Shown: in pieces, positions 1-44,306 of the stretch
Position numbering within the stretch: position 1 is the first letter of the stretch
How the letters are laid out: each line of letters begins with the position of its first letter
NCBI GenBank assembly: GCA_938082375.1
Contig: CALKCJ010000032.1
Span: forward strand, 1 to 44,306
Direction of reading: 5' to 3'
DNA length: 44,306 nucleotides
Origin: an uncultured Thermomicrobiaceae bacterium
GTDB lineage: Bacteria; Chloroflexota; Chloroflexia; Thermomicrobiales; Thermomicrobiaceae
Made by a program: the position numbers and the translations under genes
The notes under the pieces: generated by a model
What the model was told of the DNA's origin: nothing
Databases searched by the model: none
Seen by the model: the letters and a program-made list of their open reading frames with translations, nothing else

Positions 1-1
1 G

Positions 2-223
2 GCGGCGCCAGCGCAGATCGGGCCGCACGAGCCGAACGCGCAGTGCTATGGGCATGCGCTGGTGGTCGATCCGTGGGGGACGGTGGTGGCGGAGGCGCCG
101 AACCGGGTGGGGGTGGTGGTGAGCGAGCTCGACTTCAGCTATCTACGCGAGATCCGGGCACAGCTCCCCTCGCTGGCCAACCGCCGCCCGGAGGCCTATC
201 GCGGCTTTCCGGTTACGGTTTGA
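2..223 (+). CDS. Carbon-nitrogen hydrolase (nitrilase superfamily), C-terminal fragment
   Basis: This is the last 73 codons of a gene cut by the window edge. The readable part carries the typical end of nitrilase-superfamily amidohydrolases: a GPHEPNAQCYGHALVVDPWG stretch (the Y-G-H-S/A-x-x-V-D-P-W-G block near the C-terminus), then a strand ending VVVSELD and a final LPSLANRRPEAYRGF motif. Family members hydrolyse omega-amides, N-carbamoyl compounds or nitriles with a Glu-Lys-Cys triad; none of the triad is inside the window, so the substrate cannot be judged. The next gene starts 11 bases downstream on the same strand with a good ribosome binding site, so the two are probably co-transcribed. 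Confidence 0.85.
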   Translation, partial: AAPAQIGPHEPNAQCYGHALVVDPWGTVVAEAPNRVGVVVSELDFSYLREIRAQLPSLANRRPEAYRGFPVTV

Positions 224-234
224 CGGAGGTCGCG

Positions 235-1341
235 ATGCTCGACGTTGCCGTGGTCGGCGCCGGCGTGGTCGGTGCGTCGATCGCCTGGCGGCTGAGCCAA
301 GCCGGCGCGCGGGTGAGGGTTATCGAGCGGTCCCGGCCGGCCGCCGGCACCAGCGGGGCCACCTTCGCCTGGGTGAACGCCAGCGCCAAGTCTCCGCGCG
401 ACTACTTCGAGCTGAACCTCGCCGGGCTGCGGGAGTACCAGCGGCTGGTCGAGGAGCTCGGTGGGGCGCCCTGGTACCACCCCGGCGGCAACCTCGTCTG
501 GGTCGCCGAGGACGAGCTACCGGCCATGCAGCGCCGGGTCGAGGAGCTCTGCGCCTGGGGCTACTGGGCCGAGTGGCGGACGGCACGTGAAGTGCAGCGA
601 GATCTCGAGCCGGGGCTTCGCTTCCCCGACCCGGCGACACAGTTCGTCTTCTACCCTGAAGAAGCATGGATCGACGTCCCGCTGCTGGTGAGCACGCTCC
701 TCGAGCTCGCCCGTTCCGCAGGCGCCGAGGTGATCGAGGACGACCCGGTCGTCGCGATCGAGACGGCCAGCGGGCAGGTGCGCGGCCTGTGCCTGGAGAG
801 CGGGGCGAGCCTGACCGTCGACGCCGTGGTCAATGCGGCGGGCCCCTGGGCCGACCAGGTCGCGGCGCTGCTCTGCCTTCCGCTGCCGCTGGCACCGTCC
901 GCCGGGCTGGTTGTCCGCGTTGCCGTCTCCGGCGAGCCAATCCATCGGGTGCTGCACACACCGGTCGTCAACGTCCGGCCGGAGGGGCCGGGACATGTCG
1001 TGCTCCACCACCGCGACGCCGACGCGCAGATCGGGGATCGCCGCGCGGTCGAGGCGGGAGATCCGCTGTGCTGGATGCTGCTCGAGCGTGCGCGCCAGGT
1101 GCTGGATGGGATCGAGGGTGCCGAGGTCGTGGGGGCGGCGGTCGGCGTCCGACCGATCCCGGCCGATGGCCGCTCGTGCATCGGCGCGGTGCCGGCGGTC
1201 GGCGGCTACTACGAAGCGGTGACGCACAGCGGGGTGACGCTGGGGCCGCTGATCGGCCGGCTGCTGGCGCAGGAGATCCTGACCGGCGAGGTCGAGTCGA
1301 TCGCCGCGCCGTTCCGCCCCGACCGCTTCCCGCGCGGGTAG
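235..1341 (+). CDS. FAD-dependent oxidoreductase, DAO (D-amino acid oxidase/sarcosine oxidase) family
   Basis: A 368-residue protein starting with a Rossmann dinucleotide-binding motif (VVGAGVVGAS, residues about 5-14) followed by the acidic end of the second strand (VIER). The C-terminal part has the family's last FAD-contact region (PADGRSCIGAVP, then GYYEAVTHSGVTLGPLIG). DAO-family enzymes oxidise amines or N-methylated amino acids to imines and pass electrons to oxygen or an acceptor. The start at 235 is preferred because GGAGGT lies just upstream and the Rossmann fold begins at once; an in-frame ATG at 43 would read through the preceding nitrilase-like gene in another frame. The exact substrate is unknown. 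The neighbouring amidohydrolase suggests catabolism of an N-containing compound, which is inference. Confidence 0.85.
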   Translation: MLDVAVVGAGVVGASIAWRLSQAGARVRVIERSRPAAGTSGATFAWVNASAKSPRDYFELNLAGLREYQRLVEELGGAPWYHPGGNLVWVAEDELPAMQRRVEELCAWGYWAEWRTAREVQRDLEPGLRFPDPATQFVFYPEEAWIDVPLLVSTLLELARSAGAEVIEDDPVVAIETASGQVRGLCLESGASLTVDAVVNAAGPWADQVAALLCLPLPLAPSAGLVVRVAVSGEPIHRVLHTPVVNVRPEGPGHVVLHHRDADAQIGDRRAVEAGDPLCWMLLERARQVLDGIEGAEVVGAAVGVRPIPADGRSCIGAVPAVGGYYEAVTHSGVTLGPLIGRLLAQEILTGEVESIAAPFRPDRFPRG

Positions 1342-1353
1342 CAGGCCCGTGAA

Positions 1354-2748
1354 TCAGCTCCCAGGCTGCGCCAGGGCGAGCAACCCGCGCACGTCCGGCG
1401 CCTCCTCGATCGCGGCGATCGCCGCGATGAGTTCTTCGACCCTTGCCAGGGGGAGCGCCAGGGATGCGCACTCGCGGAACTTGGCCAGCAGCTCGTCGCG
1501 GGTGAAGGGACGCTGGGGGCTGCCGCGCGCGAAGCTGGCCTGGGCGCTCAGGCTTCGGCCATCGTGAAGGCGCAGCGTGACCCGGGTGAACATCTGGGTG
1601 AACATCTGGTGGTAGCCGGCCGCCTCGGCTTCAGGGTCGATCGCGACTTCGACACGCGGTACCAGCTCGCGCACGTCGGGTTGTCGCACTCGCTCGTCGG
1701 TGAACTGGGCCAGACCAGCCGCCCGATCAAGCAGCGCCACGGCGACGGCGTAGGGGAGGCTGAACTTTGCCTGCAGCCCGTCGGTCGGGATGGCGTGCAG
1801 CAGCGCGTTCGGCATGTGCCGATTGACGCCGACCTGGATCGACTCGACCTGCTCTGAGTGCACGTCGTGCTCGTGCAGGAGGTCGAGCGAGGCGTCGATG
1901 GCCGGGTGCGTCAGCGATCCGGAGGGCGCCGGCTTGAGCGAGACGCCAGGCTGGAGCAGGCTCCAGGGGGTTGCCGAGCCGGCCGCGCACCACTGCCTCG
2001 TCGAAGCCCCCAGCGTAGGCGCTGCAGAAGCCGCGCGGCGCCTCCAGTACGTTCTCGGCCGCGGTGAACCCGGCAGCCGCGAGCTGCGCTGCCACTACAC
2101 CGTTCTCGGCCGCTCGCCCGGCGTGGAGCGGCTTGGTCATGGTTCCGAACTGCTCCCGCAGCCGGCCGGCCATCGAGGCCGCCACCGAGAGAGCCCGTGC
2201 AATGACCTCCGCATCGCGGGTCAAGAGCCAAACTGCCCCGGCGGCCGCGCCCAGCGCGCCGACCACGCCCGTCGTGTGGAAGCCGGCTTCGTAGAGCCGC
2301 GGGTTGGCGGCTTCCGCCAGCTTGCACGCTACCTCGACGCCGAGCGTGTACGCGGCCAGCGCCTCGCGGCTACTCGCGCCGGTCAGCTCGGCGAGCGCCA
2401 GGACGGCCGGCAGCACCGGTGCCGAAGGGTGGGTGAGCAGGCCATAGACCCGGTCTGGCCGCTCGGCGAGCTGGGTATCGTAGTCGAGCGCGTGGGCAGC
2501 GGCTCCGTTGGCCAGCGCTGCCTGCTGGGCCGGTGCCCGGACTGTCGAGCCGATCACCGTGGCTGAGCGGCCCCACCGGTGCTAGCGATCTGCTCGCGCA
2601 GGATGGCGCTCAGCGGTGCCCGTGACCCGGCGAGCGCCACGCCCAGCGTATCGAGGAGATGGGCGATCGCTTCCCGGCGCACGGCTTCCGGCGCTTCCTC
2701 CGGACGGAACGCGGCGATCCACTCGGCGACATGCCTGGTTAGGCTCAT
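1354..2748 (-). pseudogene. MmgE/PrpD family protein (2-methylcitrate dehydratase-like), two frameshifts
   Basis: Three overlapping reading frames on the minus strand join into one MmgE/PrpD protein of about 464 residues, the usual length of the family. The first piece (2748 to about 2570) ends AILREQIASTGG; the second (about 2565 to 1970) has ALANGAAAHALDYD, typical of the family; the third (about 1966 to 1354) has SGSLTHPAIDASLDL and the conserved DGLQAKFSLPYAVAVAL block. The first break fits loss of one base in the four-base G run (plus-strand CCCC at 2571-2574), which would restore GGGRSATVIGS. The second fits one extra base in the five-base run at 1966-1970, restoring GNPWSLLQPGVSLKP. 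The family includes 2-methylcitrate dehydratase, cis-aconitate decarboxylase and less defined proteins. Either a pseudogene or a gene with two sequencing errors. Confidence 0.85.
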
Positions 2749-2807
2749 CCTTGAGGCAATCCTACTTCCTCTCAGAGGTCGCTCCCGCGCCGAGGGTCAC
2801 CTCGCTC

Positions 2808-3341
2808 TCATCCCCTCATCGTGAGAGCGCCAAACGGGATCAGGATGATCGCATAGACGACGACCAGAGCGAGCCAGGAGAGAACGGCGGTAGCAATGGC
2901 GCGGCCGGTGGTGAAGTCGAGCGCCTGGCGGATCGCGACGACCGTCGTGACCAGCGTCCAGATCGCAACCACGAGTGAAATCAGCCCCCCGAGGAGCGGG
3001 ATCCAGCCGAGCACCAGCAGCAGGCGCGGCGACTGCGCAAAGCCGAGCGTCCGCAGGAGCTGACCCCACGTCGCCTGCGTTTGCGGCGTCGCGAGGAGCC
3101 GCGAGCCGACGAGGTAGGCGACGCCGGCATAGGCAACCCAACTGATTATGGCTGCGACGATGCCTCCGATGAAGGCGCCGATTCGGCCGGTACCGAGGGC
3201 ACCGATGCCAGCGGCGATAGCCCCGAGGACGACCACCAGCAGGGCAGCCGAGGTCGCTCCCTCGTCGTGCTCGACCGCCTCGTAGGTCGCGGTGTCCAGC
3301 CGCGCGGCGCCGATCATGCGCGTCGTCAGCGATGCTTGCAT
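2808..3341 (-). CDS. YIP1-family-like integral membrane protein
   Basis: A 177-residue, very hydrophobic protein with about five predicted membrane segments (roughly residues 31-50, 53-80, 103-120, 120-136 and 145-172). The N-terminal MIGAARLDTATYEAVEHDEGAT segment followed by paired helices resembles small bacterial YIP1 (DUF1282) proteins, whose function is not established. The start at 3341 is chosen because GGGAGGGG precedes it by a few bases; an upstream in-frame start at 3500 would add a non-hydrophobic, low-similarity leader. It is transcribed in the same direction as the broken MmgE/PrpD gene and as the oxidoreductase upstream at 3512-4849. Confidence 0.7.
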   Translation of the reverse strand: MQASLTTRMIGAARLDTATYEAVEHDEGATSAALLVVVLGAIAAGIGALGTGRIGAFIGGIVAAIISWVAYAGVAYLVGSRLLATPQTQATWGQLLRTLGFAQSPRLLLVLGWIPLLGGLISLVVAIWTLVTTVVAIRQALDFTTGRAIATAVLSWLALVVVYAIILIPFGALTMRG

Positions 3342-3511
3342 TGAGCCCCTCCCTTCCACTCTGCTACCGTCCGAACGCGCGCTCACCAGGCTGCAAGCGG
3401 CCATTCCCCTTGCCCGAGAACTCGAGGGAAGCCCATCGTACCGGCACTCCGGAAACCACTCCACACTGCCAGTATCAGGGAGCCGGCCGGACGCCGTCAA
3501 CCGGGTGTGGC

Positions 3512-4849
3512 TCAGGCGATATGCGCCGCCTTGCGGGCGCCGCCAGCCTGGAACCGCGCGTAGCTCAGCGCGCCGATATCGATCGACGGCTTGCCGTCGA
3601 CGATCAGCTCGGCCAGGAGCTGCCCCACGATCGGCCCCAGGGCGAAGCCGTGGCCGCTGAACCCAGTGGCGAAGACGAAGCCGGTCGGCCAGCCCACCTC
3701 GCCAAGCACCGGCAAGGCATCGGGCGTGCTGTCGATCAGGCCGGCCCAGACCCGCTTTACCGGGATGCCCGCCAGAAACGGGAAGTGCCGCACTAGGTTC
3801 TCTCGGCTCCGCGCCACCACGTGAAGGTTCGGAACCGGCTCACCCGGGCGCTCGCAGCACGCCCGAGCTCCGGAGCGAGAGCGGAACTCGCCGAGCAGGT
3901 CGCGCAGCAGCGGGCGGCCGATGTGGATCCGGAAGGCGCGCCGGTTGCGCAGGTAATTGGGTAAGAAGTCCCGCAGGTAGCGGAGCGAGTCGAGCGTCAC
4001 ATCGTGGTCTCCATCCTCGGCGCGGGCGATATAGAAGCTCCCGCCGGGCCGCTGGCGGAAGGCTCCACCCGGTGCCCACACGGCCAACTGCGTGACGGGT
4101 GGCACTGGAGCCGTCTCAGCCACCGTGGCGCGCACGACGAGCTGGGGCAGCCGTAGCCCGATCGTTCGCGCCAGCCGCCCGGAACCGGCCCCCGCAGCAC
4201 AGACCACCACCGGAGCGCGAATCGATCCATGCGCCGTGAGTACAGCGCTTGCCCGCCCGCCAGTCAGCTCGATCCCCTCGGCAGCGCAACCGGTGAGTAC
4301 CGTCACCTGCTTGGCCTGGAGCGCGCGGGCATAGGCGGCCATCACCTTGGGCGGCTCGGCGTGGCCGTCTCCCGGTGTGTACAGCCCACCGATCCACGGG
4401 CCTTCCATCCCCGGGATCAGCTCCGAGATCTCCTTGCGAGTGAGCAGGCGCGTGCCGGTGTCGAAGTCTCGCGTCTGCTCGAGCCAGCGGTGGTAGAACT
4501 CGAGCCGATCGACGTCGTTGGCGAGAGCCAGGATGCCCGACTGTACCCACTCGATGTCAGCGTCCAGTTCTTCTGCAAGGCGCGGCCACAGCAAGTTGGC
4601 GGCCATCATGAGTGGCAACTCGGCCGGGTCGCGGCGCTGCCTCCGGACGAATCCCCAGGCGCGACTCGATTGGTCGGCCCCCAGCTCCCCGCGCTCGACC
4701 AGCACCACCCGCACCTTGCGCTTGGCGAGCTCGTAGGCGGTGGCACAGCCGACGATGCCACCGCCGATCACGACGACGTCGGCTTCGCGCGGAAGCCGCC
4801 CCTCGATCCAGGCCTGTTGCCGGACATCACTCGTGTCTGCCGAACCCAT
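3512..4849 (-). CDS. FAD-dependent oxidoreductase, DAO family (sarcosine/glycine oxidase-like)
   Basis: A 445-residue protein with a Rossmann FAD-binding motif (VVIGGGIVGCATAYEL, residues about 26-41) and VLVERGELGADQSS, the typical continuation in sarcosine oxidase, glycine oxidase and the DAO-type subunits of multi-subunit dehydrogenases. The C-terminal block GLIDSTPDALPVLGEV, then FVFATGFSGHGFALGPIVG, is the conserved FAD/substrate region. It probably oxidises a secondary amine or amino acid. It stands without an obvious partner subunit beside it; an HcnA/HcnB-like pair lies at 30.8-32.4 kb, so a cooperating role is possible but only a guess. The start at 4849 is supported by an upstream GGAAGGGG and the position of the Rossmann fold. 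Confidence 0.85.
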   Translation of the reverse strand: MGSADTSDVRQQAWIEGRLPREADVVVIGGGIVGCATAYELAKRKVRVVLVERGELGADQSSRAWGFVRRQRRDPAELPLMMAANLLWPRLAEELDADIEWVQSGILALANDVDRLEFYHRWLEQTRDFDTGTRLLTRKEISELIPGMEGPWIGGLYTPGDGHAEPPKVMAAYARALQAKQVTVLTGCAAEGIELTGGRASAVLTAHGSIRAPVVVCAAGAGSGRLARTIGLRLPQLVVRATVAETAPVPPVTQLAVWAPGGAFRQRPGGSFYIARAEDGDHDVTLDSLRYLRDFLPNYLRNRRAFRIHIGRPLLRDLLGEFRSRSGARACCERPGEPVPNLHVVARSRENLVRHFPFLAGIPVKRVWAGLIDSTPDALPVLGEVGWPTGFVFATGFSGHGFALGPIVGQLLAELIVDGKPSIDIGALSYARFQAGGARKAAHIA

Positions 4850-5057
4850 CGCGCTGCCCCTTCCCCAGTTGGTCGAAGCTGTCGAGCAGCATACGGCCGG
4901 CGTCGAGCCTAGGCCCTACCCGTGTGGATAGGTTCGAGGACGCGAGTCCGGTGTCGGCTCGGACGCGGGTGGACGGCTGTCGCGCACCACAGCGAGCTGC
5001 TCTGCTTCGGCTCACCTCCTTGCGCGCCTCCGTAGAATTGTCAGTGGAGCGGGAGAG

Positions 5058-5375
5058 ATGGGTCAAGAAGGCCCCTCGGAGGAGACGGAGGTACCGGTGC
5101 GCGGCGAGTACAAGACACCTGGCGGCAAGTTAGTGGCAGTGGAGTTCGACGTGGTGGACGGACGTCTCCACAGCGTGCAGGTGACCGGCGATTTCTTCCT
5201 GGAGCCGCCGGAGGCGCTCGAGCGCATCGCTGGGGCGCTCGAGGGGTTACCAGTCAGGCAGGCAACAGAAGAGTTGATAGCGAAACAGATCCGGGCGAAC
5301 CTCGACGACGGTGTGGAGATGGTCGGCTTTTCGCCAGAGGCGGTGGCGCGAGCAGTGCGGAGGGCATGGTCATGA
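5058..5375 (+). CDS. Lipoate-protein ligase accessory domain (LplB-like, LplA C-terminal domain)
   Basis: A 105-residue protein matching the small accessory domain of lipoate ligases: GEYKTPGGKLVAVEFDV, then a GRLHSVQVTGDFF turn and an EALERIAGALEG helix. In Thermoplasma-type systems this domain is a separate LplB subunit that the catalytic LplA needs to activate lipoate with ATP. Here it precedes LplA and its stop overlaps the LplA start by ATGA at 5372-5375, so the pair is translationally coupled. GGGAGAG lies in front of the start codon. The opposite split order to the usual C-terminal fusion is notable but the content fits the family well. Confidence 0.75.
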   Translation: MGQEGPSEETEVPVRGEYKTPGGKLVAVEFDVVDGRLHSVQVTGDFFLEPPEALERIAGALEGLPVRQATEELIAKQIRANLDDGVEMVGFSPEAVARAVRRAWS

Positions 5376-6184
5376 GCGAGCAGGTCGTGATGCGAGTGGA
5401 GCCGGATGAGGCGCAGGCGCGCTGGCGACGGTACCGCTGGCAACTGCTCTATGGAGAAGCGTTCGACCCAGCCATGCAGATGGCGCTCGATGAGGTACTC
5501 ACTCGGCGCGTGGGCATAGGGCAGCGCTTACCGACGCTCCGCTTCTGGGAATGGACGGCGCCGGCCGTCGTCATCGGGCGCTTCCAATCGCTGCGCAACG
5601 AGGTCGATCAGGAGATGGCGCGCCAGCACGATATCACCGTGGTGCGGCGGATTACCGGCGGTGGTGCGATGCTAACCGAGCCGGGTAAGGTGATCACCTA
5701 CTCGATCTACGCACCGCCGGAGCTGGTCGCTGGCATGTCGTTCGTGGAGTCGTATGCCTTCCTGGATACCTGGGTGATCGAGGCGTTACGCTCACTCGGG
5801 ATCGATGCCTGGTACCAGCCGATCAACGACATCACCTCGGCCGAGGGTAAGATTGGCGGGGCAGCTCAGGCCCGGCGCTTTGGAGCGGTGCTGCACCATG
5901 TGACTATGGCCTACGATATCAGCCCACAAAAGGTCGTCCAGGTACTACGGATCGGCCGGGAGAAGCTGAGCGATAAGGGGATCCGGAGCGCGGAGCGGCG
6001 GGTTGCGCCACTGCGCCAGCAGACGAACCTCCCGCGCGAGACCATCACCGAGCGTATGCTCGAGGTCTTCGCCACGCGGCACGGCCTGGAAGAGGGACGG
6101 TTACAGCCTGAGGAGATCGCGGAGGCCGAGGAACTCGTCCGCACGAAGTTCGGCACGTACGAGTGGACGGCGATCCTTCCGTAG
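5372..6184 (+). CDS. lplA: Lipoate-protein ligase A, catalytic subunit
   Basis: A 270-residue lipoate/biotin ligase-fold protein. Visible motifs are the binding loop RRITGGGAML (residues about 92-101), the NDI segment, and the catalytic-lysine motif AEGKIGGAAQ (Lys about 160) followed by HHVTM. LplA adenylates lipoate (or octanoate) and attaches it to a lysine of E2 or GcvH proteins. The start at 5372 is chosen because it overlaps the upstream stop as ATGA and has GGAGG eight bases ahead; ATG at 5366 is too close to that site. The gene acts with the LplB-like product upstream. A dihydrolipoyl dehydrogenase lies at 17.7 kb, but no lipoylated E2 is in the window. Octanoyltransferase activity cannot be ruled out from sequence alone. 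Confidence 0.85.
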   Translation: MSEQVVMRVEPDEAQARWRRYRWQLLYGEAFDPAMQMALDEVLTRRVGIGQRLPTLRFWEWTAPAVVIGRFQSLRNEVDQEMARQHDITVVRRITGGGAMLTEPGKVITYSIYAPPELVAGMSFVESYAFLDTWVIEALRSLGIDAWYQPINDITSAEGKIGGAAQARRFGAVLHHVTMAYDISPQKVVQVLRIGREKLSDKGIRSAERRVAPLRQQTNLPRETITERMLEVFATRHGLEEGRLQPEEIAEAEELVRTKFGTYEWTAILP

Positions 6185-6639
6185 GCGCGCCAGAGCGACA
6201 GACCGTACAGCCCCGGTCTCGCCACCTGGTTCAACGAGGCGGTAGCTCCTCCTGAAGGTTGAACGTTTGCTCTTCCCCGCGCTCGGGACTGGCGCGCTGG
6301 TCGTGCCCAGCGCGACAGCTCCGGCGCAGAGGGATCCCTGCGGTATCCGGCGTTGTCGTGGGGTACCCTGAGCGATGTGGCTTTCTGCCTTCACCACCTT
6401 CCCCCTCTCCCGCCGCGGGAGAGGGGGTGACGAAGCCGAGGTGAGGGCAGGTGAGCCGGCGTTGGCGGCTGAGCGCGAGGCTCGAGGCTTGTGCACCGGG
6501 ATGCAGGGACACCGGGACGGGATCCAGCGAGGAGAACGTGATCGACCCTCAGGCCGCTCCCTGCTCGCGCCAGTGTTCAGCGCCCGGCCGGGGTGCCGTA
6601 CACTAGGCTCATCTGGACAGGGCTGGCGGGAGGGGAGCG
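6185..6639. other. Gene-poor interval containing one palindromic repeat copy
   Basis: These 455 bases show no convincing gene: the open frames here have no ribosome binding site and no recognisable domain. The only clear structure is the palindromic repeat described separately at 6391-6457. The last bases before 6640 hold the GGGAGGGGAGC ribosome binding site of the next gene. Confidence 0.6.
6391..6457. repeat. Palindromic intergenic repeat, copy A
   Basis: The core is a near-perfect hairpin: arm CCCCCTCTCCCGC at 6401-6413 pairs with GCGGGAGAGGGGG at 6415-6427. It is flanked by GAAGCCG and GGTGAGGGCAGGTGAGCC. The same core and the same GTGAGGGCAGGTGAGC flank recur at 17028-17091 and 17095-17166, so this is a dispersed repeat (REP-like) rather than a unique terminator. 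No T-run follows on either strand. Confidence 0.8.
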
Positions 6640-7848
6640 ATGGGGATCTACGAGCAGCTCGGGGTGCAGCCGGTGATCAACGCGGCCGGGCCACTGACTC
6701 GGCTCGGCGGCATGCCGCTTCATCCGGATGTCCTCGCAGCGATGCGCGAGGCAGCGCAGCAGTGCGTGCCGATGGAGTTGCTCCAGGAGGCGGCCGGGCG
6801 CTTTCTGGCCGAGGTGACCGGCGCCGAGGCTGGCTACGTCACCGCGGGTGCGGCCGCCGGCTTGGCGCTCGCCGCGGCGGCCGCTATCGCGCGGCTCGAC
6901 CCGGCGGCGATGGATCGCTTGCCCGATACCTCCGGGCTCCGGAACGAGATCGTGATCCAGCGCCCACACCTCAACGCCTACACGCGGGCCCTCCGGCTCG
7001 CCGGGGCAAGGCTCATTGAAGTAGGGTATCTCGGCTACCCGGGGCAAGGAATCACCTGGCCCTGGCAGATCGAAGCCGCCATCACCGAGCGGACGGTCGC
7101 CATCGCTTATGCGGTGCAGCCGCCGCCGCACTTGGTCGGGGCGGTTCCGCTCGCAGAGGTAGTCGCCATCGCGCACCGGCACGGGCTGCCGGTGATCGTC
7201 GACGCCGCGGCCGCGCTGCCGCCCACCGAAAACCTGCGCCGGTTCATCGCTGCGGGGGCCGACCTGGTAGCCTTTAGCGGCGGCAAGGCGATCGGTGGGC
7301 CCCAGGCGACGGGAATCCTGGTGGGCCGCGCCGAGCTGATCGATTCGGTCGCGCTCCAGCACCAGGACATGGACGTGTACCCCGAGACCTGGGCCTGGAG
7401 GGAGCGGTTCCTGGAAACAGGTCGTCTTCCAGGCCCGCCGCATCATGGGCTGGGCCGGGCGATGAAGGTCGGCAAGGAGGAGATCGCCGGATTAATCGCT
7501 GCACTGCGGCGCTTCCTCGCGCTCGACCACGCGACCGAGCGGTGTCGCCAGGTGGCCCAGCTCCAGTCAATCCTCGAGGCCGTGGCCGGCCTGCCGGCTG
7601 TTCGCTCGACTGAGCTACGTGACGACCCGGAGGCCGGCTGGCCGGTCGCGATGGTCCGGCTGGACGAGGGAGTGCTCGGGCGGCCGGTCGAAGCCGTCGT
7701 CAACGAGCTGCTCGAGGGTGACCCGGCGGTCGCCGTCTCGCAGAGCGTCCGGCATCAGCGTGGGATTGGGCTACATGCGTCGACGCTGCGGCCAGGAGAG
7801 GCCGAGCTGGTGGCCCAGCGGCTCCGGCAGGTGCTTGGCGCGAACTGA
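6640..7848 (+). CDS. SelA-like PLP-dependent enzyme (selenocysteine synthase/ammonia-lyase family)
   Basis: A 402-residue fold-type I PLP enzyme. It opens with LGVQPVINAAGPLTRLGG, the hallmark start of SelA-like proteins, followed by VTGAEAGYVTAGAAAGLALA (phosphate-binding loop), IVDAAAALPP (Asp about 188 for the pyridine nitrogen) and FSGGKAIGGPQATG with the presumed PLP lysine at about 216. True SelA makes Sec-tRNA; many relatives are instead D-glucosaminate-6-phosphate ammonia-lyase, D-Orn/lysine-like racemase or lyase types. No SelB or Sec tRNA gene is nearby, so a catabolic lyase or aldolase role is likelier. It is followed 32 bases later by a creatininase-family gene, probably in the same operon. 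Confidence 0.8.
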   Translation: MGIYEQLGVQPVINAAGPLTRLGGMPLHPDVLAAMREAAQQCVPMELLQEAAGRFLAEVTGAEAGYVTAGAAAGLALAAAAAIARLDPAAMDRLPDTSGLRNEIVIQRPHLNAYTRALRLAGARLIEVGYLGYPGQGITWPWQIEAAITERTVAIAYAVQPPPHLVGAVPLAEVVAIAHRHGLPVIVDAAAALPPTENLRRFIAAGADLVAFSGGKAIGGPQATGILVGRAELIDSVALQHQDMDVYPETWAWRERFLETGRLPGPPHHGLGRAMKVGKEEIAGLIAALRRFLALDHATERCRQVAQLQSILEAVAGLPAVRSTELRDDPEAGWPVAMVRLDEGVLGRPVEAVVNELLEGDPAVAVSQSVRHQRGIGLHASTLRPGEAELVAQRLRQVLGAN

Positions 7849-7880
7849 GCTCGGAGAGAGGTAAGGAGAGGAGGGCGGAG

Positions 7881-8717
7881 ATGGTCGTCGATGCCTCAGT
7901 CTTCGGCTCCGGGCAGCGGACGCGACTGGGTCGCACCGTCCACTGGCAGGAGATGTGGCGGCATGAGCTGCTGGAGGCGCTTGAGCACGACCCGATAGTG
8001 ATCGTGCCGCTGGGGTCGGTGGAGCAGCACGGGCCGCACTGTCCGATGGACGTCGACATCAGCCATACCCAGGCGCTCGCAGTTGAGACGGCGCTCGCGA
8101 TCACTGAGTTCCCGGTGATCGTCGCGCCGCCGGTCTGGATCGGCCTGACCCACTACAACATGGGTGAAGTCGGCACCATCACCGCGAGCGTCGAGACCTA
8201 CATCGCCCTGGTCTCCGAGGTCTGCCGCAGTATCTGGGCCAACGGGTTTCGCCGGATCATCCTGCTCAATGGCCACGGCGGCAACCGTGACATCATCCGG
8301 GTCATCTCGATCAAGCTTGCTGAGGAGGATATCTGGGTGCTGCCGATCACCTACTGGGAGATGGTGCCGGGAATCCTGCAGCAGCATGCCGAGACTGACC
8401 GCGGCTTCATCGGGCACGGCGGCGAGTGGGAGACCTCGCTCCAGCTCTACCTGCGGCCCAGCCTGATCGACCGCTCCCGCATGGTGGCCGACCCCGAGCG
8501 GGAGCCGAACTTCACGCCGGACATCCTCGCCTTCACCGGATTTCCGGAGCGTCGCCGCGAGCGGGAGCACGGGGTGCATGGCAACCCGCTAACGGCCTCG
8601 GCGGAGAAGGGCCAGCTGCTCTTCAACGCGGCGAAGGAGCGTCTGATCGAGGTCTGTCGGCAATTTCACCGCCTGCCGGTGTGGCAGTATCGCCAATTTG
8701 GCTCGCACTGCCCATGA
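7881..8717 (+). CDS. Creatininase-family metal-dependent amidohydrolase
   Basis: A 278-residue protein with the full set of creatininase-fold metal ligands: PLGSVEQHGPH (Glu48, His50), MDVDISHT (Asp59), LLNGHGGN (His132) and IGHGGEWETS (Glu182). Members hydrolyse cyclic or linear amides (creatinine, mycofactocin precursor peptide, formamidopyrimidines) using two metal ions. The AGGAGAGGAGG stretch upstream gives a strong ribosome binding site. Position behind the SelA-like gene suggests joint degradation of a small amide or amino sugar, which is inference. No mycofactocin genes are present, so an MftE role is unlikely. The gene ends six bases before the stop of a convergent small gene. Confidence 0.85.
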   Translation: MVVDASVFGSGQRTRLGRTVHWQEMWRHELLEALEHDPIVIVPLGSVEQHGPHCPMDVDISHTQALAVETALAITEFPVIVAPPVWIGLTHYNMGEVGTITASVETYIALVSEVCRSIWANGFRRIILLNGHGGNRDIIRVISIKLAEEDIWVLPITYWEMVPGILQQHAETDRGFIGHGGEWETSLQLYLRPSLIDRSRMVADPEREPNFTPDILAFTGFPERRREREHGVHGNPLTASAEKGQLLFNAAKERLIEVCRQFHRLPVWQYRQFGSHCP

Positions 8718-8723
8718 GGAGGG

Positions 8724-8987
8724 CTACTGGAGGAGCTTGGAGCCGGTGCCGCGCCGTTGCTTCGCTTGCTCGTGGATGCGGGCGATCTCCTCACTGGTGA
8801 AGATCCGGTTGACGAAGGAGGTTGTGGTCGGGACGCCGGGGCGAGGGCGGCGGTAGCCGTGCAGCATGATACCCTGGTCGGTCTGGAGGATCACGACGTC
8901 TTGCAGGTCGTGCTCATCGATGAAGTGGCCAATAGCCCGGAGCACGTCCTCATAGCGGTACACCAGGGACTCATCGCTCGACGTCAT
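8724..8987 (-). CDS. Small conserved-looking protein of unknown function
   Basis: An 87-residue soluble protein with no motif I recognise. It contains an N-terminal helix (YEDVLRAIGHFIDEH), a beta-type middle (DVVILQTDQGIMLHGYR) and a basic C-terminal helix (EEIARIHEQAKQRR). GGAGG seven bases upstream of the start and codon use like its neighbours support a real gene. It lies downstream of the MoxR/VWA pair in the same direction with a gap of about 120 bases, and convergent to the creatininase gene. It may be co-expressed with the VWA protein, but nothing in its sequence shows a partner. Confidence 0.6.
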   Translation of the reverse strand: MTSSDESLVYRYEDVLRAIGHFIDEHDLQDVVILQTDQGIMLHGYRRPRPGVPTTTSFVNRIFTSEEIARIHEQAKQRRGTGSKLLQ

Positions 8988-9110
8988 CCGCCACCCTCCG
9001 CTCGCGGCCGTTGTGCTGGCACCATCCTAACTGGTCCGGTCGACCCGGCAAAGTAGCCCTCTTGTCCTATCGTTCCTCCGGCCCAGCGGCACGCTCCGAT
9101 CCCCGGCCGG

Positions 9111-11204
9111 TTAGCGCAACCGGATGCGCTTGTTCGCCACGTAGTCGAGCAGAATGTACTCGCCCAGGTGATCTGGAGTCGCGAAGAAGGCACGCCCCTT
9201 GTTGATCCTCGCCATCTCGCTGACGAACCCGGCCATGTAGGGGCTGCGCTCCAGCATGAAGGTATTGATCACGATCTGCTCACGGGTGCAGCGAGCCACC
9301 TCTTTGAGCGTTTCCTGGAAGGTCTGGTAGGTCGGCGGGTAAGAGAAGCGCACCTGCTCCCCGTCGAAGTAGGCTGTCGGCTCGCCGTCGGTGATGACAA
9401 TGATCTGCTTGTTGCCGCCACGATGCCGGGCGAGGAGCTGACGGGCCAGCATGAAGCCGTGCTGCATATTGGTACCGTAGTTGTACTCGTCCCAGGTGAT
9501 GTGGGGTAGCGTTGCCGGCTTCAGCTCCGTCGCCACGTAGGAGAAGCCGACGATATAGAGGTTGTCGCGCGGGAACTGCGAGCGGATGAGGCTATCGAGC
9601 GCCAGCGCTACCTTCTTGGCCGCCAGGAAACAGCCGTTGTAGAGCATCGACCGGCTCATGTCGACCATCAGTACGGTCGACGACTGCGTCATCAGTTCCG
9701 AGCGGTAGACCTCGAAGTCGTCCGGTTGCAGACGAACCGGGCTCCCGGGGCCTTCACGGTAGACCGCGTTCATCACCGTCTTGGACAAATTCAACAAGAA
9801 GGGATCACCGAACTCGTAGGGCTTGCTGTCGTCACTGGGCTCGCCGCCCCGGCCGGTGCGGTCGAGCTGGTGCTGGCCGAAGCGATCCTTCTTGAGGTGC
9901 TGGAAGATCTCGCGGAGGGCTTTCTGACCGATCTTGCGGACGCCGCGCGGGGTCAGCTCGTAGCCCCGACGAGTGCGCTGGATGTAGCCGGCATCCTCCA
10001 GCAAGCGCGTAAGCTGCCGAAGTTGATCCATCTCGGCAGCGAGCTGGTCACCGAAAAGTTCTCGCACCCTGTCCAGGTCAACCCGCTGCAGGTCTCGCCA
10101 GTCGCGGACGCTCTCGAGCTGGGCCTCGATCTCCTGCATCTCGCGCAAGTGCTCCATGAGCCGCATGGCCTGCTTGAGGGTGAGCTCTTCGCCACCGGTG
10201 AACTGGTAGGACTTGACATGGGGGTTATCCGGCATGAGCTGGCCGAGGTTCTGGGCGAGCTGAGCGAGTTCCTGGCGGATGCCGGGGTCTTGCAGCGCGG
10301 CATCGAGCGCGTCCCGGAGCTGCTGGCGCATCTGCGGCGTCATCGAGTCGAGCAGGCTCTGCATCGCCGCCATCTGGCGAGCCAGATAGTCGAGGAGCTC
10401 GTCGAGGCTCTGAACGTTCTGGCCGAAGTAGTGGCCGTACTTGTGCATGAAGCGCTCGAAGTCGGGTTGGCCACCGCGCTGGCGCTCTTCCAGCATCTGG
10501 TTGAGCTCGTGGAGCATGGCGCGCAGGTTGGCCAGGTCTTCAGGAGTCATGTTCTGGATCGCCTGCTGCAGGCCCTGGAACGTCTGCTGCAGCATCTGCT
10601 GCTGAAGCGAGGCCAGGAGTTGCTGGAATTTCTCCCGCGCGGCAGGTTCCATGAACTCGTAGTCCGTCAGCGACTTGATCCGCCCAGCCGGGTCAGGCGG
10701 TAAGGCGTCCAGATACGCCTGTTTGCGGGCGGCTAGGCGTTCCAGGAGCTCGTGCAGCGCCTCGTCGTATGGCTCCTCCTCTCCAGAACCGGCGTCCGCG
10801 GCCGGCTCGCCGCCCGCGGGCTGGGTCTCGCCGCGCTGCCGGGCCTGCTGGCGCGCCAGCCGGTCGCGGCTCTCGGCGAGTCGCCGCTGGATGCCCTGTC
10901 GCTCGGTAGCGATGATGTCGTCGAGCTGGCGGTTCAAGTCGTCGAGCACCGAGCCGAGGTTGTAGCGACTGAGTTCTTGCTGGCGCCGCTGGCGGACGCG
11001 CTCCAGCAGGTCGCGCATGCCAGGGAAGGGCGCGTCGGGACGGTCGGAGCCCCAGCGAAAGAGACGCTGGAGTGCCCGTGTCAGGTCACCGTCAGCCAGC
11101 ACGTCGTCGGCGATGGCGTCCAGGATCTGCTCAGCGTCGAGCTGGTCGATCTGCTGGGTGCCGTCCCAGCGGGAGTAGCGGAAGCGTCGGCTGAAGCGCG
11201 TCAT
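9111..11204 (-). CDS. VWA-domain protein paired with MoxR-like ATPase
   Basis: A 697-residue protein. The first two thirds are rich in Gln, Leu, Glu and Arg and predicted to be helical or coiled coil; the C-terminus (from about residue 505) is a von Willebrand factor A domain with a metal-ion-dependent adhesion site: VDMSRS (Asp515) and ITDGEPT (Asp606). Such proteins work with MoxR-type AAA+ ATPases as chaperones that insert metals or remodel complexes; the Mg-chelatase D subunit is a distant analogue. Only five bases separate it from the upstream ATPase stop, so the two are one transcription unit. It is cytoplasmic: no signal peptide or membrane segment. The client is unknown. Confidence 0.85.
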   Translation of the reverse strand: MTRFSRRFRYSRWDGTQQIDQLDAEQILDAIADDVLADGDLTRALQRLFRWGSDRPDAPFPGMRDLLERVRQRRQQELSRYNLGSVLDDLNRQLDDIIATERQGIQRRLAESRDRLARQQARQRGETQPAGGEPAADAGSGEEEPYDEALHELLERLAARKQAYLDALPPDPAGRIKSLTDYEFMEPAAREKFQQLLASLQQQMLQQTFQGLQQAIQNMTPEDLANLRAMLHELNQMLEERQRGGQPDFERFMHKYGHYFGQNVQSLDELLDYLARQMAAMQSLLDSMTPQMRQQLRDALDAALQDPGIRQELAQLAQNLGQLMPDNPHVKSYQFTGGEELTLKQAMRLMEHLREMQEIEAQLESVRDWRDLQRVDLDRVRELFGDQLAAEMDQLRQLTRLLEDAGYIQRTRRGYELTPRGVRKIGQKALREIFQHLKKDRFGQHQLDRTGRGGEPSDDSKPYEFGDPFLLNLSKTVMNAVYREGPGSPVRLQPDDFEVYRSELMTQSSTVLMVDMSRSMLYNGCFLAAKKVALALDSLIRSQFPRDNLYIVGFSYVATELKPATLPHITWDEYNYGTNMQHGFMLARQLLARHRGGNKQIIVITDGEPTAYFDGEQVRFSYPPTYQTFQETLKEVARCTREQIVINTFMLERSPYMAGFVSEMARINKGRAFFATPDHLGEYILLDYVANKRIRLR

Positions 11205-11209
11205 GGTCG

Positions 11210-12610
11210 TTACCCCCGATAACGGGCCCCTCCCCGCACGCCGGCCCGCTCTTTGTTGAGCCGACGATTGAGGTGGAGCCCTTCCAGCACGAACTCGACG
11301 GCCGCGGCGATCAGCTCGGGCTGCCCGGCAGCGCCGAGCCGGCTAGCCGCGGCCCGCAGGCTGTCGATATGCGAGACCTGGTGAATGTAGCGCATAGCTG
11401 GTAACAGATCGGATGTCTCGACGGCTAGGCCGTTCTCGAAGGCCAATATCAGATCGTCGAAGTCACGGACAGAAAAGTAGCGGTTAAACGTGGCCAGGAC
11501 AGCACCATTGATCAGCTTCTCGATGACCCGGTCTTCCTGGACTTCGCCGAGCGTCTCCAGCTCGATCTTGCCCATCGTCGAGGCGACGACCGCCGGCAGG
11601 TCGCTGATACGGGGCACGGCATGTTTCTCGCCCAGTCGGATGGCACGCTTCACCGCGTTGCTGATCAAGGTCTCGTAGTTGGCCACCGACATGCGCACGC
11701 TCACCCCCGAGCGCTGGCTGACATCGTGGCTACGCCGGGCGAGGTGGGTGATCTCGGCGATGATTTCACGCATGTACTCGGGGACAGCAATGGCGATGCC
11801 CGGGACCTCGAGCGGGGCTCGCTCCTGCTCCATAATTTCGATCTCAAGGTCAATCGTGGCCGGGTAATGGGTGCGGATCTGGGCCCCATAGCGATCCTTG
11901 AGTGGGGTGATGATCCGCCCGCGGTTCGTATAGTCCTCCGGGTTGGCGCTGGCGACGATGTAGACATCGAGCGGCAGGCGAACCCGATAACCGCGGATCT
12001 GGACGTCGCGCTCCTCCATGATGTTGAGCAGGCCCACCTGGATGCGTTCGGCCAGGTCGGGCAGCTCGTTGATGGCGAAGATGCCGCGATTGGTCCGCGG
12101 GATCAGGCCGTAGTGGATGGTGAGCTCATCGGAGAGATAGCGCCCCTCCGCGACCTTGATCGGGTCGACCTCGCCGATCAGGTCGGCGATAGTGGTATCG
12201 GGCGTCGCCAGCTTCTCGGCGTAGCGATCCTCCCGCCGGATCCACTCGATCGGGGTATCGTCTCCCATCTGGGCAACGAGGTCGCGGGCGTAGCGGCTCA
12301 CCGGCGCGAAGGGGTTGTCGTTGATCTCGCTGCCAGCGATGATCGGGATCTCCTCGTCGAGGAGATTGACCAGAGCCCGCGCCATGCGCGTCTTCGCCTG
12401 GCCGCGCTCGCCAAGGAAGATGATGTCCTGCCCCGCGAGAATGGCGTTCTCGACCTGCGGGATGACCGTGTCTTCGTACCCGATAATGCCCGGGAAGATC
12501 GGTGCACCTGATTCCAGTTTGGCAATCAAGTTCTTGCGCATCTCCTCCCGGATCGGGAGCACCTTGTAACCGCTCCCGCGGAGTTCGCCCAACGTGCGCG
12601 GTCTACTCAT
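11210..12610 (-). CDS. MoxR/Mg-chelatase ChlI-like AAA+ ATPase
   Basis: A 466-residue AAA+ protein. Visible are a Walker A GERGQAKT (67-74), a Walker B segment GIFAINELPDL (about 177-187) in which the usual Asp-Glu is Asn-Glu, and the sensor 1 region VASANPED (Asn223) followed by GRIITPLKDR. The alanine before the Walker A lysine is common in MoxR/RavA. The ATPase should drive the VWA partner encoded just downstream. Start 12610 is chosen because GGAGAG is correctly placed and the conserved protein begins at LGELRGSGYKVLPIREEM; an in-frame start at 12739 lies within the promoter described at 12712-12739. Function of the pair in this organism is unknown. Confidence 0.85.
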   Translation of the reverse strand: MSRPRTLGELRGSGYKVLPIREEMRKNLIAKLESGAPIFPGIIGYEDTVIPQVENAILAGQDIIFLGERGQAKTRMARALVNLLDEEIPIIAGSEINDNPFAPVSRYARDLVAQMGDDTPIEWIRREDRYAEKLATPDTTIADLIGEVDPIKVAEGRYLSDELTIHYGLIPRTNRGIFAINELPDLAERIQVGLLNIMEERDVQIRGYRVRLPLDVYIVASANPEDYTNRGRIITPLKDRYGAQIRTHYPATIDLEIEIMEQERAPLEVPGIAIAVPEYMREIIAEITHLARRSHDVSQRSGVSVRMSVANYETLISNAVKRAIRLGEKHAVPRISDLPAVVASTMGKIELETLGEVQEDRVIEKLINGAVLATFNRYFSVRDFDDLILAFENGLAVETSDLLPAMRYIHQVSHIDSLRAAASRLGAAGQPELIAAAVEFVLEGLHLNRRLNKERAGVRGGARYRG

Positions 12611-12711
12611 CGATCTGCTCTCCTCGACCAGGTATCTCCGAAGGCACCGAACCGCTCGGCGCTGGAAGCTCGACAGGCTGCTTCCTTCGTCAGGTGAGTC
12701 GATCTGCCCCA

Positions 12712-12739
12712 ATCGTACTCCAGCCCGCTCTCCTGTCAA
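12712..12739 (-). promoter_or_regulatory. Predicted sigma70-type promoter of the MoxR/VWA operon
   Basis: On the minus strand TTGACA (12739-12734) is followed after 16 bases by TACGAT (12717-12712), about 100 bases ahead of the ATPase start codon at 12610. A second TTGACA lies at 12752-12747. The match to the -35 consensus is complete and to the -10 is four of six. Confidence 0.55.
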
Positions 12740-12812
12740 CGCTCTATGTCAAGATGCGGGCGCCGTGATGGCTGGCACGAGGGGGCAAGTAGCCTCGGGA
12801 AGGGAAACGCAG

Positions 12813-13721
12813 TCAGGTTCCCGCCCCGTCCTCGGCAGCCGCCCGCGCGGCGGGAGTGTCCGTGTGGGTCACACGCTGGCGAAATGTGGCGACTGCCCGG
12901 CGGACAGCCTCGCGGCTGGTAGAGCCGTTCGCTAGCCAGCGGTGAAGTGCCCGTTCCCGTCTGGCGAGTTCGGCACTGGCGACTCTCCGTTCGAGCCCGA
13001 GGCGCGTGCTCAGCATCCGCACAAGCGTAGCGGGCGCCGAGTCGAGTGGCGACAGCGGGGTGGCGCGCTCGGCGAGTACCTCGATGTCGAGGCGACCGTC
13101 GACGAGGATCGGCGCTTCGACGCGCATGAGCCGGCGTACCAGGCCGCGTGGCCCGAGGCCCGTCCCGAGCGTCAACACCAGATCGATCGAGGCCAGATAT
13201 GGTTCTGGCACTTCGAGCGGGAAGGCACGGAACAGAGCCAACACGTCCCGCGCCCCGGCAGCGTGGACGGTGGTCGCCAGGGCGAACCCGCGGTGCGCAA
13301 GCTCGAATAACCGGCGGACGCCGCGTCCCCAGAGGTAGATGGGCAAATGGCTGCTGATCTCGTTACACAGGAGGTACGTGTGTGCGGGATCATCCTGCTC
13401 GGCAAAGTCGAAGCGCTCGTACCAACCCCGGAGATACCGTCGTGTCGTCTCCGGTGGGAGAAGGTCGATGAGTGCGGTAAGCAAGGTGGTCTTCCCGGCT
13501 CGCGGCTCGGCGGCTGCGACGACCACGCTGGCGTGGCGCTCGACGGCGATCCAGAGAAACGCTGCCACGCGGGTATCGAGTGTCTCGTGTGCAATCAATT
13601 GGACGATCGACAGCGAGTCGGCGGGAGGCTCGCCATATCCCCACCAACCCGGCGGCTCGTCTGGCCAAGGTGATCGAACGGGTTCGTTCTCGGTCATCGG
13701 CCGACCGTCATGCTTCGCCAT
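12813..13721 (-). CDS. Orphan type II/IV secretion-type ATPase-like protein
   Basis: A 302-residue protein resembling the C-terminal half of secretion ATPases (VirB11/GspE/CpaF). The Walker A region is AEPRAGKTTLL (about 71-81), with Ala in place of the first Gly; a Walker B-like LLCNEI (117-122) has Asn-Glu; ALATTVHAAGARDVL (148-161) matches the His-box region (normally ATxHA). No pilin, inner-membrane platform protein or secretin gene lies nearby, so it probably does not power a complete local pilus system. Start 13721 is tentative; 13697 and 13808 are in-frame alternatives and none has a strong ribosome binding site. It is separated from the MoxR operon promoter by about 75 bases and from citrate synthase by about 150. 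Confidence 0.6.
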   Translation of the reverse strand: MAKHDGRPMTENEPVRSPWPDEPPGWWGYGEPPADSLSIVQLIAHETLDTRVAAFLWIAVERHASVVVAAAEPRAGKTTLLTALIDLLPPETTRRYLRGWYERFDFAEQDDPAHTYLLCNEISSHLPIYLWGRGVRRLFELAHRGFALATTVHAAGARDVLALFRAFPLEVPEPYLASIDLVLTLGTGLGPRGLVRRLMRVEAPILVDGRLDIEVLAERATPLSPLDSAPATLVRMLSTRLGLERRVASAELARRERALHRWLANGSTSREAVRRAVATFRQRVTHTDTPAARAAAEDGAGT

Positions 13722-13871
13722 ATCACCCGTGTCTAACGAGAGCACGCGCGTAGCTATGACCGCGCGTGCTCGAACAGGCGCGCTGCCGCCCTGCTCACGC
13801 AAGGGCACATACCTATCACAGCACCATCATACGTTATCCGGCAACGTCGCCGGGACGTGCCGCAAGCATCA

Positions 13872-14984
13872 CTAGCGCTGGTCGATCGGGATATAGCGCT
13901 GGTTGGCCGGGCCGACATACTCGGCGCGCGGACGGATCAGCCGGTTGTCCGCCTGTTGCTCCAAGACGTGCGCCGTCCAGCCCGAGATGCGGCTGGCGGC
14001 GAAGACCGGCGTCATCAGCTCTTTGTCGATGCCGAGGTAGTGGTAGACCGAGGCCGCATAGAAGTCGACGTTGGGATACAGTCCCTTCTCGCGCTGCATC
14101 ACCTCGGCGATCCGGATGGAGAGGTCGTACCAGCGCAGGTCGCCCGCGCGCTCGCCGAGCCAGCGAGAGAGCTCGCGTAGCCACTTCGCCCGCGGATCTT
14201 CTCCCCTGTAGACGCGATGACCGAATCCCATGATCCGCTGGTGACGCCCGAGCTTCTCGAGGATGTACGACTCGACGCGTTCCGAGGTGCCGATCTCCTC
14301 GAGCATCTGCATGACGGCCGCGTTGGCGCCCCCGTGGAGCGGGCCCTTCAGCGCCGCCACGGCCGCGGTGACGGCGGCGTGCATGTCGGCGAGCGTCGCG
14401 GCGGTGACCCGCGCGGCGAAGGTGGAGGCGTTGAACTCGTGGTCGGCGTGGAGCACCAGCACCCGGTTCATGGCCGTGACTTCGAGCTCGTCCGGTACGC
14501 GATCGTGCAAGACAGTCAGGAACGAGCGCGCGGTGCTGAGCTCGTCCAGCGGCGGGATGACGGGGGACAAACCACGGCGCAGCCGCCCGATCGTAGCCAC
14601 GATGGTCGGTACCTGAGCGACGAGGCGAATCCCCTTGGCAACGCTGGACTCGCGGTCGGTGGCGTTGGGGCGTTCTTCGGTAAAGGCGAGCGCCGAGACC
14701 GCAGTTCGGAGGAGATCCATTGGGACAGCGGTCGACGGCGCGTCTTGGAGCAACCTCAGGACGCCATCGGGCAGGGCTCGGCTCGCCGCGAGCTGGCTTT
14801 GAAAGGTGGTCAACTCGGTGCGGGTTGGAAGCCGGCCGTGGTAGAAGAGGAAGACGACCTCTTCGTAGAGCGCCTGCTCGGCCAATTCGTCGATATCGAT
14901 ACCGTGGTAGGTGAGCGTGCCGTCGATGATCGAGCTAATCTGGGTGGTGCCAGCGATAACGCCTTCCAACCCTCGGGCCACCAT
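13872..14984 (-). CDS. Citrate synthase / 2-methylcitrate synthase
   Basis: A 370-residue short-type citrate synthase. Catalytic residues are present: GPLHGGAN (His217), GFGHRVY (His256) and NVDFYAASVY (Asp307); LHADHEFNAST and RGEDPRA are the flanking substrate-binding motifs. It condenses oxaloacetate with acetyl-CoA in the TCA cycle; propionyl-CoA (2-methylcitrate) cannot be excluded, and a broken PrpD-like gene lies 11 kb away. Length and the GVIAGTTQISSIIDG start are typical of bacterial and archaeal dimeric enzymes. AAAGGAGAT precedes the start at 14984. It is monocistronic as far as spacing shows. Confidence 0.9.
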   Translation of the reverse strand: MVARGLEGVIAGTTQISSIIDGTLTYHGIDIDELAEQALYEEVVFLFYHGRLPTRTELTTFQSQLAASRALPDGVLRLLQDAPSTAVPMDLLRTAVSALAFTEERPNATDRESSVAKGIRLVAQVPTIVATIGRLRRGLSPVIPPLDELSTARSFLTVLHDRVPDELEVTAMNRVLVLHADHEFNASTFAARVTAATLADMHAAVTAAVAALKGPLHGGANAAVMQMLEEIGTSERVESYILEKLGRHQRIMGFGHRVYRGEDPRAKWLRELSRWLGERAGDLRWYDLSIRIAEVMQREKGLYPNVDFYAASVYHYLGIDKELMTPVFAASRISGWTAHVLEQQADNRLIRPRAEYVGPANQRYIPIDQR

Positions 14985-15133
14985 GGCTCATCTCCTTTCG
15001 CCTCGCTCACGCGCTCGTGGTGGCCGGAGTCGGCCACCTGTCGCTTCAGGCACGCGCCCGCGCTCACGTATTAACTCAATAGCGTAGTTTTGGGATTCCG
15101 TAAAGCTCTTCGAGCGTGTCGCCAATTGTCGTC

Positions 15134-15178
15134 CACACTGGCTGCCCACTCACCCAGGTGGGCAACGCAGCCAGCGTG
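15134..15178. other. Long intergenic hairpin upstream of citrate synthase
   Basis: Outer arms CACACTGGCTG (15134-15144) and CAGCCAGCGTG (15168-15178) pair with one mismatch, and inner arms GCCCAC (15144-15149) and GTGGGC (15158-15163) extend the stem. It lies between the SWIM gene stop and the citrate synthase start, both minus strand. There is no T-run, so it is not a classical terminator; an attenuator or a protein-binding site are options. Confidence 0.5.
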
Positions 15179-15266
15179 TCCAGCGAACACGCCACCTATC
15201 TCGCTACGGAGGACGTCGCTCAGATGAGTGCCGGGCTAAGCGGCGAAGCAGGCTCGAGCTGAGACC

Positions 15267-15611
15267 CTATGCTGCGCGCGCACGGCGGCGCGAGCGAGAC
15301 CGCCGCGCGGGCCGATCTTCTGCGAGGTCGCCGAGGAGCCCGAGTTCTGCCAGAACCAGGGCGCGGTGCTTGCAGTATGGGTAATAGGCGCTGCCAGGGC
15401 AGGAGCAGAGCAGGTCGCCGTCGAGGATCGTGACCTCGTAGGCGGCTCCTGGCTGGCTGTGGCTGGTGACGGCCCAGGTGCGGGCATTAGCGTTGAGCCG
15501 GAAGGCGCGTAGCCCCTGCCGGCGCGCCTTCTCGGCAAGCCGCCGCCAGGTCTCCGCCGGCACCATGCTCTCGAGTCCCTGGATCGTCGCCTGCGTGATC
15601 GTCGTGTCCAT
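15267..15611 (-). CDS. Small SWIM zinc-finger protein
   Basis: A 114-residue protein whose C-terminal half contains a SWIM zinc-finger signature: CSCPG (Cys69, Cys71) and YYPYCKH (Cys80, His82), that is C-x-C-x8-C-x-H. SWIM domains bind DNA or protein and are usually found in SWI2/SNF2 helicases or transposase-derived proteins; here the domain stands alone with a short helical N-terminus and a very basic Arg-rich tail (RRSRSRRRARAA) that could contact nucleic acid. Start 15611 is chosen for its AAGG at proper spacing over an upstream TTG at 15641. It is divergent from the DoxX-like gene; the intervening sequence has an inverted repeat GCACA-AAG-TGTGC at 15636-15648 that could be an operator. 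Confidence 0.7.
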   Translation of the reverse strand: MDTTITQATIQGLESMVPAETWRRLAEKARRQGLRAFRLNANARTWAVTSHSQPGAAYEVTILDGDLLCSCPGSAYYPYCKHRALVLAELGLLGDLAEDRPARRSRSRRRARAA

Positions 15612-15731
15612 CTGTGCACCTTCTGTCGAGTTCTTGCACAAAGTGTGCCATATCGGCCCATCTCGGGCAGCGCTCTCCCTGCCGCAATCGCGTGCCGCCG
15701 TGTACCATCACGCCGGGTTGAGGAGGCTGCT

Positions 15732-16883
15732 GTGCAGTACGGGTGTGCTGGGAAGAGAAGACCTCGATCCCTTGAGCGGCTCACGAGCTTCCGTCGGCGC
15801 TGGGGTGTCGCCGGCGTCGGCCTGCTGGCGGCGCTGGTGCCCACCATCGCCTCGGCTCATGTCCGCTGGTTCGTGCCGGAAGAGCAGCAGCTCCAGTTGC
15901 CGGACTGGTCGCTGCTGGCCCGCTGGCCGACACTGGCAGTGCTGGGACTGAGCGTGGCACTCTGGCTCGTCCTCAAGGGACTGGAGCGGCTGGTGGGCAC
16001 GCCTCACTTCCCGAACCCACCGCTCCTCGCACACATGGAGCCGCACGCCACCACGGTGCTGGCGCTGCAGACCGGCATCAGCCTCGTCTGGTTCGCCTAC
16101 CAGCGTGCCCTGTTCGTCTCGCCGCTCGCCCTGCCGCCGAGCTGGCTCGGCTGGCTGCTCGTCGTCCTGCAGCTCGTCGTCGCCTTCACCTTCATTACCT
16201 CGCTGTTCGATCGCGCCGGGGCCGCGCTGCTGGCCCTGGTGTTTCTCCTGGGGTTCGCCGTCTTTCCCCCGGAAGCGATGCTCGAGCAGCTCCTCTATCT
16301 TGGGATCGCGGTCGCGGTCTTCGTCCTCGGCGTGACGGTGCCGCCAGCGAGGGTTGCCCGTCGCCTGCTCCCCCTCGCCCGCTACGAGCGGCAGGCGGTG
16401 AGTGCGCTACGCGTCTTGACCGGCTGCTCGCTGGTGATCGTGGCCTTCTCCGAGAAACTACTCAATCCCGATCTCTCGCCGGCGTTCCTGCGGGAGTACC
16501 CGCACTTCAACGTGCTGCGGTCGCTCTTCGGCTGGTTGTGGGTGACCGATCGGCTCTTCGGTGACCTGGCTGGGATCGTCGAGGCAACCATCGGCCTGCT
16601 GCTGATCTCCGGCGTGCTGACGCGCGTCGTCATCCTGGCGATGTGGGTACCGTTCAATCTGACGGTGCCGCTCCTCCCGCCGATCGAGCTGCTGGGACAC
16701 TTGCCGATCTTCGGCATCATGTACCTCTTGCTCCTCTACGGATCTGGGGTGGCGCCGGAGACTGCGGCCCGCCGGCTCCAGCCTGCGTTCACTGGCGAAC
16801 TGGAGGCGACGCGCCGCCGGATCCGCGGTGATGACGATGCACGCGCCGCCGACCACGGGACGACCGCGTCGTCTGCCGAGTAG
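15732..16883 (+). CDS. DoxX-like multi-pass membrane protein
   Basis: A 383-residue protein with an N-terminal hydrophobic segment (VAGVGLLAALVPTIASAHV, possibly a signal peptide ending at AHA/SAH) and about nine further membrane segments. The C-terminal half (from about residue 220) resembles a DoxX-type four-helix module: RVLTGCSLVIVAFSEKLLNP, then EATIGLLLISGVLTRVV. DoxX proteins are quinol- or thiol-related membrane proteins of varied function. The GTG at 15732 is preferred because AGGAGG lies five bases ahead; the longer frame from 15645 overlaps the divergent promoter region. The tail is charged and cytoplasmic. Exact role unknown. Confidence 0.65.
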   Translation: MQYGCAGKRRPRSLERLTSFRRRWGVAGVGLLAALVPTIASAHVRWFVPEEQQLQLPDWSLLARWPTLAVLGLSVALWLVLKGLERLVGTPHFPNPPLLAHMEPHATTVLALQTGISLVWFAYQRALFVSPLALPPSWLGWLLVVLQLVVAFTFITSLFDRAGAALLALVFLLGFAVFPPEAMLEQLLYLGIAVAVFVLGVTVPPARVARRLLPLARYERQAVSALRVLTGCSLVIVAFSEKLLNPDLSPAFLREYPHFNVLRSLFGWLWVTDRLFGDLAGIVEATIGLLLISGVLTRVVILAMWVPFNLTVPLLPPIELLGHLPIFGIMYLLLLYGSGVAPETAARRLQPAFTGELEATRRRIRGDDDARAADHGTTASSAE

Positions 16884-17027
16884 CCGCGGTCGTCTTCGGC
16901 CTGAGGTCGAGGCACCTGGTGTTCGGGCCGCCGTGCCACAGCGTCGAGCAGTGTTCCCGCATTCGGGCTGATGTGCCGGTCGTACCCGGAGCGGAAGCGC
17001 CAGGCTCACGTCTCACGCCCTGAGCCA

Positions 17028-17091
17028 CCCTCACCCCGCCTTTGGTAGCCCTCTCCCTCAGGGAGAGGGGCCAGGGCTGAGGGCAGGTGAG
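17028..17091. repeat. Palindromic intergenic repeat, copy B
   Basis: The hairpin CCCTCTCCCT (17049-17058), one base, AGGGAGAGGG (17060-17069) sits between CCCTCACCCCG on the left and GAGGGCAGGTGAGC on the right. It is in direct tandem with copy C and shares its flanks. Confidence 0.85.
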
Positions 17092-17094
17092 CGA

Positions 17095-17166
17095 CCCTCA
17101 CCCCGGCTTCGCCACCCCTCTCCCGCACGCGTGCGGGAGAGGGGCAGGAGGTGAGGGCAGGTGAGC
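17095..17166. repeat. Palindromic intergenic repeat, copy C
   Basis: A perfect 30-base palindrome: CCCCTCTCCCGCACG (17115-17129) and its complement at 17130-17144. It is framed by CCCTCACCCCGGCTTCGCC and GGTGAGGGCAGGTGAGCC; the outer CCCTCACC and GGTGAGGG can pair too, making a long two-part stem. Copies of this kind recur in intergenic DNA of this window only. Confidence 0.9.
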
Positions 17167-17305
17167 CCGCGCAGGCCGGTGCCGGTAGCCCGAGACGCGG
17201 CGCGCAGAACCTGATCGACTCTCTGCCAGCGCGCCTTGCCGCATGAGCGCTGGTCTGCCATCGTTCGGTTGGAGAGCGGGAGGGCGGACTGGCGGAGGTC
17301 GGCGG

Positions 17306-17619
17306 ATGGCTTCGGAGCTCAGCCCGAGTGCCCGGCGGGTGCAGGAGGCACTGGCGGCTCAAGGTCTGCTCGGCCGGGTGGTCGAGCTGCCGCAGACCAC
17401 GTGCACCGCCGTCGATGCTGCGCGGGCGATCGGCTGCGAGGTAACTCAGATCGTGAAGACGCTCGTCTTTCACGGTGCCAGGAGCGACCAGTGGAAATGC
17501 CCGAGCTGTGGGCGGCGGCTGGCACGCCGCACGCGGTCTTCCGCGTGCGGCCGGATGAGCTCGTGCGCTTGACCAATGGCCGGGTCGTTGAGGTGAGCAT
17601 CGTCCGGCGGCCGTCGTAG
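17306..17619 (+). pseudogene. YbaK/EbsC-type aminoacyl-tRNA deacylase, internally deleted and frameshifted
   Basis: The first part (17306 to about 17490) encodes SPSARRVQEALAAQG, then CTAVDAARAIGC and QIVKTLVFHGARS, the start of a YbaK-domain deacylase. A different frame from about 17492 to 17619 encodes ELWAAAGTPHAVFRVRPDEL and RLTNGRVVEVS, the family's C-terminus. The middle of about 60 residues, including the conserved Gly-rich VPP-x-GH region, is missing, and the join shifts frame. Intact YbaK proteins of about 160 residues hydrolyse mischarged Cys- or Ala-tRNAPro. The remnant cannot make a functional enzyme. The ribosome binding site GGAGG is still present. It lies directly next to the tandem palindromic repeats, which may or may not be related to the deletion. 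Confidence 0.8.
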
Positions 17620-17745
17620 CCGGAACCAGACGAGGCTGCGGAGCCGCGCTGGAGGCGAGGCATCGAGCCTGCTCGTTTATACTGGGGATGAACTGCGCCG
17701 GTGGCGGCCAGGCCACAAGGGTCGGCGCGAGTGAAGGGAGTGGAG

Positions 17746-19140
17746 ATGGCTGGGGAGACTTACGACATCGTCTTCCTCGGAGGTGGTACCGGCGGGTATG
17801 TCGCTGCGATCCGGGCGGCCCAGCTGGGTCTGAAGGTTGCGGTAGTCGAGAAGGATAAAGTCGGCGGTACCTGCCTGCACCGTGGTTGTATCCCGAGCAA
17901 AGCCTTGCTCAAGAGTGCCGAGGTGCTTACCTTGGCCAAGCGCGCGGCCGAGTACGGCGTCAAGATCAGTGGCGTGGAGGGCGATTACCCCCAGGCGATC
18001 AAGCGCTCAGCGCGGATCGTCGACCAATTGTATAAGGGGATCTTGTTCTTATTCCGCAAGCACGGCATCACGCTCGTCGAAGGGACAGGCCGGCTCAAGG
18101 ACACTCGGACAGTCATCGTCAACGGCGCGAACGGCCAGATCCAGGAGGTCTCCGGCCGCCACATCATCATCGATACCGGCTCCCGGCCGCGCCCGATCCC
18201 TGGCATCCCGTTCGATGGCCAGCGGGTGATCAACAGCGATCACTCGACCTGGCTGGACTGGCTGCCCAAGCGAGTCATCATCCGAGGTGGTGGCGCGACC
18301 GGCGTGGAATTCGCGTCGATCTATCACGCGTTCGGCGCCGAGGTGACGCTGGTCGGCCGGATCGTACCCAACGAGGACGAGGAGGTCTCGCAGCACCTGA
18401 CACGGACGTTTACCAGAGCGGGCATCAAGGTCATCCCGGACTACCGCCCGACCGCTGACGACTTCGATATCACCGAGGGCGGCGTCCGTATGCGGGTGAA
18501 GCGAGACGGCAAGGAAGAAATCATCGAGGCTGACACGCTACTGGTCGCGCTCGGCCGGCAGGGCAATATCGAAGAGATCGGCCTGGAAGAGCTCGGCATC
18601 AAGACCAAGGACAGCTACATCGTCGTCGACGACTTCTACCGTACTGGCGTCGATGGCGTCTATGCGATCGGCGACGTGATCGGTCAGCAACTCCTGGCAC
18701 ACACTGCCATGCACCAGGGGATCATCGCAGCGGAGCTGATCGCTGGCGAGAAGCCATTGAAGCTCGACGCCAACCGGGTTCCGGCCTGCACCTATTCCCA
18801 TCCCGAGATCGCCAGCATGGGCCTGACCGAGCGCGAGGCCCGGGAGCAGGGTTACGAGATCAAGATCGGCAAGTTCCCGCTGCGAGCGAACGGGAAGGCG
18901 CTGATCGAAGGTGAGGCCGATGGGTTCGTGAAGATCATCGCCGACGCGGGGACGAATGACCTGCTCGGCGTGCACATCATCGGTGGGCACGCCACTGAGT
19001 TGATTGCCGAGGCGGCGCTGGCGAAACTGCTCGAAGCTACGCCCTGGGAGATCGGGCAGAGTGTCCATCCACATCCGACCGTCTCGGAGGTGATCGGCGA
19101 AGCCGCCCTCGCTGTCGACGGTATGGCGATCCACATCTAG
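17746..19140 (+). CDS. lpdA: Dihydrolipoyl dehydrogenase (E3)
   Basis: A 464-residue flavoprotein disulfide reductase: FAD-binding FLGGGTGGYVAA (10-21), redox-active disulfide GGTCLHRGCIPSK (Cys43, Cys48), NAD-binding IRGGGATGVEFAS, the second FAD motif GVYAIGDV and the C-terminal HPHPTVSEVIGEAAL (His443-Glu448 dyad). It reoxidises dihydrolipoyl groups of 2-oxoacid dehydrogenases or the glycine cleavage system with NAD+. Start 17746 has GGGAG upstream and begins directly with the Rossmann fold; an upstream GTG at 17701 is less likely. No E1 or E2 gene is adjacent, so it may serve several complexes. Lipoate ligase genes are 12 kb upstream. Confidence 0.92.
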   Translation: MAGETYDIVFLGGGTGGYVAAIRAAQLGLKVAVVEKDKVGGTCLHRGCIPSKALLKSAEVLTLAKRAAEYGVKISGVEGDYPQAIKRSARIVDQLYKGILFLFRKHGITLVEGTGRLKDTRTVIVNGANGQIQEVSGRHIIIDTGSRPRPIPGIPFDGQRVINSDHSTWLDWLPKRVIIRGGGATGVEFASIYHAFGAEVTLVGRIVPNEDEEVSQHLTRTFTRAGIKVIPDYRPTADDFDITEGGVRMRVKRDGKEEIIEADTLLVALGRQGNIEEIGLEELGIKTKDSYIVVDDFYRTGVDGVYAIGDVIGQQLLAHTAMHQGIIAAELIAGEKPLKLDANRVPACTYSHPEIASMGLTEREAREQGYEIKIGKFPLRANGKALIEGEADGFVKIIADAGTNDLLGVHIIGGHATELIAEAALAKLLEATPWEIGQSVHPHPTVSEVIGEAALAVDGMAIHI

Positions 19141-19302
19141 ATCCGCTGGAAGCGGCCAGACTCATAGGCGGTACGTTTGGTTAAGCGCAAGGAGCTCGAC
19201 GCCGAGAGGCTGTCCGCGGCTGAGTGCGCTCTGTGCGTGTCCAGGGGTGGTGTCGTCTGGGAGAAGGTGGCATCACGCGGGTAGGCCGGGAAGGAGGCGC
19301 CG

Positions 19303-20565
19303 GTGCCGGCGGCCGTGTCGGTTCTCACCGACCTACTGATCCTGTTCGTGGCCGCGAAGATCGTCGGCGAGCTCTTCATCCGGATCGGCCAGCCGGCAGT
19401 GATCGGCGAGCTCCTGGTCGGGGTTGTGCTCGGCCCGTACGCGTTCGGGCTGATTGGTCGCCCTGGTCCGAAACTGGTCGAGCTCTTCCACAACGACCCC
19501 GCGGCGGCGGGTGAGGCGCTCCACCTCGCGCTCGAGGTCTTCGCTGAGGTGGGCGTCGTCGTCCTGCTGTTCTTTGTTGGCCTCGAAACACGGCTGGACG
19601 ACATGCTCAAGGTTGGCTGGCGTGCAGCGATCGTCGGCGTGCTGGGTGTGCTCTTGCCGTTCGTCTCCGGCACGGCACTAATGCTCGCGCTGGGTGAGCC
19701 GGCGGTCGAGTCGCTCTTCATCGGCGTTGCGCTGGTTGCGACCAGTGTGGGGATCACCGCGCGTGTGCTGCGCGATCTCGGTGTGCTCGATGCGCGCGAG
19801 GCTCGGATCATCCTGGGCGCGGCGGTGTTCGACGATATTCTGGGGCTACTCATGCTTACGATCGTCTCCGGTATCGGTCGCACCGGTGAGGTGAACGTCG
19901 GGCGGGTAATGGCGGTCGCTGCGCTCGCGCTGGGCTTCACGGCGGTCGTGGCTCTCGCCGGGACATGGGCTGCCCACCGGTGGTTCCACCTTGTGCATCA
20001 CCTGCGTATCGATAACGCGCCGGTAGTTGTGAGCCTGGCGCTGATGCTGAGCCTTGCCGTGCTGGCGGCCGCGATCGGCCTGGCCGCGATCGTGGGCGCT
20101 TTCCTGGCCGGGATGATGCTCTCGGAGGTCGCCGAGGAATACGAGCTCGAGCGCCGTATCCTACCGCTTTACGAGTTCCTTGTCCCCTTCTTCTTCGTCA
20201 TCACTGGCTCCATGGTCGATCACCGATTCTTCCTCCAGCGCGAGACGATCGGCCTTGCGCTGCTGGTGACGGCCGTCGCGATCGTGACCAAGGCAGTCGG
20301 TGCCGGACTGGGAAGCTTGGGCTTCGGCTGGCGTGCGGTTGCGATCATCGGGGTCGGGATGGTTCCGCGTGGTGAAGTTGGGCTGATCGTCGCCAGCATC
20401 GGTCTCTCGCTGGGCGTGATCGAGCATCGGCTCTTTTCGGTCGTGGTAGTGATGGCTGTCGTGACGACGCTCATTGTTCCCCCCGTTCTGACCTGGCTGT
20501 TGCGGCCACTAGTGCAAGCTGAGCGACGAACGGTGGCTGAAGTGGCAGGGCCTGTGAAAAGGTGA
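19303..20565 (+). CDS. CPA2-family monovalent cation:proton antiporter
   Basis: A 420-residue membrane protein with about twelve segments. The N-terminal half has IGQPAVIGELLVGVVLGP, typical of CPA2 antiporters (KefB/NapA type), followed by VGVVVLLFFVGLET; the later FDDILGLLMLTIVSG carries the paired aspartates (Asp-Asp) used for ion exchange. GMVPRGEVGLIVASIG near the C-terminus is also family-typical. It would exchange Na+ or K+ for H+ across the inner membrane. No C-terminal TrkA-N/KTN domain is attached, so nucleotide gating is absent in the polypeptide. Start GTG at 19303 follows AAGGAGG. Confidence 0.88.
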   Translation: MPAAVSVLTDLLILFVAAKIVGELFIRIGQPAVIGELLVGVVLGPYAFGLIGRPGPKLVELFHNDPAAAGEALHLALEVFAEVGVVVLLFFVGLETRLDDMLKVGWRAAIVGVLGVLLPFVSGTALMLALGEPAVESLFIGVALVATSVGITARVLRDLGVLDAREARIILGAAVFDDILGLLMLTIVSGIGRTGEVNVGRVMAVAALALGFTAVVALAGTWAAHRWFHLVHHLRIDNAPVVVSLALMLSLAVLAAAIGLAAIVGAFLAGMMLSEVAEEYELERRILPLYEFLVPFFFVITGSMVDHRFFLQRETIGLALLVTAVAIVTKAVGAGLGSLGFGWRAVAIIGVGMVPRGEVGLIVASIGLSLGVIEHRLFSVVVVMAVVTTLIVPPVLTWLLRPLVQAERRTVAEVAGPVKR

Positions 20566-20868
20566 GCGGCCACCACCGGTCAGTCCGCGACCAAACTACT
20601 TCCCAACATTTAGCACTTGACACTAGGTCACAACAGCTCTAATCTATAATCAGCTTCTCTCGTAATTGGGTTAGATCGAGCGTAGGTTCCCGTGCTCTCA
20701 GTGACGGGATTCGCCAACTCAGGTCAAGCCTCTCCACTCCGGCTTCTGGCCGCACCGGAAGGGAGGTGATTGGGGTCGCGGCAGGTCGCCTCTCCTCGCT
20801 TTGAGTAAGCCGTCGGATAGAGACAGACCGACCAAAGGTGATCAAGATCAAGGGAAGGGGGTACGAGT
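20566..20868. other. Leader region of the glycerol/dihydroxyacetone cluster
   Basis: About 300 bases without a gene. The first third is unusually AT-rich for this window and holds the promoter given at 20617-20650. The rest contains short inverted repeats, such as CTTCTGG (near 20740-20746) with CCGGAAG (near 20754-20760), that could fold in the leader RNA, followed by GGGAAGGGGG just before glpF. I do not recognise a known riboswitch or antiterminator. Confidence 0.5.
20617..20650 (+). promoter_or_regulatory. Predicted promoter of the glp/dha/pts cluster
   Basis: A perfect TTGACA at 20617-20622 is followed by two candidate -10 elements: TAATCT at 20640-20645 (17-base spacer) and a perfect TATAAT at 20645-20650 (22-base spacer, too long for the same -35). 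The surrounding sequence is AT-rich relative to the window. The leader to glpF would be about 215 bases. The exact start site is uncertain. Confidence 0.5.
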
Positions 20869-21576
20869 ATGGAGAACCTGGTCGCTGAGATCATCGGAAC
20901 GATGATCCTGATCCTCCTGGGTGACGGCGTGGTGGCTGCGGTCTTGCTGACGCGGTCGAAAGCGCAAGGTGGTGGCTGGATCGTGATTACCACAGGATGG
21001 GCCCTCGCCGTGGCAATGGCGGTGTATGCTGTGGGCCGAATCAGCGGTGCCCATATCAACCCAGCGGTCACGATCGGGCTGGCTTCGATTGGGCGTCTCC
21101 CCTGGGCAGATGTGCCGGTCTACATCATCGGCCAGTTTGTCGGCGCCATCATCGGTGCAGTACTGGTCTGGCTGGCCTACCTGCCCCACTGGGCTGAGAC
21201 AGAAGACCCCGACCTCAAGCGAGCCGTCTTCTCAACGGCTCCGAACATCCGCAACTACCCGATGAACCTGGTCACTGAGATCATCGGCACCTTCATGCTC
21301 GTCTTCGGCGTGCTGGCGATCCTGGCGAACGAGCTTGCTGCTGGCCTGGCCCCCTTCCTCATCGGGGCGCTGGTCTGGGGCATCGGCCTCTCGCTCGGTG
21401 GGCCGACCGGCTACGCTATCAACCCGGCCCGCGATCTTGGGCCGCGTATTGCACATGCCATCCTGCCGATCCCGGGGAAGGGGCACTCCGATTGGGGTTA
21501 CTCGTGGGTTCCGGTCGTCGGCCCAATCATTGGTGGGGTCATCGGCGCCGTGCTCTTCCAGGCACTGCTAGGGTAG
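20869..21576 (+). CDS. glpF: Glycerol uptake facilitator, MIP family
   Basis: A 235-residue channel with six membrane segments and both half-helix signatures: GAHINPAVT (Asn64-Ala66) and [13 protein letters not shown] (Asn185-Ala187). The Asp after the second NPAR is characteristic of glyceroporins rather than water-only aquaporins. It would let glycerol (and dihydroxyacetone) diffuse into the cell. GGGAAGGGGG precedes the ATG. As first gene of the cluster it is followed by dhaK 112 bases downstream, then dhaL and glpK, so a role in glycerol supply is well supported by context. Confidence 0.9.
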
Positions 21577-21688
21577 GCGAAGGGAGAGCTTTCTTCTGTG
21601 GAGAGCTCCGAATCGGATCCCGGCCGGCAGGGGTTGTGGTCACCATTTCCAGCCTGCCGAAATGGTGGTACAGGTAGGGAGGATTGCC

Positions 21689-22690
21689 GTGAAGAAGCTG
21701 ATCAATAACCCCTTGAACGTCGTTCCCGAGTCCCTCGAGGGCATGGCCAGGGCACACCCAGGTCTCATCAAGGTGCATTTCGATCCCAACTTCGTCTACC
21801 GTGCCGACGCCCCGCGCGAAGGTAAGGTGGCGGTGATCTCCGGCGGCGGCAGCGGCCACGAGCCGATGCATGGCGGGTTCGTCGGCTACGGCATGCTGGA
21901 TGCCGCCTGTCCTGGCGCGGTCTTCACCTCGCCCACTCCGGATCAGATGTACGAGGCTGCCAAGGTGGTACATGGCGGCGCTGGGATCCTGATGATTGTC
22001 AAGAATTACGCCGGCGACGTGATGAACTTCGACATGGCTGCTGACCTGTTGCGCGGCGAGGGTTTCCAGGTCGAGAGCGTCCTAATCGCCGACGACGTCG
22101 CCGTGGAGAGCAGCCTCTACTCGCAGGGCCGGCGCGGCACCGGGACGACCGTGCTGGCCGAGAAGATCCTGGGAGCGGCGGCCGAGCAGGGCTACGACCT
22201 TCAGCGACTCGCCGAACTCGGCCGGCGGGTGGCCGAGAATGGCCGCTGCATGGGCATGGCGCTGACCTCCTGCACTGTCCCGCACGTCGGCAAGCCGACC
22301 TTCGAGCTGGGCGAGGAGGAGATGGAAATCGGGATCGGCATCCACGGCGAGCCAGGGCGCTACCGCGAGCCGCTCAAGCCAGCCGACGAGATTGTCGAGC
22401 GCTTGATGGAGCCGATCCTGAGCGACCTGCCGTTCCGAAGCGGTGACCGGGTGATCTGCATGGTCAACTCGATGGGCGGTACGCCGCTGATCGAGCTGTA
22501 CATCGTCTACCGCAAGGTGGCGCAGATCTGCGAGGAGCGCGGTATCCAGATTATGCGTAACCTGATCGGCCCCTACATCACCTCGCTCGAGATGGCCGGG
22601 ACCTCGATCACGTTGTTGCGGACTGACGACGAGATGCTCACGCTCTGGGATCACCCGGTGAAGACGCCGGCCCTGCGCTGGGGCATGTGA
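21689..22690 (+). CDS. dhaK: PTS-dependent dihydroxyacetone kinase, DHA-binding subunit DhaK
   Basis: A 333-residue protein of DhaK type. Visible are [16 protein letters not shown] (His57 hydrogen-bonds substrate), [13 protein letters not shown] (Asp110, general base) and GIGIHGEPG (His219, which binds dihydroxyacetone covalently as a hemiaminal). DhaK accepts the phosphate from ADP-bound DhaL to make dihydroxyacetone phosphate. The GTG at 21689 is chosen because GGGAGG is correctly placed and the protein then begins KKLINNP as in relatives; an upstream frame from 21662 lacks this. The absence of a fused DhaL domain shows the PTS-type, not the ATP-type, enzyme. Confidence 0.93.
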
Positions 22691-22760
22691 ATGCTCGTCG
22701 CCAGGGGCGATGACGACCGAGTTGTTGCAGGCAGGCTGTCGAGAGGGAGGTAGGAGTCGG

Positions 22761-23399
22761 ATGCCGTTGACGCAGGAGGCGGTGCGTGCCTGGCTACAGC
22801 GCTGCGCGGCCGTGCTTGAGGAGAACCGGGACTACCTGACGCAACTCGACGCGGCCATCGGGGATGCTGACCACGGGGTCAATATGGATCGCGGCTTCAA
22901 GGCTGCCATGGCTCGCCTCACGACGCTGAATGCGCCAGACATCGGCTCCATCTTCAAAACGGTTGGGATGGCGCTAGTGGCGACGGTCGGCGGTGCCGGC
23001 GGGCCACTCTACGGGACGTTCTTTCTGCAGCTCGGGGTCAAGACGGCGGGGAAGCAGGAGCTGACGCCCCAAGATTGGGCCGAGGCGCTGGAAGCTGCGG
23101 TCAACGGCGTGATCGCCCGTGGGCAAGCTCGGCTAGGCGACAAGACCATGGTCGATGCCTTGCTGCCCGCCCTGGAGGCGTACAAGGCTGCGCTCCAGGA
23201 CGGAGCTTCGTTCGTCGAAGCGCTTGCCCGATCGGCGGCTGCCGCCGAAGAGGGTATGAAAGCGACCATCCCGATGGTCGCGAAGAAAGGGCGGGCGAGC
23301 TACCTCGGTGAGCGCTCGGCCGGGCATCAGGACCCGGGCGCGACCTCGTCGTACCTGATCCTGCAAGCAGCCGCCGAGACCTGGGCCGATGTGTCCTAG
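22761..23399 (+). CDS. dhaL: Dihydroxyacetone kinase ADP-binding subunit DhaL
   Basis: A 212-residue protein with the Mg-ADP site LDAAIGDADHGVNM (Asp30, Asp35, Asp37), GGAGGPLYGTFFLQ, a middle VDALLPALEAYK region, and the C-terminal GERSAGHQDPGATSSYLIL, all characteristic of DhaL. The tightly bound ADP is rephosphorylated by DhaM and passes its phosphate to dihydroxyacetone on DhaK. Start 22761 follows GAGGTAGGAG; an upstream ATG-like start at 22710 would add an unrelated leader. It lies 70 bases behind dhaK. The glpK gene follows after about 157 bases that contain a short hairpin (CCGGATCGTTCCGG) but no gene. Confidence 0.93.
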   Translation: MPLTQEAVRAWLQRCAAVLEENRDYLTQLDAAIGDADHGVNMDRGFKAAMARLTTLNAPDIGSIFKTVGMALVATVGGAGGPLYGTFFLQLGVKTAGKQELTPQDWAEALEAAVNGVIARGQARLGDKTMVDALLPALEAYKAALQDGASFVEALARSAAAAEEGMKATIPMVAKKGRASYLGERSAGHQDPGATSSYLILQAAAETWADVS

Positions 23400-23556
23400 G
23401 CGCTGTACGTACTCGTGCTCGGACGAGAGCTTGGCGGCGCGCTCGCAAACGCTCAGGAGGCGAGGGAGAGCCTCGGACCGGATCGTTCCGGGATCACGGG
23501 CGAAGCACAGCGGATTCCTGGCCTCGTCGTGAGCAGACGATGAAGGGAGAGCAACC

Positions 23557-25074
23557 GTGGCTAGGCCATACGTGATGGCAATCGACCAGGGGACGACCAG
23601 CACTCGGGCCATGATCTTCGATCACGAAAGTAACGTCGTCGCGCTTGATCAGCGCGAGCACCGCCAGATCTACCCCCAGCCGGGTTGGGTCGAGCACGAC
23701 CCGATGGAGATCTGGCAGCGAACCCAGGAGGTGATCCGCAACGCGCTCGCCAAGGGCAACCTGACCGGCGCCGACATCGCCGCGATTGGGATCACGAACC
23801 AGCGCGAGACGACCATTGTCTGGAACAAGCGCACTGGCAAGCCGTACATGAACGCCATCGTCTGGCAGGACACCCGAACCGACCAGATCTGCGCCCAGCT
23901 CGAGCGCCAGGGCTATGCCCAGCTCTACCGCGAGCGTACCGGCCTGCCGATCAGTACCTACTTCTCCGGCCCCAAGCTCCAGTGGATCCTGGAGAACGTG
24001 CCGGAGGCGCGCCGGGACGCCGAGCGCGGCGAGGCTCTCTTCGGCAACATCGATACGTGGGAAATCTGGTGGCTGACCGGCGGGCCCGACGGCGGTGTCC
24101 ACGTCACTGACGTGACCAACGCCAGCCGCACCATGCTAATGAACCTGCGCACGCTCGACTGGGACGACGAGATCCTCAAGATTCACGGTATACCGCGGCA
24201 GATGTTGCCACAGATCCGGCCGTCATCCGATCCCCAGCTCTACGGCAGGACGACGACCTTCGGCCCGCTTGGCGTCGAAGTGCCGGTCTGTGGGGATCTC
24301 GGTGACCAGCAGGCGGCGCTGGTGGGCCAGGACGGTCTGGAGCCCGGTATGGCGAAGAACACGTACGGAACCGGCTGCTTCCTCCTGCTGAACACCGGAA
24401 CCGAGATCGTCCCCTCGAAGAGCGGGCTGATCACCACCGCGGCCTACCAGTTCGGCAACAGCCCGTGCGTCTACGCACTCGAAGGGTCGATCGCCATCAC
24501 CGGCGCGGCAGTGCAGTGGCTGCGCGACAACCTCGGTCTGATTAAGGCCTCACCGGAGGTCGAGGACCTGGCCCGCACCGTGGAGGACAACGGCGGCATC
24601 TACTTTGTGCCCTTCTTTTCTGGCGCCTTCGCCCCGTACTGGCGGCTGGACGCCCGTGGGGTGATCGTCGGGCTGACCCGCTTCATCAACAAGGGCCATT
24701 TCGCACGTGCGGCGCTGGAGGCCACTGCCTACCAGACGCGCGACGTTGCCGATGCAATGGAGGCGGACTCCGGCATCCAGCTCGCCGAGCTGCGAGTGGA
24801 CGGCGGCATGGTCTACAACGAGCTACTGATGCAGTTCCAGGCCGATATCCTCAACGTGCCGACCGTACGGCCGGTGATCGCCGAGACGACGTCGCTCGGC
24901 GCAGCCTACGCTGCCGGGCTGGCGGTGGGCTACTGGAGCAGCCCGGAGCAGATCCGACAGTACTGGAAGGAGGACAAGCGCTGGCAACCGCAGATGGACG
25001 ATGCGCAGCGTGAGAAGCTCTATTCCGGTTGGAAGAAGGCGGTCGAGCGCAGCTTCGGTTGGGTGGAGTACTAG
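23557..25074 (+). CDS. glpK: Glycerol kinase
   Basis: A 505-residue FGGY-family kinase: [15 protein letters not shown] (ATP-binding phosphate 1), NQRETT and WQDTRT (glycerol site), GNIDTW, then [23 protein letters not shown] and the adenosine motif [12 protein letters not shown]. It phosphorylates glycerol with ATP to sn-glycerol 3-phosphate. The surface loop where Firmicute enzymes carry a histidine phosphorylated by HPr reads RTTTFGP here, with no histidine, so direct HPr control is not expected despite the pts genes in the same cluster. GTG start at 23557 follows GAAGGGAGAG. Neither glpD nor a glycerol dehydrogenase gene is in the window. Confidence 0.95.
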
Positions 25075-25753
25075 TGGTGCGTCTCTGGGCGGCCTGGGGT
25101 CGGCTGTCGCCGCCTGGGTTTGGGGCGCTAAGCGAGACTGGGAAGCTGCCTGGGCACCCTACGACGAAGAGACGTACGCCTGGATACTGGAGCGCGTGCA
25201 GCCCGGCGAGCGGGTGCTCGATATCGGCGCCGGTGACTTGCGGCTCGCCATCCGGCTGGCCGAGCGCTGTGCTGGCGTGGTAGCGGTCGAGCGGCGGGCG
25301 GAGGTGCTCGAGCTCGGGTTGCGGCAGCTCGGAGCGAGTCGGCGGCTGCGCTGGGGTCGGTCGCTCTCGCTGTTCGACGGACGCCTGGTGGTGGTGCTAG
25401 CCGACGCCAATGATTGGCCGTTCCCGCCCGTCGAGAGCGCCGTGCTGCTGATGAGGCATTGTTCGCGCTTCGCGTCCTACGTGAGCAAGCTCCAGGCCGC
25501 CGGATGCCGTCGGCTCTTCACCAATGCCCGCTGGCATCTTGGGGTTGAGGAAATGAATCTCTCAGCGGGCCGGCCCTTCGAGGCGATCGAGATCGGGTGG
25601 TATGCCTGTCGCTGCGGCGCGGTCGGCTTTCGCGAGGGAGATCCGAATCGGATCGACGCGGCGACCCTGGAACGGGTTTACGAGGTCGAGTGTTGCCCGG
25701 CGTGTGCGGCCTGGCCGGGAAGCGACTTTCACCCCTCTGGTGCACCGGCGTGA
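25001..25753 (+). CDS. SAM-dependent methyltransferase-like protein with C-terminal Cys cluster
   Basis: The frame encodes [16 protein letters not shown], then [17 protein letters not shown] (methyltransferase motif I) and VVAVERR (motif II acidic residue), so it has a class I SAM-methyltransferase fold. The C-terminus has CRCG and ECCPAC, a C-x-C/C-x2-C pattern that may bind zinc. The similar region begins only at about position 25085, and there is no ATG or GTG in frame between 25010 and there; the ATG at 25001 (or GTG at 25010) overlaps the end of glpK by some 70 bases. Either the start is within glpK or a non-standard start is used. The substrate is unknown. It interrupts the glycerol/PTS gene order. 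Confidence 0.6.
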
Positions 25754-25855
25754 GGCGAACGTTATGCTTCTCTGTTGCGCCTGGCGCGGTGACGAATTGA
25801 AGGTGAGCTCGGAGCGAGCCAGGTGTTTAGTCAACCCGCGAGATGGAGAGCGGCA

Positions 25856-26254
25856 ATGGTCGCGCTGGTGATCGTGGCGCACAGCGCCAAGCTGGCTGAG
25901 GGCGTGCGCGAGCTGGCGGCCCAGATGACCCAGGGGCGGGTGCCGATCTTCGCGGCCGGTGGGGTGGACGACGACATCCTCGGCACCAACGCCGAGCGGA
26001 TCCAGGAGGCGCTGGCGGCCGCGTTGGCGAGCAGCGAGCAGGTACTGGTGTTGATGGATCTGGGCAGCGCCGTGCTAAGCGCGCGCATGGCGATCGACCT
26101 ATTGCCGGAGGAGCTGCGCCCGCGCGTACGGCTGAGCCAGGCACCGCTGGTCGAAGGCGCGGTGGTCGCGGCGGTGGAAGCCTCGATCGGCAAGGATGTG
26201 GACGAGATCGAGGCCTCGGCAGTCGAGGCGGCTCGGATGCCCAAGGTCACCTAG
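25856..26254 (+). CDS. dhaM: Phosphocarrier DhaM, single-domain EIIA-Man type
   Basis: A 132-residue EIIA-mannose-fold protein: VIVAHSAKLAEGVREL with the phosphorylated His9, then IFAAGGVDDDILGTNAERI and VLMDLGSAVLSARMAIDLL, which are DhaM motifs (the LGS-A stretch differs from mannose-specific EIIA). It takes phosphate from HPr and passes it to ADP on DhaL. In E. coli DhaM is fused to HPr-like and EI-like domains; here those functions are separate genes directly downstream. ATG at 25856 has GGAG upstream. It follows the methyltransferase-like gene by about 100 bases. Confidence 0.9.
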   Translation: MVALVIVAHSAKLAEGVRELAAQMTQGRVPIFAAGGVDDDILGTNAERIQEALAAALASSEQVLVLMDLGSAVLSARMAIDLLPEELRPRVRLSQAPLVEGAVVAAVEASIGKDVDEIEASAVEAARMPKVT

Positions 26255-26377
26255 CAGGGACCAGCATCGGTCACCATCGGGTGGCGAGATGACCCGCTCG
26301 AGCGTTCGAACGGGTCATCGCTGGGCCGGTCACGGGTGGCTGGGTAGGATCGGTACGAAGGTGCTCGGGGAGCGAGC

Positions 26378-26659
26378 GTGAAGATGCAGAAGGTGACGCT
26401 GACGCTGACGAACCGGGTGGGGCTGCACGCGCGCCCGGCGGCGCTCTTCGTCCAGACGGCGGCCCGCTTCCGGTCGAACGTCACTGTGCGCTCGCTCACC
26501 CGCGGTACCCCTCCGGTCAACGCCAAGGCCATCCTGAGCGTCCTGACGCTTGGGGCGGAACAGGGTCACGAACTCGAGCTGGTGGCCGAAGGGCCGGACG
26601 AGTCCGAGGCGATCGCCGCCTTGAAGGAACTGATCGAGTCGCGCTTCGGGGAGGAGTAG
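26378..26659 (+). CDS. HPr-family phosphocarrier protein
   Basis: A 93-residue HPr: TNRVGLHARPAALFVQTAAR holds the phosphorylated histidine (His17). The second helix region is NAKAILSVLTLGAEQG. In Firmicute HPr the residue after this Lys is Ser46, target of HPr kinase; here it is Ala51, so bifunctional Ser-phosphorylation control is not possible. It carries phosphate from the EI encoded three bases downstream to DhaM. Start GTG at 26378 follows GGGGAG; ATG at 26384 is an alternative. The 123 bases between dhaM and this gene contain a hairpin (CGAGCGTTCGAACGGG region) but no gene. Confidence 0.9.
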   Translation: MKMQKVTLTLTNRVGLHARPAALFVQTAARFRSNVTVRSLTRGTPPVNAKAILSVLTLGAEQGHELELVAEGPDESEAIAALKELIESRFGEE

Positions 26660-26662
26660 ACG

Positions 26663-28399
26663 GTGGGCGAGCGGCGCCTGCGCGGTCTCCCGGCATCTCC
26701 CGGGGTTGCCATCGGGCGTGCCTGGTGGTACCGACCCGACGAACTTCGCGTTGTCCGGCGCCACGGCGAGAGCGCCGAGGTCGAGCGAGCACGCCTGCGG
26801 CAGGCGCGCGAGGAGTCGGCGGCCGAGCTGGAGGCGCTGATCGCCGCCCGGCGCGACCGGCTGTCTCCGGAAGAGCTGGCCATCTTCGAGGCCCAGCGGC
26901 TGATGCTCGACGATCCGGATCTGCTGGCCCGGGTGGAGGAGACGATCGAGCGCGGCGCCTCGGCCGAGGCGGCCTGGGAAGCGGGGATCCAGACCGTGGC
27001 CGCCCAGTTGCGCGCGCTTCCGGATCCCTACTTCCAGGCCCGAGCCGCCGACGTCGAGGACGTCGGTCGGCGGGTACTCCGGCGGCTGCTGGGCGTGTCC
27101 GAGGCGCTCGAGCTGCCCGAACAGCCAGTGGTTATGCTAGCCGAGGACCTCACGCCGTCGGACACAGCCACGCTCGATCCTGCTCGCGTGCTGGCGCTGG
27201 TGACAAGCGCTGGTGGGCCGACGTCGCACGCGGCGATCTTGGCTCGGCGGCTGGGCATCCCAGCGGTCGTCGGCGTGGGAGCCGCGCTGGGAGTGGTGGC
27301 GGAGGGCACTCTACTGGTTGTCGATGGCAATAGTGGAGAGCTTATCGCCTCCCCCTCCGTCGAGGAGCAGACCAGCGCGGAGGCCCGGCGCCGGATCTGG
27401 CTAGCCGAGCGGGCCGCAGCTGGGGAGGCTGCGGCCGAGCCGGCGGTGACGCGCGATGGCCACCGGGTCGAGGTTGCCGCCAATGTCGGGAGCCTGGAAG
27501 ATGCGCGGGCGGCCGTGCGCTTGGGCGCCGAGGGGGTCGGCCTGCTGCGCACCGAGTTCCTCTACCTGGATCGTACTACCGCGCCGGACGAGGAGGAGCA
27601 ACTGACCGCCTACCGCCCGCTGCTCGAGGCGCTCGAAGGCCGACCCGTGGTGGTACGGACGTTCGACGTCGGTGGGGATAAGCCGTTGCTCTACCTCCCG
27701 CTCGAGCCGCAGCCTAATCCCTTCCTTGGCGTGCGGGCGATCCGGCTGGCGCGCCGCCACCCTGAACTGCTGCGGGTCCAGCTCCGGGCCATCCTGCGCA
27801 CCGGTTACCCCGCCGTGCGGGTGATGTTCCCGATGGTCGCCACCGTCGAGGAGATCCGCTGGCTGCGTGGAGTCTTTGAGGAGGTCAAGCGAGAGCTCGA
27901 GGCTGCGGGCGCCAAGCTTCCCCGCGACCTGCAGGCGGGTATGATGGTCGAGATCCCCTCGGCTGCCGTGCTGGCCGACCGCTTCGCGCCCTGGGTCGAC
28001 TTCTTCAGCATCGGGACGAACGACCTGGCACAGTACACCCTGGCGGCCGACCGCACAAACCCGGCGGTCGCGGAGCTGGCGGACGCCTTTCACCCGGCGG
28101 TGCTGCGGCTGATCCGGATAGTCGTCGAAGCCGGGCATGCGGCCGGGCGTTGGGTGGGAGTCTGCGGCGAGCTGGCCGGCGAGCCGCTGGCCGCGCCGCT
28201 CCTGGTGGGCCTGGGCGTGGACGAGCTGAGCATGGCGCCGGTCGCGATCCCAGCCGTCAAGGCTGCGATCCGGCGCTGGATGCTGGCCGAGGCACGCTCG
28301 CTGGCCGAGCAGGCGCTCGGGCAGGACTCGGGTGCCGCCGTGCGCGATCTGGTGCGCGCGGCGGCTCCGCTCCCGGGCCCGCGCGAGTCAAGCGATTGA
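26663..28399 (+). CDS. ptsI: Phosphoenolpyruvate-protein phosphotransferase, PTS enzyme I
   Basis: A 578-residue enzyme I of normal length: LPASPGVAIGRA at the N-terminus, phospho-histidine motif SAGGPTSHAAILAR (His189), PEP-binding GVGLLRTEFLYLDR, VRTFDVGGDKPL, NPFLGVRAIRL, and FFSIGTNDLAQYTLAADR, and the C-terminal WVGVCGELAGEP with the active-site Cys. It moves the PEP phosphate to HPr. GTG start at 26663 is three bases behind the HPr stop. With DhaM, DhaL and DhaK upstream it completes a phosphorelay from PEP to dihydroxyacetone. Confidence 0.95.
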   Translation: MGERRLRGLPASPGVAIGRAWWYRPDELRVVRRHGESAEVERARLRQAREESAAELEALIAARRDRLSPEELAIFEAQRLMLDDPDLLARVEETIERGASAEAAWEAGIQTVAAQLRALPDPYFQARAADVEDVGRRVLRRLLGVSEALELPEQPVVMLAEDLTPSDTATLDPARVLALVTSAGGPTSHAAILARRLGIPAVVGVGAALGVVAEGTLLVVDGNSGELIASPSVEEQTSAEARRRIWLAERAAAGEAAAEPAVTRDGHRVEVAANVGSLEDARAAVRLGAEGVGLLRTEFLYLDRTTAPDEEEQLTAYRPLLEALEGRPVVVRTFDVGGDKPLLYLPLEPQPNPFLGVRAIRLARRHPELLRVQLRAILRTGYPAVRVMFPMVATVEEIRWLRGVFEEVKRELEAAGAKLPRDLQAGMMVEIPSAAVLADRFAPWVDFFSIGTNDLAQYTLAADRTNPAVAELADAFHPAVLRLIRIVVEAGHAAGRWVGVCGELAGEPLAAPLLVGLGVDELSMAPVAIPAVKAAIRRWMLAEARSLAEQALGQDSGAAVRDLVRAAAPLPGPRESSD

Positions 28400-28507
28400 G
28401 CCCGGTATACGCAGAGGCCTCCGCATCATCTGCTCCAACATCGCCTGTTCGGTATGCGCGTCCTGAACCGCCGCGAGCGGAACCGCGATCGTGGGTGGAT
28501 TGGATGC

Positions 28508-29331
28508 ATGCGTTCGCTGGAGGAGCTCGCGGTGCGGTTGCTGAGTCACCTGGGGGCGGACCTGCGGCCACTCGACGTGGAGCTGCTGCCTGGCCGGGTG
28601 CCCAGCGAGTTGCCACTCGAGCTGCCGCTGCCGCCCGGCGCGCGGCTGTTCGGCAGCGCGGCCTACCGCTCCGATGGCAGACTGTGCCAGGCGGTCGTGA
28701 TCCTGGATGTCGAGCTCTTGCCCGAGGCCACGCTCAATTTCTACCGCCGCGAGTTGCCCGCCCGGGGCTGGAACCCGCTTCCCCGTATGCGGCAGCCAGG
28801 CGGCTTCGTGCCGGGTATCATGCTCGCCTCGGACACGTTCTGTGGGGGCGAGCGTGACTCTTGGTTGTCCGTCACGGCGCAACCGCAATCGGAGAACCGG
28901 ACCGGCGTTCGCATCCACGTTGATCTGTCGACAGCCGGGCCCTGCTCGGAGGCCCCAGAGCCTGCCCCGTATGTCTCGCACGCCGGGGAGCGGCTTCCTC
29001 CCTTGACACTGCCGCCGGGGGTGCGGCTCTTTCCGGGGGAGGCGGAGGATCGGACAATCACTGGTCCTCGCATGCCCTGGCCGAGATGGAGCTGAGCGCG
29101 TCCGAGCTGGAGGTGCACCTCGCCGGGCAGCTCGAACGCCATGGCTGGGAGCGACTGGCGGCGAGCGGTGCGGGGCCAGTGGTCTGTAGTGCCTGGCGTG
29201 TGGCCGGGGACGGAGACTGGCAGGGGATACTGGTCGTCGCTGAGTGGCCTGGCCGTAACCTGCGCTCGCTGTCGGTCACGATCGAGAGCAGCCCGGTCGC
29301 TCGTCGGGGCTGGTGGGCACCGCTGGCCTAG
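28508..29331 (+). pseudogene. Unknown protein interrupted by one frameshift
   Basis: Two frames join to one protein of about 274 residues. The first part (28508 to about 29036) has LPLPPGARLFGSAAYR and LNFYRRELPARGWNPLP; the second (about 29040 to 29331) has SSHALAEMELSASELEVHLA and GQLERHGWERL. The repeated theme of PPG-RLF followed by a helix and L-x-RHGW shows two copies of one fold. Adding one base to the five-base G run at 29035-29039 restores LFPGGGGSDNHWSSHALAEM. I do not recognise a named family. It follows ptsI by about 110 bases; start at 28508 is likely, with ATG 28454 as alternative. It could be a real gene with a single sequencing error. Confidence 0.65.
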
Positions 29332-29341
29332 CCGGGCGGGC

Positions 29342-29638
29342 TTACCGGGCGCGGCGGAGCCGGGCGCGAAGGCGGTCGAGCCAGCCCGGCGGCCCGGGCA
29401 GCTCCTCCAGGAATTGCCGGACCTCGCGGTCGTACTCGCGCGTCTCGAGCGTGACACGGGTGCGGTCGCCTTCCCGCCGCGTCGTCACCACGATATGCCC
29501 GCCTCCGCCGAGGAAGGCGCGCCGGTTCGCCATACCCTCCGAGCTGGTGAGACCGAGCGGGCTCTGGGGCCCGAAGGCTCGCTCGGCCCGCTCCAAGACC
29601 TGGTCGGCTGGGAGCCGGGTCTCGGCCAGATAGCGCAT
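29342..29638 (-). CDS. Small protein of unknown function
   Basis: A 98-residue protein with an N-terminal helix (LPADQVLERAERAFG), a beta-rich middle (HIVVTTRREGDRTRVTLETREYD, strands with alternating charge) and a basic C-terminus. Strand-rich single-domain proteins like this are common in Chloroflexota and have no defined role. It follows the mannose-6-phosphate isomerase gene by 39 bases with GGAAGGA upstream of its ATG, so it is probably the last gene of that operon. Confidence 0.6.
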   Translation of the reverse strand: MRYLAETRLPADQVLERAERAFGPQSPLGLTSSEGMANRRAFLGGGGHIVVTTRREGDRTRVTLETREYDREVRQFLEELPGPPGWLDRLRARLRRAR

Positions 29639-29677
29639 GGCTGGCGTCCTTCCGGTGGAGAAACGGCTAGGCCTGCC

Positions 29678-30748
29678 TCACAGGCCCAGGAACCGGTGGA
29701 GGTCGCGGGTATCCCCAGCGAGCTGGGCGATGGCTTCGGCGTTGTAGCCTCTCGCCAGGAGCGGAACGACGAGGTCGTGCTCGAGGTCGGGCACGCTGCT
29801 GACCAGAAATGTCGCCATACCCTCGAGCGTCACGCTCTCCACCGTGGCCGGGAGTACAGCCGTCTGTCCGGCCCTGACCTCGACCGCTGCCGAGCCTCCG
29901 CTGACCCGCGCCTCTCCGTGGATACAACTCAGGATATGGAACGTCTGCCCCGCCGGCCGCGCGCGCCGGGCCGAGCCCTGGATGCTCCAGCGCTCCAGCA
30001 GGAAGTAGCGGCAGGCAGCCAGGACGGTCCGGTCCCCGTCCAGCTCCAGCGGGCGGGTATGCCGGGCGTGCCGGTCGGGCCGCAGGGCGGCGAGCGCCTC
30101 CTCGACATGGAGCTGGCGGGGACGGCCCTGCTGGTCGCGCCGCCCCCAGTCGTAGAGGCGGAACGTCAGGTCGCTCGTCTCCTGGATCTCGTAGAGCAGC
30201 ACGCCGGCGCCGATCGCGTGGACTGTCCCGGCCGGGACGATGACCGTATCGCCGGCGCTGACCGGCAGCCGCTCGAGCAGCGTTCCGATCCTCTCTCTCT
30301 CCAGGGCCCGGCGGACCTGCGACGGCGTGACTGGTTCCCGAAACCCGGTGATCAGAAAGCCTTCCGCGGTTGCGTCCAGGATATGCCAGGCCTCGGTCTT
30401 GCCTCGCTGGCCCAGCGGCGCAGCTCCCTCGTCGTCGGGGTGGACTTGCACCGACAGGGTCTCCTCGGCGTCGATGAACTTGGCCAGCAGCGGGAAGTCG
30501 CCGAACGGCCGGCTGGCGGCCCGGCCGCGCTCGCCCAGCAGGCCGGCCGGGTCGCGCTCGACGAGTTCCTGGAGCGTCGCGCCGGCCAGCGGGCCGTTGG
30601 CGATACGGGCGACCCCGGTGGTCTCCCAGGACTCCCCGATACGCCCGGCGTCGGGGAGCTGCTTGCCGAGGCGCGTCGTCAGCCGGCGCCCGCCCCACGG
30701 CCGCTCGTCGTAGCGGGGCTCGAGCGCGAGCGGATAGTCTACGCTCAT
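29678..30748 (-). CDS. Mannose-6-phosphate isomerase, class I type
   Basis: A 356-residue cupin-type phosphomannose isomerase. It opens LEPRYDERPWGGRRL (typical), then ETLSVQVHPDD (Gln101, His103), KTEAWHIL (Glu119), PAGTVHAIG, and YEIQETSDLTFRLYDWGR, which together are the zinc ligands and substrate site. It interconverts mannose 6-phosphate and fructose 6-phosphate. The start at 30748 follows GAGGAG and lies five bases behind the stop of the oxidoreductase gene, so the genes are co-transcribed; a longer open frame to 31114 overlaps that gene and is not used. Its pairing with amine dehydrogenase-like subunits is unexplained. Confidence 0.85.
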   Translation of the reverse strand: MSVDYPLALEPRYDERPWGGRRLTTRLGKQLPDAGRIGESWETTGVARIANGPLAGATLQELVERDPAGLLGERGRAASRPFGDFPLLAKFIDAEETLSVQVHPDDEGAAPLGQRGKTEAWHILDATAEGFLITGFREPVTPSQVRRALERERIGTLLERLPVSAGDTVIVPAGTVHAIGAGVLLYEIQETSDLTFRLYDWGRRDQQGRPRQLHVEEALAALRPDRHARHTRPLELDGDRTVLAACRYFLLERWSIQGSARRARPAGQTFHILSCIHGEARVSGGSAAVEVRAGQTAVLPATVESVTLEGMATFLVSSVPDLEHDLVVPLLARGYNAEAIAQLAGDTRDLHRFLGL

Positions 30749-30753
30749 CGCGC

Positions 30754-32043
30754 TCACTCCTCGATCTCGACCAGGCTGGCGAGCGGGATCGGCCGGGCCG
30801 GCGGGCGCTCCGTCATGGGCACGATCTCGGAGAGCGGTATGCCGCGCTCGGCATGGAGCAGCAGCGCCATCGCGCGGGTGCAGAAGATCCCCTGGCACAG
30901 CCCCATGCCCGCTCGCGTGCGACGCTTGATGTCGTTGATTGTCAGCGCCCCTTCCTCGATCGCCTGCCGCACCTCGCCGATCGTCACCTGCTCGCAGCGG
31001 CAGAGCGCAACCCGGTCGAGCGAATTGTCCCGTCCTTCTGCCGTCGCAGCCCGAACCCACGACGTCCAGGGCGAACTCGCGTCTGTTTCCGTCTGTGCGC
31101 GATCGCTTGCCCATGGTCGCAGCCGATCCGCATCGGCGGATCGCTCCGGCGAGCGCGCCCGCGCGAGCTTCTCCTGAGCCGTGGTGATCCGCTCCGGCGA
31201 GGCGCCGGCCGCTGCCAGCCCGGCCAGCCGACCCTCGGCGAACGACTCGGCCAGGTCAACGGCTCCGGCCGCCTCGCCGGCCACGTAGAGGCCGGGTCGC
31301 GAGGTCTCCAGCAGCTCGTTCCGCAGCGGGAGGTGACAGCCGAGCCGGGCGCTGTAGCCGAGATCCACCTGCGCCTGCAGCGCCAGCTCGGGATCTGGCT
31401 GGCGACCGAGCGCGATCACGACCGCGTTCGCCTCGCGCTGCTCACCGTTCACGCTCACCTGCTCGACCCGGCCCTCACCGCTCGCCACCACCTGTGCCGG
31501 GTCGGCGGCCCGGAGGACGACCTCGGCCCCGGCTGTCTCCAGATCGGTGACGAGCTCGGCGGCATCTCGTCCCTCCCCGATGACGGCGACCCGGCGGCCG
31601 GGGAGCACGCGGTGGAGGTGGAGCATGACCTGCGCGGCCCGGGCCGTCATCACCCCCGGCAGCGTCCAGCCTGAAAACGGCAAGACGAGGTCGACCGCGC
31701 CGGTGGCCACCACGATCTTTTCGGCCCGGAGGCGGAAGCCGCCGCCTGGCGCGGCCACGGCCAGACTACCGTCCTCGAAGAGCCCCCAGGCCACCGTGCC
31801 AGCGAGCACAGACACGCCTGCCGTGGCTAGCCGCTCGCGTAAGGTCTCCGCGGCCCGACACGCCGGCAGTCCGTCGAGCGCCTCGTCCAGGCCGCGCAAC
31901 GGCGCGATCCGCCAACGAAGTTGCCCGCCGACGGCCGAGTTCTCGTCGATCACCGTGATGCTGGCGCCCGCCTCGGCTGCGGCCAGCGCCGCGGCGATGC
32001 CGGCCGGCCCAGCGCCGATCACCGCGATTCCGGTCGTCTTCAT
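30754..32043 (-). CDS. FAD-binding subunit of HcnB/opine-oxidase-like dehydrogenase
   Basis: A 429-residue protein: FAD motif AVIGAGPAGIAAALAAAEAG (about 6-25), NAD(P)-like second Rossmann VAVIGEGRDAAEL, and a C-terminal iron-sulfur region LCRCEQVTIGEVRQAI and GMGLCQGIFC (four cysteines, BFD-like [2Fe-2S]). This is the layout of the alpha subunit of hydrogen cyanide synthase, opine oxidase and proline dehydrogenase complexes. Its start overlaps the 2Fe-2S gene stop as ATGA (32040-32043). The usual third subunit, a DAO-type oxidase, is not adjacent; candidates are at 235-1341 and 3512-4849 but that link is speculative. Confidence 0.85.
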   Translation of the reverse strand: MKTTGIAVIGAGPAGIAAALAAAEAGASITVIDENSAVGGQLRWRIAPLRGLDEALDGLPACRAAETLRERLATAGVSVLAGTVAWGLFEDGSLAVAAPGGGFRLRAEKIVVATGAVDLVLPFSGWTLPGVMTARAAQVMLHLHRVLPGRRVAVIGEGRDAAELVTDLETAGAEVVLRAADPAQVVASGEGRVEQVSVNGEQREANAVVIALGRQPDPELALQAQVDLGYSARLGCHLPLRNELLETSRPGLYVAGEAAGAVDLAESFAEGRLAGLAAAGASPERITTAQEKLARARSPERSADADRLRPWASDRAQTETDASSPWTSWVRAATAEGRDNSLDRVALCRCEQVTIGEVRQAIEEGALTINDIKRRTRAGMGLCQGIFCTRAMALLLHAERGIPLSEIVPMTERPPARPIPLASLVEIEE

Positions 32044-32393
32044 CCGGCCGGCCCTTCCCACCCGCCGAGCCCAGCCTGTGTCCAGATGACCTGTCCCTCG
32101 CGCACTGGCGTTAAGCAGGCTCGGACGTTCGGCTCGTCATCCACAGTCATTAGGCAGTCGGTGCAGCGGCCCAGCGCGCAGAAGACCCCACGCGGCTCGC
32201 GGCCCCTGGGCATTGCTCGGCAGACCAGGATACCGTGCGCGAGCAGCGTGGCGGCGATGACCTCGCCCTCGCGCGCCAGTAGCGGCTGACCATCGACCGT
32301 GATCTGGACGGGCCGGCTCACTGGCAAGTCGCCGAGCACTGGGTGGTGGAGGACCCTGAGATCGCCGGTTCCGATGGAGCGCGCCTCGTCCAC
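32040..32393 (-). CDS. (2Fe-2S)-binding subunit, HcnA-like
   Basis: A 117-residue ferredoxin-like protein: ITVDGQPLLAREGEVIAATLLAHG, then GVFCALGRCTDCLMTVDD and NVRACLTPVREG, with four cysteines in C-x4-C-x2-C-xn-C order, as in HcnA and the gamma subunits of multi-subunit amine dehydrogenases. It would pass electrons between the flavin subunit and an acceptor. The GTG at 32393 follows a strong GGGAGGGGG. It heads the operon 32393 to 29342 (minus strand). Confidence 0.85.
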   Translation of the reverse strand: MDEARSIGTGDLRVLHHPVLGDLPVSRPVQITVDGQPLLAREGEVIAATLLAHGILVCRAMPRGREPRGVFCALGRCTDCLMTVDDEPNVRACLTPVREGQVIWTQAGLGGWEGPAG

Positions 32394-32738
32394 TGCGTTC
32401 CCCCTCCCAAGTTGCCGGTGTCGTTGTCCTCGGCCCGATCTTCACCCGGGGCCCTCCGGGCGTCAACCATTGGACCGGTACTAATCGAATTGTAGGGGCG
32501 AATGCTTATTCCCTCTATGCATGCACAGGGGAACGTTTGCGATCGGTCGCGTGGGGCAGAGAGGGAGCAACGGAGAGAATGACGGCCTGATCATCCCCCG
32601 CGCTCGAGAGAAGGCCGTATGTGGCCTCCTGCGACCTAGTGCAGCGTTGCGCGTCACGGGCCCGCGTCGGGATATGCGATGATAGGCGCGGTCAACAGGA
32701 GAGGTAGCCGGCTCCGGGCATGTCAGGGGAGGTGACCG
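32394..32738. other. Divergent intergenic region; imperfect hairpin near 32492-32518
   Basis: No gene is evident. The segment 32492-32518 contains TAGGGGCGAAT and, complementary to it with two mismatches, ATTCCCTCTA, so it can form an imperfect hairpin. The right end carries the GGGGAGGTG ribosome binding site of the CapA gene. Promoters for the flanking divergent genes should lie here but I found none with a convincing pair of boxes. Confidence 0.4.
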
Positions 32739-34064
32739 ATGGCTGAGCGACGGCCCACGCGCGTCCTGCTGACCGGGGACAGCATGATCACTCGGCGGGT
32801 GACCCGCACGCTCGATCCCGCGGTGCAGAGCCTCATCGAGCTCGTCCAGAGCGCGGACATCGCTTTTACCAACCTTGAGGTGTTGCCGAACGATTTCCGC
32901 GGCTATCCCGCCGAGGAGTCCGGCGGCACGCACCTCGCCGCCCGCTCCTGGGTGCTTGACGATCTCCTGGACTTTGGTTTCACGCTCTTCGCCTGCGCCA
33001 ACAACCACAGCCTGGACTACGGCATTGAGGGGCTGCTGGCCACGATTGAGGAGCTGGAGGCCCGCGAGGTCGCCTTCGCTGGCATCGGCCGCAACCTGGA
33101 TCTGGCCCGCGCGCCAGCCTACCTCGAACACCGAAGCGGGATCGCTACCCTGCTGGCCTGCGCCTCCACCTTCGCCAGGGGGCAGCAGGCTGGCGCCCAG
33201 CGGCCCGAGCTACCCGGCCGACCAGGGCTCAACCCGCTGCGAGTCGAGACGACCTACGAGGTCACGCCCCAGCAGCTCGCGGCCCTGCGCGAAGTGGCCG
33301 AAGCGCTCGGCCTGGAACAGCAGCGGCTCGAACGGATCCAGCTCGGCTTCGCCTTCCCGCCGGATGACCCGGAGGTCTTCCCGTTCCTGGAAAGGCAGTT
33401 CCGCGCTGCCGAGCGCCCGGCGGTCCGCAGCGCGCCCAACCGCCGGGATCTGGACGCGATCCTGGCCTGGACGCGCGATGCCCGGCGCCGCGCCGACCTG
33501 GTGATCGTGAGCGTCCACGCCCATGAGCAGGGAGCGACTAAGGAGGAGCCGGCCGAGTTCCTGCTCACCTTCGCCCACGCGGCGATCGACGCCGGGGCGG
33601 ACGTGGTCGTCGGCCACGGGCCGCACCTCCTGCGCGGGATGGAGCTCTACCGCGGCAAGCCGATCTTCTACAGCCTCGGCAACTTCATCGCCCAGAACGA
33701 GCTGGTGGAGCTGCTGCCGGCTGATGCCTACGAGCGCTTCCGCGCGGACCCGGCGTTGACACCGAGCCAGGTCTTCCTCCAGCGGAACGACAACGAGCGC
33801 AAGAGCTTCCCGGCCGACCGCCGTTACTGGCAGACGGTGGTGCCCATCTGTGAATTCGAGGGGAACGAGCTGCGGTGGATCGAGCTGGTGCCGGTGAGCC
33901 TCGGCTTCGGCCAGCCGGTCTACCGCCGCGGGCAGCCACATCTGGCCGAGCAGGACGAGGCTGTCGAGATCCTGGAGCGCTTCGCGGCACTCTCCCGGCC
34001 GTTCGGCACCGCGATCCGGGTCGACGGTACGCGCGGCCTCGTGGAGATCAACCGCAGCGCGTGA
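32739..34064 (+). CDS. CapA-family (poly-gamma-glutamate synthesis-type) metallophosphatase-like protein
   Basis: A 441-residue protein with the CapA/PGA_cap calcineurin-like fold: LLTGDSMITRR at the start, ADIAFTNLEV, FACANNHSLDYGIEGL, then VIVSVHAHEQG, ADVVVGHGPHLLRGMELYRG and KPIFYSLGNFI, in family order. Members are usually membrane-anchored and act in capsule polyglutamate; this one has no signal peptide or membrane segment and no other capsule genes are nearby, so it is likely a soluble phosphoesterase-like protein of unknown substrate. GGGGAGGTG precedes the ATG. It is convergent with the permease gene at 34079. Confidence 0.8.
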   Translation: MAERRPTRVLLTGDSMITRRVTRTLDPAVQSLIELVQSADIAFTNLEVLPNDFRGYPAEESGGTHLAARSWVLDDLLDFGFTLFACANNHSLDYGIEGLLATIEELEAREVAFAGIGRNLDLARAPAYLEHRSGIATLLACASTFARGQQAGAQRPELPGRPGLNPLRVETTYEVTPQQLAALREVAEALGLEQQRLERIQLGFAFPPDDPEVFPFLERQFRAAERPAVRSAPNRRDLDAILAWTRDARRRADLVIVSVHAHEQGATKEEPAEFLLTFAHAAIDAGADVVVGHGPHLLRGMELYRGKPIFYSLGNFIAQNELVELLPADAYERFRADPALTPSQVFLQRNDNERKSFPADRRYWQTVVPICEFEGNELRWIELVPVSLGFGQPVYRRGQPHLAEQDEAVEILERFAALSRPFGTAIRVDGTRGLVEINRSA

Positions 34065-34078
34065 CCGGGCGGCCGCGC

Positions 34079-35188
34079 TCAGGCCAACAGCGACTCCTGA
34101 GCCAGCAGGCGGCCACGGTCGGTCAGCTCCAGCCGGCCGTTCTGCTGAGTGACCAACCCGCGCCCCTCGGCCAGGCTCACGACGCGGGTGGCGAACTTCC
34201 GATCCCAACGTAGCTCCTGCCAGAGGTGCTCCATCTGGAGCTCTGGCTCGCCGCCGGGCTGCCGCTCATGGTGGAGCAGGTGGATCGCCAGCATCCGTTG
34301 GGCGAACTCCCAGCGTTGGCGCACGCGGCGTCGCGCTGCGGCCACCAGGCCGCGCTCCGGCGCGAAGCACCAGGCCAGCCCGAAGATCACGCCGGCCATC
34401 GTCGCCATCGAACCGGCGATCGAGGCGTCGAGCAGATAGGCGAGCCAATAACCGGAGAGTGCCGCCGCGACGCCCAGTCCAACGCTGAGAAAAAGCATCC
34501 GCGCCAGGTCGTCGGTAAGCAGGTACGCGGCGGCGGCCGGAGCGATAAACAGCGCGACGGTCAGGATCGCGCCGACAGAATCGAAGGCGCCGACCGCAGT
34601 CAGCGAGGTGATGCCCATCAGCCCGTAGTGGATGGCCACCGGGGAGAAGCCGAGCGCGGCCGCCAGCCCTGGGTCGAAGGTGGCCAGCTTCAGCTCCTTG
34701 TAGAACAGGGTGATCAGGGCGGCGTTGATCAGCAGGATGACCCCGCCGGCGTACAGGCCCTTCGGGCCGATGTTCCATCCGGCGATGACGACCCGGTCGA
34801 AGGGGGCAAAGGCCAGCTCGCCCAGCAGCACCACGTCGGTGTCAAGGTGGACGCTACCGGCGTAGCGGGAGATCAGGATGACGCCGATGCTGAAGAGCGC
34901 GGGGAACACCAGTCCGATAGCGGCGTCCTCCCGTACCAGGCCAGTCCGGTGCAGCAGCTCGACCAGGAGCGCGGTGAGCAGGCCGGTGAGCGTCGCGCCG
35001 AGGATCAAGAGCGGCGAGTTGAGATCCTGGGTCAGGAAGAAGCCGACCACGATGCCGAGGAGCATCGCGTGGCTGATCGCGTCGCTGATCAGCGTCATCC
35101 GGCGCAGTACCAGGAAAGCGCCGGGCAGCGCGCAGGCGGCGGCGACGATCGCGGCGATGAGCTGGATCTCGACCTGCGGCGCGGTCAT
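34079..35188 (-). CDS. Metal ABC transporter permease with C-terminal winged-helix domain
   Basis: A 369-residue protein. Residues 1-280 are an ABC-3 (ZnuB/MntB/TroC) permease with about eight membrane segments: GAFLVLRRMTLISDAISHAML, GFSPVAIHYGLMGITSLTAVGAFDSVGAILTVAL. Residues about 285-369 are soluble: ELQMEHLWQELRWDRKFATRVVSLAEGRGLV then RLELTDRGRLLAQ, which reads as a winged helix-turn-helix similar to DtxR/MntR N-termini. Its start overlaps the previous permease stop as ATGA. The C-terminal domain could regulate transport by metal occupancy or be a fused transcription factor domain; function unknown. Confidence 0.85.
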   Translation of the reverse strand: MTAPQVEIQLIAAIVAAACALPGAFLVLRRMTLISDAISHAMLLGIVVGFFLTQDLNSPLLILGATLTGLLTALLVELLHRTGLVREDAAIGLVFPALFSIGVILISRYAGSVHLDTDVVLLGELAFAPFDRVVIAGWNIGPKGLYAGGVILLINAALITLFYKELKLATFDPGLAAALGFSPVAIHYGLMGITSLTAVGAFDSVGAILTVALFIAPAAAAYLLTDDLARMLFLSVGLGVAAALSGYWLAYLLDASIAGSMATMAGVIFGLAWCFAPERGLVAAARRRVRQRWEFAQRMLAIHLLHHERQPGGEPELQMEHLWQELRWDRKFATRVVSLAEGRGLVTQQNGRLELTDRGRLLAQESLLA

Positions 35189-36363
35189 GGCTGCCCCTCA
35201 CCCGTCACCTCACCCCCGCTCCCTGTCAGATATGCCGACACGTCGCCGGCCTTATTGGCCTCCGCCGCGGTCCGCACGCGGGCCATGCCCGCGGCCGTGA
35301 TGGCCCAGCGATCCGCGCCGACCTGCCGGACGTAGCCCGTCGACTCCAGGTCATGGAGCACGTGCTCGACCTGCTCCGGCGACCAACCCGAGGCGCGGAG
35401 CACGGCGCTCGGATGGCCGTGCTCGAGCGAGCCGTGGTGCTCGGCCAGCGCGGCGAGCTGCCGCAACATCCCTTCCGCCCGAACCTGGCCGCGCCGAGCC
35501 CGCGAGCGTGCCCAGTTCCAGACCAGCCCGCGGTTGGGAGCCAACAGCAGCGAGATGAGCACCAGGCCGCTCACGACCAGCACGATCGTCGGGCCGGTCG
35601 GGAGCCGCGGGGTCAGGCTGCTGAGCACCGCGCCGCTCATCCCGGCCATCACCCCGAACAGCGCGCTGAGCAGCACCATTAGGCTCAGCCGGTCAGTCCA
35701 CTGGCGCGCTGCCGCGGCCGGAGCCACCACCATCGCGCTCATCAGCACCACGCCGACCGTCTGGAGGCCAACCACGATCGCCAGCACGATCATCGAGATC
35801 AGGATCACCTCGAGCAAGCGGACGCGCAGGCCGAGCACGCGGGCGAAATCGGGGTCGAAGACGAGCAGCTTGAACTCCTTCCAGAGCAGCAGCACCGCCA
35901 GTAAGACGGCGAGCGTGCCGATGGCCATGACTTGGACATCACGGCGGAGGAGCGAGGCGGCCTGGCCGAAGAGGAAGCGATCGAGCCCGGCCTGGCTGGC
36001 GTCCGGCTGCTTCTGGATGAAGGTGAGCAACACCAGGCCGAAGCCGAAGAAGACCGAGAGGATCAGGCCGAGGGCGCTGTCGAGCTTGACGCGTGTGGTG
36101 CGGGTGATCGCGCTCACGAGCAGCGCGCCGAACCAGCCGGCCGCGACCGCGCCGGCCAGGAGCAGGGCCGACTCCTTGCTGCGGGTGAGCAGGAAGGCGA
36201 GCGCGATCCCTGGCAGCGCGGCGTGCGATATGGCGTCGCCGAGCAGGCTCTCGCGGCGGAGCACGGCGTAGGTGCCGACCACCCCGCTGCTCAGGCCGAG
36301 CAGCATCGCGCCCAGCGCCACGGTGCGCAGCGTGTAGTCCAATGCCAGATCAGGCAGCGCCAC
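35185..36363 (-). CDS. Metal ABC transporter permease with C-terminal winged-helix domain (second subunit)
   Basis: A 392-residue homologue of the neighbour. The membrane part has [47 protein letters not shown] and [25 protein letters not shown]. The soluble tail (about residues 290-370) has [32 protein letters not shown] and [10 protein letters not shown], again a winged helix like the one on the second permease. The gene overlaps the ATP-binding gene by 14 bases and the other permease by four, so the importer subunits are translationally coupled. The two permeases form a heterodimer in such systems (compare TroC/TroD). Confidence 0.85.
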
Positions 36364-37180
36364 GGGCGCCTCCTCCGCTGCTCGACCGGTCTGGGGTGAC
36401 GACTGTCGGGGCGGTCTCCTCCACCTCTCTGGCGAAGGCCGCCATCGCGAAGCGCCCGCCGTAGGTCAAGCGCAGGTTGTGCTCATTGAAGACCTGGGCC
36501 ACTGGCCCGCAGGCGATGCGCCGGACGTTGAGGAGCATGACCCAGTCGAAGTACTCCGGCACGGTCTGCAGGTCGTGGTGGACGGCAATCACGGTCTTGC
36601 CCTGGGCGCGGAGCTGTTGGAGTAGCATCACAATGGCGCGCTCCGTAAGGGCATCGACACCTTGGAAGGGCTCGTCCATGAGGTAGATATCGGCAGCCTG
36701 GACCAGCGCCCGGGCCAGGAAGACGCGCTGCTGCTGGCCGCCGGAGAGCTGACTGATCTGCCGGTCGCTGAGCTCGCGCATGCCCACCTGATCCAGCGCA
36801 GCCAGCGCCCGCTCCCGCTCCCGGCGGCCCGGGCGGCGGATCCAGCCCAGCTCCCCATAGGTGCCCATCATGACGACGTCGAGCACGCTAGCGGGGAAGT
36901 CCCAGTCCACGCTGCCGCGCTGCGGCACGTAGCTGATCCGGCGCCGCTGCTGCTCCACCGGCTCACCGAAGACCAGCACCTGCCCCGCTACCGGCCGGAG
37001 CAGTCCGAGGATCGCTTTGAGCAGCGTGGTCTTACCGGCGCCGTTCGGACCAACGATGGCCAGCAGTACCCCGGACGGGACGGTCAGATCGACGTCCCAG
37101 AGCGCCGGCCGCTCGCGGTAGGCGACCGTGAGATCTTGCACCGCAACGGCGGGAACCCCTTCGTTATGTCGATCAGCCAT
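36350..37180 (-). CDS. Metal ABC transporter ATP-binding protein
   Basis: A 276-residue ABC ATPase: Walker [18 protein letters not shown]-loop [13 protein letters not shown] (the VDWDFP after the Q-loop is typical of Zn/Mn importers such as MntB/ZnuC/TroB), signature [15 protein letters not shown], Walker [13 protein letters not shown], and H-loop TVIAVHHDL. Start 37180 follows GGAGAGGA; an upstream in-frame ATG at 37207 is possible. The C-terminal tail is longer than the minimal ABC domain. It lies between the binding protein and the permeases in one operon. Confidence 0.92.
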
Positions 37181-37216
37181 GCTCTGTCCTCTCCGGTCGA
37201 CAGGCATCGTCGCTGG

Positions 37217-38254
37217 TCAGCCCTTGCCGGCCAGCGCCTGCACGATCGTCTCGACATTAGAGCGCACCATGCCCACGTAGGTGCCGGCCAGTGTATCGGG
37301 ATCGCCGAGCGCGTCGGAGTAGAGCTGACCGCCGATCCTCACCTCGAAGCTGCGAGCGCGCACCGCTTCCTGCACCGCTTCAATGAAGCGAGGCGGCACC
37401 GAAGTCTCGACGAAGATGGCCGGGATGCGCCGCTCGACGATCAGGTCGGCCAGCGCCTGCACGTCGGCGACTCCGGCCTCGGCTGCCGTGCTCACGCCCT
37501 GGAGCCCGTAGACCTCGAAGCCGTAGGCACGGGCGAAGTAACCGAAGGCATCGTGGGCGGTGATCAGCACGCGCCGCTCGGGCGGGATCTTCGCGGCCTC
37601 GTGGCGAACCCAGCGGTCGAGTTCGTCCAGCTCGGCCAGGTAACGTTCGGCATTCGCCTGGTAGACGGCGGCGTAGGTCGGATCGACTGTGATCAGCCCG
37701 TCGCGGACAGCCGCGACCGCAATCATCCAGAGCCGGACATCGAACCAGACATGAGGGTCGTATGCCCCTTCGAACTCGGGCGGCCGGCGCAGGAGCGAGG
37801 GGTCGATCCGCTCGGCGACTGCGACCGTCGCTACCCGCTCGCCGACCCGGGCGAGCACGTGGCCCATCTTCCCCTCGAGGTGGAGACCGTTGTAGAAGAT
37901 GATGTCGGCGCTGGCCAAACGGAGGACGTCGCCCTCGCTGGCCTTGTAGAGGTGCGGGTCGATCCCTGGTCCCATTAGCGTCACGACCTCGACCCGGTCG
38001 CCGCCGACCTGACGGACAGCATCGGCGACGATGGTGGTGGTCGCCACCACGCGCACCTGCCGGGTGGCGATGTCCCCGGTCTGGCCGGCAACTTGGCGGC
38101 AGGCGGCAAGCGAGCTAGTTAAGACCAGGGTGACGAGGCTGAGCACAAGAAGAGACAAGAGCCGTGCCCGGCGCTTGGTCGCCGCCAGTTGGGGGCCTCG
38201 CCCCCGCGTGTGTTGTATACGTTCGCTTCTACCCGCTAGACACCTGATCTGCAC
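37217..38254 (-). CDS. Metal ABC transporter substrate-binding lipoprotein (ZnuA/TroA/MntC type)
   Basis: A 345-residue lipoprotein: basic N-terminus, hydrophobic LLSLLVLSLVTLVLTSS, lipobox LAAC. The binding cleft ligands are visible: DPHLYKASEGD (His), YDPHVWFDVR (His), IFVETSVPPR (Glu) and LYSDALGDPDT (Asp), the His-His-Glu-Asp set seen in Mn/Zn/Fe-type cluster 9 proteins. No His-rich loop is present, which argues for manganese or iron rather than a high-affinity zinc chaperone, but this is not decisive. GTG at 38254 follows GAGG; a TTG at 38260 is an alternative. Confidence 0.88.
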   Translation of the reverse strand: MQIRCLAGRSERIQHTRGRGPQLAATKRRARLLSLLVLSLVTLVLTSSLAACRQVAGQTGDIATRQVRVVATTTIVADAVRQVGGDRVEVVTLMGPGIDPHLYKASEGDVLRLASADIIFYNGLHLEGKMGHVLARVGERVATVAVAERIDPSLLRRPPEFEGAYDPHVWFDVRLWMIAVAAVRDGLITVDPTYAAVYQANAERYLAELDELDRWVRHEAAKIPPERRVLITAHDAFGYFARAYGFEVYGLQGVSTAAEAGVADVQALADLIVERRIPAIFVETSVPPRFIEAVQEAVRARSFEVRIGGQLYSDALGDPDTLAGTYVGMVRSNVETIVQALAGKG

Positions 38255-38355
38255 TGCCAAGCCTCGCCGATATCCGCTACCCGTGCCGTTCGGTCTGATC
38301 GCCCCTTTCTCGCTCCCGATCGGGCGGGCACCGCTTCCTCGGCCGACCGGCGAGA

Positions 38356-38369
38356 TTAGATAACGCTAA
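38356..38369. promoter_or_regulatory. DtxR/MntR-like operator (TTAG-N6-CTAA)
   Basis: The 14-base inverted repeat TTAG-ATAACG-CTAA lies directly downstream of the -10 box of the metal importer promoter (38381-38386, minus strand), so a bound repressor would overlap the transcription start. TTAG...CTAA is the half-site pattern of DtxR/IdeR/MntR-family operators. That a metal-dependent repressor uses it is inference; no free repressor gene is in the window. Confidence 0.5.
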
Positions 38370-38380
38370 ATTCTGGCTTG

Positions 38381-38409
38381 AGGATAGCTACCCTCACCGG
38401 AGTTGTCAA
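38381..38409 (-). promoter_or_regulatory. Promoter of the metal importer operon
   Basis: On the minus strand TTGACA (38409-38404), a 17-base spacer, and TATCCT (38386-38381) match sigma70-type elements (six of six and four of six). The start site would fall near 38374, giving a leader of about 120 bases before the binding-protein start at 38254. Confidence 0.6.
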
Positions 38410-38731
38410 GCCTGCTCTTGGCTGAGGGACGTCCAGTTCTTGCCCGCTCCGGACGTGTGTGCCGACATGGATTGGCACTGCGGTCCAGGCTCCGGGTTCA
38501 AGCCGGCTCAAGCGGGCCTGCCGTGCCTCCTGGCGAGGACGCTTCCGTCTGGCCCCCTAAGTCGGCTTCAGCCCCGCGCGGGACGGTGCCGGTAGACCGG
38601 AACGGCAAGCGAGGAGCCACGGGTGATCGAACCTCAGCGCAAGGTGCGGGTTGACCGGCGAGGAGCGTAGCAGGTAGCCTCTCGGAGACAGAGCGCGCAG
38701 CACGCGGGTTGCGATGGACGAGGACGGTAGG
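38410..38731. other. Gene-free interval between divergent operons
   Basis: I see no gene, tRNA or recognisable structured RNA here, although the GC-rich sequence can form several short stems. The right end includes GAGGA at 38720-38724, the ribosome binding site used by the dUTPase-like gene. Confidence 0.4.
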
Positions 38732-39286
38732 ATGACCGAACAGCCTGTGCCCGGGAGCCTCGGAGGGGTGCTGAGTCGAGAGCAGATTCAGACCTTGCTG
38801 CGGCGCGACCCACCGCTGGTTACCGGCCTGCCGGACCCGGAGAAGCAGCTTCAGCCGAACGGCATCGACCTCACCGTGGTCTCGGTCGCGCGCTTCAGCG
38901 AGGCCGGCGCAGTGACGGTCGACAACGCCGACCGGCGCCTGCCGGCTATCGAGCTGCTGCCGCCGGATAGCTCTGGCCGCTGGGTGCTGGAGCCCGGGCC
39001 CTACCTCGTGCGCTTCAGCGAGACGGTCAATCTCCCCACCACCTGCATGGCGTATGCCCGGCCGCGCTCGAGCCTGCTGCGCTGCGGTGCGGCGCTGCAC
39101 ACCGCGGTGTGGGATGCCGGCTACTCCGGCCAGGGTGTGGCGCTCCTGGTGGTCTACAACCCAGCCGGCTTCGTGCTCGAGCGTCAGGCGCGCATTGTCC
39201 AGCTCGTGTTCCACTGGCTGGCCGAGCCGGCCGGCGAGGGATACCGGGGCGCCTACCAGGGGGAGACCGGCGACCGGAACCAGTAA
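38732..39286 (+). CDS. dUTPase/dCTP deaminase-family protein
   Basis: A 184-residue protein with the trimeric dUTPase/dCTP deaminase fold: QLQPNGIDLTV (motif near the start), YARPRSSLLRCGAALHTAVWDAGYSGQG and GFVLERQARIVQLVFHW, then GYRGAYQG at the C-terminus. The deaminase glutamate expected after the DAGYSG block (usually in LEL-x-N) is replaced by LLVVYN, so dUTP hydrolysis to dUMP is likelier than deamination. ATG at 38732 is chosen for GAGGA seven bases upstream; ATG 38714 lacks a site. It keeps dUTP out of DNA. Confidence 0.75.
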   Translation: MTEQPVPGSLGGVLSREQIQTLLRRDPPLVTGLPDPEKQLQPNGIDLTVVSVARFSEAGAVTVDNADRRLPAIELLPPDSSGRWVLEPGPYLVRFSETVNLPTTCMAYARPRSSLLRCGAALHTAVWDAGYSGQGVALLVVYNPAGFVLERQARIVQLVFHWLAEPAGEGYRGAYQGETGDRNQ

Positions 39287-39433
39287 CCCCCTTCTCTCGA
39301 CCGGAGTGACCGGCAGGTTGTGGCCAGCCGGCAGCACGTTCTGCGGAGAGGGCAGCCGGTTGGCAGGTTGCGCGGCGGCTGGCCAGTCGAACATACTCAG
39401 GGATGAGGGAGGAGCTGAGCGCGGGAGGCTCGG

Positions 39434-39712
39434 GTGAAACTCGCCAAGCGGCTCGTGAAGCTGATGATGCGCCGGCAGTGGCGGCCGGTCGAAGTGGCCG
39501 CCGATGGGTACCGGCTCGAGGTGCGCCCGTACCACGGCAAGATCGAGGCAGGCTTCATCCTTTGGCGGGTGAGCGAGGACGGGCGGTTGCAGCCGGTCAT
39601 CAGCGGCCACACCGAGAACGGCTACCTGTTGACCGCCGAGGGCTTCCGCCTCGATCTCCCAACGGAAACAGCTCGGGCGATCGGGCGTCTGCTCGAGCAG
39701 GCACTGCGTTGA
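39434..39712 (+). CDS. Small protein of unknown function
   Basis: A 92-residue basic protein with a helical N-terminus (LAKRLVKLMMRRQW), a beta-type central part (VAADGYRLEVRPYHGKIEAGFILWRVS) and a C-terminal helix (TARAIGRLLEQAL). The GTG start has GGGAGGC upstream. It has the base composition of real genes in this window but no motif I recognise. It follows the dUTPase-like gene by about 150 bases on the same strand. Confidence 0.5.
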   Translation: MKLAKRLVKLMMRRQWRPVEVAADGYRLEVRPYHGKIEAGFILWRVSEDGRLQPVISGHTENGYLLTAEGFRLDLPTETARAIGRLLEQALR

Positions 39713-39819
39713 GCGGGCGGGGTGCCGCCTGCAGCGGGGCAGCCGGCTTTGGAGCGCACCGGAGCGAGCGCGGGGGTGTCGAGCGGTTAAGGCGCTCGCC
39801 CTGGCGCGGCGAGGCACGG

Positions 39820-40116
39820 CTAGGCTTGGGCGATGATTTCGCCGTCTTCCCAGGCCGGATCCTCGGCCAGATGCTCGCGCAGCTGCCGGTACCAGCGATC
39901 CCGCTCCGGATCGGCGGCGTTGGCATGGTAGCTGTCGCGATCCTGGAAGACCGCGACCATGACCATCTGGTTCGGATCCTTCTCTGAGCGCAGTAGATAG
40001 CCTCCGAGCGCGCCTTTCACCTTCGGCTTGCGTTCCCGGCGCCATTCCTCCATGAGGCTCATGACAGCTTGCGCGTGCCCTGGCTTGATGCGCGCGTGAG
40101 CGACAGTACCGAACAT
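39820..40116 (-). CDS. Antibiotic biosynthesis monooxygenase (ABM)-domain protein
   Basis: A 98-residue ferredoxin-like alpha-beta protein: VAHARIKPGHAQAVMSLMEEW, then YLLRSEKDPNQMVMVAVFQDRDSYHANA, the layout of ABM/YgiN-type monooxygenases and related small proteins. These usually dimerise and use quinones, heme or polyketides; substrate cannot be judged. GGAGAGGAGAAGG precedes the ATG at 40116, and a good promoter lies at 40218-40245. Confidence 0.75.
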   Translation of the reverse strand: MFGTVAHARIKPGHAQAVMSLMEEWRRERKPKVKGALGGYLLRSEKDPNQMVMVAVFQDRDSYHANAADPERDRWYRQLREHLAEDPAWEDGEIIAQA

Positions 40117-40217
40117 CGCCTTCTCCTCTCCGAGGCGGTAGGGTACCGAGCCGCTCTTGCCGGCCGCAGCGCTGCGGGCGAGCGTCTCGCTGAGCGATAG
40201 GGAACCATGCTCCGTGC

Positions 40218-40245
40218 AGTATAGCGCTGCGGGAGACGAAGTCAA
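40218..40245 (-). promoter_or_regulatory. Predicted promoter of the ABM-domain gene
   Basis: On the minus strand TTGACT (40245-40240) and TATACT (40223-40218) are 16 bases apart (five of six matches each), about 100 bases ahead of the start at 40116. The sequence just upstream is AT-rich and may act as an UP-like element. Confidence 0.55.
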
Positions 40246-40472
40246 CCAGCACTTTTGCCAGAAGATAAACGAAAATGGTTGCAAGTCAGAATGACAGACT
40301 CATCAGCTATATCACTCTGGGTAGGATGGGCCATAGCTTGTGAAAATGTCTAAAATAGGTGTAGGGATAAATGGTCATCCGCCCCCGCACAATTAGCAGC
40401 ATGGTAACTACACGACTCAGGGTGTGTGCTCCGGTGACGGGTGGGAGCGTTCGGTGAAGAACGCAAATCCCC
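40246..40472. other. AT-rich intergenic island
   Basis: By hand count 49 of the 120 bases from 40261 to 40380 are G or C (41%), far below the rest of the window. A 6-base inverted pair AGCTAT (40305-40310) / ATAGCT (40333-40338) is present. No gene or known RNA is visible. Confidence 0.5.
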
Positions 40473-41261
40473 CTACCACAGGCTGCGGATCATCCCGCCG
40501 TCCACCTGGAGCGTCGCCCCGGTGATGTAGCTCGCGCGCTCGGACGCCAGGAAGACGACCGCGTCGGCGAACTCCTCCGGCTCGCCGTAGCGACGGAGGG
40601 GGATCTGGGCCAGCATGCTTTGGCGCACCGTCTCGACATCGACCCCCAACCGTGCCGCGTTGGCCTGGTCGAGCTGGGCGACCCGCTCGGTGGCGATCCG
40701 TCCTGGCACCACGTTGTTGACGCGGATATTGTCCGGTGCCAGCTCGTCCGCCAGCGTCTTCGCCAGGGCCGCGACGCCGGCCCGGAAGACGTTGGAGAGG
40801 ATCAGGTTCGGGATCGGCTGCTTGATCGAGGAAGAGGTCATCGTGATGATGACGCCTCCGCCACGCTGGCGCATCGAGGGCAAGGCAGCCCGGATCAGGC
40901 GAATCGCGCTGAGCAAGGTCAGCTCGTAGCCGGCCTGCCAGGCCGCGTCGTCGAAGTCGTCGAACCGCCCGGCCGGCGGCCCACCGGCGTTGGTGACCAG
41001 GATGTCCACCCCACTGAAGCGCTCAACCGTCCGCTGCACCAGGTTCGCGATGTCCTCAGCTCGCGTGAGATCGGCGGCCAGGGCGAGGACCTCAGCGCCG
41101 AGCCAGCGGGCCTCCTCGGCGGTGGCCTCGATGGCGTCGAGTCTCCGGCTGCAGATGGCGAGGCGTGCGCCCTCGCGGGCGAAGGCCAGTGCCACCGCCC
41201 TGCCCAATCCCTGGCTCGCAGCCGGCACCAGTGCCACCTTGCCGCGCAGTCCCAGATCCAT
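40473..41261 (-). CDS. SDR-family oxidoreductase-like protein with atypical active site
   Basis: A 262-residue Rossmann-fold SDR: VPAASQGLGRAVALAFAREG (the TG-x3-G-x-G site, with Pro-Ala for Thr-Gly), DILVTNAGGPPAGRF, IRVNNVVPGRI and ASYITGATLQVDGGM. The catalytic Tyr-x3-Lys is replaced: the stretch SSSIKQPIPNLILSNVFRAG has Ser where Tyr and Arg where Lys are expected. A subfamily of SDRs annotated as beta-ketoacyl-ACP reductase-like shares this. Its activity may therefore be non-classical or absent. GAGAGGGG precedes the ATG and a promoter is seen at 41308-41336. Confidence 0.85.
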   Translation of the reverse strand: MDLGLRGKVALVPAASQGLGRAVALAFAREGARLAICSRRLDAIEATAEEARWLGAEVLALAADLTRAEDIANLVQRTVERFSGVDILVTNAGGPPAGRFDDFDDAAWQAGYELTLLSAIRLIRAALPSMRQRGGGVIITMTSSSIKQPIPNLILSNVFRAGVAALAKTLADELAPDNIRVNNVVPGRIATERVAQLDQANAARLGVDVETVRQSMLAQIPLRRYGEPEEFADAVVFLASERASYITGATLQVDGGMIRSLW

Positions 41262-41307
41262 CGCCAGCCCCTCTCCTTCATATCCCTGTCAGATCCTCTC
41301 AGTGCCG

Positions 41308-41336
41308 ATTATCGAGATCCGCCTGCGCGCCGGCAA
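41308..41336 (-). promoter_or_regulatory. Predicted promoter of the SDR gene
   Basis: On the minus strand TTGCCG (41336-41331) and GATAAT (41313-41308) are 17 bases apart, 47 bases ahead of the SDR start codon. Matches are four and five of six. Confidence 0.5.
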
Positions 41337-41348
41337 CGGGAGAATCAC

Positions 41349-41957
41349 TCATGAGGTGCGCCGCAGGAAGAGCAGGATCTGCTCGACGGCGTGATCGGCC
41401 CAGGCCGAGGCGAGGAGCCGGCTACCGGTCTCGGGCACTGGCAGTGTGCTGAGGATCGTCGGCCCCCGGCAAAGCCGGAAGAACTGCTGTGCGCATTCCA
41501 GATCAGCTTGATCGAGGGAAGAGGCCAGCAACAGCTTCGGGGCGGTGTGGCCGCGCAGCGCCGCTCGCCAGCGCTCAGCGAGCCTGGGCGACAGCCCGGT
41601 CACCGTTGAGATCCTGGCACTGCCGGGCGCAGCCAGCGCGGCACCAGCTACCGGTCCGGCCGCGATCAGGTGGCAACTGGTTGTTCCTTGGGCGGCGGCG
41701 TGATCCAGCAAGCTGTCGACAATTGCAGGGAGCAGCTCGCCGGTGAAGGGGCCATCCGACAGTCCATGTCCTGGTAGATCGACCGCCAGAACACAGTACC
41801 CTGCCAACGCGAGCGTTTCGGGCAACCTTCCCCAGGCATCCAGGTCTTCGCCGACGTCGTGCACGAGCAGGACGCTCCGGGTTCCTTGACCATACCTCAG
41901 GCCGCGCAACGTCGGCAGGCTCGACAAGACGAGCGTGAAGGGCACCGGCCTCGTCAT
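41349..41957 (-). CDS. Alpha/beta-hydrolase-fold-like protein without nucleophile serine
   Basis: A 202-residue protein with the strand-turn pattern of alpha/beta hydrolases: VLLVHDVGEDLDAWGRLPETLALAGYCVLAVDLPGHGLSDGP is the typical oxyanion/first-half sequence. The nucleophile elbow, normally G-x-S-x-G, is AAGPVAG here with Gly101 in place of Ser, and the protein is about 60 residues shorter than usual, lacking a cap domain. It is therefore probably not a hydrolase. The start at 41957 is tentative; TTG at 41969 is possible. Confidence 0.6.
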   Translation of the reverse strand: MTRPVPFTLVLSSLPTLRGLRYGQGTRSVLLVHDVGEDLDAWGRLPETLALAGYCVLAVDLPGHGLSDGPFTGELLPAIVDSLLDHAAAQGTTSCHLIAAGPVAGAALAAPGSARISTVTGLSPRLAERWRAALRGHTAPKLLLASSLDQADLECAQQFFRLCRGPTILSTLPVPETGSRLLASAWADHAVEQILLFLRRTS

Positions 41958-42003
41958 CGCTAAGTTCAATCCCTGGCCCCTGTGTGGGGACCGAGCCCTC
42001 GCC

Positions 42004-42501
42004 TCACCACTCGTAGTGCTTGTAGCGGTGGTGCCAGTCCACTCCCTGCCAGGTGGTGACCGTGAGCGGTCGGACGAAGAAGAGCCAGCGTGGCTCGTTC
42101 AGGGTCGGTACGAGGTAGTCAGGCCCGTGCTCGCCCAGGTAGCGGTAGGACATCTGTCGTGCGATCTCGACCCACCGGCCGCCGACGTTGGGTCGCTCCA
42201 CGACGTCGGCCAGCCCGCGGACCAGGACTTTGCGCAGCGGCGGCCGCGGGTCGTCGATCGAGAGGAAGCAGCGACCGTCGCGCTCCAGGTATGCGGCCCA
42301 CCGCGAGCGCTCCCGTGGGATGATGTAGAAGCCTCCGTCGGCGTAGTGGAACCACACCGGCACCACGTAGGGCCAGCCCTCCTCATCCAGGCAGCCCAGC
42401 CGGCAGACGATGCCCTCCCGCAGGAACGCCTCCATCTCCTCCTGCGTCATCCGCCCGATCTTGCCGCGCCACTCTTCCTTCTGGACAGTTTGGCTGGTCA
42501 T
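42004..42501 (-). CDS. Pyridoxamine 5'-phosphate oxidase-like FMN-binding protein
   Basis: A 165-residue split-barrel protein: MTQEEMEAFLREGIVCRLGCLDEEGWPYVVPVWFHY, then GGFYIIPRERSRWAAYLERDGRCFLSIDD, a typical PNPOx-like pattern (Nim/Ddn/FMN-binding type). These bind FMN, F420 or heme. The substrate cannot be read from sequence. AAAGGAG lies in front of the ATG at 42501. No neighbouring gene shows a linked pathway. Confidence 0.8.
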   Translation of the reverse strand: MTSQTVQKEEWRGKIGRMTQEEMEAFLREGIVCRLGCLDEEGWPYVVPVWFHYADGGFYIIPRERSRWAAYLERDGRCFLSIDDPRPPLRKVLVRGLADVVERPNVGGRWVEIARQMSYRYLGEHGPDYLVPTLNEPRWLFFVRPLTVTTWQGVDWHHRYKHYEW

Positions 42502-42673
42502 AGGGGCTCCTTTCGTCCCACGCTGCCGAGCTGTGATGTATGCCGTGCTGTCGGCATGCTACGGCGTGCTGCAACGGCTGTCAACGCGCAACCTCGCGCC
42601 ACCCTCGGGCAGTGTCGGGCCGGCACGGCGAGAGGAGGGACGCTCCCTTGGAACACGCCCTTTCGGGCAATCC

Positions 42674-43420
42674 TCATTCGTCCGGGCGGGGCAGGCGGGC
42701 CTCGACCGGCGGCAATGGGGGAAACGGTTTGTGCGGCTCTGCCTGGTACCAATAGGCGGTGCTGGCGTATCGAGTCAGGTTCTGGATGTCGAGATGGCAG
42801 CCGACGTAGTGCCCCCAGCCATCGGCTTCGAGGATCACGTCGTCGCCCTCGCCACTCCGGTTCGTGCCGCCGAACCGGTACTCCTCGAGGCTCATGCCGG
42901 CCGGCGAGATCCCGTCGCAGGGGTTTTGCCGACGCCACTGCGCGTGGAAGCGCCCTGGCTCATCTGCCAGCCGCGCGTAGCTCTCGTAGTCGATGGCATA
43001 GTACAGGCCACGGGCTCTCGGGCGCACTCGCTGGTCAGGCTCAACACGGCCCGGCTGGAGAACGTCAGCGGGAAGTAGCAGGTCATCCCGCGCCCGGCCT
43101 GCGGCGTCATCGCGAGCGGCAGGCAGGCGAAGTTGCGTGTCTCGGCGTGGCCCAGGCCGAAGAAGTCGCCGAGCGGCACCTCGACGCTCGGGTGTGGCTC
43201 ACCGTCCCACCACATGCGGAGCACGCAGCGGCGCAGGTAGTACGACTTTTGGCGGGCGGATGTCATCCAGATATGGGTGATGCAGCCGGAGCGTCGGCCT
43301 CGAGCAGCATCGCCGTCTCACCCGGCTGTACCCAGATGTAGTCCTGATTCCCACCACTCCGGTCGTAGCTGGAGGCGCGCCGGTTCCTGGCCAGGCTGCG
43401 CCGGGCCAGGCTACGGAGCG
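42674..43420 (-). pseudogene. DUF2961-family protein, two frameshifts and an internal deletion
   Basis: Three frames on the minus strand assemble a DUF2961 protein: SSYDRSGGNQDYIWVQPGET (about 43370-43310), then HIWMTSARQKSYYLRR, VLRMWWDGEPHPSVEVPLGD and FFGLGHAETRNF, then LYYAIDYESYARLADEPGRF, FHAQWRRQNP, VILEADGWGHYVGCHLD and the C-terminal YWYQAEPHKPFPPLPPVE. One base is missing near 43289 (restoring DAPGCITHIW) and one near 43008 (restoring VALYYAIDY). After QNLTR the sequence jumps to the C-terminal motif, so 80-100 residues, including the usual GTEDYF block, are lost. No start codon with ribosome binding site is visible. DUF2961 proteins are glycan-active beta-barrel enzymes. Confidence 0.8.
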
Positions 43421-43556
43421 GCCCTCGATGGTGCCGTCGCTCTCCAACAACGGCGTGCTCCTCTTGCTTTCGCCCGTCGACAAGGCGGAATCTCCTGCTA
43501 TGCTGAAGCTGTGTCAACCGGAAGCGCACCGGGATAGGATTCACCGGAGGGATGCC

Positions 43557-44306
43557 ATGCGTCTGACACCGGAGGTCTACCTGGTCGGCGGCGGCCCGAC
43601 GTTCGCCTTCGGGCTCTCGAACGATCCCGATTGCCATGTCTATCTGGTGGACGGCGGGGACGAGCTGGCGTTGATCGACTGCGGGATGGCCGACGGCGAC
43701 TCGCTCGACCGCATCATGGAGAACATCCGCCAAGAAGGGCTCGATCCCTCGCGCCTGCGGCACCTACTGCTCACGCACTATCACATCGATCACGCTGGTG
43801 GCGCGGCGGCCTTCCAGGAGCGCTTCGACCTGATCACCTATGCGGCCTGGGATGCGGCGGAGGCGCTGCGCGCCGGCGATGAGGTCGCCACCTCGCTCGA
43901 CGTGGCCAAGCGCGCCGGCTTCTATCGCGCCGACTACCGCTTCCGACCCTGCCGGGTCGACCGCGAGCTGCGCGAGGGCGACCGGGTGTGCGTCGGTGCG
44001 CTGGAGCTCGAGGTCTACGAGACGCCCGGGCACTGCGACGGCCACCTGTCGTTCCTGCTTCGCGGCCGTGCGCTGACGTATCTGTTCGCCGCCGACGCCG
44101 TCTTCCACGGTGGCCGGGTGGTGCTGCAGAACATCCACGACTGCAGCGTCACCAAATCGGCCGAGAGCGTGGCCAAGCTGGCCGGGCTGGAGTTCGACGC
44201 GCTGCTGCCGGGGCACGTCGCGATCGCGCTGCGCGACGGCCGCAAGCACGTGGAGATGGCGCACGACACCTTCCAGCACCTGTTCGTCCCGCGCAGCTTT
44301 ATGTAG
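43557..44306 (+). CDS. MBL-fold metallo-hydrolase
   Basis: A 249-residue metallo-beta-lactamase-fold protein: LIDCGMADGD, LLTHYHIDHAGGAAAF (the H-x-H-x-D-H metal motif), TPGHCDGHLSFLL and LLPGHVAIAL, which supply the two-metal site. Members include glyoxalase II-like thioesterases and lactonases; substrate unknown. GGAGG stands seven bases ahead of the ATG at 43557; an open frame from 43428 would add an unrelated leader. The gene ends exactly at the window edge with TAG and is complete. Confidence 0.85.
   Translation: MRLTPEVYLVGGGPTFAFGLSNDPDCHVYLVDGGDELALIDCGMADGDSLDRIMENIRQEGLDPSRLRHLLLTHYHIDHAGGAAAFQERFDLITYAAWDAAEALRAGDEVATSLDVAKRAGFYRADYRFRPCRVDRELREGDRVCVGALELEVYETPGHCDGHLSFLLRGRALTYLFAADAVFHGGRVVLQNIHDCSVTKSAESVAKLAGLEFDALLPGHVAIALRDGRKHVEMAHDTFQHLFVPRSFM

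Follow-up and report, generated by a model that had tools for sequence, protein, structure and literature searches.

In Deinococcus radiodurans, the DtxR-family protein DR2539 (MntR) is described as an Mn- and Fe-dependent repressor that binds an inverted repeat in the promoter of the Mn importer gene mntH (PMC3327659). In Treponema, a TroA-type operon, troABCD(R), is placed under TroR, likewise a DtxR-family repressor dependent on Mn and Fe (PMC2628430), and in Bacillus subtilis MntR has an ABC importer (mntABCD) and an Nramp importer (mntH) for Mn as its pair of targets (PMC6860424). Actinobacterial IdeR/DtxR regulators use half sites of the CCTAA type; here the 14-bp consensus proposed for a single dimer, TTAGGNNNNCCTAA, fits the pattern TTAG-N6-CTAA, and IdeR binding to such a single-dimer site has been demonstrated (PMC8464063).

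The stretch of DNA analysed here in its entirety, 44,306 nucleotides from an uncultured Thermomicrobiaceae bacterium (hereafter the window), shares a feature with each of these systems: a TTAG-N6-CTAA palindrome lies next to the promoter of a TroA-type importer operon, and in relatives the same palindrome lies at an Nramp gene. Judged from the sequence, the palindrome is very probably the operator for one dimer of the genome's single full-length DtxR/MntR-family repressor, which would control the importer in response to Mn (possibly Fe).

Promoter, box and importer operon

On the minus strand, a -35 and a -10 hexamer (read directly and recomputed) precede the palindrome, hereafter the box, which starts 11 nt past the -10 hexamer. 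The initial annotation had described TTGACA-17-TATCCT followed by TTAG-N6-CTAA about 12 bases on, and this description is accurate, the box beginning at the 12th base after the -10 hexamer. The elements of the locus are as follows.

38404..38409, minus strand: -35 hexamer TTGACA, also in 10/10 orthologous upstream regions
38381..38386, minus strand: -10 hexamer TATCCT, with a 17-bp spacer to the -35 hexamer
38356..38369, no strand given: operator TTAG-N6-CTAA (TTAGCGTTATCTAA on the minus strand), predicted one-dimer site of the MntR/DtxR family
37217..38260, minus strand: substrate-binding protein (SBP) of the TroA/ZnuA family (PF01297, E 3.9e-84; best PDB match 1toa, TroA, 297 bits)
36350..37207, minus strand: ABC ATPase of the metal importer (PF00005)
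35185..36363, minus strand: ABC-3 permease 1, with a C-terminal soluble tail (PF00950)
34079..35188, minus strand: ABC-3 permease 2, with a C-terminal tail kept in relatives (PF00950)

The dyad extends slightly beyond its eight fixed bases (AATTTAG-N6-CTAAT) and has the form of a DtxR/MntR-family operator, namely TTAG(G)-N-(C)CTAA with six bases between TTAG and CTAA. Genome-wide, four sites match AATTTAG-N6-CTAAATT with up to three mismatches; the window site has two and the other three have three each. A search of the whole window with Rfam returned zero matches at gathering scores, so that a known Mn riboswitch was not found in the leader.

Downstream of the box, a single operon of four genes in the same direction (38260-34079, minus strand) encodes a TroA-family SBP, an ATPase and two ABC-3 permeases, which is the composition of a TroABCD-type importer. 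The start codon of the SBP gene is uncertain, TTG at 38260 (as listed) or GTG at 38254. The closest solved relative of the SBP is TroA of Treponema pallidum, and the next-best protein scores 193 bits. Gene order is identical in 11/11 relative loci fetched, one of which is cut by a contig end. Both permeases carry soluble tails of about 100 residues with weak, below-cut-off winged-helix matches. Across the intergenic region, a dCTP deaminase-like gene (PF22769; 38714-39286, plus strand) is divergent from the importer.

Recurrence of the box in the family and in other phyla

In the 21 genomes of the family that were searched, the exact box was present upstream of the orthologous importer at all ten loci with upstream DNA, and each of these regions contains TTGACA with a -10 hexamer (TATCCT, TATAGT or TAGACT) at 17-bp spacing. 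TTAG and CTAA are constant and the N6 core varies between genera; the ten loci are related and therefore count as about three lineages, not ten. The box overlaps or adjoins a sigma-70-type promoter in all ten orthologues, its position being different in the genus g4: it starts 11 nt past the -10 hexamer in seven loci and ends 2 nt before the -35 hexamer in the three g4 loci. The initial proposal that the box overlaps the start site would fit 7/10 loci and does not extend to g4, where the box lies just upstream of the -35 hexamer and the steric details may therefore differ.

Altogether the 21 genomes contain 27 exact sites, with 10 at the importer, 7 at Nramp genes and 10 elsewhere. In genera g5 and g6, where an importer orthologue was not found at E 1e-60, the exact box stands just upstream of Nramp/MntH in 7/7 genomes in which Nramp was found; one further genome, G016 (54% complete), had neither. 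The Nramp genes of the g4 genomes G007 and G009 have a one-mismatch box. In the window's own genome, the best match upstream of Nramp/MntH has three mismatches, sod and ferritin have no box upstream with up to two mismatches allowed (gene starts checked), and FeoB was not found. Elsewhere in the window's genus, the Nramp gene of G012 has no box, that of G011 is too close to a contig end, and G010 gave no Nramp match. With a single exact site in the genome and its mntH, sod and ferritin genes free of the box, the regulon here amounts to one operon by the exact pattern. The recurrence at metal genes that had been put forward as a check is thus found in part: the box recurs at orthologous importers, at mntH in g5/g6 and at genes for MntR homologues elsewhere, and it does not recur at the genome's own mntH, sod and ferritin genes.

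Neighbouring proteins were scanned at seven of the ten sites elsewhere; L045 and L058 lie outside the scan, and L048 is the same site as L046. Five of the seven (all but L049 and L060) have no metal-transport family among the proteins scanned, and one of the ten could be matched to a metal transporter family. This is L049 (position 1501; G017:C1:677746), where a ZIP-family transporter gene, a possible additional regulon member in g5, follows the exact box at a distance of about 260 nt. At L060, a gene for an HMA-domain protein lies about 450 nt downstream of the box. L046 and L048 (G013:C1:1362508 and G015:C1:24629), from two g5 genomes, share one exact box, which at L046 lies about 200 nt upstream of a gene for a chemotaxis-receptor signalling domain. 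L053 (position 1448; G004:C463:3447) is a near-perfect extended box, TATTTAG-N6-CTAAATTA, upstream of a beta-lactamase family gene (PF00144). In G004 (87% complete) no importer orthologue was detected, and its two boxes are at no metal-transport genes among those scanned. The exact box is absent from G001 and G003 (78% and 70% complete).

Beyond the family, a named genome collection was scanned, and the best 80 of 426 relatives, 78 of them with upstream DNA, were taken for analysis. Among these best 80 of 426, the exact box occurs in the 450 nt preceding the SBP match at 29/78 loci, or at 24/73 when five loci of the family itself are left out. Corresponding figures for the 29/78 are a mean of 0.27 in shuffled sequences (maximum 2 in 100 shuffles), 0/78 within genes and 3/78 for the reversed pattern. 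The count also depends sharply on spacing in this same set (best 80 of 426): with six bases between the half sites 29/78 loci are found, and every other spacing from 0 to 15 yields 0-4 loci. Allowing one mismatch raises the count to 38/78 (again among the best 80 of 426) against 14/78 for the reversed pattern; since the latter figure is already so high, one-mismatch matches were not accepted as strong evidence. At class level, the exact box was seen at 10/23 loci and a box within one mismatch at 19/23, figures that come without a separate control and from genomes that may overlap the named set.

The remaining 49/78 named loci (best 80 of 426) lack the exact box before the SBP gene, and at 21 of these the box is found at a regulator gene instead. 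A homologue of the regulator described below is present at 37/103 loci, and the count covers the 30 in which it precedes the SBP gene; these include L155 and L115, where the gap between regulator and SBP genes exceeds 1 kb, and one pair that is a duplicate. The exact box lies upstream of the regulator gene at 21/30 and a box with at most one mismatch at 26/30, against 1 and 4 for the reversed control; with two weaker homologues added, the counts are 22/32 and 27/32. The loci with an exact box upstream of the SBP and those with one upstream of the regulator form disjoint sets, so that 50/78 named loci (51 with L167; best 80 of 426) have the box at one or the other. The box thus recurs at Mn importers or regulator genes of other genomes, and nothing ties box and regulator together more strongly than its presence upstream of regulator homologues. 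In L167, a Candidatus Woesearchaeota archaeon record, the regulator match is preceded at 39 nt by an exact box, TTAGGTTAACCTAA; as the record is archaeal, the site may reach beyond bacteria.

The proposed regulator, its probable metal and alternative explanations

The genome has a single full DtxR-family gene (G000:C20:29635-30297), situated outside the window on another contig, and its product has the domains of the family (PF01325, 68.7 bits; PF02742, 108.7 bits; FeoA, 65 bits). PF01325 also hits two other genes (28.2 and 27.6 bits; cut-off 26), which fit MarR and GntR models better and were rejected. A single orthologue of the regulator is found in 19/21 family genomes, the remaining two being 70% and 54% complete, and none of the 18 family orthologues read has a box, even with one mismatch allowed, in the 300 nt before the gene. 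The best PDB matches are 5zr4 (168 bits), which we take to be MntR (Rv2788) of Mycobacterium tuberculosis, and then 8pvt, presumably DR2539 of Deinococcus. The NCBIfam MntR model NF047407 scores 255.4 bits, under its cut-off of 350, and is still the regulator's best NCBIfam match.

Promoter, box, operon, conservation and, in other lineages, the association of the box with the regulator gene can be read from the sequences; from these we infer the start site (predicted near 38374, minus strand), the binding and the metal. With sufficient Mn(II) (possibly also Fe(II)) in the cytosol, a metal-loaded dimer would occupy TTAG-N6-CTAA at about +5 to +18 and stop sigma-70-type initiation or clearance from TTGACA-17-TATCCT; when metal is scarce, the dimer would release the box and the importer would be made. 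In g4, a dimer just upstream of the -35 hexamer could likewise hinder the polymerase. That the effect would be repression is suggested by the logic of an importer and by the precedents of DR2539 and TroR. The view of the initial annotation that the importer is under a DtxR/IdeR/MntR-like operator, with Mn or Fe as the metal, gains support from the box at orthologues, at mntH in g5/g6 and at genes for MntR homologues.

As regards the metal, three things speak for Mn rather than Fe, namely that the importer is of the TroA type, that its partner in relatives is an Nramp importer and that the regulator carries acidic residues; Fe is possible. The zinc-type NCBIfam model that fits the SBP best, below its cut-off, weighs against taking Mn as settled. 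The ligands of DtxR-type iron regulators, Met10 and Cys102 in what we assume to be their numbering, are absent, Asp being present at both positions of the regulator. The residues aligned with Asp8 and Glu99, which are conserved in MntR (PMC6860424), are Asp and Asp in 18/18 family orthologues read; a DtxR-like Met ligand is named in PMC2628430.

These residues also bear on the alternative that survives best, which overlaps with the preferred one: the regulator could in effect be an iron sensor resembling IdeR/DtxR, and the importer could mainly carry Fe. TTAGGNNNNCCTAA has been published as an IdeR half site (PMC8464063), and Deinococcus DR2539 is responsive to Mn as well as Fe (PMC3327659). 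We nevertheless consider an iron sensor unlikely, since the regulator has Asp rather than Met at the equivalent of MntR position 8 and Asp at that of position 99, the best match here to the 19-bp two-dimer IdeR operator has seven mismatches, the boxes of relatives are at TroA-type and Nramp importers, and the genome's own ferritin gene has no box.

A box for a regulator of the Fur/Zur family, with the importer carrying zinc, is far less probable still. Three Fur-family genes (PF01475) are present in the genome, the SBP belongs to the Pfam family of ZnuA, and among NCBIfam models it fits AztC, a zinc model, best, at 254 bits and thus under the cut-off of 350. Against this, a second SBP cluster in the genome adjoins a Fur-family gene and carries a different box, TGAGAC-TCG-GTATCA; a box resembling TGATAC-N3-GTATCA, a Zur-like consensus composed from this analysis's own loci, is absent from the 446-nt upstream region with up to three mismatches; and the TTAG box travels with DtxR-family genes. 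In the second cluster (L007, positions 1466-3083; G000:C18, about 45540-47160), the Fur-family gene comes first, and the cluster's box separates it from the gene for the second metal-binding protein, which includes a His-rich stretch. It is a probable Zur and zinc importer pair, and is a better zinc candidate than the operon with the TTAG box. Three g5 loci have TGATAC-N3-GTATCA, which the box of this cluster resembles, and one g6 locus has a similar sequence, upstream of related genes.

Just as improbable is a role of the permeases themselves, in which their C-terminal tails would act as the repressor in the manner of YtgR, which in Chlamydia is cleaved from YtgC, a permease-DtxR fusion (PMC5599777). 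The tails of both permeases have the weak winged-helix matches mentioned above, and that of permease 2 is present in ten relatives aligned; yet neither tail has a DtxR-family match at E up to 5, that of permease 1 has no match in three g4 loci, and a complete DtxR-family regulator exists whose homologue is next to the box elsewhere.

In favour of a chance palindrome close to a promoter one can cite its mere eight fixed bases, but the idea is practically dismissed by the retention of the box in 10/10 orthologues despite a diverged core, the exact spacing preference and the recurrence across phyla, conservation already making it very unlikely. The exact pattern is a single copy in the 3,358,541 bases of the assembly, and chance would give 0.46 (tetramer product) to 2.07 (Markov) exact sites per genome of the window's composition, so that the single copy in itself is no proof; per 400 bp, 0.00025 exact boxes are expected. 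It is the position and the conservation of the box that constitute evidence beyond chance. A special avoidance of the box was rejected as an explanation of its scarcity, as the expectation itself is just about 2 (Markov) or 0.46 (tetramer product). The reversed pattern, with 2 to 59 sites per family genome against 0 to 3 boxes, is for the same reason a poor yardstick.

Family-specific traits and known systems

The preferred interpretation, a DtxR/MntR-family operator at a TroABCD-type importer whose metal is probably Mn, can be extended to the differences between the family and other lineages. Position 5 of the box is C in 15/17 family boxes and in 2/24 boxes beside regulator genes elsewhere, and position 10 is C in 0/17 and 18/24, respectively; the compared boxes share ancestry, and these counts are therefore not independent. 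The family's recognition helix, VQSPSVTNML, has an Asn that is present in 18/18 family regulators and in 0/30 others, which have Gly (16/30, the commonest), Ser, Glu, Asp or Ala at this position. The box stands at the ABC importer in three genera and at the Nramp importer in two others. Tentatively, and with more doubt than conviction, we suggest that in this family of Chloroflexota the base preference of the MntR operator and the recognition helix may have changed together, and that a single main operator may have passed between importer types. If true, a regulon of about one operon would have moved between analogous transporters with the regulator unchanged.

A literature search, mostly without full texts, found no report of a TTAG-N6-CTAA operator in this bacterial group. 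The analysis links a hitherto unstudied importer of Thermomicrobia-like bacteria to a likely regulator and a likely metal, Mn. It also indicates that TTAG-N6-CTAA, known from the literature as an IdeR half site, is found at many TroA-type and some Nramp importers as well as at MntR-like genes in several phyla; with so simple a pattern, Mn uptake could be annotated in uncultured lineages.

Differences from the described systems concern targets, operator sequence and the place of the regulator gene. In D. radiodurans, mntH is the characterised target of DR2539 and the mntABC promoters are a target of a Fur homologue (PMC3327659), whereas here the box is at the ABC operon. The site in the window differs from IdeR/DtxR operators in having no overlapping second dimer site (seven mismatches to the 19-mer), in the preference of the family boxes for C, not G, at position 5 (15/17) and in its target, a Mn-type importer. 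The operator sequence of B. subtilis MntR is different (PMC11416365), and that protein, unlike the regulator here, is described as having no SH3-like domain (PMC6860424). M. tuberculosis MntR is the regulator's best PDB match, but the oligonucleotides assayed with it have no TTAG-N6-CTAA, and its binding to them was absent or unclear (PMC11416365). In Treponema, the operator, a dyad of 18 bp, is built from other half sites and troR lies inside the operon, unlike the regulator gene here, which is on another contig; as in the window's family, the spacing of promoter and operator varies, in that case between two species (PMC2628430). The switch proposed here is well supported but of an ordinary type, one that also occurs near comparable importers of several further bacterial phyla.
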